From the NCBI GenBank assembly GCA_034521495.1, contig JAXHMK010000012.1:1-64000 (forward strand): a stretch of DNA of 64,000 nucleotides, given 5' to 3'. This stretch comes from Balneolaceae bacterium. Its GTDB lineage: Bacteria; Bacteroidota; Rhodothermia; Balneolales; Balneolaceae. The position numbers and the translations under genes were made by a program. Numbering within the stretch: the first letter of the stretch is position 1; every line of letters begins with the position of its first letter. The notes below the pieces were generated by a model. That model did not search any database, had not been told where the DNA came from, and saw only the letters and a program-made list of their open reading frames with translations. Positions 1-64,000 of this stretch are shown here, piece after piece.

Positions 1-230
1 CAATTTCCACCATTCTCGGAATTTTGCCGATTGCGCTTGCACTGGGTGCCGGCGCAGAAAGTAGAACCTCAATGGGTATTGCAGTTATTGGCGGCCTGTT
101 GATTGGAAGTTTCTTGACGTTATATGTTATTCCTGCCATCTACAGCTATTTTGCATCCGAAAAAGATGCAGAAAGCGAGATTCTTGAACAAGCCAAAAAA
201 GCTGAAAAAATGGAGCCAGCGTCTGTATGA
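1..230 (+). CDS. RND efflux transporter, C-terminal end (partial)
   Basis: This is the last ~75 codons of an inner-membrane RND (AcrB/MdtB/CusA-type) proton-driven exporter; the rest lies before the window. The frame is open from base 3. It shows the conserved final helices of the family: a G-I-L-P-I-A-L segment, the G-A-G-A-E-S-R loop, then G-I-A-V-I-G-G-L-L and a hydrophobic stretch ending in Y-V-I-P-A-I-Y. A short charged cytoplasmic tail follows. Its stop overlaps the start of the downstream tolC-like gene by four bases (ATGA), so the two are translationally coupled. Substrate class (drug or metal) cannot be told from this end. Confidence 0.9.
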   Translation, partial: ISTILGILPIALALGAGAESRTSMGIAVIGGLLIGSFLTLYVIPAIYSYFASEKDAESEILEQAKKAEKMEPASV

Positions 231-1558
231 GTCAAAAAATGATTGTGGGAATCACAACAATTTTTCTATTACTGTTCTGCTTGAACCCCGGCCAAATCAA
301 AGCTCAACAGGTATTGAGTCTTGATGAAGCTGTATCAATTGGCCTCGAGAATAACTACGGAATTAAGATCTCAAGAAATTCGGTTGAACAGGCTGATAAT
401 AATCAAACAATAGGGAATGCCGGTTTTCTGCCTGTTATAGAAGTTACAGCTTCCAGAACGGAGAGTATTGAAGATAGCGAATTTCAAGCCGGGGGAGAAT
501 CGCGAACATCTGAGGGAGCCGAAAGTAATAATACTAATGCAGCCATCAATCTGGACTGGACTCTTTTTGACGGCCTTCGAATGTTTTCATCGTATGACCG
601 GCTGGGAGAACTTCGCGATCTAAGCGAGATGCAATTGAACCTGAACCAGGAATTCCTGGTGACAAATATTTCGCTTACCTATTTCAATATCATACGTATC
701 AGTGAGCAGTTAAACATTTTGCAGAACAATATTGAGGTAACCGAAGAACGAATCGAGATCGAGGAAACAAAAGTAGATTTAGGGTCCGGTTCTGAATATG
801 ATCTTCTACAGGCTCGCTCTGATTTAAGCGAAGACCGTGCCGCGTACATTCGGGAAACCAATGCTCTCACAGAAGCTAAAATTAGGTTAAACGAACTTCT
901 CGGCAGACAACCCGGCGAGGATTTTAATGTAGTTAGTGAGATCGCCGTAAATCGATCCCTGGTGAAGCAAGAACTCTATCAAAATTTAATCGAAGAGAAT
1001 ACTGAACTGGCTATTGCCAGAGCGGAGGAAGGAATATCAGAGCTCGAGCTTCGCGAAATCCAGGGTGAACGATATCCCGAAATATTATTTTCGTCCGGTT
1101 ATAGCTTTAATAGAAATGAAAGCGGCGGCGGATTTTTTAGCTTTAACGAAACTGTCGGTTTTTCATACGGGCTGACGGCCCGTGTACCGATCTTTAATGG
1201 TTTTAATCTAAATCGCAGAATTCAGAACGCAAAGATTGACCAAAAGAATGCTGAAATTAACCGCCAGCAAGAAAGATTACGAATTGAATCCAATTTTGAG
1301 AGTGCGTACCGTGCATACTCGAATGCTATTGAACTGGTGGATTTAGAAGAGGAAAATTATCAAAATGCAGAGAAAACACTGGATATAGCACTGGAGAGAT
1401 TTCGCCTGGGCAGCATCAGTTCGCTTGAGTTCAGGGAAGCTCAAACCACATTTCTTCAGGCCGAAAACAGGTTGATCAACGCAAAGTATGAAGCTAAGAT
1501 TGCAGAAACAGAACTACTGCAATTAAGTGGTAATATTGACGCTTTGGTCGTTCAATAA
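227..1558 (+). CDS. TolC-family outer membrane efflux protein
   Basis: Outer-membrane channel of a tripartite efflux system, presumably serving the RND pump encoded immediately upstream. The 443-residue product has a signal peptide (about residues 1-25, ending near Q-I-K-A-Q). Two OEP repeats follow at roughly 30-215 and 240-430, with the heptad-rich helices expected of the periplasmic barrel and a Leu-Ser-Leu-Asp-Glu-Ala motif at the start of repeat one. Length is normal for the family. The start codon lies inside the stop of the pump gene. The next gene is convergent and only 18 bases away, so the operon ends here. Confidence 0.93.
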   Translation: MSQKMIVGITTIFLLLFCLNPGQIKAQQVLSLDEAVSIGLENNYGIKISRNSVEQADNNQTIGNAGFLPVIEVTASRTESIEDSEFQAGGESRTSEGAESNNTNAAINLDWTLFDGLRMFSSYDRLGELRDLSEMQLNLNQEFLVTNISLTYFNIIRISEQLNILQNNIEVTEERIEIEETKVDLGSGSEYDLLQARSDLSEDRAAYIRETNALTEAKIRLNELLGRQPGEDFNVVSEIAVNRSLVKQELYQNLIEENTELAIARAEEGISELELREIQGERYPEILFSSGYSFNRNESGGGFFSFNETVGFSYGLTARVPIFNGFNLNRRIQNAKIDQKNAEINRQQERLRIESNFESAYRAYSNAIELVDLEEENYQNAEKTLDIALERFRLGSISSLEFREAQTTFLQAENRLINAKYEAKIAETELLQLSGNIDALVVQ

Positions 1559-1576
1559 AGAATTACTATTCAACAA

Positions 1577-1981
1577 CTATCGGCTGAGGGAGAACCGGAT
1601 TTTTGTGCCGTTTTCAAGATAGTCCATCGAATCGGAGATCTCTTTGATCAGGAAAATACCTCGTCCGCTGTCTTTTAACAGATTTTCTTCTTTAAGCGGA
1701 TTATTGGCAGCCTCAGGATTAAATCCATCGCCATGATCTTTCACGGTAGAAACGACCTTTTTAGAATTTATTTGTACTTCAATCTCTACCATTTTTTCCT
1801 CATCCAGCTTATTGCCATGCACAATTGCATTGGTCACAGCCTCGCTGAGCAGAAGCATAAGGTTGCCGGTTATATCATCTTCCAGTTGGCTCTTTTCCTG
1901 AATCTCTGAAACAAAATCAGGAATCTTTTCCGACTCTTGATAAGTCGAATTCAATGAGAGCCGAAAAGTTTGTTTCGACAT
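1577..1981 (-). CDS. RsbW/SpoIIAB-like anti-sigma regulatory kinase (HATPase_c_2)
   Basis: A 134-residue single-domain GHKL ATPase of the RsbW/SpoIIAB type, known in the family to bind a sigma factor or phosphorylate an anti-sigma antagonist. The N-box is at residues 47-58 (E-A-V-T-N-A-I-V-H-G-N-K), the G1 box D-H-G-D-G-F at 82-87 and the G2 box G-R-G-I-F-L-I at 106-112. It has no membrane segment or extra domain. No STAS-domain antagonist or PP2C phosphatase gene is adjacent, so its partner must be encoded elsewhere. It is convergent with the tolC-like gene. Confidence 0.88.
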   Translation of the reverse strand: MSKQTFRLSLNSTYQESEKIPDFVSEIQEKSQLEDDITGNLMLLLSEAVTNAIVHGNKLDEEKMVEIEVQINSKKVVSTVKDHGDGFNPEAANNPLKEENLLKDSGRGIFLIKEISDSMDYLENGTKIRFSLSR

Positions 1982-2368
1982 ATTGTGCCGTATTTCAAAG
2001 TTAATTAAGCGTAGATGTTATCTATATTTAATGTAGTTGCAACCCTGTCAATGGCATTGACAAGAATCACCTGACGTTAAGTTATTTTAAATTCTTCATT
2101 TACGCCATAAGCATTTTGCATCATGCGATTAAATCATTTGATAACTCGTGCTTTGGTCCAAAAAACCTTGCCTTTTTTGAACCCGTTTAAAATAAGAAAC
2201 GGTTACACTACCTGCATTCACTAAAAAATCAGGAATTACCAATATACAATTATCTTTAAGATTGCATTTGCGTTTGCAATAATATTTGGTATTTGCACCT
2301 TCTGATATAACTTTTTTCCAAATGTTCCCGATGCTAGTGTTAAGTTAAATATGAAATGTCGGAAGCAA
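1982..2368. other. Intergenic region, no gene seen
   Basis: I see no convincing coding sequence here. It must hold the promoter of the anti-sigma gene on the minus strand. A perfect 7-bp inverted repeat with a 3-base loop (TGTCAAT-GGC-ATTGACA, 2046-2062) lies about 65 bases upstream of that gene and could be an operator or a small hairpin. A 75-codon minus-strand frame running through 2236-2463 has no recognisable motif and overlaps the palindromic element, so it is not called. Confidence 0.4.
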
Positions 2369-2449
2369 CCTGTCAGCACCCACTGGATCTGACAGCGTTG
2401 ATTTTTGACGCTGACAGAAACCCGGAAAAGCACCGGGAATGCTGTCAGG
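2369..2449. repeat. Multi-branched palindromic element (81 bp)
   Basis: Nested inverted repeats that can fold as a three-way or four-way junction. The outer arms are CCTGTCAGCA (2369-2378) and TGCTGTCAGG (2440-2449), with one mismatch. The first inner hairpin has 11-bp arms at 2388-2398 and 2408-2418 with one mismatch. A second small hairpin is CCCGG/CCGGG at 2421-2425 and 2433-2437. The CTGTCAG/CTGACAG core recurs in the palindrome at 55.6 kb. The size and branching fit a REP/BIME-like intergenic element rather than a simple terminator. Confidence 0.6.
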
Positions 2450-2487
2450 TCTATATCCGACAAATGATAATTGACATAACACTAATT

Positions 2488-2658
2488 TGATTGAATGGAT
2501 TCAGGACTGGAAAAGGTTATAGTTCCAACTTCGTAGCCAGTGCCGTTTTTTCCTGTCTGTGAATCACAAATGATAAGAGGTTTACCGATAGGATCTCTGT
2601 TTCCGTTCTCTGCATATGTATGAATAAGGGATTTATTATCCTTGTCATATTTTATGAG
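2488..2658 (-). pseudogene. C-terminal remnant of an unidentified protein
   Basis: On the minus strand an open frame of ~56 codons ends at a TAG and has protein-like composition. It includes the segments L-I-K-Y-D-K-D-N-K-S, H-T-Y-A-E-N-G-N-R-D-P-I-G-K-P-L-I-I-C-D and G-Y-E-V-G-T-I-T-F. No start codon is available: the frame runs straight into the 125-bp palindromic element at its 5' side, as if that element marks a breakpoint. I do not recognise the family. The call rests only on composition and the continuous frame. Confidence 0.4.
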
Positions 2659-2783
2659 AGGGCTTTGAAATACCGGCCATATTTCGACTTCGCTCCGCTG
2701 CGCTCAATGGGACGTCAGTTTGAGCGCAATGAGGAGGTACGACGAATGAAGTCGAAAACAAATTGTTGGTTCTGCAAAGCCCT
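2659..2783. repeat. Cloverleaf-like inverted-repeat element (125 bp)
   Basis: The terminal arms are AGGGCTTTG (2659-2667) and CAAAGCCCT (2775-2783). Inside are two nested perfect stems: TTTCGACTT/AAGTCGAAA (2682-2690 and 2749-2757) and GCGCTCAA/TTGAGCGC (2700-2707 and 2720-2727). An element with the same GGCTTTGCA/TGCAAAGCC ends and nearly the same length (129 bp) lies at 40.2 kb with different inner stems. A 75-codon frame crossing this element is an artefact of the palindrome. Confidence 0.65.
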
Positions 2784-3006
2784 TTATGATCTGTTTTCAT
2801 GTCGGGCGGGGCAATATCTTAACAGGGCCGATTTACTTTTAAGATAGCATGATCAGAAAATTATTCCTTTAATATTTCGTTGTTTGAGCATCAACAAACA
2901 ATCGTTAAATTTTTTAGTTGAAATTTAAATCAAAATAAGTCATACTATTTAGGCTTTAGATTCATTTATAGACAATATCTCTACATGAATTGCTAAATTT
3001 TAACCC

Positions 3007-3504
3007 ATGGATACCGACGTACTTGTACTAAACCAGGACTATCAGCCATTAAGTATCTGTTCCGTACAACGCTCTGTTAAGTTACTGTTTCTCGAGAAAG
3101 CTGAGTTACTGCATGATGACCCCGACAGAGTGATTAGAACAGTAGATGATGAATTTTCCTATCCTTCCGTGATAAGGCTGCGGCGGTATATCAATCTTCC
3201 TTATGCTAACATTGTACTTTCCCGGCGCAACATTATGAAAAGAGACCGGCATACGTGCCAGTACTGTGGTACAAAATCTGATTTGACACTCGATCATGTT
3301 ATGCCGCGCAGCAGGGGTGGTGAAGATAGCTGGGAAAACCTCGTTACAGCCTGTAATCAATGCAATGTGAAGAAAGGCAACCGTACACCGGACGAAGCAA
3401 GCATGCCGCTGGATGTTGAACCATACCGGCCTGTTCATATTACGTTTTTTCAAAATCTACTGGGCGGAGTGCAAGAGCACTGGAAGCCATATCTATATAT
3501 GTAG
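3007..3504 (+). CDS. HNH endonuclease family protein
   Basis: A 165-residue protein with an N-terminal strand-rich region (V-L-V-L-N-Q-D-Y-Q-P-L, typical of the stand-alone HNH proteins of Bacteroidota and Cyanobacteria) and a C-terminal HNH nuclease domain. Zinc-type cysteine pairs are at C84/C87 and C116/C119. The catalytic D-H is at 96-97, followed by P-R-S-R-G-G and the N-L-V-T-A-C-N-Q-C-N block. The family is presumed to be a metal-dependent DNA endonuclease; its physiological role is not established. It stands alone, convergent with the downstream kinase gene. Confidence 0.9.
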   Translation: MDTDVLVLNQDYQPLSICSVQRSVKLLFLEKAELLHDDPDRVIRTVDDEFSYPSVIRLRRYINLPYANIVLSRRNIMKRDRHTCQYCGTKSDLTLDHVMPRSRGGEDSWENLVTACNQCNVKKGNRTPDEASMPLDVEPYRPVHITFFQNLLGGVQEHWKPYLYM

Positions 3505-3537
3505 AAAGTGAGATGAAAACTCTGCAATCAGGTAATT

Positions 3538-6165
3538 TCAGTTGTTCTGATTAAGAAGGGTCATGATATTTTCCTGCCGCAAACTCTCCTGATGTTCAAT
3601 TTCCTGAAGAGTTTTATGAGCGGTATTCAAGATCTCATTAGCCCGTTCTTCTTCTCCTGTTTTCATGAGATAAGCTCCGTATTGAATACTTGCCAGAGCA
3701 TGTTCCAAAGATTCTTCGGAGTGAACAGCTTCTACTTTCTGGTATCCCTCTTCAAAATAAAACCGGGCGTTCTCAAGATCGTTTTTTGCCAGGTAAGCAC
3801 TTCCAATGCCAACCATTGTTCGGGCTGTAAGTGAATGACCGGGGGAGAGATTGTCGTGGAATGTATTATAGGCCTCTTTATACAATTTTAATGCAGAATC
3901 GGGCCGATTGGTTTCGAGCATTAACTTTGCAATTGTAAACTTAGTTAGGGCCGTGTTTGTATGGTTGTGTCCAAGCTGTTCCTTTCGGATGCGGTAGGCT
4001 TCATTTACATATTTTTCAGCTTCAGACAATCTGCCCTGGTCCATATGAGAAATCGCAAGATTATTGAGTGTGAGAGCTACAAAGGGGTGATTATCTCCAT
4101 ACAATTTACGCCGAACAGTCAACGCCCGGTTAAGCAGGCTGTCTGCTTCCCGGAAGTCTCCGAGATTCATTAGCAGAGCTCCCAAACTGTTTTGGCTTAT
4201 GGCTATATCAGGATGAACAGGAGCGAGTAGATTTTCTCTGCGCTGGAGTATTTCCCGAAACAATGCTTCTGTTTCCCGATATTTTGCTTTGTAATGAAGT
4301 ACCACACCAAGGCTGTTCATATTTTCAATGGTCAACGGATGATCTCTGCCAAGATGCTTGTCCCGAATCTCAAGACTCCTTCTGTAAAGCTGTTCTGCAT
4401 TTGTATTATTTCCAACTCTGCGGCGGGCATATGCAAGGTTACTGAGAGTTTCAGCCAAATCGGGTCCGGCAGACTTGAGGTGATTTTCCCGAATACTCAG
4501 GGCAAGACTCAGGAGTGAATCGGCTGCAAAAAATTCTCCTTTATTGATAAGCAGTAAACCCAGTTTATCGAACGTACCTACCGTTTCGGAATGGTAATTT
4601 CCATAAACATCCTGCCTGATCGTAAGTGATTGCCGCAACAGAGATTCTGATTTATCATACTGCCCCAGCCTCCTGTAAATTTCACCCATCACCTCAAACA
4701 TCTGTGCTTTCAGTTCGGGATATCCCTCCAATTTTTCAGCATCCGCTTCACCACGTTCCAGCATGTCTCTTGCCGTAAGAACTTCTCCCTCCGAATGTAA
4801 AGGATTATTCGCCTCAAACAGATCCATTAAAAACAGTGTTACCTGTTCGGCTTTTTGGGCCTGTAGTTCAGCAAATTGTTTTTCTTCAGATATCCTCTGG
4901 GTGTAGAAAAGGGTAAATGCAGTAACCATCAGCAGGATAAATCCAATAAACATCAGCGACAGAGAATGCCTCTTGATAAACTTTTTTGATCGGTAGATGA
5001 GAGAATCGTGACGGGCAGATACAGGCAGTGATTTCTCAAACCGTTCAATATCATCCAGCATATTTTGGGCAGAATCGTATCTTTCTGTGGATTCTTTTCG
5101 AAGTGCTTTCAAAATAATCGCGTCAAGATCACCCTTTAACTGTGTACTCCAGCGGTTTGATACCGAACTTGGTTTGGAAGGCTCTCGATGCCGAATAATG
5201 TATTCCGTTTCGTGCAATGATTTATTTTTCAAATCGAACGGATGGAATCCGGTAAGCAGTTCAAACAGAAGTATACCCAGCGAATATACATCTGTAGCTG
5301 TTGTTATAGGGTCGAGTGTGATCTGTTCAGGCGCGGCGTACTTCAGGCTGAGCATTCTGAATCCGGAGCTGGTTTGCAGAATGGCTTGCTCATCAAGGCT
5401 GTCGTCGATCATTTTAGCAATACCAAAATCTAAAATTTTAACAACACCTTGTTTATTCACCAGAAGATTCTCCGGCTTTAAATCCCGATGCACAATAAAG
5501 TTGGAGTGGGCGTACTGCACGGCCCTGCAAACCTGTTTAAAAAGGTTGAGTCTTTCATCAAGATCACAATTGTTTTTTTTGCAATATTCTGTAATTGGAA
5601 TACCGTCCACATATTCCATTACATAGTAGGAGCGCCCGTCCACCGAAATTCCGCCATCCAGCAAGCGGGCTATGTTTGGATGATTTAACGATGAGAGAAT
5701 AGTACGTTCCTGCTCAAATCTGCGGGCTTGATTTTTGGATGTTACTCCGTGGCGCATCAGCTTAAGCGCAACATTCTGGTTGAATTTTTCATCACATCTG
5801 CCGGCCAGGAAAACCTCGCCCATGCCGCCATATCCAACACGTTTTTTTATTTTATAGAGGCCTATTTGATCGGGAATGGTATCATCAATTTCGGGAAGAG
5901 TTGCAGTTTTATCTAATAAACTATCGTCTGTAGACATCTTGTAATTATCTGTTATCTCTCCAATAAATAAACGGTTAGATTGGAAAAGAGAGTCCCAGTA
6001 ATCGGAGGAGTTCTCAATGGAATCGAGGAATTTGCGTACTTCTGATTTAAGGTCCGGATCGTTTCCGCATCGATCTTCTAAAATTTTCTTTTTTGCAGAA
6101 GGGTTGTTCGTTTTTAAAACCTCATCCACAATATTGGTAATCAGTTTCCAGCGGTCTTTATTCAT
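3538..6165 (-). CDS. Membrane Ser/Thr protein kinase with TPR sensor domain
   Basis: An 875-residue Hanks-type kinase receptor. An N-terminal ~100-residue helical region is followed by a kinase domain at about 102-380 with Gly-rich loop G-Y-G-G-M-G-E-V, VALK lysine K135, H-R-D-L-K-P-E-N at 227-234, D-F-G at 247-249 and A-P-E at 278-280, so it looks catalytically intact. One transmembrane helix at about 402-421 separates it from a C-terminal array of tetratricopeptide repeats (Kinesin light chain type, ~440-840) that should lie outside the cytoplasm. It follows, on the same strand, an ECF sigma gene of the TIGR02999 type. That pairing is common in this group and suggests the kinase signals through that sigma factor. 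Spacing of 240 bases makes a shared transcript possible but not certain. Confidence 0.92.
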   Translation of the reverse strand: MNKDRWKLITNIVDEVLKTNNPSAKKKILEDRCGNDPDLKSEVRKFLDSIENSSDYWDSLFQSNRLFIGEITDNYKMSTDDSLLDKTATLPEIDDTIPDQIGLYKIKKRVGYGGMGEVFLAGRCDEKFNQNVALKLMRHGVTSKNQARRFEQERTILSSLNHPNIARLLDGGISVDGRSYYVMEYVDGIPITEYCKKNNCDLDERLNLFKQVCRAVQYAHSNFIVHRDLKPENLLVNKQGVVKILDFGIAKMIDDSLDEQAILQTSSGFRMLSLKYAAPEQITLDPITTATDVYSLGILLFELLTGFHPFDLKNKSLHETEYIIRHREPSKPSSVSNRWSTQLKGDLDAIILKALRKESTERYDSAQNMLDDIERFEKSLPVSARHDSLIYRSKKFIKRHSLSLMFIGFILLMVTAFTLFYTQRISEEKQFAELQAQKAEQVTLFLMDLFEANNPLHSEGEVLTARDMLERGEADAEKLEGYPELKAQMFEVMGEIYRRLGQYDKSESLLRQSLTIRQDVYGNYHSETVGTFDKLGLLLINKGEFFAADSLLSLALSIRENHLKSAGPDLAETLSNLAYARRRVGNNTNAEQLYRRSLEIRDKHLGRDHPLTIENMNSLGVVLHYKAKYRETEALFREILQRRENLLAPVHPDIAISQNSLGALLMNLGDFREADSLLNRALTVRRKLYGDNHPFVALTLNNLAISHMDQGRLSEAEKYVNEAYRIRKEQLGHNHTNTALTKFTIAKLMLETNRPDSALKLYKEAYNTFHDNLSPGHSLTARTMVGIGSAYLAKNDLENARFYFEEGYQKVEAVHSEESLEHALASIQYGAYLMKTGEEERANEILNTAHKTLQEIEHQESLRQENIMTLLNQNN

Positions 6166-6405
6166 AGTTATTGAGCTTTTCTACATCATACTATGCGTAA
6201 AAGATCTACATTCGGTCTCATTGATATCTTAGCACTTCATTTAACACAGATTTTTCACCAAGAAATTTGGTTGTGAACACAGCACACGAAAAAATTCGCA
6301 GCCTTTTGCTGCAACACTCAAATTTGAGCTATATTCGATTGTCGATATATGAAACAATATCATTTACTTAACTTCTATTTTATACGTTTGTGTGAATAGA
6401 TCGGG

Positions 6406-6978
6406 TTAAGATCCATGTTCTGACTTTAACCGCTGATAGAGCCAACCTCTTGCTTTCGCCCAATCGCGATTTACAGTGCTTGCAGAGAGATCCAGCATTT
6501 TGGCTGTCTCTTCAATACTCATGCCGGCAAAGAAACGAAGCTCAACAATCTGTCCGAGTCGTTCATCCAGTTCAGAAAGCTGATCAAGATGCTCATCAAG
6601 TTCAATGATATTTTCTGCATGCTTTTTGATGTGAAAGACATTTTCATCAAGCGGCAGTGGTTTTTTCCCGCCGCCCCGTTTCTCTGCTTTTTTCTTGCGT
6701 GCATAATCAACAAGAAGTTGCCTCATAGAACGGGCAGCAATAGCATAAAAATGGGTTCGATCGTTAAAATCTACTTTCGATTGATCGATCAGTTTAATGT
6801 AGGCCTCGTGAACCAATTCGGTTTTACTGAATGTATGATCAGAATATTCTTGATTCAGTTGAATATTGGCAATACGCCGAAGCTCATCATAGACAAGTTC
6901 AAAAAGTTTTTTGTATGCATCTTGATCTCCTTTATTAACGGTACGTAAAAGCTGGGTTATATTGCTTTTATCACTCAT
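6406..6978 (-). CDS. ECF sigma factor, TIGR02999-like
   Basis: A 190-residue ECF sigma-70 family protein. Region 2 occupies about residues 15-95, with T-E-L-V-H-E-A-Y-I-K-L and the A-A-R-S-M-R-Q-L-L-V-D-Y-A-R motif characteristic of the TIGR02999/ECF_SigF subfamily. A basic linker K-K-K-A-E-K-R-G-G-G-K-K follows. Region 4 is at about 134-185, with the helix-turn-helix I-E-E-T-A-K-M-L-D-L-S-A-S-T-V-N-R-D-W. No anti-sigma factor of the FecR or zinc type is adjacent; the downstream kinase-TPR gene is the likely control input. The divergent neighbour is the surface-protein block. Confidence 0.92.
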   Translation of the reverse strand: MSDKSNITQLLRTVNKGDQDAYKKLFELVYDELRRIANIQLNQEYSDHTFSKTELVHEAYIKLIDQSKVDFNDRTHFYAIAARSMRQLLVDYARKKKAEKRGGGKKPLPLDENVFHIKKHAENIIELDEHLDQLSELDERLGQIVELRFFAGMSIEETAKMLDLSASTVNRDWAKARGWLYQRLKSEHGS

Positions 6979-7225
6979 GAATTAAAAAAGTAATTATTTT
7001 GACCCTTTTTTATTTCGATCTTCGCATATATAAGTAGAAGAACAGCATTTAGGGTATTCACAAATATTTATTAAACTGCCCTGGTCTAAAATATTGAATT
7101 CTGCAGCCGGGATTTGGGAAAATAAATTAAACCAAGATGCTCACAAAGTATCTGAATAACAAGTCTAAGGTGGCTTAAAGCAGAATTAAGTTGCACTATT
7201 TATAAACGACAAAGAGATCCTTAGG

Positions 7226-8966
7226 ATGCGCTTAAAAAGATTACTTGAAGTAGATATAGTAATTTTTAGTCTATGTATCATTTTTGTTTCAACCTCTCCA
7301 TTATATGCACAGGACACCATCGGAGAAACAGATATTGAAACCTATACCTACAGCGGATCCATTGGATTACAGTCTCATGCATATACAACCACACAGGATG
7401 TTAACAGGAAGCAGCCTCTGGGTGCGCTACTAACCGCAAATGTTGATTTTTCCATTCTTGGTTTCGAATCCGGTGCCGATATTCGCTACAGTACCGATGA
7501 TAATCAGTTCCGGCAATCTCTAAATAGATTTAATTTTTACGGAAGCTGGAAATGGGTAACCCTTTCTGCCGGTGATGTAAATCCGGGCTATGGAAATTAT
7601 GCACTCAGTGGAACTACAATTCGGGGCGGTGAGCTTAATTTATCACCCGGTATTGTTTTTATTGATCTGGCAGCCGGCCGGGTAAACAGAGCTGTATTTG
7701 ATTTTAGTGCAGACCGGTCCCGCAGACCTACATTTGAGCGATGGTTATACGCATTCCAGGCCGGTGTGGGTAGTTCTGAACAAAGCAATTTTAGTCTTTC
7801 TGCGTTTTATTCGAAAGACAACCGAGGGTCTATTCCCGATACTTCAAATATCACAAACTACCGGCCGGGATTACTATCCCCACCCGCAGAGAACCTGGCT
7901 GTTACACCGAAATTTCAGGTTTCTGTTTTTGAAGAGGCTTTTAAAGTGGGGGCAGAAACCACGGTCTCGGCTTTTACAAGAGATCAGCGTAGTCCGGAAT
8001 TATCTGCTGATGAGTCTGACATTCCCTCATTTCTAACAGATCTTTTTTCTCCCCGAAGCAGCACGCGTCTATCGTATGCAGGAATGGCTCACACAGACTT
8101 TTCTTTTGATGAATTCCAGATGAGAGCCCAATACGAAAGAATTATGCCGGGCTATAAAAGTTTGGGCATCAGGGATATGAGGGATGATCAACATACGATA
8201 ACTCTAACTCCGGCATTCCAGTTTTTTGATCAGAAGTGGACCTTAGATGGCGAATTTTCGCTTAGTGAAGACAACCTGCTTGGTAACCGTATCTCTAAAC
8301 AAACGCAGCAGAATATTAATCTGAATACGAATGTGCAGGTGTCGGAAAGTATAAATCTTGGCGGTGGTTACACGCGGTTTGAGTCCAAGACATCCTCGAA
8401 TAATTCCCAAAGTGAAGGCCAGCACAGCCAGTTATCACAGGTATTTCAATTTTTTCCCAGCTTCTCAATAATAAGCGGAAGTACAACTCATAATTTTTCG
8501 GTTACCGGTATTTATCAGGATATGGTTGTGGAATACCCGGTGCAGAATGGCGGAATGGCCACGGATGAATCAAACACAAAAACAGGAGCGGCAAGCTACT
8601 CCCTGGCTCTGCCGTCCGGTCTTTCGGTTAACAGTTCTGTGAATGTGGTTTTAGGCGAGGCACCAGACAATACATTTACAACTCTTACCGGGTCAGCGGG
8701 TGCAGGTTATGCTCTATTTGAAAGGAAACTGAATTTGAACCTGACAGTGAATGTATCTCAAAATAAATTTGAGCAAACATTTGGCGAGCAAAATATGGTA
8801 AACAAGAATTTACAGATAAATGGTAATTTTGTTGCCAGCTATTCGGTCACATCTTCCACGAATCTGCAACTCAATATTCGTTCTCAAAACAATACGGTAA
8901 TGGAAGGTGAAGGACGGAGCTTTTTCTGAAATGGAAGCCAGATTTCGATTTCAACAACGATTTTAA
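7226..8966 (+). CDS. Outer-membrane beta-barrel protein, likely frameshifted at the 3' end
   Basis: A secreted protein with a signal peptide (about 1-29, ending Y-A-Q-D) followed by alternating amphipathic strands consistent with a ~16- to 20-strand outer-membrane barrel; the family is not recognised. The unbroken frame stops at 8929. Shifting by one base between 8901 and 8926, for example by skipping the C at 8915, continues as A-F-S-E-M-E-A-R-F-R-F-Q-Q-R-F to a stop at 8964. That is a textbook final barrel strand ending in Phe, which the native frame lacks. The repaired protein would be ~579 residues and end 14 bases before the next gene. It is probably the first gene of the surface block running to 18.5 kb. 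Confidence 0.7.
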
Positions 8967-8980
8967 TCAGATAAACAGGT

Positions 8981-11900
8981 ATGCAGCAACGAGTAAAGAA
9001 TAAATTTTCGATTTTTATAAAACTGATACTCCTTTCTCTGCTTTTTGCAGCGTGGAGCCCGGAACAGGCAACAGCCCAAACCCAGGCGCGGGCGACCATT
9101 GTGGGTATCCCTCAAATTTTGCCAAGTCCCTATATCAGTGATTTTGAACAACAAGTTTTTGCGGGCAATTACCAGGTTCAGTTAAATATTACGGGGCCGG
9201 GACCGGTCGATGTCCGTTTTCGTGTAAGAATTACTCAAAACAGCCAGGTTTTGGTGGATGAAACCTCGCTTCCCTCCACCTTCGATTCGGGTATGCATCT
9301 GCTGAGTCCATTTTCCGAATTTGTTCTGTTTGAAGCCACCACCCAGCAAATTCTGGAATCACTTCCCGGCACCAGGTTCCGCCAGGCCTGGCAAACCGGA
9401 AGGTTTCCGGAAGGAAATTATCAAATTACCATTGAACCGGAGATTGTAGGTTCAAATATACCCGGTATTGAAGGGATCGCAAACTTCATGGTTCGATTAC
9501 CGCAACCGCCAACCCTGGTTTCTCCTTCCAATGGTGAATCGATTGCACCAACGTTATCGACTCCTGTTTTTTCATGGTCGCCAGTAATGGGCCCTCCGGG
9601 AATGATGGTTGAGTATGAATTCCTGCTGGTTGAGCTATTCGACGGACAAAATCCATCCGAAGCGATTGTGAGTAATCGGAAACATGCTTCGGCAGTGAGT
9701 ATTGGAACTACTATGCTGCCCTACACGGGTTCGTATCTTCCTCTGGAAGAGGGACAAACGTACGCATGGCAGGTAACCGCCCGTGATGTAAATGGCGAGA
9801 TTCCGATCAATAATGAAGGGCGAAGTGAAGTGAGAGTCTTTACATATGGTTCTGAAGATGAAGAAGAACAAGAACAGTTGACTGTGGTTGAACCGGAAAT
9901 GACATTAGCACCGATTCCGGTACAGATCCCGTCCACTACTATCTCCGGTACAGTTCAATACAAGTTCAGGCCTACGGAGGGTTTCCAAAGTAATGAACCG
10001 GTTAACTCGAACTCTACTTTTAACCTGTCCGGTACAAATAATTCTGGAGTTCAAACGGCCCTCGACGATCCCAATTACAGTATGGAGGATGCAAATTACA
10101 GCGGAGATCTGTACAGTGGTTTCGGTAATCAAAACCAGGAATCTGACCAGGTTTCCATTGATGCACAAGTCCCGGTATATGGTGGCGGAGAAACAGGCAA
10201 TGTACAAATTCAAAATTTTGGACAAACAACCGGAGATATTCAGAATCAGTTAGCCGAAATATCCGATAATTTGCTTAATCATCCGTTGGAGGGAGCAAGT
10301 GTAAAAGCAGTGGTTACCGTAAATGGTACCGATCATGTAATTGCAACCACCACGGCGAATGAGGAAGGTGCCTATACCCTCTCTTTTGCTCCATCCGAGC
10401 TCGATCGTCTTTTAGATAATTCTGATGATTCCGATTCAGGAAGTGGTAGTGCATCCGTGATTGGAAATCAGCAGAATCAGAATCAAACCATAAACGTACA
10501 AGATGCAAATACGCCTGTTTCACAACTTCAGAACACAGAGTTGGCTTTAGCTTCTGTTAAAATTGTAGTTGACTCACCCTATTTTACATTTAGTGAAGAT
10601 AATACGGTGGCTGTCAGTACTAAGAATGCAAGAACGTACAACGCGGGTGCTATCACGGGTACGGCGTTAACCTATCGGCTGGATTCCACCGTCCGGGATC
10701 AAGAAGACGATGAGCCAATAACGGATGCTAAAATTGAGATTTTCAGGGCGTCGGACTGGTATGATGTGGTTCCTGCACTACAACCGGAGGGCTGGCCATT
10801 ACCAGCCGACCAAGAGGATGCTCAGATGGTTTTAAATAGCAGTATGATGGAGAAAGTAGCTGAGGCAAACGCATCCAGACAGATAACCCGACTTTTTCCA
10901 AGAAAGAAAGGTTCAAACGACCGCTATATGGTTCGTGTGGATGCTCCCGGTTATAAACCTGTTGTGACCCATTTGTCAGCTTCACCGGAGTTGAGTGAGT
11001 TTGAATCGGCCACTGTAGAAAAAGTCTATAAATTACAGAAAGCTCTCCCTGTAGTTGAGGGCCGAGTGGTAAGGCGGGATAATCAGTCTCCCATCAAAAA
11101 TGCAATTGTTGCCCTTACGCCCCCTGTTAACAACCTGACTCCCAGAGTTACAGTTACAGACAGCGACGGCCGATTTACAATCACCCGTATTCAAACGCAT
11201 ACGGAACCATACAAGCTTGTCGTACAGAGTTCCAAAAGTGAAAAATATGAGGAAGAGATTTTACTGAATGAACGGGGAGTAGTGATCCAAAGAGATCCGA
11301 TTATGCTTGATCCAACACTGATTACAGTTGTGGGACGCATTCAGAATGATCGATCAGAAAATATTGCGAATGCGACGGTTAAATGGCAGGATGGCGGTTC
11401 ACCTGTTCAAACCGATCAACAAGGACGATTTGTCACAGCAAATACCCAGGGTACGCACACTCTTCAGGTTCGGAAAATTGGGCACCGTGATATGGATACA
11501 ACAATTACGGTTGAAGTATCCGAAGAACCGGAGTTTGATTTTAACTTTGAAAGAAATCAAACCAGGCAAGACTGGTCTGATACCGACATTTCTAATTTTT
11601 CCACTACCACGAACCAATGGGCAAATTCAGTCATAAATTCGGAATCGTTTCAAACCGATGACGGGGAGGAAGAAGAGGGTTTTTCATTTGCTTCAGTCGG
11701 ATACAGCGGGAACGCTTCGAGTTCCTACAGTATCAGTGAAAATTTTGCCCAAAATGAAACGAATATGTCGATGGCGGATTACAGTTCCGCAGCCGCCTAT
11801 TTTATGGACATAATGGGCGAAAATGGAACTCCGGGGGATACACAGGACATCGGTACGCTTGTGATTACCCGTGCAGTTGGTAAGCTGGATGTAACCGTAG

Positions 11901-14900
11901 AGTCTGCCTCTGACGGCTCACCCATCGAAAATGCAACCGTTCAGGTCGGTAAAACCGGACCGAGCGACCAGACGGATGATCAAGGCTCTATCTACTTTGA
12001 TGAAACTCCCGCAGGAAACGTTCCGATTCAGGTGCAGGCCCCCAACACAACCAATTATGTACCCGTTATCACCGAAACAACAATTACGGATAACGGAGAA
12101 GTGACCGATGTTACGATCTCCATGGATCTGGGTGGACGTGCAACAGGAACCGTTACGGCAGTAGGAAACCCGGTTGAGGGAGCAACGATTCGGCTTGAGG
12201 GAAGAGAAGATATTCAAACAACCACGGACAGCAATGGTTCATATACACTTCCGGGAATACCCACAGGCGAGTGGACACTGAAAGCCGGGAAATCGGGTTT
12301 TGTGGGTGATTCACAGACAACAACATTTTCTGAGGATACAGAACAAACGGTTGATTTCAGCCTGCAGGATTCAGAATTCAATATCGCCTCTCTTCTTGGG
12401 TTTGATATTGAAGTTGAGGAGTTGTCTGTCAGTCCATCCGATACAACTATTACCGGTGCAATTGTTTCGGTACCCAATAACCCATTAATAAGCGTTGAGC
12501 CTGATTTCCGCATTCCTTTCACAAACATTAATGTATTTGAGCAAAATGGCAAATTGCTGCCCGTCGGCGGATCGGTGCAGACTGACATGAGTGAGTTTAA
12601 CGCGGAAGTATTTGGTTTTTTGCAAGTTACCGTGAGTAATTCAAGTGGAATTATTGTCCGGGAACGGGAGCTCCCAACACAAGTTGGATATCTTGCCGGC
12701 AAAGTTCAGATTGACTACGAATCCACTTTTACGTCAGAAACCGGTTGGGAATGGCCCGGGGCTCCAAAACAGCAGCTTGTGCTTCCTAATTTAGATGACT
12801 TACCAGATGGTGTTGGCGAAGAAGAATTGGTAACACTTACAAGTGATGGGTCATTTCCAATACCTGATATTGGAGAATCGGATTTCGAACTACGAATCAG
12901 TTCTGTACAAGAGTCGTTTGAACTTTATGGCTTTGATGTGAATCTGGAACTCGCCGAAAGCAGAGTAAGGAGTGACGGTTTTCATCTTGGGGGAGAAGTA
13001 GCTCTTAATAATATTCCGTTGTTGGATAATGTAGGTATAAGTCTGAGCGAGTTGGTGATAGGGATCAATGGGGCTGTAAAGAAGGCGGATTTAGATTTAG
13101 ATCCTAAGCCAAGTATTGGAATTGCTAATTGGGCTCTTGAAGTAGCATCAGGTGCACTTAGTGAAAATGGATTTTCTTTAGGTGGCGCATTTGAGCTTGC
13201 TATCCCTGGATCAGATGTATCAGAAATAAACTTTTCGGATCTTACTATTTCTCCCGATCAGATATTTGGCGGACAGTTCACTATTCCAACCGGAGGATTG
13301 GATATTTTTGGAATTACATCACTGCAATCAAAGCCGGGTGTAGATATTACATTCGGTAAAGTCCAAGATGAGAATACTTATTTTGTGAGTGGTGCAGGTG
13401 AAATTGCATTACCAAAGTATGTAAATGAACCGTTGGAATTTAAAGAATTTTTGATCCGAACGGATGGCCAATTCAGAGCAAACATTACCAGTAATTTCGA
13501 AAGTGATTTCTTTGGGCTTGCAGACTTAACTGTGAATGAGGTTGATTTCAATAACTTTGGGGGCAATCCCAACATTTATGTAGATGGTCAGTTTGGCTTG
13601 CGAGCAATTCCATTTATTAATGCTCAGTCTGGTGGATTAACATACGAACCGGGAGGGAATGTTTCGTTCGAAGAAATTGATCTTGATTTTGATGTAGTTG
13701 GAGTAGCCAGCGTGGGTGCTGGTATTGGTTTTGTGGATACCGCTCAGAAAACAGGGTTTAGTGGTGCAGGAAATATCGGAATCAGTGACAGCCCGTTGGA
13801 TCTGGCGATCGATTTTTTCTATGAGAAAGTGAATACCGGTGGTTTGATGTTTGGGGTTGATGTACAAACTGGCTTTCCACCCATCCAAATAGGTACAGTT
13901 ACCCTTTCAAATATTGGCGGAGGCTTTGAATACACGACAAGTGAAAGCAGAATTGAAGTAGGGCTTCGTGCTACTCTCTCCTTCGCACCGGGAGCTGAAC
14001 ATGCCCTGGCTTTAGATCCCTTAGAAGTTATTGTTAAAGCTGGAAATGGTGCTCCGGTTGTTGAAGGGAGTGCAGACGTTACTCTTATGACCCAACAAAT
14101 TGCAGATGCACAACTGACTATAGATTTTGGAAAGCCATATTTCGACATGATTGCAAATGTGGGATTTAATAAACTCCCGGATATTGATTTAGATGCTAAT
14201 GGTTCTGCCAGATTGGTATTAAGCGGTGAAGAGAATAACACATACTGGATGGCTGCAGCTTATTATCATGCAAATCTATTAGATCTGTTTACGGCTAATG
14301 CAAATATCATTGCAGCTTGGAATCTGAATGTTAACTCTCATCCAGAGTATAACGAATACACCGATTTCGTAAGCTCAGAATATATGACCGGCGGAGAAAT
14401 AAACGGATTACATTTAGATGTAGCATCTGAATTTGGAATAAAAAAGAAAGATAAAGTTTGTCTTGATTTCGAAGTGAGTGATTTCGAAGTGGGTAGTGCT
14501 TGTGCATACTTTTATAATAGTACACGGTGTAAGCTAAACGCAGACTTTGCCAGTAACAATTTTGGAATGTATTTAGGAAGCAACTGGCAAGGGGGAGGCA
14601 GCGTAAGGCTGCTCGAGGAAGATATTGCGGGTGCGGATATCGAAGCCACAGGTGAAATATTAGGCGGATATAGAAGCAATGAAAATGTATGGTGGGCAAA
14701 TGGAACGGCGGACGGCAGTGTTGAAGCTTATATCGGTGATTGTAATGTGGGTTGCCAAACAAAAGTTTGTTGGCCGGTTTGTGGTAAAGCATTTGGCAAA
14801 ACCATACACTGCCCGGTGCCAAAAGGCGCAAGCGTATGTGCAAGTGCCTCAATTACAGTTGATTACCGGTCCACAAGAGGAATGAATGTAGACATAGAGT

Positions 14901-14905
14901 TTTAA
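8981..14905 (+). CDS. Giant secreted beta-rich protein with carboxypeptidase-regulatory-like domains
   Basis: A 1974-residue exported protein with a signal peptide of about 33 residues. The first ~150 residues (S-P-Y-I-S-D-F-E-Q then V-D-V-R-F-R-V-R-I) resemble the TANFOR-type N-terminal domain of Bacteroidota surface proteins. A fibronectin/Ig-like segment follows (~175-290), then a Gln/Asn/Ser-rich low-complexity stretch (~350-520). At least four CarboxypepD_reg-like folds are visible, for instance around V-V-E-G-R-V-V-R-R, V-V-G-R-I-Q-N-D, K-L-D-V-T-V-E-S and A-T-G-T-V-T-A-V-G-N-P-V-E-G-A. The C-terminal ~750 residues are strand-rich, with a Cys cluster near the end (C-N-V-G-C-Q-T-K-V-C-W-P-V-C). 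An adhesin or structural surface role is inferred only. Confidence 0.8.
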   Translation: MQQRVKNKFSIFIKLILLSLLFAAWSPEQATAQTQARATIVGIPQILPSPYISDFEQQVFAGNYQVQLNITGPGPVDVRFRVRITQNSQVLVDETSLPSTFDSGMHLLSPFSEFVLFEATTQQILESLPGTRFRQAWQTGRFPEGNYQITIEPEIVGSNIPGIEGIANFMVRLPQPPTLVSPSNGESIAPTLSTPVFSWSPVMGPPGMMVEYEFLLVELFDGQNPSEAIVSNRKHASAVSIGTTMLPYTGSYLPLEEGQTYAWQVTARDVNGEIPINNEGRSEVRVFTYGSEDEEEQEQLTVVEPEMTLAPIPVQIPSTTISGTVQYKFRPTEGFQSNEPVNSNSTFNLSGTNNSGVQTALDDPNYSMEDANYSGDLYSGFGNQNQESDQVSIDAQVPVYGGGETGNVQIQNFGQTTGDIQNQLAEISDNLLNHPLEGASVKAVVTVNGTDHVIATTTANEEGAYTLSFAPSELDRLLDNSDDSDSGSGSASVIGNQQNQNQTINVQDANTPVSQLQNTELALASVKIVVDSPYFTFSEDNTVAVSTKNARTYNAGAITGTALTYRLDSTVRDQEDDEPITDAKIEIFRASDWYDVVPALQPEGWPLPADQEDAQMVLNSSMMEKVAEANASRQITRLFPRKKGSNDRYMVRVDAPGYKPVVTHLSASPELSEFESATVEKVYKLQKALPVVEGRVVRRDNQSPIKNAIVALTPPVNNLTPRVTVTDSDGRFTITRIQTHTEPYKLVVQSSKSEKYEEEILLNERGVVIQRDPIMLDPTLITVVGRIQNDRSENIANATVKWQDGGSPVQTDQQGRFVTANTQGTHTLQVRKIGHRDMDTTITVEVSEEPEFDFNFERNQTRQDWSDTDISNFSTTTNQWANSVINSESFQTDDGEEEEGFSFASVGYSGNASSSYSISENFAQNETNMSMADYSSAAAYFMDIMGENGTPGDTQDIGTLVITRAVGKLDVTVESASDGSPIENATVQVGKTGPSDQTDDQGSIYFDETPAGNVPIQVQAPNTTNYVPVITETTITDNGEVTDVTISMDLGGRATGTVTAVGNPVEGATIRLEGREDIQTTTDSNGSYTLPGIPTGEWTLKAGKSGFVGDSQTTTFSEDTEQTVDFSLQDSEFNIASLLGFDIEVEELSVSPSDTTITGAIVSVPNNPLISVEPDFRIPFTNINVFEQNGKLLPVGGSVQTDMSEFNAEVFGFLQVTVSNSSGIIVRERELPTQVGYLAGKVQIDYESTFTSETGWEWPGAPKQQLVLPNLDDLPDGVGEEELVTLTSDGSFPIPDIGESDFELRISSVQESFELYGFDVNLELAESRVRSDGFHLGGEVALNNIPLLDNVGISLSELVIGINGAVKKADLDLDPKPSIGIANWALEVASGALSENGFSLGGAFELAIPGSDVSEINFSDLTISPDQIFGGQFTIPTGGLDIFGITSLQSKPGVDITFGKVQDENTYFVSGAGEIALPKYVNEPLEFKEFLIRTDGQFRANITSNFESDFFGLADLTVNEVDFNNFGGNPNIYVDGQFGLRAIPFINAQSGGLTYEPGGNVSFEEIDLDFDVVGVASVGAGIGFVDTAQKTGFSGAGNIGISDSPLDLAIDFFYEKVNTGGLMFGVDVQTGFPPIQIGTVTLSNIGGGFEYTTSESRIEVGLRATLSFAPGAEHALALDPLEVIVKAGNGAPVVEGSADVTLMTQQIADAQLTIDFGKPYFDMIANVGFNKLPDIDLDANGSARLVLSGEENNTYWMAAAYYHANLLDLFTANANIIAAWNLNVNSHPEYNEYTDFVSSEYMTGGEINGLHLDVASEFGIKKKDKVCLDFEVSDFEVGSACAYFYNSTRCKLNADFASNNFGMYLGSNWQGGGSVRLLEEDIAGADIEATGEILGGYRSNENVWWANGTADGSVEAYIGDCNVGCQTKVCWPVCGKAFGKTIHCPVPKGASVCASASITVDYRSTRGMNVDIEF

Positions 14906-14927
14906 AGCCATTCACATAAAATAGATT

Positions 14928-17022
14928 ATGTTGTTTTACAAAAAACAGAAACGATTATTATTGAAGATCGGGCTGATTGTTTATTCGCTCGCATTATTGC
15001 AAACACAGGTTGTAAATGGCCAGGCCAACCAGGAAGTAGATGATCTTGTAAACTGGTCAGAAGATGGAATGGTTGTCTTTGCAAGTGATGCAGGACTTAG
15101 CGAAGAATTCCCTCAATCGGAACGAGTGGCTGCAATTATTTACAGAAAGCTGACGGAAGAAGGGGAGTACCAGGAAATTACACGGGTTCAAGCTCCCGTT
15201 TCTGTTGAGGAGTTGAGAGAACGTTCCAGTGAACGTTTTATCCAACAACTTATGGATGAAACCAATAGTAACTCTGAAGAGGCGTTATTACAGTACATTC
15301 GTTCAAATTCAAGGCTGGACCATTATGGGTTTTTAAGTTTTAATCCTGACTTGTGGCGAATGCTGGGGACAGCGTATACAGACACGGAAACATTGAACTT
15401 TGAGGAGGGACAGAGAGTTTGGTACAAGGTTAGGTATTTAAATATAGATGGTTCAATATCAGAGGGATCTGTCGAAGGTTCGGATATAGTCGGAAGTAGT
15501 CCGGATATCCTTCCCCCGCAAAGTGTAGATAGGTTAGAACGGGACAGTCTTGTTGCGGTTAACTGGGCATCACCCATTAGTGGATCGGAAGATGCATACT
15601 TTGCACGAGTTTACAGACAAAAAGCAGATGAAGATGCGTTTACACTTTTAGATGAACCTGTTATGGCCAGGAGGACAAGCGACAGTTTAATTGTTTATCA
15701 ACATGAAGAACAGGCTGAACCTGAACAAGTCTACAGATTTTTTATTAAACCTGTTGATTTAGTAGGAAATCCCGGCCCACCATCGGATACACTTACAGTT
15801 TTATCCGTAGATTTTGAAAATCTGCCCCTTTTTGGTGAAATAACAGCAACAGATACTACTTCGGGCATTCATCTTTCCTGGGAGCCTATACCACAAAAAC
15901 CCTACCTTACGGGTCTTGAGATTAGAAGGTCAAGGGATGCCCGACAGGATTTTATAGTTCTCGATACACTCGCGGTATCAGCAACCGAGTATTTGGATAC
16001 AAGATTAGTCCCGAATCAATCCTACTATTACGAGTTCAGGGTCGTAACCATGAGAGATCGGACTGAATTGCCGTCTGGCGTGGCAACTGCTTCTTATGAG
16101 AGTACACTGCCGCCTTCGCCTCCTGCTGGATTAACGGCCGTTCAGGAAAATGAAGGCATTCGTTTAAATTGGGATTCCGTTGAAGAACCCAATCTCTATG
16201 CCTATTACGTATACAGGGGAACCAGCCGCTATGATTCTCTTGCAGTCGTTTCCCCGGCTATTCAAGATACGACTACATTTTTTGACAATGCAGAACAATT
16301 GCACGGACGTACGAATTACGTTTATGCAGTTAAAGCGGTCAGTAATAATGAATTGGAAAGCGATCTGTCTAACACAGTTACCATCCGTCCGGACAGAATT
16401 GTTCGTCCGCCGGCACCGGTTGGAATTGAAGGCTATGCAGAACAGTCACGAGTTCGGCTTTTCTGGAGCGATCAGACCGAAAGAGACCAGGCTGTGCAAG
16501 GGTACAATCTTGTATAGAAGTGAGTCGCCGATGGAGATCACCCCAGATAGTGCCGCCGCTTCCATCCAGGCAGAACAGGCCGGTTTTGAGCGTGTCAACG
16601 ATTCACTGATCACCACAACCTCGTTTGATGACATTAATGTAGAATCAGGGCAAACCTATTACTACTCGCTATCTTCTGTAGATGTTTTTGATGTGGAGAG
16701 CTTGATGTCAAACACGGCACGATTTACGCCATCCGCACCGGCATTAAGGCCTCCATCGCAGGTAAGTGTACGCACAGTTTCAAATGGAGTAGAATTACGA
16801 TGGAATGAAACTCTGCAAGATGGCGCATCGGGTTACAGGGTTTATCGAAGATCAAGAGGAGAGAATAGTTCAACTCCTATCGGAATGAATAACCTGACGG
16901 AAACAATATTTTTGGATCAAAATGTATCTGAGGGAGAATTGTACTGGTATTCAATTTCAGTTGTTGGAGACGGCACTGAAAGTAATACAAGTTCTGAGCA
17001 ATCTGTGCGGGTTGATGAATAA
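14928..17022 (+). pseudogene. Fibronectin type III repeat protein, interrupted by a one-base frameshift
   Basis: A signal peptide (about 1-31) is followed by a short domain and at least five FN3 repeats, recognisable by their P-P-x-P / L-x-W / Y-Y-Y-x-V patterning. The first frame ends at a TAG at 16515-16517. The FN3 homology continues without a gap in the next frame: G-Y-N-L (first frame) joins Y-R-S-E-S-P (second) if one base at 16512 is skipped. The repaired product is ~697 residues. The junction is a CTT codon followed by G. The gene lies 22 bases after the giant surface protein and is probably co-transcribed with it. It could be a real pseudogene, an assembly indel or a recoding site. 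Confidence 0.8.
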
Positions 17023-17127
17023 CAGATCAACCAGTGATCATGCCAACCTTTTTTGATACAAGCGATTGGATTATTTCGCATATATAAAAATAAAGCTTGT
17101 AGTTAATAATCATTTCAAAGCCCAATT

Positions 17128-18495
17128 ATGAAATATCTGCATTTGAGACTGAATGTAATCCTGATTTTATTTTTCTCGCTATTCCTGTTTGTTGCTTGTT
17201 CCTCTTCTACAGGTCCGTCAGATCAGGGTAATAATCAAAACCAAACAATTAACGAGCAGGGAGTTGATGCCGAGCTGGGAGATGAAACGGAGTTTATTGA
17301 TGATAGTACTGTTGAAGCTGCTATGACAGACGCTGACAACGAAAATCAAACATATACCTTCAATCGAAGTGCATTGGCCGATGCGGGAATAGAGTTGGAG
17401 GTTGGAGAGGTATTGCTTATTTCCAAAGTAGCACTTGGCCGAATTACCTCTGTGAGCGAAGGGAACGGTGAAGTTGTTGTGGAGACTAAATTTGCTTCCC
17501 TTACAGAAGCTTTTGAAGAAGCAGATATCGAGTGGGATCAAACCTTCGAATTTACGGATGAGGTTTTGGAAAACTCAGTAATGGTTTATAAGGGAAAAGA
17601 GTACGCTCCAAGAAAAGATGATGAGGCGTGTGAGGGGCTTCAGGCCGGCTGTATCGGATGGGAATTTGAAGTTGGAGAATATACTTTGAAAGGAAGAATT
17701 GTCGGTCAGGGTTCTAATGCTGAGGTGATTGTAATCATGTCCAAACAGGTTGGCAATGAAAGCGTGGCTTTCCGTGCGGAGAGTACCATTCAATCCATCG
17801 ACAATTACACAAATATTCAGATTGAGGATCACGAGACAAAACAGTTCGAGTTTGGAAATCCAAATATGCAGGGTACGGCCAAATTGAGCTTGGCTGCGGC
17901 TGGTGGTGGTGTAGGGCCGGATTTAAGTTTTGGTCCGCATACCATGATTCGATTTCCCTTTACTATTGGACCTCTTCCGGTAATTTTAGCGGTTAAAGTA
18001 CGAACGGTTGCAAAAGTTGAAGTTGTGAGTAATGCGTCAGCCACGGCCGAGGCAAACTTCAGTTATAGCGGAAATGCGGGAATTACGTATGACGGCAAGG
18101 ATTTAATTCCAAATAAAGATCAACAAATCGAGAATCCCCAAATAACGGGTGGCAGTGGTGATCTGGCGGCAGCGATAGGTTTAAATGTAGATGTTCAGTG
18201 GGGATTTACAGCACCCGAGCTGGAACTGCAACTCTTTGGAAATACGTTGGTTCCATACCTGAGGCCTGAATTTTTTATTGGTGCAAATCTGAAGTGGGGT
18301 CCTGTATGTCAAAATGTAAATTTGAGATACAACGTGAGCTCAGGTCTGGATCTTAGGTTTTTGGGACAGAACTTAGCACAACTTTATGAAACCAAAGTTG
18401 TGGAAGAGAAAGAATGGGATTATTACTCACCAGAAGATTGCGAGGGAGCTCATAGCAAAGAGAATCAAGAAGAGTATTTGATTTTCAGAAATTAG
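17128..18495 (+). CDS. Lipoprotein of unknown function, last gene of the surface block
   Basis: A 455-residue protein with a lipoprotein signal peptide (lipobox F-V-A-C, Cys24) followed by a Ser/Gly/Gln/Asn-rich linker. The rest is strand-rich. Residues ~130-240 carry a C-x6-C-I-G-W-E-F element, and ~280-440 include G-P-L-P-V-I-L-A-V-K-V-R and an L-R-P-E-F-F-I-G-A-N-L-K-W segment with two further cysteines. I do not recognise a domain. It follows the FN3 gene by 105 bases on the same strand and is probably an envelope partner of the preceding three proteins. Confidence 0.75.
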   Translation: MKYLHLRLNVILILFFSLFLFVACSSSTGPSDQGNNQNQTINEQGVDAELGDETEFIDDSTVEAAMTDADNENQTYTFNRSALADAGIELEVGEVLLISKVALGRITSVSEGNGEVVVETKFASLTEAFEEADIEWDQTFEFTDEVLENSVMVYKGKEYAPRKDDEACEGLQAGCIGWEFEVGEYTLKGRIVGQGSNAEVIVIMSKQVGNESVAFRAESTIQSIDNYTNIQIEDHETKQFEFGNPNMQGTAKLSLAAAGGGVGPDLSFGPHTMIRFPFTIGPLPVILAVKVRTVAKVEVVSNASATAEANFSYSGNAGITYDGKDLIPNKDQQIENPQITGGSGDLAAAIGLNVDVQWGFTAPELELQLFGNTLVPYLRPEFFIGANLKWGPVCQNVNLRYNVSSGLDLRFLGQNLAQLYETKVVEEKEWDYYSPEDCEGAHSKENQEEYLIFRN

Positions 18496-18635
18496 AGAGA
18501 GCCATTTGGTGGGTTCCGTCAAAAAATATGTTCGGATCTTTTGTATATGAAAGTGAGATTTTACCCGTTCTTGCAAACGTGAAATCCATGCTTAAAAGCC
18601 TTACCTTTAGAGGCTAATTCAAAAAGTAAAGAGAT

Positions 18636-19772
18636 ATGAGTAAAAAAGGACGCGTACTGGTTGCAATGAGTGGTGGTGTAGATTCCTCCGTAGCAGCCGT
18701 AATGCTTCACAAACAAGGATATGAGGTGATCGGTATCACCATGAAAACCTGGGATTATCACCGGAGTGGGGGTAATGACGGGAAAGAAACGGGCTGTTGT
18801 ACCGTAGAATCGATGAATGATGCCCGGCAAATTGCGGTCCGGCATGGTTTCAAACACTTTATTGTTGATATCAGAGATGAATTTGGTAATTGGGTGATCG
18901 ACCGATTTATTGAAGATTACACCAGTGGGCGAACACCCAACCCCTGCGTTCTTTGCAACACTCATATCAAATGGGCGGCACTTTTGAGGCGGGCTGATAA
19001 TCTTGGTTGTGACTACATCGCTACGGGACATTACGCCAATGTTCGCGAGGAAAACGGCCGGTATGTCATATCAAAAGGAAAAGATCACAACAAAGATCAA
19101 TCTTATGCTCTTTGGGGTGTTCGCCAGGAACATCTGGAGAGAACTATTTTTCCACTTGGCAGATACCGTAAAACAGAAATTCGTGATATTGCTGAGGAGT
19201 ACGGTTTGCTTAATGTGGCCAATAAACCGGATTCGTACGAAATCTGTTTCATTCCTGATAATAATTATCACCGGTTTCTGAAAGACAAGGTAGATGATCT
19301 CGAAGAGAGAGTAAGCGGTGGAGTTTTTGTAGATCAGAAAGGAAATATTGTTGGCGAACACAAGGGATTTCCCTTCTATACGATTGGCCAAAGACGCGGT
19401 TTAGACCTCGCGATGGGCAAGCCGGTATACGTTACAGATATTGATGCTGAAAATAATGTAATCACCATTGGTGAGAAGAAAGATCTCATCAGTACCACAT
19501 GCCGGGCCAAAGAGATTAACCTGGTAAAATATGATGAAATTCCGGGTGGAGAGATGGAAATAACCGGGAAAATCAGATATAATGATGATGGAGCAATCGG
19601 CAATCTCAAGCAGTTGTCTGCGGATGAAATTGAAGTTACATTTCCTGCAGGGCGCGAAGCCATTACACCGGGTCAGGCTGTTGTTTGTTACGAAGGTGAT
19701 GATGTTGTAGCCGGCGGCTGGATCCACAAGGTAAATGTGGAGATGGAAGAACAGCTTGAACTGGAAGCATGA
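18636..19772 (+). CDS. mnmA: tRNA-specific 2-thiouridylase MnmA
   Basis: A cytosolic enzyme that transfers sulfur to U34 of Lys, Glu and Gln tRNAs (s2U34). The 378-residue product has the PP-loop S-G-G-V-D-S-S at 12-18. The catalytic Cys104 sits in P-N-P-C-V-L-C-N and the second active-site Cys204 in Y-E-I-C-F-I-P. The central G-Q-R-R-G-L element and the C-terminal beta-barrel domain are also present. Length is typical. The chosen ATG begins the conserved M-S-K-K-G-R-V-L-V-A-M-S-G-G segment. The gene is unrelated to the surface block before it. Confidence 0.97.
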   Translation: MSKKGRVLVAMSGGVDSSVAAVMLHKQGYEVIGITMKTWDYHRSGGNDGKETGCCTVESMNDARQIAVRHGFKHFIVDIRDEFGNWVIDRFIEDYTSGRTPNPCVLCNTHIKWAALLRRADNLGCDYIATGHYANVREENGRYVISKGKDHNKDQSYALWGVRQEHLERTIFPLGRYRKTEIRDIAEEYGLLNVANKPDSYEICFIPDNNYHRFLKDKVDDLEERVSGGVFVDQKGNIVGEHKGFPFYTIGQRRGLDLAMGKPVYVTDIDAENNVITIGEKKDLISTTCRAKEINLVKYDEIPGGEMEITGKIRYNDDGAIGNLKQLSADEIEVTFPAGREAITPGQAVVCYEGDDVVAGGWIHKVNVEMEEQLELEA

Positions 19773-19815
19773 TAGTTGCGTTCTCCTAATTCGAATCGTT
19801 TCTTATCAAATAATT

Positions 19816-20568
19816 ATGCATTCACGTACTCTGTTTTCTTTAATCGCCATCCTTATGCTGTTCCAGAGTTCTGCTTTGGCACAATTTGAAGGTGAGATCT
19901 CTTTTCATGTAACAAATCCAAATCAGCAGTCCGATCAACAAGTTCAGATGGATATGACGTTCACAGAAAACCGAATTTTTGTGAATTCAAATGTGTCAAT
20001 GGATGTGATGGCCGGATTGAGAGCAAGAGGTGTTCTTGTACGGCACGATATGCAGGATTTTGTTGTATTTACAAATGAGAATGAAGGACTTCAGGTTGCA
20101 AAAAATGATCTGGATAGCTTAGTCAAGTTGATGAACCAGATGCAGGGCAGACAGCAAAATGCGTCAGCCACGCCCTTCCCGTGGGAGGAACGGTTGGTTG
20201 ATACAGGTCAAGAGAGAGTGATTCACGGATACAATACTCATCAGTTTATTTTGAAAGGTGAGCGGGAATCGGAGTATGTCTCAGTCTGGCTGACGGATGA
20301 AATTGTGGTAGACTGGGGATTGCTTTCTGATGCCTGGTATGCTATTGGCTCTAAACAACTCGATCAGGAAGTGCCTATCGAAATTGTGATGAATAACCAG
20401 AGTTTTCCTTTGCTGGTAGAATCATTTGAGGGCGAACAGGTTGTATTCAGAGCGGAATCTGTTTCTGTTGATGAAGATACGTTTGACAGGAACAAAACCA
20501 CCCTTTCACCCGGTTTAAAATTGATTGGGCTGACTGATTTGATGATGAATATGTTCAGGCAGAATTGA
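19816..20568 (+). CDS. DUF4412-like periplasmic protein
   Basis: A 250-residue exported protein. I prefer the ATG at 19816 because it gives a clean signal peptide (M-H-S-R-T-L then a hydrophobic core ending S-A-L-A-Q); the upstream in-frame codons overlap mnmA and lack signal character. The mature part starts F-E-G-E-I-S-F-H-V and continues with the alternating strand pattern of the DUF4412 family, a LolA-like fold of unknown function. It sits 6 bases before the nucleotidase C-terminal-domain gene, so the two are probably co-transcribed. Confidence 0.75.
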   Translation: MHSRTLFSLIAILMLFQSSALAQFEGEISFHVTNPNQQSDQQVQMDMTFTENRIFVNSNVSMDVMAGLRARGVLVRHDMQDFVVFTNENEGLQVAKNDLDSLVKLMNQMQGRQQNASATPFPWEERLVDTGQERVIHGYNTHQFILKGERESEYVSVWLTDEIVVDWGLLSDAWYAIGSKQLDQEVPIEIVMNNQSFPLLVESFEGEQVVFRAESVSVDEDTFDRNKTTLSPGLKLIGLTDLMMNMFRQN

Positions 20569-20574
20569 TCTTTT

Positions 20575-21297
20575 ATGAGCTTTAAAATCATCCGGATTCT
20601 TGGATTTTGTTTTCTTCTAACCGGTTGCGCATATTTTTCCAGATCCACTACTGAACCGGTGCCACCCACCTCTGCCTATCCGGCCCCCGATCCAGAAATG
20701 GTTCAACAATTAGATACATATCGCGACTCCCTGAATGACGTAATGGGACGAAAAGTAGCTACCGTTCAAGACACCCTTCGATTTGGAAAACCAGAAGCGG
20801 CATTGAATAATATTGTAGCTGATGCTTTGCGATTCCAGGCTGCAAGTACTCTGAGGCAATTTGTACATGTGGGAATTATCGGTGAAGACTCTTTTAAATT
20901 ATTTTTTGTTCCGGGCGAATTAACCGTTGGTGATGTGTATGAGTTTATGCCTTACAATAATCATCTTGTTGTTTTGTCGATGAATGGAGAACAGTTGAAG
21001 AGGCTTATTGAACAGGTTGCAGAGCTGGGTGGAGCGCCCATCAGCGGGGTACGGTTTCGAATAGATGAAAATGGAGAACCAAACAGTATCTTGGTTAATG
21101 CAGAAGTAATAAACTCCGAAGCAGAATATCTGGTGGCAACGAGCAGCTGGGCGGTAAATGGAGGTGACAAATTCCCGGTGCTTTGGAATGTATCTGATCG
21201 AACAGATCTCGATCTTTCTATTCAGGATGCATACATAAACTATTTTAGAAACCAGGTGGAGTTGACGGCTTCTACCGATGGAAGAATTCGCAAATGA
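20575..21297 (+). CDS. 5'-nucleotidase C-terminal-domain lipoprotein
   Basis: A 240-residue lipoprotein (L-T-G-C, Cys18) corresponding to the substrate-binding C-terminal half of UshA/CpdB-type 5'-nucleotidases. Family hallmarks visible are E-A-A-L-N-N-I-V-A-D-A-L-R-F, the G-E-L-T-V-G-D-V-Y-E-F-M-P-Y-N-N motif and N-G-G-D-K-F-P. The metallophosphatase half is the next gene, overlapping by four bases (ATGA). The classical two-domain enzyme is thus encoded as two polypeptides in reversed order. Acts in the cell envelope on extracellular nucleotides or sugar phosphates, by family inference. Confidence 0.88.
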   Translation: MSFKIIRILGFCFLLTGCAYFSRSTTEPVPPTSAYPAPDPEMVQQLDTYRDSLNDVMGRKVATVQDTLRFGKPEAALNNIVADALRFQAASTLRQFVHVGIIGEDSFKLFFVPGELTVGDVYEFMPYNNHLVVLSMNGEQLKRLIEQVAELGGAPISGVRFRIDENGEPNSILVNAEVINSEAEYLVATSSWAVNGGDKFPVLWNVSDRTDLDLSIQDAYINYFRNQVELTASTDGRIRK

Positions 21298-22223
21298 TCA
21301 CGCGAAAGACTTTTCTCAAAAAAACCGCATATTCTCTTGCAGGATCAACATGGATTGCAAATGTTGGTTCGAAAGTGTTGAATCATTTTGATGGCCCATC
21401 CATTACCATTCTCTATACAAATGATACCCATTCACGAATTGATCCGTTTCCGGATAATGCAAGAGAGTTTGCGGGACTTGGAGGGATTGCAAAACGGTCA
21501 TCTCTTGTGGATAAAATTCGCCTGGAGGAAGAACATGTTTTGTTGTTAGATGCCGGAGATGTATTCCAGGGTACGCCTTGGTTTAAAATGTATGGGGGAA
21601 AGGTTGATTTCGAGATGATGAGCAAAATTGGGTATGACGCCATGGCGTTAGGAAATCATGAGTTTGATCTCGGGCTTGAGGGATTGGCGGAAGCGGCCGC
21701 TTATGCCGATTTTCCGTTTTTGTGTGCAAACTATTCTACATGGAATACACCCATAAACTCTTTTATGAACAGAGAGGTTATTAAAGATTTTGGAGGGTTT
21801 ACAGTTGGTATATTTGGATTAGGAATCCAGCTTGATGGTGTGGTAGATCCAAAACTTCATGGAAGGGTACGCCATCGTGACCCAATTCTAAGTGCAAGGC
21901 GGTCTGTGGAAAACTTCCGCAATTATCATCAATGTGATTACATTATATGCTTGAGTCATCTTGGATTTCGCTATGAAGACGACCGTATCGATGATATAAC
22001 TCTCTCTCAAAAAATTCCCGAAATTGATTTAATTATTGGCGGTCATACGCACACGTTTTTAGATGAGCCGGTTGTAGTTGAGAATCCAAATGGATCAATA
22101 ACACATATTACGCAGATGGGCCACGGCGGGGTAAGGGTAGGGCGTATCGACTTGAACATCACCAACCAGGCACCTCAGCCTGTCATTTCAAGTGGTTTTT
22201 ATACCATAGGAAAAGATGGTTGA
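21294..22223 (+). CDS. 5'-nucleotidase/UshA-type metallophosphatase domain protein
   Basis: A 309-residue calcineurin-like phosphoesterase with an export signal that begins R-K-T-F-L-K-K-T (single Arg-Lys pair; a Tat-like look but not a strict twin-Arg motif). Metal-binding motifs are intact: N-D-T-H-S, L-L-D-A-G-D-V-F-Q-G, A-L-G-N-H-E-F-D, L-S-H-L-G and G-G-H-T-H. It lacks the C-terminal substrate domain, which the overlapping upstream gene supplies. The two products probably work together in the periplasm. Confidence 0.9.
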   Translation: MITRKTFLKKTAYSLAGSTWIANVGSKVLNHFDGPSITILYTNDTHSRIDPFPDNAREFAGLGGIAKRSSLVDKIRLEEEHVLLLDAGDVFQGTPWFKMYGGKVDFEMMSKIGYDAMALGNHEFDLGLEGLAEAAAYADFPFLCANYSTWNTPINSFMNREVIKDFGGFTVGIFGLGIQLDGVVDPKLHGRVRHRDPILSARRSVENFRNYHQCDYIICLSHLGFRYEDDRIDDITLSQKIPEIDLIIGGHTHTFLDEPVVVENPNGSITHITQMGHGGVRVGRIDLNITNQAPQPVISSGFYTIGKDG

Positions 22224-22277
22224 TATCTGGCTACCATCTATTTCAAAAGATATGGAAATAGTCAATCGCTTGCCAGG

Positions 22278-22691
22278 TTATACTTTCCGGGTTACGATCT
22301 CAATTACGCCATTTGCACCGCGAACACCATAAATGGATGCATCCGGTCCCTTCAGTACACGCACATAATCAATATCGTTAGGAGTAACAATATTGTTGGC
22401 TTCGCTGTAAGAATTTCCAACTGAATGGCCATCAATCACATACAATGGTTCATTTGTTGTATTGAAAGAACTTATTCCGCGGATGGTGATGTAAGCGTTA
22501 TTTCCAGAGCCTTGCACATTTACACCAGGTACATTTTCCAGAAAATCAGCAAGACTTCTGTAGTAGTTCATATCATCAGAAATACTGTCTGCGGGTCTGC
22601 CGGACTCACTTGAAACGGAAGATCCTACTGACGAACATCCTGCAAACAGTAAGGAGATCGCGATAAGAGATAAAATTGCGAGATTTTTCAT
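22278..22691 (-). CDS. Stand-alone TonB plug-domain lipoprotein, copy 3
   Basis: A 137-residue lipoprotein (lipobox L-F-A-G-C) made only of a SusC-type TonB-receptor plug domain. It reads P-G-V-N-V, then I-T-I-R-G-I-S-S-F, P-L-Y-V-I-D-G, D-Y-V-R-V-L-K-G-P-D-A-S-I-Y-G-V-R-G-A-N-G-V-I-E-I-V-T. No barrel follows; the frame stops right after the plug. Third of three tandem paralogues on the minus strand, 52 bases after copy 2. Function unknown; a plug alone cannot form a channel. Confidence 0.88.
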   Translation of the reverse strand: MKNLAILSLIAISLLFAGCSSVGSSVSSESGRPADSISDDMNYYRSLADFLENVPGVNVQGSGNNAYITIRGISSFNTTNEPLYVIDGHSVGNSYSEANNIVTPNDIDYVRVLKGPDASIYGVRGANGVIEIVTRKV

Positions 22692-22743
22692 TATTTTAGG
22701 AGCTTTTATTTTAGTATTTAACTATTTCTTGATCTAATAGTTA

Positions 22744-23154
22744 TTACGTTTTTTTAGTTACAATTTCAATAACACCGTTTGCACCACGCACACCATATAT
22801 GGCTGCATCCGTTCCCTTTAAAACACGAACATAATCTATATCCTGAGGGTTCACCATGTTATTCGCCTGGGAATAGCTATTTCCAACAGCCTGTCCATCT
22901 ACAACATATAGTGGGGTATTGCCCGACTGAAAAGAGCTAATCCCCCGAATAGTAACATAGGCGTTATCACCGGATCCTCTTACATTTACACCGGGCACTT
23001 TGGTTAAATAATCGGCTAAACTTCTGTAATAATCTTTCTCATTTGAAATTCTTCCATCATCGTCTCCACTGTTAGTAGCGGTATTTCCGGTTGAAGAACA
23101 ACCTGCAAATAATAGTGATAGAGTAAGAATTGAGAATAGTATTTTTGATTTCAT
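22744..23154 (-). CDS. Stand-alone TonB plug-domain lipoprotein, copy 2
   Basis: A 136-residue paralogue of its two neighbours: lipobox L-F-A-G-C, a short polar linker, then a complete SusC-type plug (V-T-I-R-G-I-S-S-F, P-L-Y-V-V-D-G-Q-A-V-G-N-S-Y and D-Y-V-R-V-L-K-G-T-D-A-A-I-Y-G-V-R-G-A-N-G). It is closer to copy 3 than to copy 1 by eye. Copy 1 is 57 bases upstream and copy 3 is 52 bases downstream, so the three are probably one transcript. Diverged linkers but conserved plugs argue for selection on the plug. Confidence 0.88.
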   Translation of the reverse strand: MKSKILFSILTLSLLFAGCSSTGNTATNSGDDDGRISNEKDYYRSLADYLTKVPGVNVRGSGDNAYVTIRGISSFQSGNTPLYVVDGQAVGNSYSQANNMVNPQDIDYVRVLKGTDAAIYGVRGANGVIEIVTKKT

Positions 23155-23211
23155 GGCATCGAAAATTAATAGTTATATATAGTAGAAAAATATTTCATTG
23201 TATTTATAGAA

Positions 23212-23628
23212 TTACATTTTCTTAGTAACAATCTCAATCACTCCATTGCCACCCCGTGATCCATAAATAGCTGCATCAGGCCCCTTCAGAACCTGAACAT
23301 AGTCAATATATTGTGGGTGTACCATTCTGTTTGCTTCATTATATGAATATCCAACGGCATTCCCGTCGATAACAAATAATGGTGTAATGGGTGAATACGT
23401 AGTATCGAAAGAGTTTACGCCCCGAATGGTTACAACTCCGGAACCCGAGATATTTACACCGGGCACCTGGAGTAGATAATCTGCAAGATTCGTGTAGTAA
23501 TCTTTGTCATCAAAAATGCTGCCTTCAGGTCTTGATTTATTATCGCCTGCTACAGTTGAGCTTACTGAAGAACACCCCATAGACAACAGTGAAAATGATA
23601 GTGTTAAGACAAGTAAAATAATTCTCAT
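23212..23628 (-). CDS. Stand-alone TonB plug-domain lipoprotein, copy 1
   Basis: First gene of the tandem set, 138 residues, lipobox S-M-G-C. The plug is recognisable (P-G-V-N-I, V-T-I-R-G-V-N-S-F, P-L-F-V-I-D-G, V-L-K-G-P-D-A-A-I-Y-G-S-R-G-G-N-G-V-I-E-I-V-T). It differs from the other copies in lacking the N-N-A-Y or D-N-A-Y residues before the first strand and in having a short insertion (Y-S-P-I-T) before the V-I-D-G turn. A ~200-base leader separates it from the aminotransferase gene on the same strand. Confidence 0.85.
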   Translation of the reverse strand: MRIILLVLTLSFSLLSMGCSSVSSTVAGDNKSRPEGSIFDDKDYYTNLADYLLQVPGVNISGSGVVTIRGVNSFDTTYSPITPLFVIDGNAVGYSYNEANRMVHPQYIDYVQVLKGPDAAIYGSRGGNGVIEIVTKKM

Positions 23629-23830
23629 GGTTCCTCCGATTCGATATATATAGGATGAACGTGCGAAAGCTCATTATTGTATAAAAGTTGGGTAAGAAGC
23701 TCCCTGCCTTCTCATGAAAATCTATTTTCGAGTAACAATAGTTTAAAAGTCAAAGTGTGGTTACTCCTTCTCCTTCAGATCTTAGGTATATACTAACTAA
23801 GAGATACCAATCTTGCAATTTTTGAAAATT

Positions 23831-24916
23831 TTATTGCAATATCGCTGAGCTTATCTTTACCGGGTGTGTCCATCCATGAGGATCTGCCTGGTTGCCGTAT
23901 TGAATGCCGGTAATAGAATCGAACATCTTCTTGGCAAACGGCCCAATTTTTTCTTGATCCAGGGTAATGGTTTCCCCATTGTGATGAATCAATCCGACGG
24001 GTGAGATGACAGCTGCGGTACCTGCTCCAAAAATCTCCTTCAATTCTCCATTTTTGTGAGCTTCAAACACTTCATCGATAGAAATTTTACGTTCATCAAC
24101 ATCCAGATTCCAGTCTTTAGCCAGGGCAATTACAGATCTTCTTGTAATTCCGGGTAAAACAGTTCCGCCAAGTTGTGGTGTTACAAGTGTATCTCCAATC
24201 AGGAAGAAAATGTTCATCGTTCCTACTTCTTCCACATATTTATGCTCTTTTGCATCCAGCCATAATACTTGCGTGTAGCCCTCTTGCTGAGCTTTTTTGG
24301 CAGGCAGAAAACTTCCGCCATAATTGCCGGCTGCTTTGGATTCTCCGGTTCCGCCTTTGGCTGCACGAACATAATCGTCAGTAGTAGTTAAAGAAACGGG
24401 ATTGAAGCCTTCTTTGTAGTAAGCCGCTACCGGACTTGTGATGATAAAAAAACGATACTCTTTGGAAACCGTGGCAGCTATATATTCTTCAGAAGCAAAC
24501 ATCAGCGGCCGTACATACAGGGCATGACCATGAGTTTTGGGAACCCATTTATGATCAAGTGCTAACAGTTTTTCGAGGGCTTCTATAAAAACAGACTCTT
24601 CAATTTCGGGCATACAGAGTCTTTTTGCAGAATTGTTCAGGCGTTTGTGGTGATCCGTTGGACGAAACAGGTTGATCGTTTGCTCATCGGCATAGTACGC
24701 TTTCATTCCTTCAAAGATAGCCTGGCCATAGTGAAGTGCCATCATGGATGGATCGAATGTGATGGGGCCGTACGGTTTTATTTCCGCATCCACCCACTCT
24801 CCGTCGCGGTAGACCATCTCGAACATATGGTCGGAAAACACACTGCCGAACTGGAGATTATCAAAATCGATGTTAGAAATTCTGCTTTGATCTGTTTGGG
24901 TTATCTTAATATTCAT
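23831..24916 (-). CDS. ilvE: Branched-chain amino acid aminotransferase
   Basis: PLP-dependent transaminase for Leu, Ile and Val, class IV fold, of the longer BCAT-II type. I use the ATG at 24916 (361 residues, M-N-I-K-I-T-Q-T-D-Q-S-R-I) as the family start; a GTG nine codons upstream is possible. The PLP lysine lies in E-S-K-A-A-G-N-Y-G-G-S. Also visible are the substrate-pocket Y-G-Q-A-I-F-E-G-M-K-A-Y and the cofactor-loop segment E-E-V-G-T-M-N-I-F-F. It is monocistronic by spacing and has no biosynthetic neighbours here. Confidence 0.95.
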   Translation of the reverse strand: MNIKITQTDQSRISNIDFDNLQFGSVFSDHMFEMVYRDGEWVDAEIKPYGPITFDPSMMALHYGQAIFEGMKAYYADEQTINLFRPTDHHKRLNNSAKRLCMPEIEESVFIEALEKLLALDHKWVPKTHGHALYVRPLMFASEEYIAATVSKEYRFFIITSPVAAYYKEGFNPVSLTTTDDYVRAAKGGTGESKAAGNYGGSFLPAKKAQQEGYTQVLWLDAKEHKYVEEVGTMNIFFLIGDTLVTPQLGGTVLPGITRRSVIALAKDWNLDVDERKISIDEVFEAHKNGELKEIFGAGTAAVISPVGLIHHNGETITLDQEKIGPFAKKMFDSITGIQYGNQADPHGWTHPVKISSAILQ

Positions 24917-25330
24917 GACTGCCGGATTTTTGAAATTCAACACCTTTAAGATAATGGGTTTTTTGTAAACTGCTTAGCAAGAAATTCTATTGTCATAAAA
25001 ATTTTAATAAAAAAACAGGAAAACTTTTATTCTGGTTTGTTAGATCCAGTTACTTCACCAATATTCCGCAATCAGCTAAACCAGCAACGATATTCAGGCT
25101 GATATTTACCCGGTTCGAACCGTGCAGCGATGACAGACCAGTGAACCGACTACCGGCTTGGCAGTCTCAATCCCGAACTGATGAGATTTGAGGAAACCAA
25201 CATGCGGACAGTTATTGTGCGTGATTTATTGTATAGAAAACGCCGAAGAAGCCGACCAATCAACGGATGAGTAGATTTGCAGGTAATTTTTGTTGAAGTT
25301 TAATCACTCATCCAATGAATTTTAGAGATT
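24917..25330. other. Intergenic region with possible decayed coding sequence
   Basis: No intact gene. A plus-strand frame between about 25105 and 25270 has protein-like composition (T-D-Y-R-L-G-S-L-N-P-E-L-M-R-F-E-E-T-N-M) but contains a stop near its start and no initiation signal. A GGTTCGAACC palindrome near 25110 resembles a tRNA T-loop, but no acceptor or anticodon arms can be paired around it. I regard this as decayed DNA of unknown origin. Confidence 0.3.
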
Positions 25331-25801
25331 TCACCAATAAGGCCCGTCTTGAGGAGTACACGGAGCATATGCAGAGCTATCGGCAGTTACGCATGTGGAT
25401 TGCCGAAACCATCTGCCATCGATCCCTACGACATAACCCAGACCATTTTCTACATTTGAGGCGGTTCCATCCAGGAAATATTCGAGGTCGTCAATAGATG
25501 TAAAATTCTCATCCCATTCCGGTCCGCCCGCAGCGAGAAAGACCAGTGCCCCTTCTATAGAATAATCCGCCTGGCCTATACTCTGTTCAATCTGCCCCAA
25601 TTGTTCCTCCCAATTTGAGAACGCAGAATAAGCACCGTAAAAAGCATAGGTATTCCTGAGAGTTTGCCGTATTGGAAATCTATACGTTCTCTTTTGATTG
25701 TTAATCAATCGCAAAGCAATAAAACAAGCCATTGCCACTCGTTCTCTGAATATTTTCCTGGCTGCAAATTGTATCTTTTTTACCTTTAATAGCAGTGTCA
25801 T
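25331..25801 (-). pseudogene. Probable remnant of an unidentified protein
   Basis: A 156-codon minus-strand frame. The first third is basic and not protein-like. The middle (F-Y-G-A-Y-S-A-F-S-N-W-E-E-Q-L-G-Q-I-E through D-D-L-E-Y-F-L-D-G-T-A-S-N-V-E-N-G-L) has convincing coding composition, then it degenerates to a Cys-containing tail. I do not recognise a family, see no start signal, and the surrounding DNA is also gene-poor. A truncated, decaying gene is the simplest reading; a real small orphan cannot be excluded. Confidence 0.35.
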
Positions 25802-25877
25802 CCAAAAAAGTTTCGGCAGGATAGTCTTTCAGTTTATGTCGGTATCTTGAGATAAATGATTTTTCTATATTTATGTC

Positions 25878-26186
25878 ATGCTTACAAAAAAAGAAAAAAA
25901 TATAATCCTTCAGGTGCTTGAGCCTTACAACCCTCAAAAAATTGGTGTATTCGGTTCGAGGGTTCGCAATGAGCATTCAGCAGAGAGTGATTTGGATCTT
26001 TTGGTACAACTCGAAGATGTAAATCTATTTGATTTAGTAGAATTGGAGTCTACTTTAAGCATGCACTTAGATATGAAAGTGGATTTAGTGACTGAAGCAT
26101 CACTAAATAAACATATTCGTTCTGAGGTGGAGAATGAGGTTTACTATATTTTGAATAAGAGTGAGGAGCTTCAGAATGAAAAATGA
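25878..26186 (+). CDS. MNT-type nucleotidyltransferase (MntA-like antitoxin)
   Basis: A 102-residue minimal nucleotidyltransferase with the signature G-S-R followed nine residues later by S-D-L-D-L-L-V and a third acidic site (K-V-D-L-V-T). In characterised HEPN/MNT pairs this protein is the antitoxin and AMPylates the Tyr of the HEPN R-x4-H-x-Y motif. Its 3' end overlaps the first codons of a HEPN gene by 11 bases, the canonical arrangement. That toxin gene is broken (next entry), so this may be an orphaned antitoxin. Confidence 0.88.
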   Translation: MLTKKEKNIILQVLEPYNPQKIGVFGSRVRNEHSAESDLDLLVQLEDVNLFDLVELESTLSMHLDMKVDLVTEASLNKHIRSEVENEVYYILNKSEELQNEK

Positions 26187-26805
26187 TCGAACATTGCCTG
26201 TTACTATGAGTTTTTTTGACTTCAACCTGATAAAAAAAAGTATTGTCGGGTCCTTCTACCAGTGAAAATTTCCTACAATCTGCCTTATAACAGTATAAAC
26301 GACCTTTTTCAGTTCTGTCTTGATACTTTTGAACCGTCAAAAGTATCCAAAACCTCTCGGCTGTGATGGCTTCCGGGCATGGTTTGCCCGCACGCGTACA
26401 CTCTGCGAATGCTCACAGAGTGAGCGCGCAGAGCGATTTTTCCCGTGCTGCGATGCAAACTATGCAATCCCTCCATCCATCAAGGCCGAAGGATATAAAA
26501 GCTTATTCAATGGTCATAGGTTAGAAGAACGAATTAATTAGCTGTCAACTCTGAAATTTTGTTACCAATTGCATTAATACTACGTAGAGTTTGTCTTCCG
26601 TAGCTTTAGGAAAGGAGGGCAGATTTTTTTGGTAAAATTAGAAGTGAAAAATTTTAAGGAATCAGTGAAAAGTATGTTAGGAATGCGAGATATCCTTATT
26701 CACAATTATATGGGAGTAGATATAGATGTGGTTTGGAAGACAATTGATAGACTTCCTCAACTCAGAAAAGATTTAAATGAAATTCTGAAGGAGATGAAAG
26801 GGTAG
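26176..26805 (+). pseudogene. HEPN-domain toxin gene (DUF86), disrupted by ~450 bp of foreign sequence
   Basis: The expected HEPN start M-K-N-D-R-T lies at 26176, overlapping the mntA-like stop. The frame then leaves the family and stops after 29 codons. The C-terminal third reappears at about 26629-26805: G-M-R-D-I-L-I-H-N-Y-M-G-V-D, with the R-x4-H-x-Y active site intact, V-V-W-K-T-I and a normal terminus. The DNA between is unrelated and hairpin-rich, and part of the HEPN core is missing. A strong AAGGAGGG sits 9 bases before an in-frame TTG at 26629, so a 58-residue fragment with the active-site motif might still be made. Confidence 0.8.
26322..26347. repeat. Perfect 11-bp hairpin inside the HEPN-disrupting segment
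   Basis: The arms GATACTTTTGA (26322-26332) and TCAAAAGTATC (26337-26347) are separated by the 4-base loop ACCG. Downstream in the same segment is CACTCTG/CAGAGTG (about 26398-26422) and a CGGGCA/TGCCCG hairpin just before it. Together they give the inserted DNA the look of an intergenic repeat rather than an insertion sequence; no transposase is encoded. A 73-codon frame through it has no domain. Confidence 0.55.
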
Positions 26806-26816
26806 GAAACGAACTG

Positions 26817-27233
26817 CTATCCATACTTCTCATCCACAAACTTCACAGATTCCTCGATCAAGTTTCTCAACACATCCATATCAATATCATCCAGTTTCTT
26901 CACATAAAGACACGATTTTCCGGTTCGATGTTTGCCGAGTTTACTCAACAGTTCTTTATTCTTATCCAAACTGCACATCAGGTATATAGACATCTCACGT
27001 TTGCGCGGTGAAAATCCAACTTTCAGGAAATCGCCCTCGCGGCCACTCTCATATTTGTAGTGATATTGATCAAAGCCAATGATACTCGCGCCCCACATTT
27101 TGGGTTCGCAGCCGGTCACTTCCTTCATCAGTTCAAGCAGGGAATAGGAATCGGCTATTTTTTGTTGATCATCCAATGAATCGATAAATGATTTTACAGG
27201 TTGATCCGTAGGTTGAGTTTTATTTTCAGCCAT
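26817..27233 (-). CDS. DUF1801 (YdhG-like) domain protein
   Basis: A 138-residue cytosolic protein of the DUF1801 family: M-W-G-A-S-I-I-G-F-D-Q-Y-H-Y-K-Y, G-R-E-G-D-F-L-K-V-G-F-S-P-R-K-R-E-M-S-I-Y-L and G-K-H-R-T-G-K-S-C-L-Y-V-K-K-L-D-D-I-D cover the whole fold. Its biochemical function is unknown. It is a stand-alone gene convergent with the HEPN remnant, with normal length and no sign of decay. Confidence 0.9.
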   Translation of the reverse strand: MAENKTQPTDQPVKSFIDSLDDQQKIADSYSLLELMKEVTGCEPKMWGASIIGFDQYHYKYESGREGDFLKVGFSPRKREMSIYLMCSLDKNKELLSKLGKHRTGKSCLYVKKLDDIDMDVLRNLIEESVKFVDEKYG

Positions 27234-27261
27234 AATGTTTGGATTGCAATGTTGTTATGGA

Positions 27262-27391
27262 CCTTGAAGCGTTCCCGATATATTACTGATAGGAGAATGT
27301 TAATATACTTTTGATAATTTGTCGGGATCCTTCAAGCGTCCCGGGATTAATTGATTTCCGAACGCTTCAAGGAGCTACGCACGCTTGAAGG
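27262..27391. repeat. Interleaved CCTTGAAGCG / CGCTTGAAGG inverted repeats
   Basis: Four 10-mers form two crossed inverted pairs: CCTTGAAGCG (27262-27271) with CGCTTCAAGG (27363-27372), and CCTTCAAGCG (27329-27338) with CGCTTGAAGG (27382-27391). A further CGCTTCAAGG lies at 47106-47115 beside another palindrome. The region lies between the divergent DUF1801 and recQ genes, so it must also contain both promoters. It is probably a small dispersed repeat. Confidence 0.5.
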
Positions 27392-27531
27392 TTCTTACTT
27401 TATTTTCATCCATAACTGAGGTTCGTTAAAGATTTTTTTATGTTTGGGGGCGAATTCTGTAAGGGATTCAGAGATTTTGTCTCATACTATATACAGGAAA
27501 CCATGAAATTAATCACAACAAATTTTTTTAG

Positions 27532-29709
27532 ATGATAGAAAAAGCAAGAGAAATTCTGCAGCAAACTTTTGGATACAATGAATTCAGGCCACTGCAGGCA
27601 GATATTATTCAGAACGTTTTGCAGAAGAAAGATTCACTGGTCATAATGCCAACAGGGGGCGGAAAGTCGATCTGCTACCAGATTCCCTCTATGATATTTG
27701 ACGGATTAACAGTCGTCATTTCTCCACTTATCTCGTTAATGAAAGACCAGGTGGAACAACTTGAGGAGTTTGGAGTTCCCGCCTTATACCTGAACAGTTC
27801 ACTCACACCGGAGGAGTATCAACAAAATATTGAGCGGTTGAGAAGGGGAGAAACCAAGCTTTTATACCTGGCCCCGGAAACATTGATGATGGATTCCACG
27901 CGCAAACTCCTCACCGAATTCGAGATCGACTGTTTTACGATTGATGAGGCGCACTGTATCTCTGAATGGGGACACGATTTTCGGCCTGATTATCGTCAGC
28001 TTGCCACCGTTCGAAAAGATTTTCCTGATGCGGTTTGCCTCGCATTAACAGCTACCGCCACTCCAAGAGTTCGGGATGATATTCAGCAAATTTTGGAGAT
28101 GAAGGATTCTGCCCGATTTGTGGCCAGTTTCGACCGGAAGAACCTCCTTTTGAAAGTAGTGGATAAAGATAATCCGCTGGATCAGATTCTTGATTTTCTC
28201 TACACACGTCCCGATCAATCCGGGATTATCTACTGTTTTTCCCGGCGGCAGGTGGATGAGTTAACCGCTGATCTTAAAGCAAACGATCATTCCGTCCGTC
28301 CATATCACGCCGGACTTTCGGAGATGGCTCGAACCCGAAACCAGGAAGCGTTTATTCGCGATGATGTGGATATCATCGTGGCGACGATTGCGTTTGGGAT
28401 GGGCATCAACAAGCCGGATGTACGGTTTGTGATTCATCATGACATGCCGCAGAATATTGAGTCGTACTACCAGCAGATCGGCCGCGCGGGTCGTGATGGA
28501 ATACAGGCCGATTGTCTGCTCCTGTACAGCTATTCGGATAAGCAGAAGATCCAGTATTTCATCAATCAAAAAGAGGGGCAGGAGAAAGAGGTTGCCAAAA
28601 AACACCTGGATGCTCTGCTCGATTTTATGGAGTATGACGGCTGCCGCAGAGTACCGCTGATGGAATATTTCGGTGAGGAGTATGAAAAAGATAACTGCGG
28701 AATGTGTGATTACTGCCTGCAGCAAAAAGGAGAGAAGCAGGATTTTACCGAGCAGGCCCAGAAGTTTTTGAGTTGTGTGGCCCGAACGGAACAGATGTAT
28801 GGTGCATATCATATTGCTGATATCTTACGCGGATCAGAAGCGAAGAAAGTTCTGAGCAAGGGTCACGATAAACTCTCCACTTATGGAATTGGGATGGAAT
28901 GGAGCAAGAACCAGTGGATTCAGCTTTCCCGAATGCTGATTCGGAAAGGGTATCTGAAAAAAGATCCCCAGCATGGAAGTTTACTATTGACCGATGAAGC
29001 CAAAGCCGTACTGAAAGGTGATGAGCAGGTTCGGGGTATTCTCGACAGAACAAAAACAACGTCGTCTGAAGATGCAATGCCCCGGACAGAGAACGAAGTG
29101 GAAAATAAATACGATGAATTTCTGTTCGAAAAACTTCGGAAACACAGAAAAGAGATGGCCGACGAGCAGGAGATTCCTCCCTACATCATTTTCCCCGATA
29201 CTACGCTCATGGAGATGTCCTACTACTATCCGCAGGATGAGGAGAGTCTGATGGGAATTTACGGTGTGGGTTCCTTGAAATTGAAAAAATACGGAGATGA
29301 TTTTCTGGAGATTATCAAAGAATATTGTGAAGAGAATGATGTTGAGGAGCGAGCAAAAGTACTCCGAAAAAAAGTGAAGAAAACGAAGTCAAAGAAAAAA
29401 TATGAACGTGTGGGAGAGGAGTACAATAAAGGCAAATCGATAGAGCACCTGGCAGAGCAGTTCGGCGTGAAAGAGGTAACTATTCTCAGCAATCTTAAAA
29501 AGTTTGTAGATGATGGTCACCAGATCGATCCCGATGGAGTGCTGGCTGCATCAAGCCTATCTGAACGAAAAATCGATGAAGTAAACGAAGTGATGGAAAA
29601 AGTGGGGCCAAAACTCCTCAGGCCAATCTATGATGCACTCGATAAATCAGTGGATTATACTGAGCTTCGCATTTTACAGCTGGCGTATTTTGCGCGGAAT
29701 GGAGATTAG
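27532..29709 (+). CDS. recQ: ATP-dependent DNA helicase RecQ
   Basis: A 3'-5' SF2 DNA helicase acting in recombination and fork repair. The 725-residue product has Walker A M-P-T-G-G-G-K-S, D-E-A-H in I-D-E-A-H-C-I-S-E-W-G-H-D-F-R-P, motif III T-A-T-A-T, motif VI Q-I-G-R-A-G-R-D-G and the zinc-binding Cys set of the RecQ-Ct domain (C-R-R, then C-G-M-C-D-Y-C). An RQC winged helix follows, then an HRDC domain at roughly 525-600 and a C-terminal helix-turn-helix region (~645-720) typical of Bacteroidota RecQ. It is monocistronic. Confidence 0.97.
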   Translation: MIEKAREILQQTFGYNEFRPLQADIIQNVLQKKDSLVIMPTGGGKSICYQIPSMIFDGLTVVISPLISLMKDQVEQLEEFGVPALYLNSSLTPEEYQQNIERLRRGETKLLYLAPETLMMDSTRKLLTEFEIDCFTIDEAHCISEWGHDFRPDYRQLATVRKDFPDAVCLALTATATPRVRDDIQQILEMKDSARFVASFDRKNLLLKVVDKDNPLDQILDFLYTRPDQSGIIYCFSRRQVDELTADLKANDHSVRPYHAGLSEMARTRNQEAFIRDDVDIIVATIAFGMGINKPDVRFVIHHDMPQNIESYYQQIGRAGRDGIQADCLLLYSYSDKQKIQYFINQKEGQEKEVAKKHLDALLDFMEYDGCRRVPLMEYFGEEYEKDNCGMCDYCLQQKGEKQDFTEQAQKFLSCVARTEQMYGAYHIADILRGSEAKKVLSKGHDKLSTYGIGMEWSKNQWIQLSRMLIRKGYLKKDPQHGSLLLTDEAKAVLKGDEQVRGILDRTKTTSSEDAMPRTENEVENKYDEFLFEKLRKHRKEMADEQEIPPYIIFPDTTLMEMSYYYPQDEESLMGIYGVGSLKLKKYGDDFLEIIKEYCEENDVEERAKVLRKKVKKTKSKKKYERVGEEYNKGKSIEHLAEQFGVKEVTILSNLKKFVDDGHQIDPDGVLAASSLSERKIDEVNEVMEKVGPKLLRPIYDALDKSVDYTELRILQLAYFARNGD

Positions 29710-29737
29710 TTTGTAGCTGATGATGGGGCTTGAATAA

Positions 29738-29835
29738 ACCACAAAGACTCAAAGAATGCATAAAGAACACAACGAGTCTTTTTAAAGAATGAGGATATCT
29801 TTGTGTTCGCCGTGAATTCTCTGTGTCGCCGTGGT
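29738..29835. repeat. Left flanking imperfect palindrome of the GxxExxY cassette
   Basis: The sequence opens with ACCACAAAGACTC and closes with CGCCGTGGT. Its left half (ACCAC...GAC..CA.AGAAT.CA...GAACACAA) matches the reverse complement of its right half over most of 37 positions, giving a long imperfect stem. A related palindrome with the same ACCACAAAGAC opening lies on the other side of the GxxExxY gene. Confidence 0.6.
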
Positions 29836-29890
29836 AAAAAAATTACGGTGATTGAGGAAATGAATTCAATATAAACTAAACCATAAGAGA

Positions 29891-30265
29891 ATGGAGAGAG
29901 AAAATAAATTAGCATCAAGGGTATTGGATTGTGCGTTTACGGTTCATAGAAACCTTGGCCCTGGATTATTGGAATCAGCTTATCAAATGGCAATGGAGGC
30001 AGAATTATTTGAGAATTCGATTCCTTACATTTCTCAAGTAGAGGTTCCCCTTGAATACAAAGGACGATCCATTTCTACAGCTTACCGATTAGATTTTTTA
30101 GTGGATGAACGCCTCATCATTGAACTAAAAGCTGTTGAAGCACTGCATGATGTACACTTAGCTCAAGTTTTGACCTATCTGAAATTGACTAATGTTCGAT
30201 TGGGTCTCTTGCTGAATTTCAATGTTGCATTGATGAAAAAAGGTATTAGAAGAGTGATTCTTTAA
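29891..30265 (+). CDS. GxxExxY family protein
   Basis: A 124-residue protein that carries the family signature G-L-L-E-S-A-Y in G-P-G-L-L-E-S-A-Y, followed by a PD-(D/E)XK-like core: Y-R-L-D-F-L-V, then I-I-E-L-K-A-V-E, which supplies the D, E and K expected of such nucleases. Biological function is not established. Imperfect palindromes of similar sequence bracket the gene (29738-29835 and 30321-30452), suggesting it travels as a cassette. Length is normal and the frame is intact. Confidence 0.88.
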   Translation: MERENKLASRVLDCAFTVHRNLGPGLLESAYQMAMEAELFENSIPYISQVEVPLEYKGRSISTAYRLDFLVDERLIIELKAVEALHDVHLAQVLTYLKLTNVRLGLLLNFNVALMKKGIRRVIL

Positions 30266-30320
30266 TTCCTTAACCCGTTGCGATCTTTGTGCCACCTTTG
30301 AATCGTAAATGAAGGTAGAA

Positions 30321-30452
30321 AACCACAAAGACACAGCGAATTCACGAAGAACACAGTGAGTTAGGTATTAAGAATTCAATTTTTCGCTGAAAGTGGAATA
30401 ATTGTTGACTTTTCGCCGTGATCTCTGTGACTTCTTTGAGCCGTTGTGGTTA
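30321..30452. repeat. Right flanking imperfect palindrome of the GxxExxY cassette
   Basis: The sequence begins AACCACAAAGACACAG and ends CCGTTGTGGTT; the halves pair imperfectly through AACCAC/GTGGTT and the internal CACGAAGAA and TTCGCCGTG segments. It shares its opening ~13 bases with the left element at 29738. A further partial copy (CACGATAAATTCACGGTGGTCACAAAGG) lies at about 30512-30540, before the UDG gene. Confidence 0.6.
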
Positions 30453-30618
30453 AAAGTAAGATAAATTTAATTGTTGGCTATAGTCATAATTAATGATTAA
30501 GAACAACAATGCCACGATAAATTCACGGTGGTCACAAAGGGGATCAAATTTTCATCTGATTTCGTATAAACAATCTTCTATTTTTGTCTCGAACTGATTG
30601 AAACATGGACCCTAAAAT

Positions 30619-31288
30619 ATGATCGACGAATTTATCTCTTCGCTAAAACACAACCCCGAAGGCCTTTTCAATCCCTGGTATCATCGGGATGAGGAACACG
30701 ATGAAACGGAAGATGCCCCTGAAATTCGCCGTCATCAACTCAAAACCTATCTGAGTGAGCGGGTTGAAAGTGCGAAATATCTGTTCATTGCGGAAGCGCT
30801 TGGGTACCAGGGCGGGCATTTTACGGGAATAGCCATGACCTCCGAGCGAATTCTCCTGGGTCACCAGGAACCGAAATATGGTGTTCGTCCGGATCATGTA
30901 TTTCAAACGATCGAACCACAACGGACAAGTTGCCCAACTGTCATTGAAAAAGGGATGAGCGAGCCGACCGCAACCATCATGTGGGGAGCGTTGATCGATT
31001 TGGGTATCAATCCCTATGAAGTTGTTCTTATGGAATGCGGTACCGTGGCATCCGTACAAACCGGATCAGGGTTTACTGAGCAATCGAACGCCTGCGGCAG
31101 ATGAATTGGAAGCAGGGCTGAAGCATCTTACATCATTTATGAATCTCTTCAAAGATGTAAAAATGGTGGCAGTGGGCCGAAAATGCGAATTCAGCCTTTC
31201 TCAACTTGGGGTGGATCATATCCCGGTTCGGCATCCTGCAAATGGTGGAGCACCGAAATTCAGGAGACAGGTTAAAAATCTATTTTAA
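30619..31288 (+). pseudogene. Uracil-DNA glycosylase superfamily protein with one-base frameshift
   Basis: The first frame (161 codons) carries the N-terminal half of a UDG-like fold: Y-L-F-I-A-E-A-L-G-Y-Q-G-G-H-F-T-G-I-A-M-T-S-E. It then derails. Skipping the A at 31030 joins E-V-V-L to W-N-A-V-P-W-H-P, the conserved strand of the family, and continues to L-S-N-R-T-P and H-P-A-N-G-G, ending at 31288. The repaired protein is ~222 residues. The junction is CTT followed by A. The 3' end overlaps the convergent TonB receptor gene by 17 bases. Decay, sequence error and recoding are all open. Confidence 0.85.
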
Positions 31289-33923
31289 TCTCAAACGAGG
31301 GTTGGATTCCAAGATCATACACACTCACAATTTCAGATCGGATTGCTGGTACAGTATTTCTCGTAACAATCACAGGCTGATACTCTCTATACCAGGGATT
31401 CTGCTCATCCAAAACATTAAAGACAGAGAATTTTGCGGTGACTGAACTTCCGCCTAATTCTTTCCTGAAAAGTGCTGACAGATCCAATCGCTGATAAGGG
31501 CCAAGTCTCTCACTTTGGTTTCGGGCAAGATCATACGTTCCGGTTACGGATCCGCTGGCGATTATAAAAGCAGCGTATAGCTGGATGTTTGGCGTTATTT
31601 CGATTGCAAGATTTGTTGTAGCCGCATGCGTACGATCCCAAGGTGCTAAAAACTCTTCTCCATCATTAATTGACTCATTTCTGAGCTTCATGGATGAGAG
31701 AGTGTAAGTTTGTGTTAGAGTGAAAAAATCAGATCGAAAACGACTGAGAAACTCAACTCCTTTTCCCTCGCCCTCATTGTCAAAAAACCATGGAGAATCG
31801 GTAAATGTATTTGTAAGAGTTTGGGCATTCAATTCATGAGACCGGAGGTTTTCGTAATGTTTCAGATATCCTTCTGCCTGGAAATAAAGACGCCGAAACG
31901 GTTTTAGATACAAACCGGCTGTAAGCTGATTAACCGAGGAGGGCGGCTGGTTTTCGTTGGCAAGAATCCAAACATCTGCGGTTACGGCATTGCTAAATCC
32001 AACCCGATTGATGAACTGGTGATTTTTACTGTATCCAACACTCAGCGAGACGTTTTGATCTTCAAACAGATTTGCTTTAAGCCTCGGAGAGAATCTGAAA
32101 TAATTTCCGGCTGTGTAAAAATGAGTTCTCAGGCCCGATTTCAGTTCTAAAAAATTGTAGGGGTTCACCTCTGTTTGAGCAAAAAGATCTCCCTGAAAAC
32201 TTGAAGTTTGAGTGTAAAATTGCTGTCGGTCAAACGAATTTTCCTGGTATTCCCCGCGATGATAGATGCCGGTAAACCCGGTTTTAAGAGTGATAAATTC
32301 TGAAGAAAGATCGAAGGTTTGATCCAGTTTAGCCCGGTTCATTGTGCTTCGATTCAATAAAGGGTAGGTAAAAACAGTTGTTTGTAAAGACTCCCCAATT
32401 CGAGTGAAATTTGTGTACAAAAAATCATCTTTACTGAAGTATGTTTCGTAGGCACTCAGGGCAACTGTTGTATTACTGTAGACAGAGGTTGATAGTGATC
32501 TTTGATGTTGCGTGGAGAGAGCAAAATTGTTCCAGCGATTCTCAGTTTCAACCTCTGTAGCCCGGAATTGCTCTTCAGAGGGCCTGTTCCTGCTAAGCCG
32601 ATCGGCTAACTGACTTGTTCTGTCTCCACCAAAATACAAACTGGCCATTGTTCGGCTCCCGTCTTTCTGCTCAAAGTTAAATTTGCCATGGATATCAAAA
32701 TAATAAACATCGGAACTGCGGGGAGTAACCAGTTCTGAGTTGATATTTTGAGCAGAAGAGATCTCCGATCCCGGCCGGTTAATATCCAGTCCCCAGCGCA
32801 CGAGATGATTATTGTTGAACCATTCTAACTGGTTCATGTATGATGATCGTGCGGAGACCAGCCAACTGCTTTTTCCCTTTTTTAAAGGGCCATCTGCTGT
32901 AACTTTTATACTTGTATTACTAACTCCGGCTTCCACATCGGTGCTTTGAAGGGAACCATTTCGGGTTGTTAAGGAGAGCTTTCCGCCAATAGGGGAATGG
33001 ATATGTGCCGGTGCTACATCATAGAAAAAGCCGCTGTTTAAAACGGCATCTTCGTTGAAACTGTCTAACAGGCCAAAAAGATGACTTTGGTTGAATATTG
33101 TAATTCCATCCAGTTCAAGATGAAACCCATCAGGGGTGCTTCCGCGAACATTCAGGCCGTCATTCATAGCTGTAGTGGTTCCAACTGAAGGTAAAATTTG
33201 AAGGGCCCGAACCGCATTATCTTCACCAAGCGGGCTAAAGCGATCCGTTTTAATTAATCCATTCAGAGAGGAATCCTGAGGTGAATAGTAATTATTTCCC
33301 AAAACAATTATTTCCGATCCGGATATCGGCTCAGGGTGCATCCGGATAGTTAAATCCCGGATTTGCTCATTGGATGAGAGATCCAGCGAAAGGGTCGATT
33401 TTTTGTATCCAACGTATGATGCTTCAAGGGTTACTGTTGGTTGGTCGGGCTGAAGCCTGATCTGAAATCGAGCTGATTGATCCGTTACCAAACCCCGGAG
33501 TGAATCATCTATTCTCCAGGACAGGGTACTGAAAGGAAGTCTCTCACCGGACTCAGAATCTACAATCTGCCCTGAAATTCTAATGCTCTGGTTCGTGTGG
33601 AATTCTTCATCCATTGGAAGAACAATCAGTTGTCTCCCAACTGAATCAACCCGAACTGTAAGATCGTGCGGCCGAAGAGAGTTCTGTAAATCACGGACCA
33701 GGAAGCTTTGATCAGTATTCAGGCTGATCTCGAGGTCCGATACAAGTGATTCCCTGTATAGAAATGAAAATTCAGTTTGTTGTTCAATTCGGTTGAATAC
33801 TTCAATTGCAGAGATGTTTTCAAATTGAAACTCCTGGGCATAAGATGTAAAGGGCAAACTGAAAAAGATTAGAAATAAAATCAGAAATGAAATATTCTGA
33901 AGGAGCTTCTTAAAATGGGTCAT
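31272..33923 (-). CDS. TonB-dependent outer-membrane receptor with STN domain
   Basis: An 883-residue receptor. A signal peptide (~1-29) is followed by an STN signalling domain (about 32-105), which marks receptors that talk to a FecR-type anti-sigma, then a carboxypeptidase-regulatory-like domain (~112-200), a plug (~215-330, with L-N-V-R-G-S-T-P-D-G-F-H and V-L-N-S-G-F-F) and a barrel to the C-terminal F-E-I-K-I-D-F. It lies 8 bases downstream of fecR on the same strand. Ligand is unknown; no SusD partner is adjacent, so it is not a standard glycan SusCD pair. Confidence 0.93.
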   Translation of the reverse strand: MTHFKKLLQNISFLILFLIFFSLPFTSYAQEFQFENISAIEVFNRIEQQTEFSFLYRESLVSDLEISLNTDQSFLVRDLQNSLRPHDLTVRVDSVGRQLIVLPMDEEFHTNQSIRISGQIVDSESGERLPFSTLSWRIDDSLRGLVTDQSARFQIRLQPDQPTVTLEASYVGYKKSTLSLDLSSNEQIRDLTIRMHPEPISGSEIIVLGNNYYSPQDSSLNGLIKTDRFSPLGEDNAVRALQILPSVGTTTAMNDGLNVRGSTPDGFHLELDGITIFNQSHLFGLLDSFNEDAVLNSGFFYDVAPAHIHSPIGGKLSLTTRNGSLQSTDVEAGVSNTSIKVTADGPLKKGKSSWLVSARSSYMNQLEWFNNNHLVRWGLDINRPGSEISSAQNINSELVTPRSSDVYYFDIHGKFNFEQKDGSRTMASLYFGGDRTSQLADRLSRNRPSEEQFRATEVETENRWNNFALSTQHQRSLSTSVYSNTTVALSAYETYFSKDDFLYTNFTRIGESLQTTVFTYPLLNRSTMNRAKLDQTFDLSSEFITLKTGFTGIYHRGEYQENSFDRQQFYTQTSSFQGDLFAQTEVNPYNFLELKSGLRTHFYTAGNYFRFSPRLKANLFEDQNVSLSVGYSKNHQFINRVGFSNAVTADVWILANENQPPSSVNQLTAGLYLKPFRRLYFQAEGYLKHYENLRSHELNAQTLTNTFTDSPWFFDNEGEGKGVEFLSRFRSDFFTLTQTYTLSSMKLRNESINDGEEFLAPWDRTHAATTNLAIEITPNIQLYAAFIIASGSVTGTYDLARNQSERLGPYQRLDLSALFRKELGGSSVTAKFSVFNVLDEQNPWYREYQPVIVTRNTVPAIRSEIVSVYDLGIQPSFEIKIDF

Positions 33924-33931
33924 GCCTGGCT

Positions 33932-34927
33932 TTATTCAACGAATTGATACGTTTCCCCTTCAATTGAAGAAAAATTACCGCCTAATACAATTCCTAAATT
34001 TTCAAGACTGACCTCTTTGTTCTCTAATGATAGTGTTCCTCCTAAAATCTCGTTTTTTAACCGGTCCGGTACTTGTATATCAATAGAATAGTGATATTCA
34101 AGTTCTTTTATAATGGATTGAACCGTTCGATTGTTAAATACAATTTCATCTTGTTGCCAGGATGTAAATTCGTTTCCATTGGTTTGAACAGGCCTGGAGA
34201 TTTCAAAATCAGGGTTTACAGTAGCAGCTTCTCCCGGTTTTAAAACTACTTTTCCTGGTTTTTCTGATGAGTTGAGAGTTAATGAACCATCCTTGAGATA
34301 GACAACAGTTTCTCCCGTCCACTCGCGAATATTAAATGATGTTCCGGTTACCTCAATAACCCCCGGGCCGGCATCAACTAAAAATCGTCGGTTTTCCTGT
34401 TTTGTAACATCAAAAAATGCTTCACCTTCCAGTCTGTATCGTTCTGCCTCATCAGTTTGAGAAACAACAAATAGCCTGGAATGTGGCCGCAGTTGTATTC
34501 TGGTTTGATCGCCCAGGGTGTATGTAACTTGATTTGATTCCGCCCGGGCCAGTAACTCCGGCTGATCGGAATCAAGCTGCAGGTAGGCAACAGACAGCAG
34601 GATAGCAATTAAAAGAGCAGCTGCAACTTTCAAAAGCGAGGGTTTGTAGCTGTGTAAATGTCTTAAATTAATTTTGTCGCTACTTTCAACAGGGGTATCT
34701 GTTTTACCCTTCTGGATGCCTTCGGAAATATTATTCCAGGATTGTGATTTGCTTTTCGACAGCTCATTCTCATATCTCAGGAAAAGGTTTCTCTTGTGAT
34801 CGGCAATGAGATCAATGAGCGGATCTTCAATTGACTTTACGGAACGCTCCTGTTTGAGAGCAGTCCCAACCTGTTCAGCAAGCTTTTTGTCAGTTTCCGG
34901 TATTTGATTGTTGTCTGCCATATGCAT
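33932..34927 (-). CDS. FecR-family anti-sigma factor
   Basis: A 331-residue membrane regulator. The N-terminal ~95 residues are cytoplasmic and sigma-binding, there is one transmembrane helix at about 98-117, a FecR domain at ~130-225 (V-T-Y-T-L-G-D-Q-T-R-I-Q-L-R-P-H-S, V-E... G-T-S-F-N-I-R) and a C-terminal DUF4974-like STN-binding domain (~265-331). An internal ATG at codon 3 is an alternative start. In the family it transmits occupancy of the TonB receptor to a cognate ECF sigma factor; that gene is at 38.6 kb, beyond the DUF5666 gene. Confidence 0.92.
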   Translation of the reverse strand: MHMADNNQIPETDKKLAEQVGTALKQERSVKSIEDPLIDLIADHKRNLFLRYENELSKSKSQSWNNISEGIQKGKTDTPVESSDKINLRHLHSYKPSLLKVAAALLIAILLSVAYLQLDSDQPELLARAESNQVTYTLGDQTRIQLRPHSRLFVVSQTDEAERYRLEGEAFFDVTKQENRRFLVDAGPGVIEVTGTSFNIREWTGETVVYLKDGSLTLNSSEKPGKVVLKPGEAATVNPDFEISRPVQTNGNEFTSWQQDEIVFNNRTVQSIIKELEYHYSIDIQVPDRLKNEILGGTLSLENKEVSLENLGIVLGGNFSSIEGETYQFVE

Positions 34928-34933
34928 TAGAAA

Positions 34934-34969
34934 TAGCAGGCATTACCTATTTTTAAGTAATACCTGCTA
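34934..34969 (-). terminator. Intercistronic hairpin between the DUF5666 and fecR genes
   Basis: Arms TAGCAGGCATTAC (34934-34946) and GTAATACCTGCTA (34957-34969) pair over 13 positions with one mismatch, around a 10-base loop. It starts 21 bases after the DUF5666 stop and ends 6 bases before the fecR start. No T-run follows on the minus strand. An mRNA-stabilising or attenuating stem that uncouples the highly repetitive upstream gene from fecR is more likely than full termination. Confidence 0.55.
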
Positions 34970-34990
34970 CGGTTAGGTGACTAAATATTA

Positions 34991-37900
34991 TTAATCGTCA
35001 TCTTCATCTTTATCATCCTCATCGCCATCATCATTACCGTTGTCATCCCCGTTATCGTCATCCTCACGATTACTTTCGAATTTTACAGAGATCACTACGT
35101 TGGTATCGCCATCTGGCTGATAATCTCCTTCGGCGGTAACGGTAAATCCGTCGGATAATTCATCGGCTACATCCTGGAGGCTGAACAGGTCCCCGTCATT
35201 TTCGATGCTGGTATCATCGTTGAGGGTAAATGTACGTCCGTCTTCCAGTTGAAATGTTCGGTTGGAGATATTAACCGAGGTAACCTGGTCTTCGAATTCT
35301 GCCGAGCCGGTATTTCCATCATCATCATCTCCATCATCGTCATTACCGTCATCTCCATCAGCATCATCATTACCGTTGTCATCTCCGTTATCATCGGAAT
35401 CATCATCTCCGTCAGAATCATTGTCGCCGTCTTCATTGCGTTCGACTTCAAATTCAACTTCAACGACTATTCTATCGCCTTCTTCGATGTAGTACTCACC
35501 TTCAGCTTCCACTTCGTCGCCATTGTCCAGTGCGTCTATCACATCCTGAAGTGTAGTGATGCCGTCTTCGCCCTCAATCTCCGAATCATCATTAATGAAA
35601 TAAGTTTGACTATTCAGAGTGAATGAGTTTGAAGTGGCTGATGTGACGGATCCATCAAAGTCGAACTCTTCGCGGTCGTCTTCATCATCTCCATCGTCAT
35701 CGGAGTCATCATCCCCGTCGTCGTTTCCATCATCGTCATCATCTCTGTTGCTTTCGAATTTAACGGATGCAACAAGTCTTGTACCATCTTCCTGTGGATC
35801 ATAGGTTCCTTCGGTTGTTACGACAAATCCATCTGCCAGGTCATTAGAAACTTCCTGGAGACTGAACAGATCGCCGTCATTATCAAAGTCAACATCATCA
35901 CTGAGAACATACACTCGATCATTCATCAGTGTAAAAGAGTTTGATGATGTATCAACAGACTTTACGCGCCCGCCGAATTCATTTTCGTCATCACTGTCAT
36001 CATCATCCTCACGATTACTTTCGAATTTTACAGAGATCACTACGTTGGTATCGCCATCTGGCTGATAATCTCCTTCGGCAGTAACGGTAAATCCGTCGGA
36101 TATTTCATCGGCTACATCCTGGAGGCTGAACAGGTCCCCGTCATTTTCGATGCTGGTATCATCGTTAAGGGTAAATGTACGTCCGTCTTCCAGTTGAAAT
36201 GTTCGGTTGGAGATATTAACCGAGGTAACCTGGTCTTCGAATTCTGCCGAGCCGGTATCTCCATCATCATCTCCGTCATCGTCATCGTCGCCGTCTTCGT
36301 CCCGGCGTTCAACATCGAATTCCACTTCGGTTACGATGTTACGTCCGTCACTATCCGTGTAATACTCACCCTCTGCTTCTACTTCGTCACCTCTTTGAAG
36401 GGCACCAACCAGGTCTCCGATGGAGTTGAGGTCGCCGTCAAATTCAGTGTCATTCGTTACAAGAAACGTCAGATCATCTATCCGGAATGTTTTGGCTGCG
36501 GCGTTTGCAGACTGCACAACACCGTCAAATTCAAATTCATCCCGCTCTTCTTCATCTTCCTCATCTTCGTCATCGTCATCTCCATTTCGACGTTCAACAT
36601 CAAATTCTGCTTCAATCGCAATATTATTATCCTCCGAATCTTTAAAATATTCACCTTCAACAGTTACTTTATCCCCTCTTTGCAGGGCACCTACAAGATT
36701 GCCGAGCGATTGAATATCATCGTCAAATTCGGTGTCGTTATTTACATGCAGCAGTAAGCCGTTCGTCAGTGAAAAGGTTTTTTCTGAAGCATCGGCAGAT
36801 TCAACAATGCCATTAAAAGGTTTTTCTTCGCGATCTTCATCGTCGCCATCTCCGTCATCGTCCGCTTCATCGGATTCAAACTTCACATTGGTTACAAGAA
36901 GTGAACCATCAGATTGGGGAGCATAATCACCTTCTGCTTCTATATCTACTCCCTCCGAGAGTGCAGTAGCAACTTCTTCCAGGGTTGAGTAATCGCTGTC
37001 TTCATCAAATACTGTTGATCCTTCAACAATGGTGTAGGTGTTTCCGTCTTCAAGATCAAAAGTACCGCCTTCGCTATCTGCAGATAAAACATCATCGTCA
37101 AACTCAAAATCTGCTTCATCATACTCAAGTTTTACTTCGGTAACATTTTTTACTCCCTCTTCGCCCGGAATGAATTCACCTTCGGCTTTTACGGTGTAAT
37201 CATTATCGATTGCCCACATCAGATCTTCCAGTGAGAAAAGGTCTCCTTCTTCATCAAAATTTGTTTCATCCGTTATATGATATGTATCACCGTTTTTAAG
37301 GGTAAAAGTGCCTCCCTCTGTATCGGCCGATTCAACAGTGCTTTCAAATTCAAGATCATCATCCTCAAACTCAAATTTCAGATTCTGTAAGATTTTTGCG
37401 CCATCTGCATTTTCAGCAAATGAACCTTCTGCCCGAACACGAATTCCTGCATCTAAAATGCTTTTAACATCGGTTAGTGTTAAAAGATCTCCTTCTGAAT
37501 CAATTTCTGTGTCGGTTCCAAACAGAAAAGTATGTCCATCCGATAATGTGAATTGTTGAGGATCTGATTCGGTATCAACAGATTCAACATAGCCTTCAAA
37601 TTCGTTGTCGGCAATAAGATTCCCTTTCTCAAGAGTTACTTTAAAATCATCCAAAATATTCTGGAACCGAAGAAGTGCTGTGCCATCTCCATTAAACTCA
37701 ATGGTACCGTTCACGGTTTTCATGCTCTCATCTCCGTTCAGGTTCTTGCTGATCATCATTTCGTAGGCAAGAGCACCTTCAACACTTTTTTGCAGGGAAC
37801 CGTCTGATAGTGTCTGTGAATTTATTTGTACATCCAGGAACTCAACGGTTAGTGTATAATCCCGCTTAATAACATTTCCATTCTCTCTCGTTACTTCAAA

Positions 37901-38536
37901 TTGGCCGCTCCCTTCGTGTAATCCTTCAATGGTTAGCGGACCACCGGTTGAGAGGCCCTCAATCAAAAATTCATCATTTCTTTCGTATGAAGAGTTCTTA
38001 TTCGGAGTGGTGATAGATCCCGACCGAAACCCGTTGTACTCAATAATTTCAATTAAATCACTATCTAAACGCGGGGAGTAGATATAGTTGCCCTCTGCAT
38101 CGTAGTAGATATATTCAAGTTCGGCGGTGGACTCTTTGATGAAATTTTGCTCGTTGATACTGCGGCTGAAATTAACTTGATGAATACCGGTGTCCGGATC
38201 ATAGCTATAGGAGTAATTATTGGCATTGGTCTCACTATTTTTTGCCATTGCAGCACCAAACACAGCAGATGCATACTTCCCTTTTTCTGTTGAATTCTCC
38301 GTGAAATTGCTGCTGGACGGGAGTGAAAAGGCATCATTTAAACTGGCAAAAATTCCATCTTTTTGATCGGATAGAGATTCGGCAATAATCTGTCCCGCAA
38401 CCTCAAGTTCTTCATCCGTTAATTCTTCATTTACAGTTGATTTATTAGAATCACTGATATCGCAGCCATAAAAGAGAACTGCAATAAACATTACAGTAGT
38501 TAAGCAAAGATTCTTAAGTAAATTCATTTGATCCAT
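34991..38536 (-). CDS. Acidic lipoprotein with nine DUF5666-like repeats
   Basis: An 1181-residue lipoprotein (lipobox L-F-Y-G-C, Cys25). After a ~310-residue unique N-terminal region come nine ~75-residue repeats of the DUF5666 type, each running F-x-x-x-V-x-S-(V/A)-(D/N) / F-x-L-x-(D/N)-G / V-x-x-x-T-x-(F/I)-(D/E) / G-x-x-V-x-(A/V)-E-G / V-x-F-(E/D). From repeat three onward they are joined by long Asp/Gly/Asn/Glu linkers, and the protein ends in an acidic tail. Repeats six and nine are nearly identical at DNA level. It sits between the ECF sigma gene and fecR. A Ca2+-binding or spacer role for the acid linkers is inference. Confidence 0.88.
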   Translation of the reverse strand: MDQMNLLKNLCLTTVMFIAVLFYGCDISDSNKSTVNEELTDEELEVAGQIIAESLSDQKDGIFASLNDAFSLPSSSNFTENSTEKGKYASAVFGAAMAKNSETNANNYSYSYDPDTGIHQVNFSRSINEQNFIKESTAELEYIYYDAEGNYIYSPRLDSDLIEIIEYNGFRSGSITTPNKNSSYERNDEFLIEGLSTGGPLTIEGLHEGSGQFEVTRENGNVIKRDYTLTVEFLDVQINSQTLSDGSLQKSVEGALAYEMMISKNLNGDESMKTVNGTIEFNGDGTALLRFQNILDDFKVTLEKGNLIADNEFEGYVESVDTESDPQQFTLSDGHTFLFGTDTEIDSEGDLLTLTDVKSILDAGIRVRAEGSFAENADGAKILQNLKFEFEDDDLEFESTVESADTEGGTFTLKNGDTYHITDETNFDEEGDLFSLEDLMWAIDNDYTVKAEGEFIPGEEGVKNVTEVKLEYDEADFEFDDDVLSADSEGGTFDLEDGNTYTIVEGSTVFDEDSDYSTLEEVATALSEGVDIEAEGDYAPQSDGSLLVTNVKFESDEADDDGDGDDEDREEKPFNGIVESADASEKTFSLTNGLLLHVNNDTEFDDDIQSLGNLVGALQRGDKVTVEGEYFKDSEDNNIAIEAEFDVERRNGDDDDEDEEDEEERDEFEFDGVVQSANAAAKTFRIDDLTFLVTNDTEFDGDLNSIGDLVGALQRGDEVEAEGEYYTDSDGRNIVTEVEFDVERRDEDGDDDDDGDDDGDTGSAEFEDQVTSVNISNRTFQLEDGRTFTLNDDTSIENDGDLFSLQDVADEISDGFTVTAEGDYQPDGDTNVVISVKFESNREDDDDSDDENEFGGRVKSVDTSSNSFTLMNDRVYVLSDDVDFDNDGDLFSLQEVSNDLADGFVVTTEGTYDPQEDGTRLVASVKFESNRDDDDDGNDDGDDDSDDDGDDEDDREEFDFDGSVTSATSNSFTLNSQTYFINDDSEIEGEDGITTLQDVIDALDNGDEVEAEGEYYIEEGDRIVVEVEFEVERNEDGDNDSDGDDDSDDNGDDNGNDDADGDDGNDDDGDDDDGNTGSAEFEDQVTSVNISNRTFQLEDGRTFTLNDDTSIENDGDLFSLQDVADELSDGFTVTAEGDYQPDGDTNVVISVKFESNREDDDNGDDNGNDDGDEDDKDEDDD
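35059..35326 (-). repeat. 268-bp direct repeat within the DUF5666 gene, copy A
   Basis: Encodes repeat nine of the lipoprotein. It matches copy B at 36004-36271 with only about four substitutions that I can see, including synonymous changes. The offset is 945 bases, exactly 315 codons, so the duplication kept frame. This is much closer than any other pair of repeats in the gene, indicating a recent internal duplication or gene conversion. Confidence 0.85.
36004..36271 (-). repeat. 268-bp direct repeat within the DUF5666 gene, copy B
   Basis: Encodes repeat six; partner of the copy at 35059-35326. Differences found by eye are GGCAGT for GGCGGT, ATATTT for ATAATT (Ile for Leu in the E-(I/L)-S-D-G segment), GTTAAG for GTTGAG and TATCTCC for TATTTCC. 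The flanking Asp-rich linkers have diverged, so the duplicated unit is the folded repeat plus its immediate edge. Confidence 0.85.
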
Positions 38537-38605
38537 TATTCCATGATTTCTATGATTGATTTACCCTTACTACAGTTTTGGGTTAGGGGTACCCCTAAGG
38601 ATTTC

Positions 38606-39187
38606 TCAAATTTTCTTAAATATTTTTAATTCTTTCCGCAGATCTTTAAAAGCCAATGCCATATGGTTTTCAACGGTTTTTACACTTATAGAAAGTAATT
38701 TGGCCGTCTCTTTATATGTCAGGTCTTCAATAAAACAACTTTCAAACACTGCCCGTCGCCGTTCAGGCATATTAGAAACGGCTTTCATAAAAGCAGAATG
38801 TAAATCATTATATTCTGCTGTATCGTGAGGTGTTTTTGTTGTATCAATTTCGTGGTTTTCCAGATCAGCGTGATTGGGATTCTGCTTGACATAATTCAGC
38901 ATTCTTGTATAAGCAATACGGTAGAGGTAAGATTTTAACGAAAGGTCTGGTTTGATTCTTTTTCGATGTTCCCAAATATACAGAAACGCTTTCTGAATCA
39001 GATCTTCGGCAACTTCCCGAGACATATTTCTATTTCGCAGGAAGACGTAGAGAGCATCGTAATGTGCATCAAAAAATTTCTTAAAGGCTTTTTCATCGCC
39101 CATTTTAATAGCGCGATACAATTCTGATTCGTCTTCAGAATAGTCTGCGGCAAAGGCAATGAACAGTACAAGATCTATAAAAACCAA
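38606..39187 (-). CDS. ECF sigma factor of the FecI type
   Basis: An ECF sigma-70 factor (up to 193 residues). Region 2 covers about residues 24-95 with F-F-D-A-H-Y-D-A-L-Y, R-E-V-A-E-D-L-I-Q-K-A-F-L-Y-I-W and Y-L-Y-R-I-A-Y-T-R-M-L-N-Y. Region 4 covers ~130-185 with L-T-Y-K-E-T-A-K-L-L-S-I-S-V-K-T-V-E-N-H-M. The first ~20 codons are oddly hydrophobic for a sigma factor, so the true start is probably internal; M29 (39103) is the next ATG but cuts close to the domain. It heads the minus-strand set sigma, DUF5666 lipoprotein, FecR, TonB receptor. Confidence 0.9.
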   Translation of the reverse strand: MVFIDLVLFIAFAADYSEDESELYRAIKMGDEKAFKKFFDAHYDALYVFLRNRNMSREVAEDLIQKAFLYIWEHRKRIKPDLSLKSYLYRIAYTRMLNYVKQNPNHADLENHEIDTTKTPHDTAEYNDLHSAFMKAVSNMPERRRAVFESCFIEDLTYKETAKLLSISVKTVENHMALAFKDLRKELKIFKKI

Positions 39188-39344
39188 AACAAAAAGCCGA
39201 AATATTAATAATTTTTAATACTGAAAGATAATCATTGGCCGAATGATAACAATATCAGAAAAATCAAAATTCTATATCCGGAATAAACGTTACCTTTACA
39301 CAGAAAAATCCGAACATTTTATAATTCTTTGAGTTAGAGTACCT

Positions 39345-40193
39345 ATGAAAAAAATAATTTTATCTGTTTTTATCCTCTTTTTGCTTTCCGGTTGCAATAC
39401 TCTCAGAGACTTGTCAAATGTTCAAAAACCATCTGTAAGGTATAGCAGCATGTCTATTGATGATATCTCCTTCAGTGATGTAACTCTTCTTTTTGACTTT
39501 GAAGTGAATAACCCAAACAATTTTGGAGTTTCGGCCGATCAATACCGCTATGAGTTTTTTATCAATGGAAAGGAGTTTGTAACGGGTATTCAAACTGAAA
39601 ATTTGAGAATTGCCGGCGCATCAAAGAGTATTATCCAGGTTCCGGTGTCGCTTACGTTTTCCGAGGTTTTCGACACAATTGATTCAGCTGTGAGGCAAGA
39701 TTCTATTGCCTACCGGATATCCAGCGAGGTGCAGTTTGATCTTGCAGGTGTAAGTAAACAACGGGTTCCTGTTAGTGCAGAAGGTCAACTACCCATCCCT
39801 AAACTGCCTAAAATTGAGCTCAGCAATTTCAATATCAATGAACTTTCATTTTCCGGTGCGGAGATGGCAGCCTCTTTTCGGGTTCAGAATCCCAATTCGT
39901 TTGGAATTTCATTTGCTGATGCTTCCTACAATCTTACAGTGAATGAGAATGAATGGCTAAATACCACTCTGGAAAGAGATATTGAGTTGGGTGAATCAGA
40001 AAGTGAATTAATCACAATCCCAATCCGGTTAAACTCTTCCCAAATGGGGTCGGTTTTATTTGATATGCTCAGGGGCGAAAAGGAGTTCCCTTATACTCTG
40101 ACGGGATCAGCCCGGGTGTCAGCAGATATTCCGGGTTTCGATGGGTTTGAAGTCTTGCCTTTTAACATATCCGGCATATACAGATTGGATTAG
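39345..40193 (+). CDS. LEA2/WHy-domain lipoprotein
   Basis: A 282-residue lipoprotein (lipobox L-S-G-C, Cys17) with two LEA14-type (LEA_2/WHy) domains at about 33-135 and 155-275. Each shows the family strand pattern around F-x-V-x-N-P-N-x-F-G-(V/I)-S. Related bacterial proteins are envelope-associated and linked to stress tolerance, but a specific function is not established. It diverges from the ECF sigma gene across a 157-base region that must hold both promoters, so shared control is possible. Confidence 0.88.
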   Translation: MKKIILSVFILFLLSGCNTLRDLSNVQKPSVRYSSMSIDDISFSDVTLLFDFEVNNPNNFGVSADQYRYEFFINGKEFVTGIQTENLRIAGASKSIIQVPVSLTFSEVFDTIDSAVRQDSIAYRISSEVQFDLAGVSKQRVPVSAEGQLPIPKLPKIELSNFNINELSFSGAEMAASFRVQNPNSFGISFADASYNLTVNENEWLNTTLERDIELGESESELITIPIRLNSSQMGSVLFDMLRGEKEFPYTLTGSARVSADIPGFDGFEVLPFNISGIYRLD

Positions 40194-40196
40194 AAA

Positions 40197-40325
40197 GAAG
40201 GCTTTGCAAAACCGTGGGTATGCGTCAATCTGAACTCGATTCAGATTCTCCATTCGTCTTTATAGCCAGTATCAGGAGATCCTGAATCAAGTTCAGGATG
40301 ACGGTCATAGTTTTGCAAAGCCTTC
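40197..40325. repeat. Cloverleaf-like inverted-repeat element (129 bp)
   Basis: Perfect 16-bp terminal arms GAAGGCTTTGCAAAAC (40197-40212) and GTTTTGCAAAGCCTTC (40310-40325) enclose two hairpins: ATCTGAA/TTCAGAT with loop CTCGA, and TCCTGAA/TTCAGGA with loop TCAAG (about 40280-40298). Its left arm begins 4 bases after the stop of the LEA2 gene. Same length class and same GGCTTTGCA ends as the element at 2659-2783. Confidence 0.75.
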
Positions 40326-40468
40326 AGAAAGTAATTGAAAAGTACTGCTTGTATTGCATGTAAAAGAGTTATTTTTTAGGAAAAGTGTTGCCGGAGAACG
40401 GATTATAAAAATCTATAATTTGGTCAGATTTTTTTGTAAAGTTGATAAAGACTATTAAAACCGGGCAT

Positions 40469-43400
40469 ATGGCATCACGTACGTTTAACGCATTTCTTTT
40501 ATTTACGGTTTTCATCTCATCGCTGTGTATCGCCGATGTTGGATATGCACAGGAAAGCTACAACATCAGAGACCATAACTTTGTAGTTGCAAGAGATTTT
40601 ACCACGGAAAACGGCCTTCCCGCGAATGGCATAAATGGAATGTACCAGGATCAAAAGGGCTATATATGGGCGGCCACATACAATGGATTGGTACGATATA
40701 ACGGCCTGGATTTCAAGGTGTATAATATGAACAATCTTGAAAATTTGGAGTCCAATCGGTTTACCTCCGTTAACGAGGATCAAGATGGAAATATATGGGC
40801 AGGTTTAGAACTGGGAGGGTTTTTAGTAATTGATGCAAAAACAGATTCTGCCACAACATACTCGATTGATCCGGAGAAATATGGTTCTAATGTTAAAACC
40901 ACGGTCATTGAATTTGGGTCCGACAATAGAACATGGATTGGTACAAGTATAGGAGTTTTTGTTATGCAGGATGGAGAGATGACCTACCTGGATCATTTAC
41001 CCAATGAGTATGTAAACCACCTGGCATTTCGAAACGGACACGTCTATGTATTATTTACAAATCACCTTATCCAGTTACATCCAGATGGCACCGCCGTGCA
41101 TACCATTGCCCGGCTCAATAATGATTCGGTTCGTATAGAAAACTCTGTGGTGAACCGATTGTCGAATGTTGTTCAGTTTATGGACTTTCATTATGTAAAT
41201 AACGATTTATACCTGATGACTGAGGCCGGTTTATTGCGATATGATGAGGAAGCGGAAATTGTACTAACCAGTGAGGATGTAAATCAATCTTCTCTGCAAG
41301 GATTCTTGCCTCAAGAAGACACCATTTTTGTATATGGGAGAGATGGTATTTTTAGCATGAGTTTATCAGGCAGCCGTGAAATAGTTTACTACAGCCGGCT
41401 CAGCGTAATAGATCTTATGATCGATCATGAAGAGTCTTTATGGGCTGCATCACTATCCAATGGAATCGTGCAGTTTATATCTACACCGGTTTACCAGGGA
41501 GATGATTTCGCTACATTAGATCAACAGGGAATTACCGGGGTATTGGCGGGCCGTGACGGGGCTACATATGTGGGAGCAAATTGTGATGGTGTGTACCGTT
41601 TTACAGATGAAAATATTCAGCGATTTGGCGAGGAAGACGGCATCCAAAACGAATGTGTGTGGTCACTAATGGAACAAAGCAATGGCACCCTTTGGGTAGG
41701 TACATGGGGGGATGGAGTTTACTATCGCAGGACCACCGGACAACAATTTGAAAGATTCACTCCAGGTGAATTTCAGGATGTAAGTGTTTTCCTATCCATT
41801 TTTGAAGATAGTAATGGGTCGATTTGGTTTGGTACCTATTCTAATGGTTTATACAGGCAATCCAATTCTGAGATAGTTCCTGTAAAAGACAGCGAAGGTG
41901 AAACGCTTGCAGCAGTGCGGATGATCTTTGAGAGTAAAAACGGCGACATTTTCGTGGCTACTGATGAGGGGGTAGGAATATTACAGGGAAACGAAATTCA
42001 TGATATTCAAGCTGTATCTGAACTTGGCCTATCCAATTTTCGAACCATAACACAAGATGCTTCCGGGCGATTTTGGTTTGGCAGTTATGGCGGGGGACTG
42101 GTTGTTTATGAGCCGGGGGAAGAACCAAGAGTACTTTCTACACAAGATGGTTTGTTTGATAACACCATTTCCCAACTTGCCTTTGATGAGGATCAAGATT
42201 TGTGGTTGGGTGGAAATCTTGGAGTTTTCTATATCCCACAAGACCAGGTTAAAAGTTTCCTGAATGGAGAGATCGACCGGTTGCGTGTTTCCCGGATTGG
42301 GGTAAGCGAGGGCATGACAATTCGTGAAACAAATGGTGGATTTATGCCATCCAGCCAGTTGACAGAAAATGGCGAACTGCTCATTCCAACAGTTCAGGGT
42401 GTTAATGTGATCAATACACGGCGGATGGAACTTAATGAGGAGCCGCCAAATACGTTTATTGAGGAAATAGAAATTGATGGTCAAATCTACAGCCAAACGC
42501 AGTTAGAATCGATACCCCACAGTGCTCATCGAATTATTTTCCGATTTAGCGGCTTGAGTTATAAAAATCCGGAATATAACCGCTACGAGTATATGTTGGA
42601 GGATTTCGATCAGGATTGGTTAAGTGCAAGAAACAGTGGTGAAGCGATCTATTCCATGATTCCAGCGGGAGACTATTCGTTTAAAGTCAGAGCATCAAAT
42701 AACGACAGGGTTTGGAGCACTCAGGCAGCAACCATTTCATTTAGTGTAGATCCGCCATTTTGGCAAACCATTTGGTTTTACCTTGGTATTGTAGCTTTAT
42801 CGGGTATTCTTATTGTTGTGGCATTTCGGTATCGGTTGAGAAGCATTCAAATATATAATCGGCAGCTTGAGCGGAAGGTTGATGAGAGGACCGAGGAGTT
42901 GAAAGTGTCGAACGAGGAACTCAAAAAGCATATTGAAGAGAAAAATAAGCTGCAATCCATTCTTGCACACGATCTCAAAAATCCGTTTTCTGCTATTCTG
43001 GGATATATAGAGTTGATTAAAAATGAGTTCGAGCAGAAGGGGGAGCATGAGCAGGTGGACATGATGAAAATGCTTCTGGACTCCGGGCGAAATACATTGG
43101 CTCTGCTGGAGAATTTGTTGCAATGGTCCAACTCAAAAGAGGGTGGACTGGAACCAAAGTTTGAATCGATTGACATAACGGAGTTAGTGGATCAAGCGAT
43201 TTCAATGACGGATGCCCAATCTACATTCAAGAATATTTTTGTTAGAAATTTAATTGAGAAACCCCATTATGTGCGGGCAGACCGGAATATGATATTGTCT
43301 GTGATTCGGAACTTGATTTCTAACGCTATAAAATTTTCGGGGAGAGATTCTATTGTGGAAATTTCGCTGGAAGAAAAAGATGATAAAGTAATTGTTTCTG

Positions 43401-43654
43401 TTGAAGATTCCGGTGTGGGAATTCCGCAGGAAGAACAAGACAAATTATTTACAGCAGAAAAAATGCAACAGAAAGTAGGAACCCAGGGAGAAAAAGGAAT
43501 CGGTATGGGGTTGATGCTATGCAAAGAGTTTATCGAGAAGCACAATGAAGAGATCTGGGTAACCAGCGCACCTAAAAAAGGGAGTACTTTTTCATTTTCT
43601 TTGAAAACAGCAACCGAGCACGAAGAAAAACAGGTTGATAAGTCTGAAGAGTAA
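40469..43654 (+). CDS. Periplasmic-sensing histidine kinase with Reg_prop propellers and Y_Y_Y domain
   Basis: A 1061-residue sensor kinase from the ATG at 40469; an upstream in-frame TTG at 40442 is possible. It has a signal peptide, then ~650 residues of two-component-regulator propeller repeats (I-W-A-A-T-Y-N-G-L, I-W-F-G-T-Y-S-N-G-L, L-W-V-G-T-W-G-D-G-V), a Y_Y_Y domain, a transmembrane helix near 770, a coiled coil and a HisKA domain with His834 in L-A-H-D-L-K-N-P-F. The HATPase has N-L-I-S-N-A-I-K-F-S, D-S-G-V-G-I-P and G-I-G-M-G-L. The propeller architecture is the one seen in glycan-sensing hybrid systems, but no receiver or AraC domain is fused and no regulator gene is adjacent. Confidence 0.92.
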   Translation: MASRTFNAFLLFTVFISSLCIADVGYAQESYNIRDHNFVVARDFTTENGLPANGINGMYQDQKGYIWAATYNGLVRYNGLDFKVYNMNNLENLESNRFTSVNEDQDGNIWAGLELGGFLVIDAKTDSATTYSIDPEKYGSNVKTTVIEFGSDNRTWIGTSIGVFVMQDGEMTYLDHLPNEYVNHLAFRNGHVYVLFTNHLIQLHPDGTAVHTIARLNNDSVRIENSVVNRLSNVVQFMDFHYVNNDLYLMTEAGLLRYDEEAEIVLTSEDVNQSSLQGFLPQEDTIFVYGRDGIFSMSLSGSREIVYYSRLSVIDLMIDHEESLWAASLSNGIVQFISTPVYQGDDFATLDQQGITGVLAGRDGATYVGANCDGVYRFTDENIQRFGEEDGIQNECVWSLMEQSNGTLWVGTWGDGVYYRRTTGQQFERFTPGEFQDVSVFLSIFEDSNGSIWFGTYSNGLYRQSNSEIVPVKDSEGETLAAVRMIFESKNGDIFVATDEGVGILQGNEIHDIQAVSELGLSNFRTITQDASGRFWFGSYGGGLVVYEPGEEPRVLSTQDGLFDNTISQLAFDEDQDLWLGGNLGVFYIPQDQVKSFLNGEIDRLRVSRIGVSEGMTIRETNGGFMPSSQLTENGELLIPTVQGVNVINTRRMELNEEPPNTFIEEIEIDGQIYSQTQLESIPHSAHRIIFRFSGLSYKNPEYNRYEYMLEDFDQDWLSARNSGEAIYSMIPAGDYSFKVRASNNDRVWSTQAATISFSVDPPFWQTIWFYLGIVALSGILIVVAFRYRLRSIQIYNRQLERKVDERTEELKVSNEELKKHIEEKNKLQSILAHDLKNPFSAILGYIELIKNEFEQKGEHEQVDMMKMLLDSGRNTLALLENLLQWSNSKEGGLEPKFESIDITELVDQAISMTDAQSTFKNIFVRNLIEKPHYVRADRNMILSVIRNLISNAIKFSGRDSIVEISLEEKDDKVIVSVEDSGVGIPQEEQDKLFTAEKMQQKVGTQGEKGIGMGLMLCKEFIEKHNEEIWVTSAPKKGSTFSFSLKTATEHEEKQVDKSEE

Positions 43655-43657
43655 TTA

Positions 43658-45677
43658 TCAATTTTTTGAGTACCCATCTGGCACAATCGATACCGGAAGG
43701 TTTTCAAATGGATTAAGCGCCTTGTCAACCAGTGTTGCAAACTCTTTTCTTAGAATTGGTTTATTAGGGTTGAGACGATTTTCAGTGATCCACCCATCTG
43801 TCCAGCCATGCTGAACGGCATATTGCCAGGCCGGATAGGAGTCATCATTTAGCTGGATATTCGTCAGGTCAATTTGCTGATCTACACGCGGGGAACCGGC
43901 AAGTTTCCAAACTGTGAAGATAACATCATTTCGTGTTGCCATTTTTTTATTATGGCGGGTAAGTGACAGAGCCTGATTACCGGTTGCAATCTCCAGCGCC
44001 TCTGTAACCTGAGATTGGGTCATTACACTATCAGGATAAATTTTCGTTTGATTGGCCCAGGCATAAGGAATTCCTTCGCCTTTCAAGACACCGCTGACAC
44101 CAAGACGTTGTAAGTGGTTCAAAAAACCAATCTTTAGGCGTGGTGTCCATAAAGGGCAAAAGCCAGGCATTGGCATCTAAAAGTTTTTGCTGCACCTCTC
44201 TGACGGAAAGGTCTCTCGGTTGAATATTATGTTGAATACTGAGTGCAGCCGCAGTTCCGGCCGCCTGCCCGATGGTCATTACCACCGGTTGTAAGCGGCT
44301 CGAGCCATTTGCGATACTGCTTACGGAGATACTTTTTTCTGCTACAATTAATCCATCAATCTCTTTTGGGATCAAACTTCCTAAAGGCACAGAAAATGAG
44401 GGAATGGGTGGAAACGCATCATAATGGGTTTCAAATTCATAAGGTTCGCGATCTCCATCCTCAAGCAGGCTGTCAGGAGGAGACGGATTTAGCCTTCGGT
44501 GATGATCCAGTGGATAATCTCCAACACCGATGGCTGTTTTGTAAAGATTTGAGCCGGCTTCATAGGGATCAATGAGTTCGTTCATCGTCAGCATTGTCAT
44601 CCCGTCCAACCGACGCGTTTCCCGATGATAAGCGATGTATGGAAATCCATCATCTGTTTTAAACTCATCATCAGCGATCCCCAGGTTATTAAATCCAAGC
44701 TCCGTTTGAATGAAATAGATGAACTGCCGTGTACGATTTTTTGCCTCCTCCAATAAAATTTTTCGTTCGGCTGGAGTGTTTTCAATCACATTCAGATAAT
44801 AGTCATTGCCATTATTCGGCCAGTTGATGAGATATTTATCATTCGGGAGTTTAGCATAGTCGAGCATTGTTTCGCAATCCACGCCTTCAAACTCCTCTGG
44901 ATGTTCACTCACCTCTTTGCAGGCATTTTCAAAAATGGAGGGTTGATAGTTAGGCGGACGAGGGATTGTCATATCTGCGTCAGGTCCATAATCTTTCAGA
45001 ATAGCTGTGTATGTAAGATCCTGGATCATTGAATTTCCATACGTTGGTGCAATCTTTTCACCAGTAAGTTCCTGCGGATCCAGCCCGATAAAATAGTTAG
45101 CACCCGACTTTGCCATCAAATCTCCATACTCAGACGCATCAATGCTAATGGTAGCTTCTACGTTTAATGTTTGCCCCTCTTTATGAATAAAAGTCGCTCC
45201 CAAAACCCGTTTATTTTTCACAATAGCATCTTTAATGGAATATCCGTGAAACCGCTGTATGGAGGGATATTCATCCAGCATTTTGTTAAAAATGGCATTT
45301 CCAACGTGAGGCTCAAACTGAGTGTGGCTGACCCATCCGGTGGCAAGTGCTTCTGCTCCCCCGTAATGATTGCGAAGCCTCTCGCGGAACTCACCCCATA
45401 TTCCGGAGGGCAAATTGTGGTTGCCATCGGTTGCACTTACTCCGGCGGCCGTTAGCATTCCGCCAAGCCAGGGTGTCGGTTCTACAACAATAACTTTTAT
45501 TCCCAATCGGGCAGCCTGGATAGCAGCACTCACCCCGCTGGCGCCTCCTCCAACTATTAGCAGATCTGTTTCAACTTGTTTATGGTAAGAACGATTCTGA
45601 GCAGTGGTAAAATCAGTAAATAAAAAATTGATCGGTAGTGTTAATAGTACAAAAAGTGTAAAAAAATGACTTTTCAT
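43658..45677 (-). pseudogene. FAD-dependent oxidoreductase with SLH-like C-terminus, one-base frameshift
   Basis: A secreted flavoprotein: the ATG at 45677 opens a signal peptide ending T-T-A-Q, followed by the dinucleotide-binding L-I-V-G-G-G-A-S-G-V-S-A-A, a FAD/xanthan-lyase-type body and G-S-S-R-L-Q-P-V-V-M-T-I-G-Q-A-A-G. The frame then stops at 44031. The other frame, entered by skipping the base at 44111, gives E-P-L / Q-R-L-G-V-S-G-V-L-K-G-E-G, which is the expected continuation, and ends in an S-L-H-like segment (A-W-Q-Y-A-V-Q-H-G-W then L-R-K-E-F-A-T-L-V). The repaired length is ~672 residues. The junction is CTT followed by A. Confidence 0.85.
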
Positions 45678-45778
45678 TCCCATATAGATGATATATTGGC
45701 TTTCATTGTGTTGATTGATCAAATAATTAATATTTTCACAAATAAATAGATAAATAGATTAATGAAATATTATTGGCT

Positions 45779-47005
45779 ATGAAAAATATTCAAAAAGTTT
45801 TAATGCTTCTGTTGGCACTTACTATAACAGTTTTTCAATTGATTGGTTGTTCCGAAAATAACAGCGGTACTGCAAAACAGGTTGATGACGGTGAAGTAAA
45901 TGTTGTCTATGAAACCGATTTGTACTTCCAGTTACCTTCTTCTATCAATGAGGTATATGAATCCGAAGAGTTTGATTTTCACGTTCAAACAGTGGTTGAG
46001 AATGTTGATATTGTTTGGGGAATGGCTTTCTTACCAAATGGAGATATGATTATTACTAAACGAGATGGAGATATGCATCTTATTCGAGATGGAGTGTTGG
46101 TTGAAGAACCGATTGCAGGAGTACCGGAAGTATGGGCTGAAGGCCAGGGTGGTTTGTTAGATATCCAGCCACACCCTCAATATGATGAAAACGGTTGGCT
46201 CTACTTCAGTTATTCGAAGCCAGGTTCCGGAGGTGCAAACACAGCGATAATGAGAGCACGCTATGATGATGAATCCCATTCTTTAGTGGATAATGAAGAA
46301 CTGTACTCGGCTACTCCTTTTACCGACAGGGGTCAGCATTTTGGCAGCCGAATCTCATTTGATTCAAATGGATATCTTTACTTTTCAATTGGCGACAGAG
46401 GCAACAGAGATGAAAATCCACAGGATATTAACCGAGACGGTGGAAAGATCTATCGCCTGCATGATGACGGGAGTATTCCACAAGACAATCCATTTGTAGG
46501 AGAAGATGGAATAGATGCTGTATATACGTATGGAGTTCGGAATCCTCAGGGAATGGACGTTCATCCTGAAACGGGAATTATCTGGACGAATGAACATGGA
46601 CCAAGAGGAGGAGATGAAATTAACGTGCACGATGAGGGCGGCTTAAATTTTGGCTGGCCGGAAATCTCCTACGGTATTAATTACAACGGTACATCATTTA
46701 CGGATGATACTGTACGAGCAGGAATGGAACAGCCGGTTTGGTACTGGGATCCCTCGATAGCGCCTTCCGGGATGACATTTGTAACAAGTAATCACTATCC
46801 AGGCTGGCAAGGCGACATCCTGAATGGGGCCTTAGCTTTTCAGTTAATCTCCAGGATTGTTGTTGATGGAGAAGAGTTTGTTAAAGAAGAACGAATATTG
46901 GAAGGAATCGGACGAATAAGAGACGTGGAAGAAGCTCCGGATGGATATATCTATTTCACCAACGAATCGAATGGGACGATTAACAGGATTTTACCGGTTG
47001 AGTGA
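45779..47005 (+). CDS. PQQ-dependent sugar (glucose/sorbosone) dehydrogenase-like lipoprotein
   Basis: A 408-residue lipoprotein (lipobox L-I-G-C, Cys24 from the ATG at 45779) with a soluble quinoprotein glucose/sorbosone dehydrogenase beta-propeller. Visible are V-W-G-M-A-F-L-P-N-G-D-M, E-G-Q-G-G-L-L-D-I, G-Q-H-F-G-S-R-I, Y-G-V-R-N-P-Q-G-M-D, N-E-H-G-P-R-G-G-D-E-I-N and P-S-G-M-T-F. The family oxidises aldose sugars in the periplasm using PQQ. No PQQ synthesis genes are present here, so cofactor supply cannot be judged. It diverges from the FAD oxidoreductase gene; co-regulation is possible. Confidence 0.9.
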   Translation: MKNIQKVLMLLLALTITVFQLIGCSENNSGTAKQVDDGEVNVVYETDLYFQLPSSINEVYESEEFDFHVQTVVENVDIVWGMAFLPNGDMIITKRDGDMHLIRDGVLVEEPIAGVPEVWAEGQGGLLDIQPHPQYDENGWLYFSYSKPGSGGANTAIMRARYDDESHSLVDNEELYSATPFTDRGQHFGSRISFDSNGYLYFSIGDRGNRDENPQDINRDGGKIYRLHDDGSIPQDNPFVGEDGIDAVYTYGVRNPQGMDVHPETGIIWTNEHGPRGGDEINVHDEGGLNFGWPEISYGINYNGTSFTDDTVRAGMEQPVWYWDPSIAPSGMTFVTSNHYPGWQGDILNGALAFQLISRIVVDGEEFVKEERILEGIGRIRDVEEAPDGYIYFTNESNGTINRILPVE

Positions 47006-47019
47006 GAATTAGAACGTAA

Positions 47020-47102
47020 AAAACCTCCAAGGTTTACTATTAAAAAAGTGATAAGCAGGAAGAAATTCCTAAACGTTATGTATGAAAAACCTTGGAGGTT
47101 TT
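47020..47102. repeat. Perfect 16-bp inverted repeat, 51-base spacer
   Basis: AAAACCTCCAAGGTTT (47020-47035) and AAACCTTGGAGGTTTT (47087-47102) are exact reverse complements. Each arm is itself nearly palindromic (AACCT...AGGTT), so it can form either one long stem or two small ones. A CGCTTCAAGG motif shared with the 27.3-kb repeat follows at 47106. It lies between convergent genes. Confidence 0.7.
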
Positions 47103-47119
47103 CAACGCTTCAAGGAATT

Positions 47120-47156
47120 CCCCTCCTTGCGATGTTTTTTTCATCGTAGGGAGGGG
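47120..47156. terminator. Hairpin between convergent genes, probable bidirectional terminator
   Basis: CCCCTCCTTGCGATG (47120-47134) pairs with CATCGTAGGGAGGGG (47142-47156) with about three mismatches around a loop of seven T. It lies 17 bases after the pntB stop on the minus strand and downstream of the sugar dehydrogenase on the plus strand. There is no clear T-tract immediately outside the stem, so termination strength is uncertain. Confidence 0.5.
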
Positions 47157-47172
47157 ACTAAGGGGTGGGTTT

Positions 47173-48591
47173 TTAATCCAACTCTTTAATCGCAGTAGCC
47201 AATTCCTGCAACGACTTCTTGGCATCGCCAAAGAACATCTGATTTTTGTCATCGTAGAAAAGTGCATTATCAATTCCGGCATAACCAGGACTTAAACTTC
47301 GCTTAAAGATGATGGTTCGTTTGGCTTCATCAACATTCAGAATCGGCATTCCATAAATAGGACTTCCGGGGGATGTTTTTGCAGCCGGATTTACCACATC
47401 ATTAGCCCCGATAATCAGAACTACATCCGTGGATGAGAATTCAGGATTAATCTCTTCCAAATCGTAAAGTTCATCGTACGGTACATCTGCTTCAGCCAAT
47501 AACACATTCATATGGCCCGGCATTCGTCCCGCAACAGGGTGAATAGCATATTTTACTTCAACTCCTTTTTCTTCGAGCAGGTTGGCAACTTCCTTCAATA
47601 CATGCTGTGCCTGTGCTACAGCCAATCCATAACCGGGAGCAATCACTACTTTTTTGGCATATGAACACTGAATAGCCACATCATCGGCAAAGGTCTGTTG
47701 AACGGTTTTGTCAGAATCACCTGTTGCAGCCGGGCCTTCATCGCTGCCGCCAAAAGCACCAAAGAGAACATTAGGTAAAGTACGGTTCATCGCTTTACAC
47801 ATGATGTTGGTAAGAATCAAACCGGCTGCTCCTACCAGTGCACCACTGATAATCAGAAGATTGTTTCCAAGTACAAACCCGGCCATCGAGGCAGCAATTC
47901 CAGAGTAGGAGTTCAACAGGGATATGACTACCGGCATATCGGCGCCGCCAATCGGGAGTACTGTTAACACACCAATCAACAATGCCAAACCAAAAAGGCA
48001 CCAAAAAATAACCTGATTTGTCGGATCAACAGTAAACCATCCAACAAGAACCAGGGCAATGGCAGTTAGAAGTAGATTGATGATATTCTGACCGGGAAGG
48101 GCAATTCGGCCTCCTCCGATAAATCCTTTCAATTTTCCGAAGGCGATATAACTTCCAGTGAAGGTAATGGAACCAATGAGGATACTTAAACCTGTGGTTA
48201 CAAGAGACTGAATATCAAAAAGTGTGGCATCCAGCCGGGCCAGTTCTCCCCAGGCTACGAGTGCTGAGGCACCACCGCCAAAACCGTTGAAGATAGCCAC
48301 CATCTCCGGCATCGCGGTCATTTCCACTTTTTTGGCTGCAAATGCACCAATCACGGATCCGATAACAACTCCGGCAATAATCAATTCAAAGCTTACAATT
48401 TCCTGATCGAAAAGTGTGACGGCAACACCAATAAACATTCCTAAGGATGCAAGCTGATTTCCGGATCTCGCAGTTGCAGGAGATCCCAGCCGTTTGATCC
48501 CAATGATAAAAAATCCAGTGGCGACCAGGTAGATTAACTGAATAACATTTGGTAAAAAGGATTGAATGGCTTCAGGTAAAAACTGGCTCAT
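47173..48591 (-). CDS. pntB: NAD(P) transhydrogenase subunit beta
   Basis: A 472-residue membrane subunit of the proton-translocating transhydrogenase that reduces NADP+ with NADH. It has about nine transmembrane helices (1-270) and then the NADP-binding domain III with V-I-A-P-G-Y-G-L-A-V-A-Q-A-Q, H-P-V-A-G-R-M-P-G-H-M-N-V-L-L-A-E-A and I-G-A-N-D-V-V-N-P-A. Last gene of pntAA-pntAB-pntB; its start overlaps the stop of the 96-residue subunit by 4 bases. The operon points to NADPH supply, possibly for the thioredoxin reductase encoded divergently. Confidence 0.96.
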   Translation of the reverse strand: MSQFLPEAIQSFLPNVIQLIYLVATGFFIIGIKRLGSPATARSGNQLASLGMFIGVAVTLFDQEIVSFELIIAGVVIGSVIGAFAAKKVEMTAMPEMVAIFNGFGGGASALVAWGELARLDATLFDIQSLVTTGLSILIGSITFTGSYIAFGKLKGFIGGGRIALPGQNIINLLLTAIALVLVGWFTVDPTNQVIFWCLFGLALLIGVLTVLPIGGADMPVVISLLNSYSGIAASMAGFVLGNNLLIISGALVGAAGLILTNIMCKAMNRTLPNVLFGAFGGSDEGPAATGDSDKTVQQTFADDVAIQCSYAKKVVIAPGYGLAVAQAQHVLKEVANLLEEKGVEVKYAIHPVAGRMPGHMNVLLAEADVPYDELYDLEEINPEFSSTDVVLIIGANDVVNPAAKTSPGSPIYGMPILNVDEAKRTIIFKRSLSPGYAGIDNALFYDDKNQMFFGDAKKSLQELATAIKELD

Positions 48592-48878
48592 TGATCATCC
48601 TCCTTTTTTTTAAACATTTCGAGCATACGGTCGGTAACCATAAATCCCCCAACCACATTAATGGTGGCAAAGATGATGGCGGCAAAACCGATCCAGTGCG
48701 AGAATGCACTTCCGGAAGCTCCGGAAATAATTAAAGCACCGATAAGTGTGATTCCCGAAATAGCATTTGCACCCGACATGAGGGGTGTATGTAGTGTTGG
48801 AGGTACCTTTGAGATTAGTTCAAAGCCTACAAAAGAAGCCAGAACAAAAATAAATAGATTAAAAATCAGATCTTCCAT
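48588..48878 (-). CDS. pntAB: NAD(P) transhydrogenase subunit alpha, part 2
   Basis: A 96-residue subunit with three transmembrane helices: F-N-L-F-I-F-V-L-A-S-F-V-G-F, A-I-S-G-I-T-L-I-G-A-L-I, and A-A-I-I-F-A-T-I-N-V-V-G-G-F. The conserved P-P-T-L-H-T-P-L-M-S-G-A-N-A-I-S-G motif is present. It is the membrane segment that is fused to PntA in enterobacteria and separate in most other bacteria. 57 bases after the NAD-binding subunit gene and overlapping pntB. Confidence 0.95.
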   Translation of the reverse strand: MEDLIFNLFIFVLASFVGFELISKVPPTLHTPLMSGANAISGITLIGALIISGASGSAFSHWIGFAAIIFATINVVGGFMVTDRMLEMFKKKEDDQ

Positions 48879-48935
48879 GTTAAAAGTATTGAGTCATGAG
48901 TATTGAGTAGTGAGAATGTGTTGTAAGTAGTTAGG

Positions 48936-50063
48936 CTAACTATTCTCTTTTACAAATGGTGAAACAATTTCACCTTCGTTCGTGATGGTAGCATTCAGTA
49001 TAATCTCATCTTCAAAATTAAAATTTGGTTTACCGTCTTCTATCAACAGATCGAGCAGTGAAAGTAAATTTTTTGAGTAGAGTTTACTGGCGTGGAAAGC
49101 AAGGGAACTTGGCAGATTCAGTGGGCCTCCAATGAGTACTCCATTGTGATTAATCGTTTCTCCAGGTTCAGTGACTTCGCAATTTCCACCTTGCTCAGCA
49201 GCGATATCTACAACTACAGAACCGGGTTTCATATCCTCAACCATTGCTTTAGTTACCAGCAGCGGCGCAGGTTTTCCCGGGATAAGCGCCGTAGTAATAA
49301 CGATATCCGATTTTTTAACATGCTCGTGTATCACTTCACGTTGTCTCTCCTGGTTGCTTTTTGAAAGCTCTTTGGCATATCCACCATCGGATTCGGTTTC
49401 CTCCTTCTCAAGAGGAACTTCTACAAATGTTGCCCCTAAACTTTCCACTTGCTCTTTAACCTCGGGGCGGATATCAAACGATTCAACCACAGATCCTAAT
49501 CGTTTAGCGGTGGCTATGGCCTGTAATCCCGCAACACCAGCTCCTAATACCAGAACTTTCGCCGGACGAATTGTACCAGCTGCGGTCATCATCATCGGCA
49601 TATATTTGTCAAGATGATCGGCACCAATCAGGGCAGCTTTATATCCTGCAATGTTACTCATCGAAGAGAGAGCATCCATCGACTGAGCCCGGCTGATTCT
49701 TGGAATAGTATCCATTGCCATGGCTCTTATTCCCTGTTTTTTCAACAGATCAACATAATCTCCATTTTGAAGCGGCCAGATAAACGAGATCAGAACGGTT
49801 CCTTCCTTAAGTTTTTTTACCGTTTCCTCTTCCGGTGCCTGTACAGCTAAATAGAGATCACATTTTTCGAGAATAGCCTCTCTTTTTGATTCAATGGTAG
49901 CACCGGCCTCTTTATACTGTTCATCTGTGTAGCTTGAGGCAACACCTGCATCCTTTTCGAGCCAAACATCCAGGCCGAGTGAAATTAATTTCTCTGCACC
50001 TTCCGGTGTTAACGCTACACGTTTTTCGTTCTTCTGAGTCTCCTTACAAACTCCAACTATCAA
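48936..50063 (-). CDS. pntAA: NAD(P) transhydrogenase subunit alpha, part 1 (NAD-binding)
   Basis: A 375-residue soluble NAD(H)-binding domain I of transhydrogenase, related to alanine dehydrogenase. Shows K-E-T-Q-K-N-E-K-R-V-A-L-T-P at the start, then Q-S-M-D-A-L-S-S-M-S-N-I-A-G-Y, the Rossmann G-A-G-V-A-G-L-Q-A and the mobile loop region around G-G-Y-A-K-E-L. First gene of the pnt operon. A ~200-base region separates it from divergent trxB. Confidence 0.95.
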   Translation of the reverse strand: MIVGVCKETQKNEKRVALTPEGAEKLISLGLDVWLEKDAGVASSYTDEQYKEAGATIESKREAILEKCDLYLAVQAPEEETVKKLKEGTVLISFIWPLQNGDYVDLLKKQGIRAMAMDTIPRISRAQSMDALSSMSNIAGYKAALIGADHLDKYMPMMMTAAGTIRPAKVLVLGAGVAGLQAIATAKRLGSVVESFDIRPEVKEQVESLGATFVEVPLEKEETESDGGYAKELSKSNQERQREVIHEHVKKSDIVITTALIPGKPAPLLVTKAMVEDMKPGSVVVDIAAEQGGNCEVTEPGETINHNGVLIGGPLNLPSSLAFHASKLYSKNLLSLLDLLIEDGKPNFNFEDEIILNATITNEGEIVSPFVKENS

Positions 50064-50260
50064 TGTTAGTCCTCCGTTGTCATGATTTCAGGTAACTTAG
50101 CGATTTTTATTCTATTTGCAACACGTGGTCGTTATTAGAAATAATTCTTTTTTAAAGTAAGAAATCTTGTTTAAAAGTTATCATATTGATAGATATTATT
50201 GACTATAACAACGCATGATTTTTCTTACCTTTAAAAAGAAAAATAAAAAAGTGTACTAAA

Positions 50261-51241
50261 ATGGAAGATATACAAGATAAAACTTTAGATGTAGTAATAA
50301 TCGGAAGCGGACCTGCAGGGCTAACAGCCGCGCTCTATGCTGCCCGCGCCGATCTGAATCCTGTGATTTTTGAAGGACCTGAACCCGGTGGTCAATTGAT
50401 GCAAACCACTGATGTTGAAAACTATCCCGGCTACCCGGAAGGAGTGATGGGTCCCAAAATGATGGAAGATTTTCGCGAACAGGCCACACGCTTCGGTGCC
50501 GATTGCCGATACGGATATGTAACAGATATTAACTTTGAGAAGCGGCCGTACAAACTTACAGTTGATGAAGAAACAACACTGTATGCAAAATCAATTATTA
50601 TCTCGACAGGTGCTTCCGCAAAGTGGTTAAATTTGCCAAGTGAACAGAGACTGAGAGGGAAGGGAGTGAGTGCTTGTGCAACCTGTGATGGGGCTTTTTT
50701 CCGGGATCAACATGTGATTATTGTGGGGGGCGGAGATACCGCAATGGAAGAAGCTACATTCCTGACAAAGTTCGCCTCAAAAGTAACAGTTATTCACCGA
50801 AGAGATGAACTCCGGGCTTCCAAAGCGATGCAAACACGCGCATTCAATAACGAGAAAATTGAATTTATGTGGGATTCCGAACTCCAGGAAGTTTTGGGTG
50901 AAAAAGTGGTTGAAGGTGTAAAGATCTACAATAATAAAACGGAAGAGGTTACCACTCTTGATGATGTAACCGGCGTATTTATTGCAATTGGCCACAAACC
51001 GAATACCGATCTCTTTAAAGGCGTACTTACCATGGATGATGTTGGATATATCCAAACGAAAGGCCAATCTACCGAAACAGATCTGCCCGGAATTTTTGCC
51101 AGCGGCGATGCGATGGACCCAATCTATCGTCAGGCTGTAACTGCTGCCGGAACCGGATGCCGTGCTGCGTTAGATGCTGAGCGATATTTGGCTGAAAACG
51201 AAATTGACGAGGAAGCGCTCGCCCAAGAACACTGGAAATAA
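50261..51241 (+). CDS. trxB: Thioredoxin-disulfide reductase
   Basis: A 326-residue low-molecular-weight FAD/NADPH enzyme that reduces thioredoxin. FAD motif G-S-G-P-A-G at 15-20, redox-active C-A-T-C at 139-142, NADPH motif G-G-G-D-T-A-M-E-E-A, and the C-terminal G-I-F-A-S-G-D FAD loop. Its divergent neighbour is the transhydrogenase operon, a plausible functional link through NADPH. A GC-rich hairpin terminator follows the stop. Confidence 0.95.
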   Translation: MEDIQDKTLDVVIIGSGPAGLTAALYAARADLNPVIFEGPEPGGQLMQTTDVENYPGYPEGVMGPKMMEDFREQATRFGADCRYGYVTDINFEKRPYKLTVDEETTLYAKSIIISTGASAKWLNLPSEQRLRGKGVSACATCDGAFFRDQHVIIVGGGDTAMEEATFLTKFASKVTVIHRRDELRASKAMQTRAFNNEKIEFMWDSELQEVLGEKVVEGVKIYNNKTEEVTTLDDVTGVFIAIGHKPNTDLFKGVLTMDDVGYIQTKGQSTETDLPGIFASGDAMDPIYRQAVTAAGTGCRAALDAERYLAENEIDEEALAQEHWK

Positions 51242-51247
51242 ACGTAA

Positions 51248-51266
51248 CCCGGCTCGCCGAGCCGGG
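51248..51266 (+). terminator. GC-rich hairpin after trxB
   Basis: CCCGGCTC-GCC-GAGCCGGG is a perfect 8-bp stem with a 3-base loop starting 7 bases after the trxB stop. A weak A/T-rich tract follows. A stem with the same GGCTCG/CGAGCC core but a longer loop occurs after the Gfo/Idh gene at 61364-61406. Confidence 0.75.
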
Positions 51267-51309
51267 GATAAAATCTTAGATTTGTAGTGTTACAATCTTT
51301 AAAAAAGTA

Positions 51310-51547
51310 TAGTCAATCAGGTAGCCACAAAAACACGAAATCACAAAATTTTTAGTGTTTTTGTACCCTCTTTTCAAGTTGACTATTAAATTGATTTATT
51401 GATCCTAATACTATATTAATTTACCAGTTGCTACAGTAGCAATTCATCGGATGAGTATATTTATTTAGAATAATGGTTCTGTTTGTTTCACTTATCCGTT
51501 GAATATCTAATTCAAACTTTGATAGGAGAGTCCCCCTTTGAAGGGGG
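51310..51547. repeat. Nested palindrome and CCCCCT hairpin in the trxB/DUF4342 gap
   Basis: TAGTCAA (51310-51316) pairs with TTGACTA (51378-51384), enclosing ACAAAAACAC (51327-51336) and GTGTTTTTGT (51355-51364). A second hairpin, CCCCCT-TTGA-AGGGGG, lies at 51532-51547. The ACAAAAACACGAA wording recalls the ACCACAAAGACAC palindromes around the GxxExxY gene, so this may be a degraded relative. No gene was seen between 51242 and 51619. Confidence 0.45.
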
Positions 51548-51619
51548 CAATGGGGGATGAAAAGAAAGTCGCTCGATCTATAAATTTGAATGTTAAGCGT
51601 TTACGCGTTTTGAAATCTC

Positions 51620-52021
51620 CTATTTCTTCTCAGATTCTGAATCTTCACCATTTCGCTTAGCTTCAGACTTCCTTTCCTCTTCTTCCTCTTCATCATCCTT
51701 AATCTCAATCACCTCCGCTTCCACTTCATATTCATCTTTCTCCTCCTCCTCTTCATCCACTTCTCGTTCGATGAATACTTTAGCATCATTTGCATAGAGG
51801 AGGATAGTGGAAACAGCAGTAATCAGGGGGGCATAAACTGCTAAGAGTGTTAAACCGGCAGCTCCAATTGTAAGTTGGCTCTGGAAAAGGATTTTTCCCT
51901 TTCTGTTCTTAATCAGAACACGCCGGGCATTACCTTCCTTTATGATTTTCTTGATTTGAGTAACAATTTCGTCAACGGTTCCGCGAATCTCTTCGAGAAT
52001 GGTTTTTTGTGTTGTTTCCAT
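51620..52021 (-). CDS. DUF4342-like membrane-associated protein with acidic tail
   Basis: From the ATG at 52021 this is 133 residues; an upstream ATG at 52069 would add 16 basic residues. The N-terminal ~55 residues match DUF4342 (V-T-Q-I-K-K-I-I-K-E-G-N-A-R-R-V-L-I-K-N) and are followed by a hydrophobic segment (~50-75). The tail is a long Glu/Asp/Lys-rich stretch ending E-S-E-K-K. Function unknown. It is divergent from comM, 93 bases away. Confidence 0.75.
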   Translation of the reverse strand: METTQKTILEEIRGTVDEIVTQIKKIIKEGNARRVLIKNRKGKILFQSQLTIGAAGLTLLAVYAPLITAVSTILLYANDAKVFIEREVDEEEEEKDEYEVEAEVIEIKDDEEEEEERKSEAKRNGEDSESEKK

Positions 52022-52114
52022 GATTTTACCGTTTCTTTTAGATTTTTTTGTAAGGGATTGGCTTTTCATAGTTCATACTACGAGAAGACCATTAATAAAG
52101 ATACAAAATCAGAT

Positions 52115-53656
52115 ATGCTTTCAAGAGTCTATTGCGCATCTACAATCGGCGTGGATGCCCGTTTAATCGAAGTTGAAGTAAATATGAGCGGCGGAGTGCC
52201 GAAATACTTTTTGGTAGGATTGCCCGACCGCGCTGTGAGCGAATCCAAAGACCGGATAGATGCCGCGCTTAAAAATGCAGGTGCTAATTTTCCAAGAGGG
52301 AAGATTACGGTGAACCTGGCTCCGGCCGATCTTCCCAAAGAGGGAAGTGCGTTTGATCTGCCGATAGCTGTGAGCTTGCTTGCCGTGTCGGGGCAGATAG
52401 AAACCGATAAACTGGAAAAATCTCTGATTGCAGGTGAACTGGCACTGGACGGACAGCTACGTCCGATCAAAGGAATTTTGCCGATGGTGGTGGAAGCGAG
52501 AGATCGGGGCCTGGAATATGTTCTGGTTCCAAAAGATAATGGGGCGGAAGCAGGCGTAGTGGAGGGAATCAACGTTGTGGCCTTTAACGACATCACCGAG
52601 GTGATGGAATGGCTGGAGGATGAGAATTCACACAGTATTATTGATATTGATCTTGAATCCCTGTTTCAGACAAACGGAGAACACGAGATACTCGATTTTG
52701 AAGATGTCCGTGGTCAGGAAAATGTGAAACGTGCATTGGAAGTGGCAGCGGCCGGACTTCACAATGTAATTATGGTCGGTCCGCCCGGTTCGGGAAAAAC
52801 GATGATGGCCCGCCGGCTGCCCACTATTTTACCGCCGCTTTCCCTGGATGAAGCTCTTGAAACCACCAAAATTCATTCTGTTGCCGGATTGGTTCAGCCG
52901 GGAAAATCACTGGTGACCCGCCGTCCGTTCAGAAGTCCGCATCACACCGTTTCGGATGTGGCTCTTGTTGGCGGAGGAAGCATCCCCATGCCGGGTGAGA
53001 TTTCGATGGCGCATAATGGCGTCCTATTTTTGGATGAGCTACCAGAGTTCAAACGGAGTGCACTGGAAGTGATGCGTCAGCCATTGGAAGACGGAATCGT
53101 GAATATTTCGAGAGCGCGAATGAGTGTCAGTTACCCCAGCCGAATTATGTTGGTAGCGTCGATGAATCCATCTCCCACAGGTGATTGGTACGATCCAACC
53201 GATACAAACGGTGCCACAAATATGCAGATGCAGCGATATTTGGGGAAAATCAGCGGCCCGCTGTTGGACCGAATTGATCTGCACATCGATGTGGAAAAAG
53301 TGAGTTTTGATGAACTCTCAGCCAAAGCCAAAGGGGAGAGCTCCAAACAGATTCGCCAACGTGTTGTGGCTGCAAGAGAAATTCAAAACCGACGGTTTAT
53401 GGGAATTGAAAACGTTCATTCCAACGCTCAGATGAATACCAAGCTGGCCCGAAAAATCTGTCCGATTGACAAAGCCGGTGAAAATATGCTAAAAAAAGCG
53501 ATGAACACACTGGGGCTCTCCGCCCGCGCATACGACCGAATTCTAAAAGTCTCCCGAACCATCGCCGACCTCGAACGATCCGAAGAGATTCGAACGCATC
53601 ATATTGCCGAGGCGATTCAGTATCGGAGTTTGGATCGGGAAGGGTGGCTTGGATAG
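52115..53656 (+). CDS. comM: ComM/YifB family Mg chelatase-like AAA ATPase
   Basis: A 513-residue member of the ComM/YifB family; characterised ComM is a hexameric helicase promoting branch migration during natural transformation. The N-terminal Lon-like fold contains V-N-L-A-P-A-D-L-P-K-E-G-S-A-F-D-L-P. The AAA module has Walker A G-P-P-G-S-G-K-T, Walker B V-L-F-L-D-E-L-P-E-F and a sensor region A-S-M-N-P-S-P-T-G. The ATG at 52115 is preferred because the upstream in-frame codons run antisense through the DUF4342 gene and lack homology. Confidence 0.92.
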   Translation: MLSRVYCASTIGVDARLIEVEVNMSGGVPKYFLVGLPDRAVSESKDRIDAALKNAGANFPRGKITVNLAPADLPKEGSAFDLPIAVSLLAVSGQIETDKLEKSLIAGELALDGQLRPIKGILPMVVEARDRGLEYVLVPKDNGAEAGVVEGINVVAFNDITEVMEWLEDENSHSIIDIDLESLFQTNGEHEILDFEDVRGQENVKRALEVAAAGLHNVIMVGPPGSGKTMMARRLPTILPPLSLDEALETTKIHSVAGLVQPGKSLVTRRPFRSPHHTVSDVALVGGGSIPMPGEISMAHNGVLFLDELPEFKRSALEVMRQPLEDGIVNISRARMSVSYPSRIMLVASMNPSPTGDWYDPTDTNGATNMQMQRYLGKISGPLLDRIDLHIDVEKVSFDELSAKAKGESSKQIRQRVVAAREIQNRRFMGIENVHSNAQMNTKLARKICPIDKAGENMLKKAMNTLGLSARAYDRILKVSRTIADLERSEEIRTHHIAEAIQYRSLDREGWLG

Positions 53657-53667
53657 GTCTAAAGTTA

Positions 53668-54123
53668 TAAAGTCTAAAGTCCAAGGTTTATGAAAAAATT
53701 TAAGAGTTAATGATCTGATATGACAATAAGAATTTGAAGATTTGGAAATCTGGCAGGAGGCAAGGATTCTTTCGAAAATTATATTTCAATTGACTGAAGA
53801 AGAAGCTTTTAGAAAAGATTATAAACTAAAAAATCAAATAAAGGGATCTTCTGGATCAACAATGGATAATATTGCAGAGGGATTTGAAAGAAATGGAAAA
53901 GGGGAATTCATTCAATTCTTAAGCATAGCCAAAGGATCTTGTGGTGAAACAAGATCTCAATCTTATAGAGCATTTGACTATGAATACATCACCCACGGAG
54001 AATTAGATGATTTAGTAAATCGTTGCACAATATTAAGTAGAAAGATATCATCACTCATGGCTTATTTAAAGAATAGTAAGTTGGATGGTTCAAAGTATAA
54101 ACAACCTTAGACATTAGACTTTA
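53668..54123. repeat. Inverted repeats bracketing the four-helix-bundle gene
   Basis: A 21-base left arm (53668-53688, TAAAGTCTAAAGTCCAAGGTT) pairs with a 21-base right arm (54103-54123, AACCTTAGACATTAGACTTTA) with two mismatches. Both arms contain direct GTCTAAAGT-type repeats that continue outward (GGTCTAAAG before, TTAGACCTTG after). They bracket the coding region closely on both sides, 31 bases before the start and overlapping the last codons and stop. Confidence 0.7.
53720..54110 (+). CDS. Four-helix-bundle (S23/IVP-type) protein, start region out of frame
   Basis: A ~122-residue protein of the 23S-rRNA intervening-sequence/four-helix-bundle family: F-E-D-L-E-I-W-Q-E-A-R, Q-I-K-G-S-S-G-S-T-M-D-N-I-A-E-G-F-E-R and S-I-A-K-G-S-C-G-E-T-R-S-Q. 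Function unknown. The conserved N-terminal F-E-D-L lies in an open frame that begins just after a stop at 53727 with no ATG. The only good ATG (53720, M-T-I-R) is one base out of frame. Either one base is missing near 53731, or translation starts at the TTG at 53742. Confidence 0.8.
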
Positions 54124-54181
54124 GACCTTGAACAACATTCTTGCTGGGAACAAACTGGACCTAATTTCGTACGAAGAAACA

Positions 54182-54301
54182 ATGATGGAAATCAATAAAC
54201 AACACCCCATAACGATGGAACGAGAATATCAAACATATTGGAGAGGCAACTGGGTTTTTACCCTGCCGTTTATTCTGCTTTTGCTTTACCTGTTTATGTA
54301 G
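54182..54301 (+). CDS. Possible 39-residue single-span membrane peptide
   Basis: A short frame starting ATG-ATG encodes a charged N-terminus (M-M-E-I-N-K-Q-H, M-E-R-E-Y-Q-T-Y-W-R-G-N-W) followed by a clean C-terminal hydrophobic helix (F-T-L-P-F-I-L-L-L-L-Y-L-F-M) and a stop 5 bases before the convergent SDR gene. Composition is plausible for a small membrane protein. No family is recognised, and a chance frame is possible. Confidence 0.35.
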   Translation: MMEINKQHPITMEREYQTYWRGNWVFTLPFILLLLYLFM

Positions 54302-54306
54302 AGAGA

Positions 54307-55026
54307 CTAAAGCCTGTCAATGACCCAGTTGGGTGTGAGTTTGATCAGCCACGCAACAAACCGCCATCGCCGGGTGATGTAGGAATACGATTTCTTCTTT
54401 TCGATATCGGTCAGCATCTGCCTTACCGCCTTGTCCGTTTCAGCCACCCAGAACATCCCCCTCTTGCCTTCCGTCATCTCGCTTTTCACAAAACCGGGTT
54501 TAACATCTGTAATGGTAATATCATATTCAGCATTATTACTTCGTTGGCGATACGCCTGCATATAAGTAGAAATAAACGCTTTTGAGGCACTGTAAGGAGC
54601 AGCTCTGGACGATCCAAATAATCCGGCAATGGAAGAAACCCCAACAATCTGTCCGTGTCCCTGTTTTTTGAAATACTGGAAAGCCTCGCCAAATAGCTGT
54701 ACAAATCCGCTTACATTCACATCAATAATTTCCTGCTCCATAGAGATAATGGATGAAGCCGGATAGTTGGAAATTCCCGCATTCAGTACAATGATATCCA
54801 TTCCGCCCATCTCCTCAATCAGGGAGAGAAGTTGAGAACTGGCTTTCATTTTTTCAACAACATCCATCTCGCGATGATGGAATTTTTCACCCAGTTCGTT
54901 CTTCATCTGTTCAAGCCTTTCCACTCTTCGCCCTGTGCCACCCACTTTGTAGCCTTTATCAATAGCATGCCGGACGAGGGATTCTCCAATCCCGGAGGTG
55001 GCGCCGATGATGATCATCTTCTTCAT
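54307..55026 (-). CDS. Short-chain dehydrogenase/reductase
   Basis: A 239-residue classical SDR. N-terminal I-I-G-A-T-S-G-I-G-E-S-L gives the T-G-x3-G-x-G cofactor motif with T replaced by the A-T-S variant. N-A-G-I-S follows strand four, and the catalytic S-S-I-A-G and Y-S-A-S-K are intact. R35/R36 after strand two suggest NADP preference, an inference. Substrate unknown. The gene is monocistronic. Confidence 0.92.
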   Translation of the reverse strand: MKKMIIIGATSGIGESLVRHAIDKGYKVGGTGRRVERLEQMKNELGEKFHHREMDVVEKMKASSQLLSLIEEMGGMDIIVLNAGISNYPASSIISMEQEIIDVNVSGFVQLFGEAFQYFKKQGHGQIVGVSSIAGLFGSSRAAPYSASKAFISTYMQAYRQRSNNAEYDITITDVKPGFVKSEMTEGKRGMFWVAETDKAVRQMLTDIEKKKSYSYITRRWRFVAWLIKLTPNWVIDRL

Positions 55027-55408
55027 ATTTGAATCAACTTTCTGATTGAATTCAATATTCCTGTATCTCTTATCATTTGAAACTCAGGAGAGTTCAGGAT
55101 CATGTAGTTTACTTTGAAACACTTTGTTCAACCGTTAAAACTAAAGTTATCCTGAAATCATTTTTGATCCATTGTAGCGAGTTAATTTGAAATACATTTG
55201 AATAGGTGAACATCTTTTTTGTCCCACTTCACAACTCATTCGTGAATCAGCAGTCTTTTGAATATACTGGTTAAATATTCAAATTTATATGAACAGCAAA
55301 GGAAATCCTATTCATAATTTTACTCTGATGGCTCTCTTATGCATGAGGATAAATATGTGATGGAAATAGGTTAGGTGTTCGATTACGCAATGGTAGCAAT
55401 TGAAATAA
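55027..55408. other. Intergenic region, no intact gene
   Basis: No convincing coding frame. It must contain the SDR promoter on the minus strand. Immediately after it a SusD C-terminal remnant begins, so this stretch may be what is left of a decayed gene upstream of it, but I could not read any SusD-like residues here in any frame. Confidence 0.3.
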
Positions 55409-55546
55409 AATGAGGCTATTAATAAGAAATTCAATAATTTAAATGCCGATCAAATTCAGGATATTCAAGACTTGTGGCCAATTTCTCTCTCTGCAATTGA
55501 GGCAAATAAAGAGACTACTCTTGAACAAAATCCAGGCTACAACTAA
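55409..55546 (+). pseudogene. SusD/RagB C-terminal remnant
   Basis: An open frame of 45 codons ends in L-W-P-I-S-L-S-A-I-E-A-N then L-E-Q-N-P-G-Y-N-stop. This matches the diagnostic C-terminus of SusD/RagB glycan-binding lipoproteins (P-I-P-x-x-E-I-x-x-N ... Q-N-P-G-Y). It is closed upstream by a TAA, and no further SusD sequence precedes it. The remnant lies directly before sulfatase genes, as a SusD gene would in a polysaccharide utilisation locus. The matching SusC gene is absent. Confidence 0.8.
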
Positions 55547-55577
55547 TATGCTGTACTTTCAGTCTTGACTAATTGCA

Positions 55578-55655
55578 GACCTGACAGATTTGATGAGCTA
55601 TTACAAACCATTCATATTTCAATATACACCATTTTGGTCTGAAATCTGGCAGGTC
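55578..55655. repeat. Inverted repeat with CTGACAG/CTGGCAG core
   Basis: GACCTGACAGATTT (55578-55591) pairs with AAATCTGGCAGGTC (55642-55655) with one mismatch. Outside, GTCTTG (before) and CAAGAC (after) can extend the stem past an asymmetric bulge. The ACCTGACAG core also occurs in the multi-branched element at 2.4 kb. It sits between the SusD remnant and the first sulfatase gene. Confidence 0.65.
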
Positions 55656-55737
55656 CTTCAAGACATGTAAGCTTTATAATGGCTCTAAAATTTAATTTTT
55701 TGCCAAAAAATAAATTCAGTTATAGGCTCATATATTT

Positions 55738-57264
55738 ATGAAAAAATTATCAAACGCTCTTTTTGGAATAAAATGCGTTGCTGTGTTTTGTTTTTTTACA
55801 CTGTTTGTAATTGGGGCACAAGCACAAGATAATCGACCTAATATCATATTGTTTATGAGTGATGATGTGTCTGCCGGGGATTTCGGTTCATATGGTCATC
55901 CAACTATTCAGACACCCAATATTGACAATCTTGCTGCTAATGGACTGCGATTTGAAAACGCATATCTAACAACCAGTTCATGTAGTCCCTCCCGAACGAG
56001 TCTGATCACTGGCCGCTACCCGCATAACACGGGGGCACCGGAGTTGCATATGGTCAATTCTCCTTACTTAGAGAATCTGCCACAGTTTCCCCATCTTTTG
56101 CGTAAAGCGGGGTACTATTCTGCTCAAGCGGGAAAAGAACACTTCAATGGTGATGCAAGTAAAAGTTTTGAGGTAATGGGAGGTGGTGGTAATAGTGGAT
56201 CAGAAAATTGGGTATCGAGATTACAAGAGCGCCCCAAAGATAAACCGTTTTTTATGTGGTTTTCCTCTTATGATGCTCATAGAAATTGGGATCAACCATT
56301 GTCGGATGGCCCTCACGGAGTGGAAGATGTTCGTGTTCCGCCATATATGGTTGATGGCCCCATGACACGCAAAGATCTTGCTCACTATTATAATGAAATC
56401 CACCGGTTTGATAAAAACATTGGGTTGGTTTTGGATGAACTCAAGAGACAAGGTGTCTATGAAAATACGCTCATTATTGTGGTTTCTGATAACGGCCGCC
56501 CATTCCCGCGAAGCAAGTGGTGGCTGTACGATAGTGGGATTAAGACGCCGTTGGTGATGTACTGGCCAGATAAGATTGTTGAACCCGCCGTACCTAAGTC
56601 GTTAGTCAGTGTGATCGACTTACCTCCAACAATTCTGGAACTTGCTGGTGTTTCGGTACCGTCCTCCTTTCAGGGTGTCAGTTTAACGCCGTTCATAGAA
56701 GATCCTGATTCAAATGTTCGCGACTTCGTTTTCGCTGAACGTAACTGGCACGCGCAGCGCCATCATGAACGTATGGTACGTTACGGCAATTTTGTATATA
56801 TCCGCAATAATTTGCCAGAGCTTGTGGGGATGAATCTCGTGCATTATGCATTTGATAGAGCAGGTAGGTATAGAGACGGACAGATAGCTGCATATTCCGA
56901 ATTGGTAGATCATTGGCGGGCTGGTAAGGCTACCGATGCACAAAAGGATGTTGTAATGAAGCCCAGACCCGAGGAGATGCTTTTTGATGTATCAAAAGAC
57001 CCGCATCAACTAAACAATTTGGCGGAGAATATGAAATACGCTGACCAACTTGAATTCTTACGCAAAGCTTTAGATATGTGGACCGAGCAAACTGGTGATA
57101 CAGTACCAGAGTTCGATGATATGACACCTGATAGAGCAAATCGTCAGAATTGGGAGGAAGGGATTGGCAGTGGAAGACCGGAAGGTGGTGAAGTTCCCGG
57201 GCAGTCAACCGAAGCCTGGAATATCAATCATTCTGGCCCAATTCATATTCGGAATAAGAATTAA
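55738..57264 (+). CDS. Secreted sulfatase (type I, formylglycine)
   Basis: A 508-residue arylsulfatase-family enzyme with a signal peptide (ending G-A-Q-A-Q). The sulfatase signature C-S-P-S-R-T-S-L-I-T-G-R has the Cys (82) that an anaerobic or aerobic maturase converts to formylglycine. N-terminal metal ligands are in F-M-S-D-D. Also present are G-K-E-H, S-Y-D-A-H-R-N and V-V-S-D-N-G-R-P-F. It acts on sulfated glycans outside the cytoplasm. First intact gene of the putative glycan-use cluster. Confidence 0.93.
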   Translation: MKKLSNALFGIKCVAVFCFFTLFVIGAQAQDNRPNIILFMSDDVSAGDFGSYGHPTIQTPNIDNLAANGLRFENAYLTTSSCSPSRTSLITGRYPHNTGAPELHMVNSPYLENLPQFPHLLRKAGYYSAQAGKEHFNGDASKSFEVMGGGGNSGSENWVSRLQERPKDKPFFMWFSSYDAHRNWDQPLSDGPHGVEDVRVPPYMVDGPMTRKDLAHYYNEIHRFDKNIGLVLDELKRQGVYENTLIIVVSDNGRPFPRSKWWLYDSGIKTPLVMYWPDKIVEPAVPKSLVSVIDLPPTILELAGVSVPSSFQGVSLTPFIEDPDSNVRDFVFAERNWHAQRHHERMVRYGNFVYIRNNLPELVGMNLVHYAFDRAGRYRDGQIAAYSELVDHWRAGKATDAQKDVVMKPRPEEMLFDVSKDPHQLNNLAENMKYADQLEFLRKALDMWTEQTGDTVPEFDDMTPDRANRQNWEEGIGSGRPEGGEVPGQSTEAWNINHSGPIHIRNKN

Positions 57265-57285
57265 TTTTAGTTGCCTGCTGTGTCA

Positions 57286-57723
57286 ATGAGCAAAATTACT
57301 GTATTTATTTTAATATTGATTACAAACAGTTTAGCGCATGCGCAAACAGCAGGGAATTCACAACCGCCCAACATACTGGTCATACTTGGGTGTCAGCATT
57401 CCGGCTGGGCCATGAGCTGTGCCGAAGCTGATTACTTTGAAACACCTCATCTTGATCGACTTGCTAATGATGGCGTTCTATTTACCAACGCCTATACTAC
57501 ACATCCTGTATGTATGCCCGGCCGGGTTAGTATGATGACCGGACGTATGCCCAGTGAGGTAGGTATGAATTACAATGGAGCTATTGACACTGTAATGACT
57601 GCTCCTACTCTGGGTGAATTGATGAAAAATTCAGGATATGAGACTGCTTGGATTGGCAAGTCGCACCTGCCACCTTTGGCAAACCAAAGGTTAGAAACAT
57701 TTTTGACATTCGACCATATTTAA
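57286..57723 (+). pseudogene. Truncated sulfatase (N-terminal 145 residues)
   Basis: A second sulfatase start: signal peptide ending A-H-A-Q, P-N-I-L-V-I-L-G, and the active-site motif C-M-P-G-R-V-S-M-M-T-G-R with Cys76, then W-I-G-K-S-H-L-P. The frame then ends abruptly with a non-homologous tail (N-Q-R-L-E-T-F-L-T) about one third into the usual length. No C-terminal part follows before the next gene 17 bases later, so most of the gene has been deleted. The metal-binding pair D-D is replaced by G-C after the first strand. Confidence 0.85.
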
Positions 57724-57740
57724 AAAAATAAAACATAAAA

Positions 57741-59732
57741 ATGATATATAATAAACACCTGTTTTATTGCTGTTACTTATTCTTGACCGCAGTTTTAGTG
57801 ATAGCCTGTAGTCCATCACTAAATGCACAATCGTCCAAAATTGCCGAATTTTCCGTACATGCGGGAAAGTCTGAATATGTTAACACACCGGTTTCAGTAT
57901 CTCTTGAAGGTATTCCACTTTCGCTGCATAAAGGTGAGTTACAGCTATATGAAATATCCGAAGGTGAAGAGATACCCGTTGCTTCTCAATTAAAACCTGG
58001 TAGTACAGACAGGTTGTACTGGATTCTTGATGGAAAGACGAATCCCGGTGAAATAAGAAATTTTGAATTGAGAGTAGGAACAGCAGATCAGGTTGGAAGT
58101 GAAAACACGAAAAAAGTAGGTGTGAAAGACGATGGAAAAAGCCTGTTATTTTCAATTGGTGATAAAAAAATACTTAACTACAGATACGCTCCTATGGGTG
58201 TGCCCGATGGAGTCGATGAGATTTACAGCAGGGGAGGATATATCCATCCGATATGGTCGCCCGGCGGAGAGGTGTTAAGCCGTATTCAGCCGCCAGATCA
58301 CTATCATCATTATGGCATCTGGAATCCGTGGACCCGAACCGAATTTGAAGGAAGAGAAATTGATTTCTGGAATCTCGGAGACGGAGAGGGAACCGTACGG
58401 GCTAAACATGTTCCTGAACGAGTTGAAGGAGCAATTTATGGAGGATTTAAAGCCATCCATGACCATGTTGACTTTACAGCACCTTCGGGTGAGAAGATAG
58501 CTTTACACGAACAGTGGGAGGTGCTTGTCTGGAATGCTGATCCTGAGCAGAATATCTGGATCATCGATTTTATTTCTACACTGAATCCCGCAACCGAAGA
58601 ACCCTTTACAATTAAAGAATACAGATACCAGGGCTTTAGTTTGCGGGCCACTGAAAAATGGAACGACAACAACACTGAACTGCTCACCTCGCAGGGTTAC
58701 GATAAAAGTAACGCCAATGCCACCCGTGCACGCTGGATTGATGTGAATGGAATTTCTGAGGTTGAAGAGGGCCGCTCTGGAATTTTATTCATGACAAATC
58801 CCGGAAATTATAACTTTCCGGAACTGTTAAGGATTTGGCCGGAGGGTGCGAACGGAGGAGAAGAGAATGTTTATATCAATTTTAACCCGGCGCAGGACAG
58901 GGATTGGACTCTCAAACCCGGAAACTCCAATACTCTAAAATACCGAATGGTTGTTTACGATGGTACCATTGAGCCGGAGCAAGCAAACTTGTATTGGGAA
59001 AGTTATACAAATCCACCAAAAGTAGAAGTTCAATATTCCGGAGATTTGAATCAGAAAAAAGTACTGGTCTATACAAAAAACGGGGAAGGATATGTGCATG
59101 AAAATATTCCATACAGTGTGGAAGCAATCAAAAAACTTGGTGATCAATATGGATTTGAAGTAGATGCCTCAGATGACCCGAATCTCTTTACGGATGAGAA
59201 TTTGACACAGTACGATGCTCTGATTTTTTCCAACACAAACAATGAAGCATTTGATACGGATGTTCAACGGGAAGCACTTCAAACATATATACGCAATGGT
59301 GGAGGATTTATGGGAATTCATTCTGCCAGCGGCTCAGAACGCAATTGGTCTTGGTTTTCACAATTACTTGGAGGAAATTTTGAACGACATGCACCACGGC
59401 AGGATTTTACGGTTGAAGTGATTGATCCGGCTCATCCTTCTGTCTCTTTTTTGCCTGAACGATGGAATATTGAAGATGATGAATGTTATTATCTGAAAGA
59501 ACTCAACCCCGGTATGAAAGTAGTATTGGCTGCCGATCTGTCCACGGTTACGGATGAACAAAGAGGTAAATTTCCAGGAAAAAACTTTGGAGACCGTTTT
59601 CCGATTGCCTGGTACCAGCAGTTTGAAGGAGGCCGTCAATTCTATACTTCTTTGGGGCACCGGCCTGAACAATACTCAGATCCTGTGTTTCTCAAACACC
59701 TGTTAGGCGGTATCAAATGGGTGACGGATTAA
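57741..59732 (+). CDS. PmoA-like (DUF6807) and ThuA-like fusion protein
   Basis: A 663-residue exported protein, probably a lipoprotein (I-A-C, Cys23). Residues ~30-420 match the PmoA/DUF6807 family found next to glycan enzymes (I-H-P-I-W-S-P-G-G-E-V, D-H-Y-H-H-Y-G-I-W-N-P-W, D-F-W-N-L-G). Residues ~435-660 form a ThuA trehalose-utilisation-like domain (V-L-V-Y-T-K, G-G-G-F-M-G-I-H-S-A-S, I-A-W-Y-Q-Q-F-E-G-G-R, Y-T-S-L-G-H). Both families are widespread in Bacteroidota/Planctomycetota carbohydrate loci but lack firm biochemistry. It is followed by two Gfo/Idh genes. Confidence 0.85.
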   Translation: MIYNKHLFYCCYLFLTAVLVIACSPSLNAQSSKIAEFSVHAGKSEYVNTPVSVSLEGIPLSLHKGELQLYEISEGEEIPVASQLKPGSTDRLYWILDGKTNPGEIRNFELRVGTADQVGSENTKKVGVKDDGKSLLFSIGDKKILNYRYAPMGVPDGVDEIYSRGGYIHPIWSPGGEVLSRIQPPDHYHHYGIWNPWTRTEFEGREIDFWNLGDGEGTVRAKHVPERVEGAIYGGFKAIHDHVDFTAPSGEKIALHEQWEVLVWNADPEQNIWIIDFISTLNPATEEPFTIKEYRYQGFSLRATEKWNDNNTELLTSQGYDKSNANATRARWIDVNGISEVEEGRSGILFMTNPGNYNFPELLRIWPEGANGGEENVYINFNPAQDRDWTLKPGNSNTLKYRMVVYDGTIEPEQANLYWESYTNPPKVEVQYSGDLNQKKVLVYTKNGEGYVHENIPYSVEAIKKLGDQYGFEVDASDDPNLFTDENLTQYDALIFSNTNNEAFDTDVQREALQTYIRNGGGFMGIHSASGSERNWSWFSQLLGGNFERHAPRQDFTVEVIDPAHPSVSFLPERWNIEDDECYYLKELNPGMKVVLAADLSTVTDEQRGKFPGKNFGDRFPIAWYQQFEGGRQFYTSLGHRPEQYSDPVFLKHLLGGIKWVTD

Positions 59733-59760
59733 TCCCGATTAAACGATTTAAAGCAGTGGT

Positions 59761-59850
59761 AGACTTCCGAAGTCTATCTGAGCAAGATTGGTTTTTTCTG
59801 TCTGTGTTATGGTTTCAATTTTAACTCCATCTGGAAGACTTCGGAAGTCT
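59761..59850. repeat. Perfect 15-bp inverted repeat, self-palindromic arms
   Basis: AGACTTCCGAAGTCT (59761-59775) and AGACTTCGGAAGTCT (59836-59850) are exact reverse complements separated by 60 bases. Each arm is itself a near-perfect palindrome (AGACTT/AAGTCT). It lies in the 170-base gap between the PmoA-ThuA and Gfo/Idh genes and may limit read-through or stabilise mRNA ends. Confidence 0.65.
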
Positions 59851-59901
59851 TCTGTGATCTTTAACCTGAATTTTGATAACAACTAAACTCCAAAACAGAT
59901 T

Positions 59902-61344
59902 ATGATGAATAAGAAAAACACATCCTTAAAAAAACAAGGCCTTACAAGACGTGAATATCTGAAAACCTCTCTCTTAGGTGCGGCAGGGATGTTTGTAGCG
60001 CCGGCAATTGTACCCTCTACAGTATTTGGAAAGAATGCACCGAGTAACAGGATCAATATCGGGCAAATTGGCTGCGGAAGAATTGCCAGGGGACATGACT
60101 TGCCCGAAACCATGAAACATGACAATGTTCGCCTGGTGGCTGTGAGTGATGTGGACACAAAGCGTATGAAAGAAGGAAAAGAATTTGTAGAACGCTGGTA
60201 CGCCGAAGAGAAGGGGTGGGAAAATGAAGTTGATGTTCAAATGTACCAGGACTACCGCGAAATGCTGGAGCAGTCGGATATCGATGCCGTTGTTATTAGT
60301 ACTCCTGATCACTGGCATGCCCGCCCTGCAATAGAAGCAGCACTTGCGGGAAAAGATATTTACTTACAAAAACCTGCCTCCCTTACAATTTCAGAAGGAC
60401 GGATCATGAGTGATATCATACACCGTACCGGAGTCGTTTTTCAAATTGGCAGCCAGCAACGCTCGGTCTCACCCTGGCCCCATTTCAAAAAAGCTTGCGA
60501 ATTAGTACGTAACGGGCGTATCGGAGAAATTCATACCATTAAAGTGGGTTTACCGGGTGATCCCGGTGGTGGAGATCCCACACCAATGCCAATTCCTGAA
60601 CATCTTGATTATGATATGTGGCTTGGATCGACTCCAATGGTACCTTATACACTTGATCGGGTTCATCCGCTGGAAGGATACTCTCGGCCCGGTTGGCTTC
60701 GATGTGAACAGTTTGGCGCTGGAATGATTACAGGCTGGGGTGCACATCACATAGATACTGCTCACTGGGGTATGGGAACCGAATATACAGGACCCATTGA
60801 AGTAGAAGCTGAAGCCAAGTTTCCGACGGACGATCCAAATTATGATGGGCTTTGGACGGTACATGGAGAATTTAATGTTACAGCCAAATATGCGAATGGT
60901 GTAACCATGTTAGTAAGCGGTGAATATCCCAATGGAATACGCTTTGAAGGTGATGAAGGATGGATTTTCGTAACACGGGGAAGTGGTGTAACAGCCAGTG
61001 ATCCGGATGTGGACAGGGCAGACTTGCCGTTGCAGGCGAGTGATCAGGCAATTCTGGATTCCGAAATTGGCCCAAATGAAATTCACCTCTATGAGAGCAG
61101 TGAACAGCATTCGAACTGGATAGAATGCATCAGAACCAGGCAACAGACTGTAGCTCCTGTTGAAGTGGCTCACCGTTCATGTACGGCCTGTTTGATTTCC
61201 CATATCGCCATGAAACTTCCCAGAAAGCTTTATTGGGATCCGGTCAACGAACGCTTTAAAAATGACGATGAAGCCAATTCCATGCTTTCCCGGCCGGAAA
61301 GATATCCCTATTCAATTGCGCAGATCCCGGCATTAAGAGGTTAG
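59902..61344 (+). CDS. Gfo/Idh/MocA oxidoreductase with Tat signal
   Basis: A 480-residue NAD(P)-dependent sugar dehydrogenase-type protein exported by Tat: T-R-R-E-Y-L-K-T-S then a weakly hydrophobic segment ending A-I-V-P-S. The Rossmann motif is I-G-Q-I-G-C-G-R-I-A, with S-D-V-D after strand two. The conserved catalytic-region signature is Y-L-Q-K-P-A-S-L in place of the usual E-K-P. A C-terminal D-H-W-H-A, G-A-H-H-I-D-T-A-H-W and H-R-S-C-T-A complete the fold. Periplasmic Gfo/Idh enzymes in such loci often act on unusual sugars; the substrate is unknown. Confidence 0.9.
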   Translation: MMNKKNTSLKKQGLTRREYLKTSLLGAAGMFVAPAIVPSTVFGKNAPSNRINIGQIGCGRIARGHDLPETMKHDNVRLVAVSDVDTKRMKEGKEFVERWYAEEKGWENEVDVQMYQDYREMLEQSDIDAVVISTPDHWHARPAIEAALAGKDIYLQKPASLTISEGRIMSDIIHRTGVVFQIGSQQRSVSPWPHFKKACELVRNGRIGEIHTIKVGLPGDPGGGDPTPMPIPEHLDYDMWLGSTPMVPYTLDRVHPLEGYSRPGWLRCEQFGAGMITGWGAHHIDTAHWGMGTEYTGPIEVEAEAKFPTDDPNYDGLWTVHGEFNVTAKYANGVTMLVSGEYPNGIRFEGDEGWIFVTRGSGVTASDPDVDRADLPLQASDQAILDSEIGPNEIHLYESSEQHSNWIECIRTRQQTVAPVEVAHRSCTACLISHIAMKLPRKLYWDPVNERFKNDDEANSMLSRPERYPYSIAQIPALRG

Positions 61345-61363
61345 TAAGTGATTGGGAGCGTAG

Positions 61364-61406
61364 ATCGGCTCGCGCCATGGGCATCCCTTTTCGGGGCCGA
61401 GCCGAT
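61364..61406 (+). terminator. Hairpin after the Gfo/Idh gene
   Basis: ATCGGCTCG (61364-61372) pairs perfectly with CGAGCCGAT (61398-61406) across a 25-base loop, starting 20 bases after the stop codon. It shares the GGCTCG/CGAGCC stem with the trxB terminator, though with a long loop, so it is probably a member of the same repeat family. Modest T-content follows. Confidence 0.5.
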
Positions 61407-61508
61407 TATATTCCATGCTGACAAATCAAGTGCTAAAAAATTCCGGTTTAGCTTAGTCAAATAAGTTTAGGTTTAGATATTAAACGAAATCCATTCAAAG
61501 CTTTATTT

Positions 61509-62900
61509 ATGAAAATTCAATATTTGATAATGATTCCTCTTTTTTTTGTTGCCCTCTCTTGTAATCAGGAAGTTCCGGATACGGAGTTTACAGGAGCCGA
61601 CGGCGAGGTGCGGCTCATGACACTCAATCCCGGCCATTTTCATGCAGGCCTGGTTCAAATGAATAACTATCCGCAGGTTGATTCTGTTGTACATGTCTAT
61701 GCACCCGAAGGCAAGGAGCTCGAAGCTCATTTGGCCATGATCGAACGATTCAATTCAAGAGACGAGAATCCCACGAACTGGAATCAGCAGGTTTATACCG
61801 GTGAGGATTATCTGGAAAAAATGATTGAGGAAAAACCTGGCAACGTTATGGTTGTAGCGGGAAATAATGCCCGTAAAATTGAGTATATCGACAGGGCAGT
61901 TAAGAATGGAATAAATGTTCTGGCTGATAAGCCGATGATTATCAAACCAAATCAATTTTCAACGCTTAAAACCGCTTTGGAAACTGCTGATGAAAATGGA
62001 GTTGTTGTAAATGATATAATGACCGAACGCCATGAGATTACTACCATTTTACAAAAAGAGCTCTCTCAAATGCCGGAACTGTTTGGTGAACTCATACAGG
62101 GAAGCCCGGAAGATCCCGGCATTGTAAAAGAGAGTGTTCATTTCTTCTATAAAACCGTAGCAGGAGAAACACTGGTAAGGCCGGCATGGTTCTTTGATGT
62201 TGATCAGCAGGGAGAGGCCATTGTGGATGTATCCACTCATCTTGTTGATATGATTCTGTGGCAGTTATTTCCCAACGAGCCTATTGATTATCAAAAATCT
62301 GAAGATGGAGTTGAAGTGCTAAATGCAAGAGCATGGGACACTGAGCTGACCCGTTCTCAGTTTGAACGGATCACCAAAGAGGAAAACTTTCCGGATTATC
62401 TGATGACGGATGTAAGTGAGGATTCAATTTTGAATGTAACTGCCAACGGCGAGTTTATTTTTAAAGTACGCGATGTATACGCAAAGGTCTCAGCCCAGTG
62501 GGGATTTACAAATCCTCAAGGGGGTGACACGCATTACTCGAATATGAGAGGGACAAATGCAAATTTGGTCATTCGGCAGGATCTGGAGCAGGATTTTACA
62601 GCCACTCTCTATGTTGAACCGAAAGGTGATACAGATTCCGGTGAGTTTGAAACAATATTGAACAATGCACTGAACAAATTAAGCGGCCGTTATCCCGGAC
62701 TTGCTGCCGAAGAAAGTGAATTTGGTTGGGAAATAATCGTTCCGGAACAACACACAGAAACTCATGAAGAACACTTTACCAGGGTTACAGAAAATTATTT
62801 GGATGCCCTTGTGGACGGCGGGCTCCCTGAGTGGGAGAGAATCAACCTGCTCACAAAGTATTATATAACGACACAAGCTTATGAATTGAGTCGTAAATAA
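61509..62900 (+). CDS. Gfo/Idh/MocA-type oxidoreductase lipoprotein
   Basis: A 463-residue lipoprotein (lipobox A-L-S-C, Cys18). After L-M-T-L-N-P-G-H-F-H-A-G-L-V the N-terminal Rossmann-like part includes V-V-A-G-N-N-A-R-K-I-E-Y and the Gfo/Idh signature-like V-L-A-D-K-P-M-I-I. The C-terminal half matches the putative oxidoreductase C-terminal domain found in related periplasmic proteins (V-D-V-S-T-H-L-V-D-M-I-L-W-Q). The usual N-terminal G-x-G-x-x-G is not evident, so cofactor binding is uncertain. It probably belongs with the preceding Gfo/Idh gene. Confidence 0.82.
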   Translation: MKIQYLIMIPLFFVALSCNQEVPDTEFTGADGEVRLMTLNPGHFHAGLVQMNNYPQVDSVVHVYAPEGKELEAHLAMIERFNSRDENPTNWNQQVYTGEDYLEKMIEEKPGNVMVVAGNNARKIEYIDRAVKNGINVLADKPMIIKPNQFSTLKTALETADENGVVVNDIMTERHEITTILQKELSQMPELFGELIQGSPEDPGIVKESVHFFYKTVAGETLVRPAWFFDVDQQGEAIVDVSTHLVDMILWQLFPNEPIDYQKSEDGVEVLNARAWDTELTRSQFERITKEENFPDYLMTDVSEDSILNVTANGEFIFKVRDVYAKVSAQWGFTNPQGGDTHYSNMRGTNANLVIRQDLEQDFTATLYVEPKGDTDSGEFETILNNALNKLSGRYPGLAAEESEFGWEIIVPEQHTETHEEHFTRVTENYLDALVDGGLPEWERINLLTKYYITTQAYELSRK

Positions 62901-62953
62901 GATGCAGTAAAAAATTCATTTTAAATATAATTCTTCAGATTTACGCAGGAATA

Positions 62954-63787
62954 GTGAAAAATAAATTATTTATTCTAACATCATTTATAATCTTCTCCAT
63001 ACTCATTGGTAGTGTTACAAATAAAAAAGATTGCAGAACTGAATTCTTTCCAACGACTGAACTAAAACCTGACAATATTCCTACCAAAGAGAACATATGG
63101 GTTTTTATGCTTGCAGGGCAATCAAATATGGCAGGTCGTGGAAAAGTAGAACCAATGGACACCATACCTGATCCAAGAATTCTGACAATTAACAAAAATG
63201 GAAATCTAATAATAGCAAAAGAACCATTACACTTTTATGAACCTAAAATGACAGGATTGGATTGCGGACTGTCATTTGGAAAAGAATTACTGAAGCATAT
63301 TCCTGACAGCATTTCAATTTTAATAATTCCAACAGCCGTAGGTGGCAGCTCTATAAACCAGTGGATAAATGACTCGACACACAGAAATATCAGCCTTTAT
63401 TCAAACTTCAGGGAAAAACTAAAAATTGGACAACAATATGGAATGATAAAGGGTATCCTTTGGCACCAGGGAGAAAGTGATGCAGCTACAAAAGAAAAAA
63501 TTGATGCTTACTCAAATCAACTTAAAAAATTGTTTGGGTTATTTAGAAGTGAAGCAGGCAATTCAACTTTGCCAATATTAATAGGTGAATTAGGTTCATT
63601 TTCTATCTGGGATGAAAATTGGCAAGCACTCAATGAGCAAATAAGAGAATATATTGAAACAGATTCAAATGCATATTTGATAAAAACCACCGATTTGAAT
63701 CATAAAGGAGATAAAGTTCACTTTGATTCAGAAGGCCAAAGGAAACTAGGGGAAAGATTTGCTGAGAAATTTAATCAAATTAAATAA
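62954..63787 (+). CDS. SASA-type (sialate O-acetylesterase-like) carbohydrate esterase
   Basis: A 277-residue exported SGNH esterase. The GTG start follows AGGA at a short spacing and opens a signal peptide (L-F-I-L-T-S-F-I-I-F-S-I-L-I-G). The nucleophile Ser is in L-A-G-Q-S-N-M-A-G-R-G, the oxyanion Gly-Gly in A-V-G-G-S-S-I-N-Q-W, W-H-Q-G-E-S-D-A is typical of the SASA/CE6 fold, and the catalytic His is near the end in K-V-H-F-D-S-E-G-Q. It likely removes acetyl groups from glycans processed by the preceding enzymes. Its codon usage looks more AT-rich than its neighbours. Confidence 0.9.
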   Translation: MKNKLFILTSFIIFSILIGSVTNKKDCRTEFFPTTELKPDNIPTKENIWVFMLAGQSNMAGRGKVEPMDTIPDPRILTINKNGNLIIAKEPLHFYEPKMTGLDCGLSFGKELLKHIPDSISILIIPTAVGGSSINQWINDSTHRNISLYSNFREKLKIGQQYGMIKGILWHQGESDAATKEKIDAYSNQLKKLFGLFRSEAGNSTLPILIGELGSFSIWDENWQALNEQIREYIETDSNAYLIKTTDLNHKGDKVHFDSEGQRKLGERFAEKFNQIK

Positions 63788-63891
63788 AGCTATTCCATAT
63801 TAGTGTGACTGAGTTTTGGCGAATTGAGTGGCAATCCAGAGTTAATTTTCTATAAAGTATTATTACAATACTAAAATGATATTTCAAATAC

Positions 63892-63943
63892 ATGCAAGTC
63901 GATATCAATTGCATATTGATATAAAGAATATCAAATCTTGCAT
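63892..63943 (+). promoter_or_regulatory. Operator-like palindrome upstream of the last gene start
   Basis: Outer arms ATGCAAG (63892-63898) and CTTGCAT (63937-63943) are exact reverse complements. Inside are three half-sites of one motif in alternating orientation: GATATCAAT (63901), ATTGATAT (63915) and AATATCAA (63927). It ends 7 bases before an ATG. Spaced half-sites just before a start codon suggest a regulator-binding site, though an RNA stem is also possible. Confidence 0.45.
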
Positions 63944-63950
63944 ACTATAA

Positions 63951-64000
63951 ATGAGTGATGCATTGGACAGATTAGATCTGTTTGGAAATTCAAATGATAA
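63951..64000 (+). CDS. Start of an unidentified gene (partial)
   Basis: An ATG frame open to the end of the window reads M-S-D-A-L-D-R-L-D-L-F-G-N-S-N-D. It directly follows the palindromic region, and the bases CATACTATAA lie just before it, so the leader would be very short. Sixteen codons are too few to identify the product, and it may be a chance frame. Confidence 0.3.
   Translation, partial: MSDALDRLDLFGNSND

Follow-up and report, generated by a model that had tools for sequence, protein, structure and literature searches.

The window analysed here is a 64,000-nucleotide stretch of DNA from a Balneolaceae bacterium. According to the list of open reading frames and family models, its minus strand carries, in this order, the genes of an ECF sigma factor (38606..39187, with a TTG start as listed), a 1181-residue DUF5666-repeat lipoprotein termed LipA (34991..38536, assigned from its reading frame, family model and charge), a FecR-type sigma regulator (33932..34927) and a TonB-dependent receptor (31272..33923). 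The sigma factor belongs to the TIGR02985 family (E 2.2e-38, 132 bits against a cut-off of 126.4). The regulator contains FecR and FecR_C domains (PF04773, 53.1 bits, and PF16344, 30.7 bits, both above cut-off) and, by eye, one transmembrane stretch. In the receptor, CarbopepD_reg_2 is the sole family above cut-off; this domain is present in all seven aligned receptors, and Plug in four of the seven, the receptor of the window not among them. When solved structures were searched with the receptor profile, the sole match at E <= 0.001 was an 85-residue chain of a SusC homologue (E 9.6e-06). No STN signalling domain was matched in Pfam at E <= 0.1 in seven receptors, and an STN-like domain at the receptor N-terminus is a by-eye impression only. 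The gene arrangement given in the preliminary description is borne out by the reading frames and the family models; the FecR and receptor genes lie just beyond the span it covered (34991-39187).

The N-terminal domain of LipA (aa 26-306) was found in 93 of 244 genomes of the class and in 35 of the 89 genera searched; as the genomes are related, these and the following counts do not represent independent events. All four genes are complete in 47 of 69 distinct LipA loci, 12 loci are truncated by contig ends and three lack only a recognisable sigma gene. FecR and receptor are absent beside LipA in seven loci, four of which have just 1.6-2.3 kb of downstream DNA. Since homologues occur in the same gene order in many other genomes, the locus is not a product of chance. 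Viewed from the receptor, LipA lies directly upstream at 59 of the 70 places in the order that score at least 430 bits, a threshold set after the list was seen; ten of the 11 exceptions are at contig edges and one is G106:C294. Ten genomes of the order have LipA and no receptor that reaches 430 bits, and four more distant receptors (287-316 bits; G039:C130, G011:C1, G005:C6 and G005:C3) have no adjoining LipA. Within the genus of the window, LipA is present in 9 of 28 genomes, and strong receptor matches (E < 1e-100) occur in these nine and in G072, whose 5.3-kb contig stops ~135 nt upstream of FecR. Gene order and co-occurrence thus uphold the proposed tie between the lipoprotein and the relay, with the correction that the tied part is the N-terminal domain and not the DUF5666 repeats. 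The separate occurrence of relay and gene in relatives, which the preliminary description named as evidence against its proposal, gave a mixed picture, with LipA upstream of most receptors and seven LipA genes standing without FecR and receptor.

LipA starts with a lipoprotein signal peptide (aa 1-25, 38462..38536, minus strand), where a lipobox, LFYGC, is seen by eye with its cysteine at aa 25. The conserved domain that follows (aa 26-306, 37619..38461, minus strand) matches no Pfam or NCBIfam family. Its structure model is composed mostly of beta strands (pLDDT 86.4), giving a predicted beta-barrel with an N-terminal helix. The best structural matches of the barrel are autotransporter barrels (EspP 8bo2_P, Z 13.4, rmsd 4.8, 208 aligned), and a Foldseek search with the barrel model returned no match at E <= 0.001. 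Despite this resemblance, we rejected a barrel embedded in the outer membrane, because one face is variable and polar on most strands; for the same reason, the modelled constant part of LipA is more likely a water-soluble barrel. A likeness to haem oxygenase, the sole PDB sequence match at E <= 1 (E 0.62), was taken as chance. The SusD family gave no match in 31 LipA members at E <= 1, and no MbnP model matched LipA. The fold searches yielded nothing resembling SusD, an absence that is uninformative.

The C-terminal part of LipA carries the repeats. The window protein scores 113.5 bits against DUF5666 (PF18914; curated cut-off 27), with six stretches significant on their own, and a profile built from nine repeats recognised by eye and widened with relatives recovers nine copies, confirming the number first reported. 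Numbered from the N-terminus and all on the minus strand, they span aa 312-390 (37367..37603), 396-472 (37121..37351), 478-555 (36872..37105), 573-647 (36596..36820), 669-742 (36311..36532), 765-840 (36017..36244), 853-929 (35750..35980), 959-1031 (35444..35662) and 1080-1155 (35072..35299). Repeats 6 and 9 are near-identical, with 231 of 234 bases shared, and represent a recent duplication. The acidic linkers were likewise confirmed, with a net charge of -251 over aa 306-1181. Across the 69 LipA proteins, DUF5666 repeats are found in 24, in arrays of 1 to 11 copies, and none was seen in 45; DUF5666 also occurs in genes elsewhere. The array is an optional tail of LipA and, with its acidic linkers, a lineage-specific, strongly negative extension. 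In the accessible parts of the open-access literature, four papers mention DUF5666, in passing or as a list entry, and one lists DUF4382.

Before the lipoprotein gene, a motif search identified a candidate sigma-dependent promoter, TTAGGGG-N17-TGTAGTAA (38567..38598, minus strand). The strict motif TT[AG]GGGG-N15-18-TGTA, derived from loci included among the 69, occurs close to the beginning of LipA in 47 of the 69 loci and at 19 places elsewhere in 2.22 Mb-strands; it is present in 13 of the 34 loci unseen at motif definition (L087 onward). A relaxed core motif, loosened after inspection of the loci, was found in 57 of 60 module loci and in one of seven lone LipA copies, with 0.17 expected. 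In three loci (L062, L063 and L067) an extra gene is inserted after the sigma gene; the motif is kept before LipA and the inserted gene has its own copy. At genome scale, TTAGGGG-N16-17-TGTANTA has 18 matches in ten LipA-positive genomes and none in six negative ones (two and two for the reversed pattern). Eleven of the 18 precede LipA, a second lipoprotein (LipB) or a carboxylase homologue, and seven precede other genes or none. Across the window's own genome there is no overall enrichment (three matches versus five for the reversed pattern). This rarity, three matches in 4.57 Mb, together with the absence of the motif from the six LipA-less genomes, led us to reject a housekeeping promoter. 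A flavobacterial promoter survey (PMC9723704) describes an ECF-type motif whose -10 box is CGT; TAGGGG was not found in the accessible part of that survey. We infer that the module's own sigma factor recognises this motif as its promoter. While the preliminary description left input, cargo and target side by side as roles for LipA, the motif data at the LipA loci, and those for LipB below, favour the last, and LipA is most likely a target of the signalling relay.

LipB, which bears a polyaspartate tail, is motif-linked in several relatives. The strict motif precedes 19 of its 25 copies in module genomes versus none of nine in others (p 1e-4), or, counted per genome, 17 of 21 versus none of seven (p 3e-4); it is absent from six of the 25 copies and from all five more distant LipB copies of the genus Balneola. 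LipB has no match in the window's genome. Long DUF5666 arrays and LipB appear mutually exclusive in the genus, LipB being present in none of four long-array and all four three-repeat genomes (p 0.03; few genomes, with G059 excluded for having both module types and 9% contamination). In two genomes, the strict motif precedes a gamma-carboxylase homologue with HTTM (E 4e-87) and VKGC lumenal (E 1.5e-36) domains, which matches the solved carboxylase 9wfn at E 8e-41; the homologue in the window's genome (G000:C9, 36% identity) lies in another cluster without the motif. The copy of the motif-linked homologue carried by R. halophilus is interrupted by an internal stop. In the part of PMC7567364 available to us, no information on the carboxylase was found. 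It is tempting to speculate, although we consider it highly improbable, that the regulon serves gamma-carboxyglutamate formation in bacteria: on sensing its ligand, the receptor would act through the sigma factor to induce the Glu/Asp-rich LipA and LipB together with a vitamin-K-dependent carboxylase making calcium-binding Gla on some of their Glu residues. If so, a bacterial member of this carboxylase family would have its natural substrates in these lipoproteins.

A hairpin lies between the lipoprotein and FecR genes (34933..34970, minus strand; -23.5 kcal/mol, z -6.5). Among the 36 LipA-FecR gaps of at least 35 nt, 25 have a hairpin with z < -3 and ten have z > -2; the gap is shorter than 35 nt in 23 of 59 loci. 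The hairpin is a possible attenuator or mRNA-stability element.

Together, the locus as a whole is best explained, and probably so, as a Fec-type cell-surface signalling module with the lipoprotein as its first sigma-dependent gene. The sigma gene would come first, and the promoter read by its product would lie right behind it, driving LipA and then FecR and the receptor. Upon engagement of a ligand by the receptor, FecR would free or activate the sigma factor, and the active sigma factor would yield more LipA, FecR and receptor as positive feedback. Where present, the hairpin after LipA would raise LipA above the levels of FecR and receptor, like the hairpin after fecA in E. coli. The constant part of LipA, whose location is likewise predicted, is probably a soluble barrel that cooperates with the receptor, most likely by capturing the ligand or assisting the receptor.

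Another possibility, which we consider unlikely, is that LipA regulates the relay in the periplasm or outer membrane by modulating the contact between receptor and FecR, so that it would stand in the operon as a regulator and not as an effector. Its tight co-conservation with FecR and receptor and the invariant polar residues on a conserved face of its barrel are consistent with such a role; however, the motif-linked LipB and carboxylase homologue resemble effectors, lone LipA copies exist and the C-terminal arrays are strongly variable. The idea of the preliminary description that cations are sensed, or ligands captured, by the DUF5666 array with its acidic linkers itself is less probable still. 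The strong negative charge would suit it, and the repeat model is OB-like; CusF (Z 7.8) and SilF (Z 7.0), both carriers of copper/silver, are among its top structural matches. These are tied with unrelated OB folds, however, and Z < 8 may reflect just a common fold; moreover, the 45 LipA proteins without a repeat retain the same kind of operon, and salt-adapted proteins are commonly acidic too. EF-hand/dockerin-like loops seemed convincing on inspection of repeats 2, 6, 7 and 9, but the pattern fits only 12 of the 86 repeats, compared with a mean of 1.55 and a maximum of 6 after shuffling, and the loops were kept as no more than a weak lead. The fifth EF-hand-like match of the window, in repeat 8, lies by position on a predicted strand, as judged by eye. 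Finally, an operator or RNA element at gene starts, with LipA read through from the sigma gene, is suggested by GGGG followed by CCCC as an inverted repeat in many loci (TTAGGGGTACCCCTAA in the window, by eye), but is very improbable given a spacing of 16-19 and a TGTA box that suit an ECF-type promoter, the motif kept before LipA behind inserted genes with copies of their own, and its absence from the six LipA-less genomes, from the start of nine LipB copies in genomes of that kind and from six of seven lone LipA copies.

The Fec-type module is a signalling module widespread in the class. The sigma promoter and the regulon predicted for it make the roles of the LipA family, DUF5666 and the carboxylase homologue directly testable. 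Several known systems resemble it in part. In SusC/SusD-type pairs, too, the genes of a TonB-dependent receptor and a lipoprotein lie close together, and the receptor profile matches a SusC homologue; SusD, however, has a helical fold, whereas the LipA model consists mainly of beta strands and LipA gave no SusD family match. DUF5666 (PF18914) is shared through the LipA repeats, but here its arrays follow an unrelated domain, within an operon for signalling. The methanobactin operons, in the accessible part of PMC3621798, combine sigma factor, FecR and receptor (MbnI/MbnR/MbnT) with the partner proteins MbnP and MbnH. LipB matches MbnP weakly in 4 of 11 members (best 22.3 bits, cut-off 27), and in G034 a di-haem lipoprotein resembling MbnH (253.6 against a cut-off of 362.85 bits) has one copy of the motif before it. 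As these matches are weak and below cut-offs, a methanobactin-like copper system was rejected; LipA, as noted, matches no MbnP model. FecIRA, the ferric citrate system of E. coli and relatives, shares the ECF sigma factor, the FecR-type regulator and the TonB-dependent receptor. In the part of PMC9249621 available, fecA is preceded by a FecI-read promoter and followed by a hairpin, an arrangement resembling the putative sigma-read promoter of the structural genes and the hairpin behind the first of them here. In contrast to FecIRA, where FecR adjoins the sigma factor, FecR here belongs to the apparent target operon, and a lipoprotein behind the sigma factor's apparent promoter separates the two. 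The module is a new Fec-type variant with a lipoprotein between sigma factor and FecR.

In the window, an ECF sigma factor (39187-38606, minus strand) is followed on the same strand by the 1181-aa lipoprotein LipA (38536-34991), a FecR-type regulator (34927-33932) and a TonB-dependent receptor (33923-31272), with intergenic gaps of 69, 63 and 8 nt. The span given in the preliminary description covers the sigma factor and lipoprotein only, leaving FecR and the receptor outside. LipA has its lipobox cysteine, assigned by eye, at residue 25, a 281-aa N-terminal domain over which no Pfam or NCBIfam model passes its cut-off, and nine DUF5666-type repeats with acidic linkers, of which repeats 6 and 9 differ at 3 of 234 bases. 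By eye, most of 34 sigma proteins carry a short hydrophobic N-terminal stretch ahead of region 2 (e.g. LVLFIAFA, LILALS; 39150-39187, minus strand, in the window), an uncommon feature in a soluble sigma factor unless the start codon has been misread. Divergently upstream of the module, two genes at 40442-43654 and 39345-40193 encode a LEA_2-domain lipoprotein and a large sensor histidine kinase of the Reg_prop/Y_Y_Y type; among the loci examined, L044 (= L057) and L045 are the only ones with both next to the module, and L060 has the LEA_2 gene there. In L060 an additional 307-aa ORF separates FecR from the receptor.

Homologues were searched with the LipA N-terminal domain. Within the genus 9 of 28 genomes carry it, within the order 73 of 128, and within the class 93 of 244. 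Scanning named genomes produced 30 loci, with Rhodohalobacter, Gracilimonas and Balneola represented; together with part of 102 class-wide places, these yielded 81 LipA proteins (the window's included), 69 of them distinct. Of these, 55 have a sigma factor in front, 59 have FecR and 54 the receptor behind, and 47 have the complete set of four genes. The 22 incomplete loci comprise 12 that reach a contig end, 3 that lack only a recognisable sigma factor (L088, L105, L119) and 7 without FecR or receptor (L096, L100, L102, L106, L116, L117, L118); L096, L100, L102 and L116 retain just 1.6-2.3 kb of downstream DNA, room for FecR and not for the receptor. The DUF5666 array is optional: 24 of the 69 proteins carry repeats (86 in total, 1 to 11 each), 45 show none (one of them, L099, cut ahead of its C-terminus), and the 17 LipA loci that lie outside the order have none. 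The genomes also encode DUF5666 in genes at other places.

The association was also examined from the receptor side. At a line of at least 430 bits, drawn after the list had been inspected, the order contains 70 receptor places; in 59, LipA is found within 6.5 kb upstream, sharing both strand and contig. Ten of the 11 others have a contig end within about 1.5 kb on the upstream side, the eleventh being G106:C294. Counted per genome, 63 have both, 2 the receptor only (G072 and G124, both cut by contig ends) and 10 LipA only, including G090, where the contig with LipA also carries a 315-bit piece of a receptor. Below the line are four long receptors (287-316 bits) without LipA beside them, and broken or partial receptors in G127 and G012, genomes without LipA.

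Between sigma and LipA, the window contains a candidate promoter element, TTAGGGG-N17-TGTA (38598-38567, minus strand), which is seen in many relatives (L044-L086). The strict motif TT[AG]GGGG-N15-18-TGTA lies close to the LipA start in 47 of 69 loci, with 19 occurrences elsewhere in 2.22 Mb-strands, and is found in 13 of the 34 loci unseen when the motif was defined (L087 onward). Because loci without a match showed TAGGGG variants, chiefly outside the order, we relaxed it to T[AG]GGGG-N16-19-TGTA, which precedes LipA in 57 of 60 module loci and 1 of 7 lone copies against 0.17 expected, a count that is not independent of the motif's making since the variants were taken from inspected loci. 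The expectation derives from 21 occurrences elsewhere in 2.17 Mb-strands, and L097 and L098, whose starts are cut off, were left out. The single motif-bearing lone copy, L106, belongs to G107, which has a module elsewhere.

Genome-wide, the window's own genome holds 3 exact TTAGGGG-N15-18-TGTA sites versus 5 for the reversed pattern. Across 16 whole genomes, TTAGGGG-N16-17-TGTANTA gives 18 matches among the 10 LipA-positive genomes, 9 of which have at least one, and none in the 6 that lack LipA, and its reverse gives 2 in each group; 11 of the 18 precede LipA, a second lipoprotein (LipB) or a carboxylase homologue, and 7 other genes or none. The best other match in the window's genome (G000:C4:42189-42215; L127, L227) precedes a histidine-phosphatase-superfamily gene, overlaps the end of the preceding gene and may be chance. 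In G034 (L226:4825-5979), the gene behind a sigma-like motif encodes an MbnH-like di-haem (CCP_MauG) lipoprotein; the motif there overlaps the beginning of a long ORF on the opposite strand.

Further motif copies in module loci precede LipB, a roughly 235-aa lipoprotein that has a polyaspartate tail and weakly matches DUF4382 (6 of 11) and MbnP (4 of 11). LipB itself can bear DUF5666 repeats, three in one G054 copy and one in a G116 copy. In L062, L063 and L067, it sits between sigma and LipA, each gene with its own motif copy; L099:751-1605 is another lipoprotein with a motif copy in that position, which by eye may be a LipA paralogue. To reduce the bias from motif-based discovery, we took all 38 LipB places of at least 200 bits and dropped those with missing upstream DNA (G127, G064, G073:C200 and one of G012:C21). 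This left 25 from module genomes, with G124 included among these because of its receptor, and 9 from other genomes. The strict motif occurs within about 220 nt of 19 of 25 module LipB genes versus 0 of 9 others (p 1e-4), or in 17 of 21 versus 0 of 7 genomes (p 3e-4), with some bias towards module genomes remaining because the LipB profile was built from motif-found copies. It precedes none of five more distant LipB (181-194 bits) from the Balneola-containing genus, although LipA is present there.

Beside LipB there may also be a homologue of vitamin-K-dependent gamma-carboxylases (E 8e-41 to solved structures) with an HTTM domain and, where the gene is complete, a VKGC lumenal domain. Such genes lie at L050:10022-11497, L228:6762-8228, L229:9156-9539 and L225:394-1848, those in L228 and L229 with their own sigma motif. 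By genome, a motif copy precedes the gene adjoining LipB in G020 and G093 (cut by a contig end in the latter), and G062, G050 (one internal stop) and G059 also have it beside LipB. Within the genus, homologues (E <= 1e-20) coincide exactly with LipA: all 9 LipA-positive genomes have one and the 19 others have none. This co-occurrence may simply reflect a genus split into two lineages; moreover, in five of the nine the homologue is solely of a second, more distant type, encoded in a different gene cluster in the window's genome. Across the order, the homologue is found in 36 of 73 LipA-positive and 7 of 55 LipA-negative genomes. The second-type gene of the window's genome (G000:C9; L218:7481-8851; VKGC profile 277 bits) has no motif and is followed by an 829-aa receptor-like gene, with a comparable cluster in L221 and L224; its neighbours may be imelysin-like and DUF4856-like.

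The LipA domain was modelled from 31 sequences (mean pLDDT 86.4, pTM 0.85) as a helix at the N-terminus plus some eleven longer strands. Foldseek returned no match at E <= 0.001, and the top matches of a second structural comparison were autotransporter barrels (EspP, Z 13.4, rmsd 4.8, 208 aligned). Most strands have one conserved face and one variable, polar face, which speaks for a soluble barrel whose conserved face would line the interior. Three repeats modelled together from 12 sequences (pLDDT 92.4, pTM 0.73) gave OB-like matches including PilY2, CusF and SilF, all at Z <= 7.8, which may mean merely a common fold.

The best explanation, which we hold to be reasonably likely, is a Fec-type signalling module in which LipA is the first sigma-dependent gene; our confidence is lowered because four distant receptors are unpaired and the motif was defined partly on the tested loci. 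The receptor would sense a ligand, FecR would relay the signal, and sigma would read the promoter ahead of LipA, as well as that ahead of LipB and sometimes of the carboxylase homologue. The preliminary description had proposed LipA as input, cargo or target of the relay; a sigma-read promoter ahead of it would make it a target, and LipA is probably the receptor's partner.

FecIRA-like signalling is already known. In the part of PMC9249621 that treats E. coli fec, a FecI-read promoter lies before fecA and a hairpin behind fecA lowers expression of downstream genes. In our set, the LipA-FecR gap, in which a comparable hairpin may lie, is shorter than 35 nt in 23 of the 59 loci with FecR, and folding z-scores of the 36 longer gaps are below -3 in 25, below -2 in 26 and above -2 in 10. 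As far as the open-access papers searched show, a lipoprotein family that many genera of the class retain between sigma and FecR, first behind an apparent sigma promoter, is a new variant. Methanobactin operons, in the portion of PMC3621798 describing them, can hold the same relay plus MbnP/MbnH, a likeness drawn from their description.
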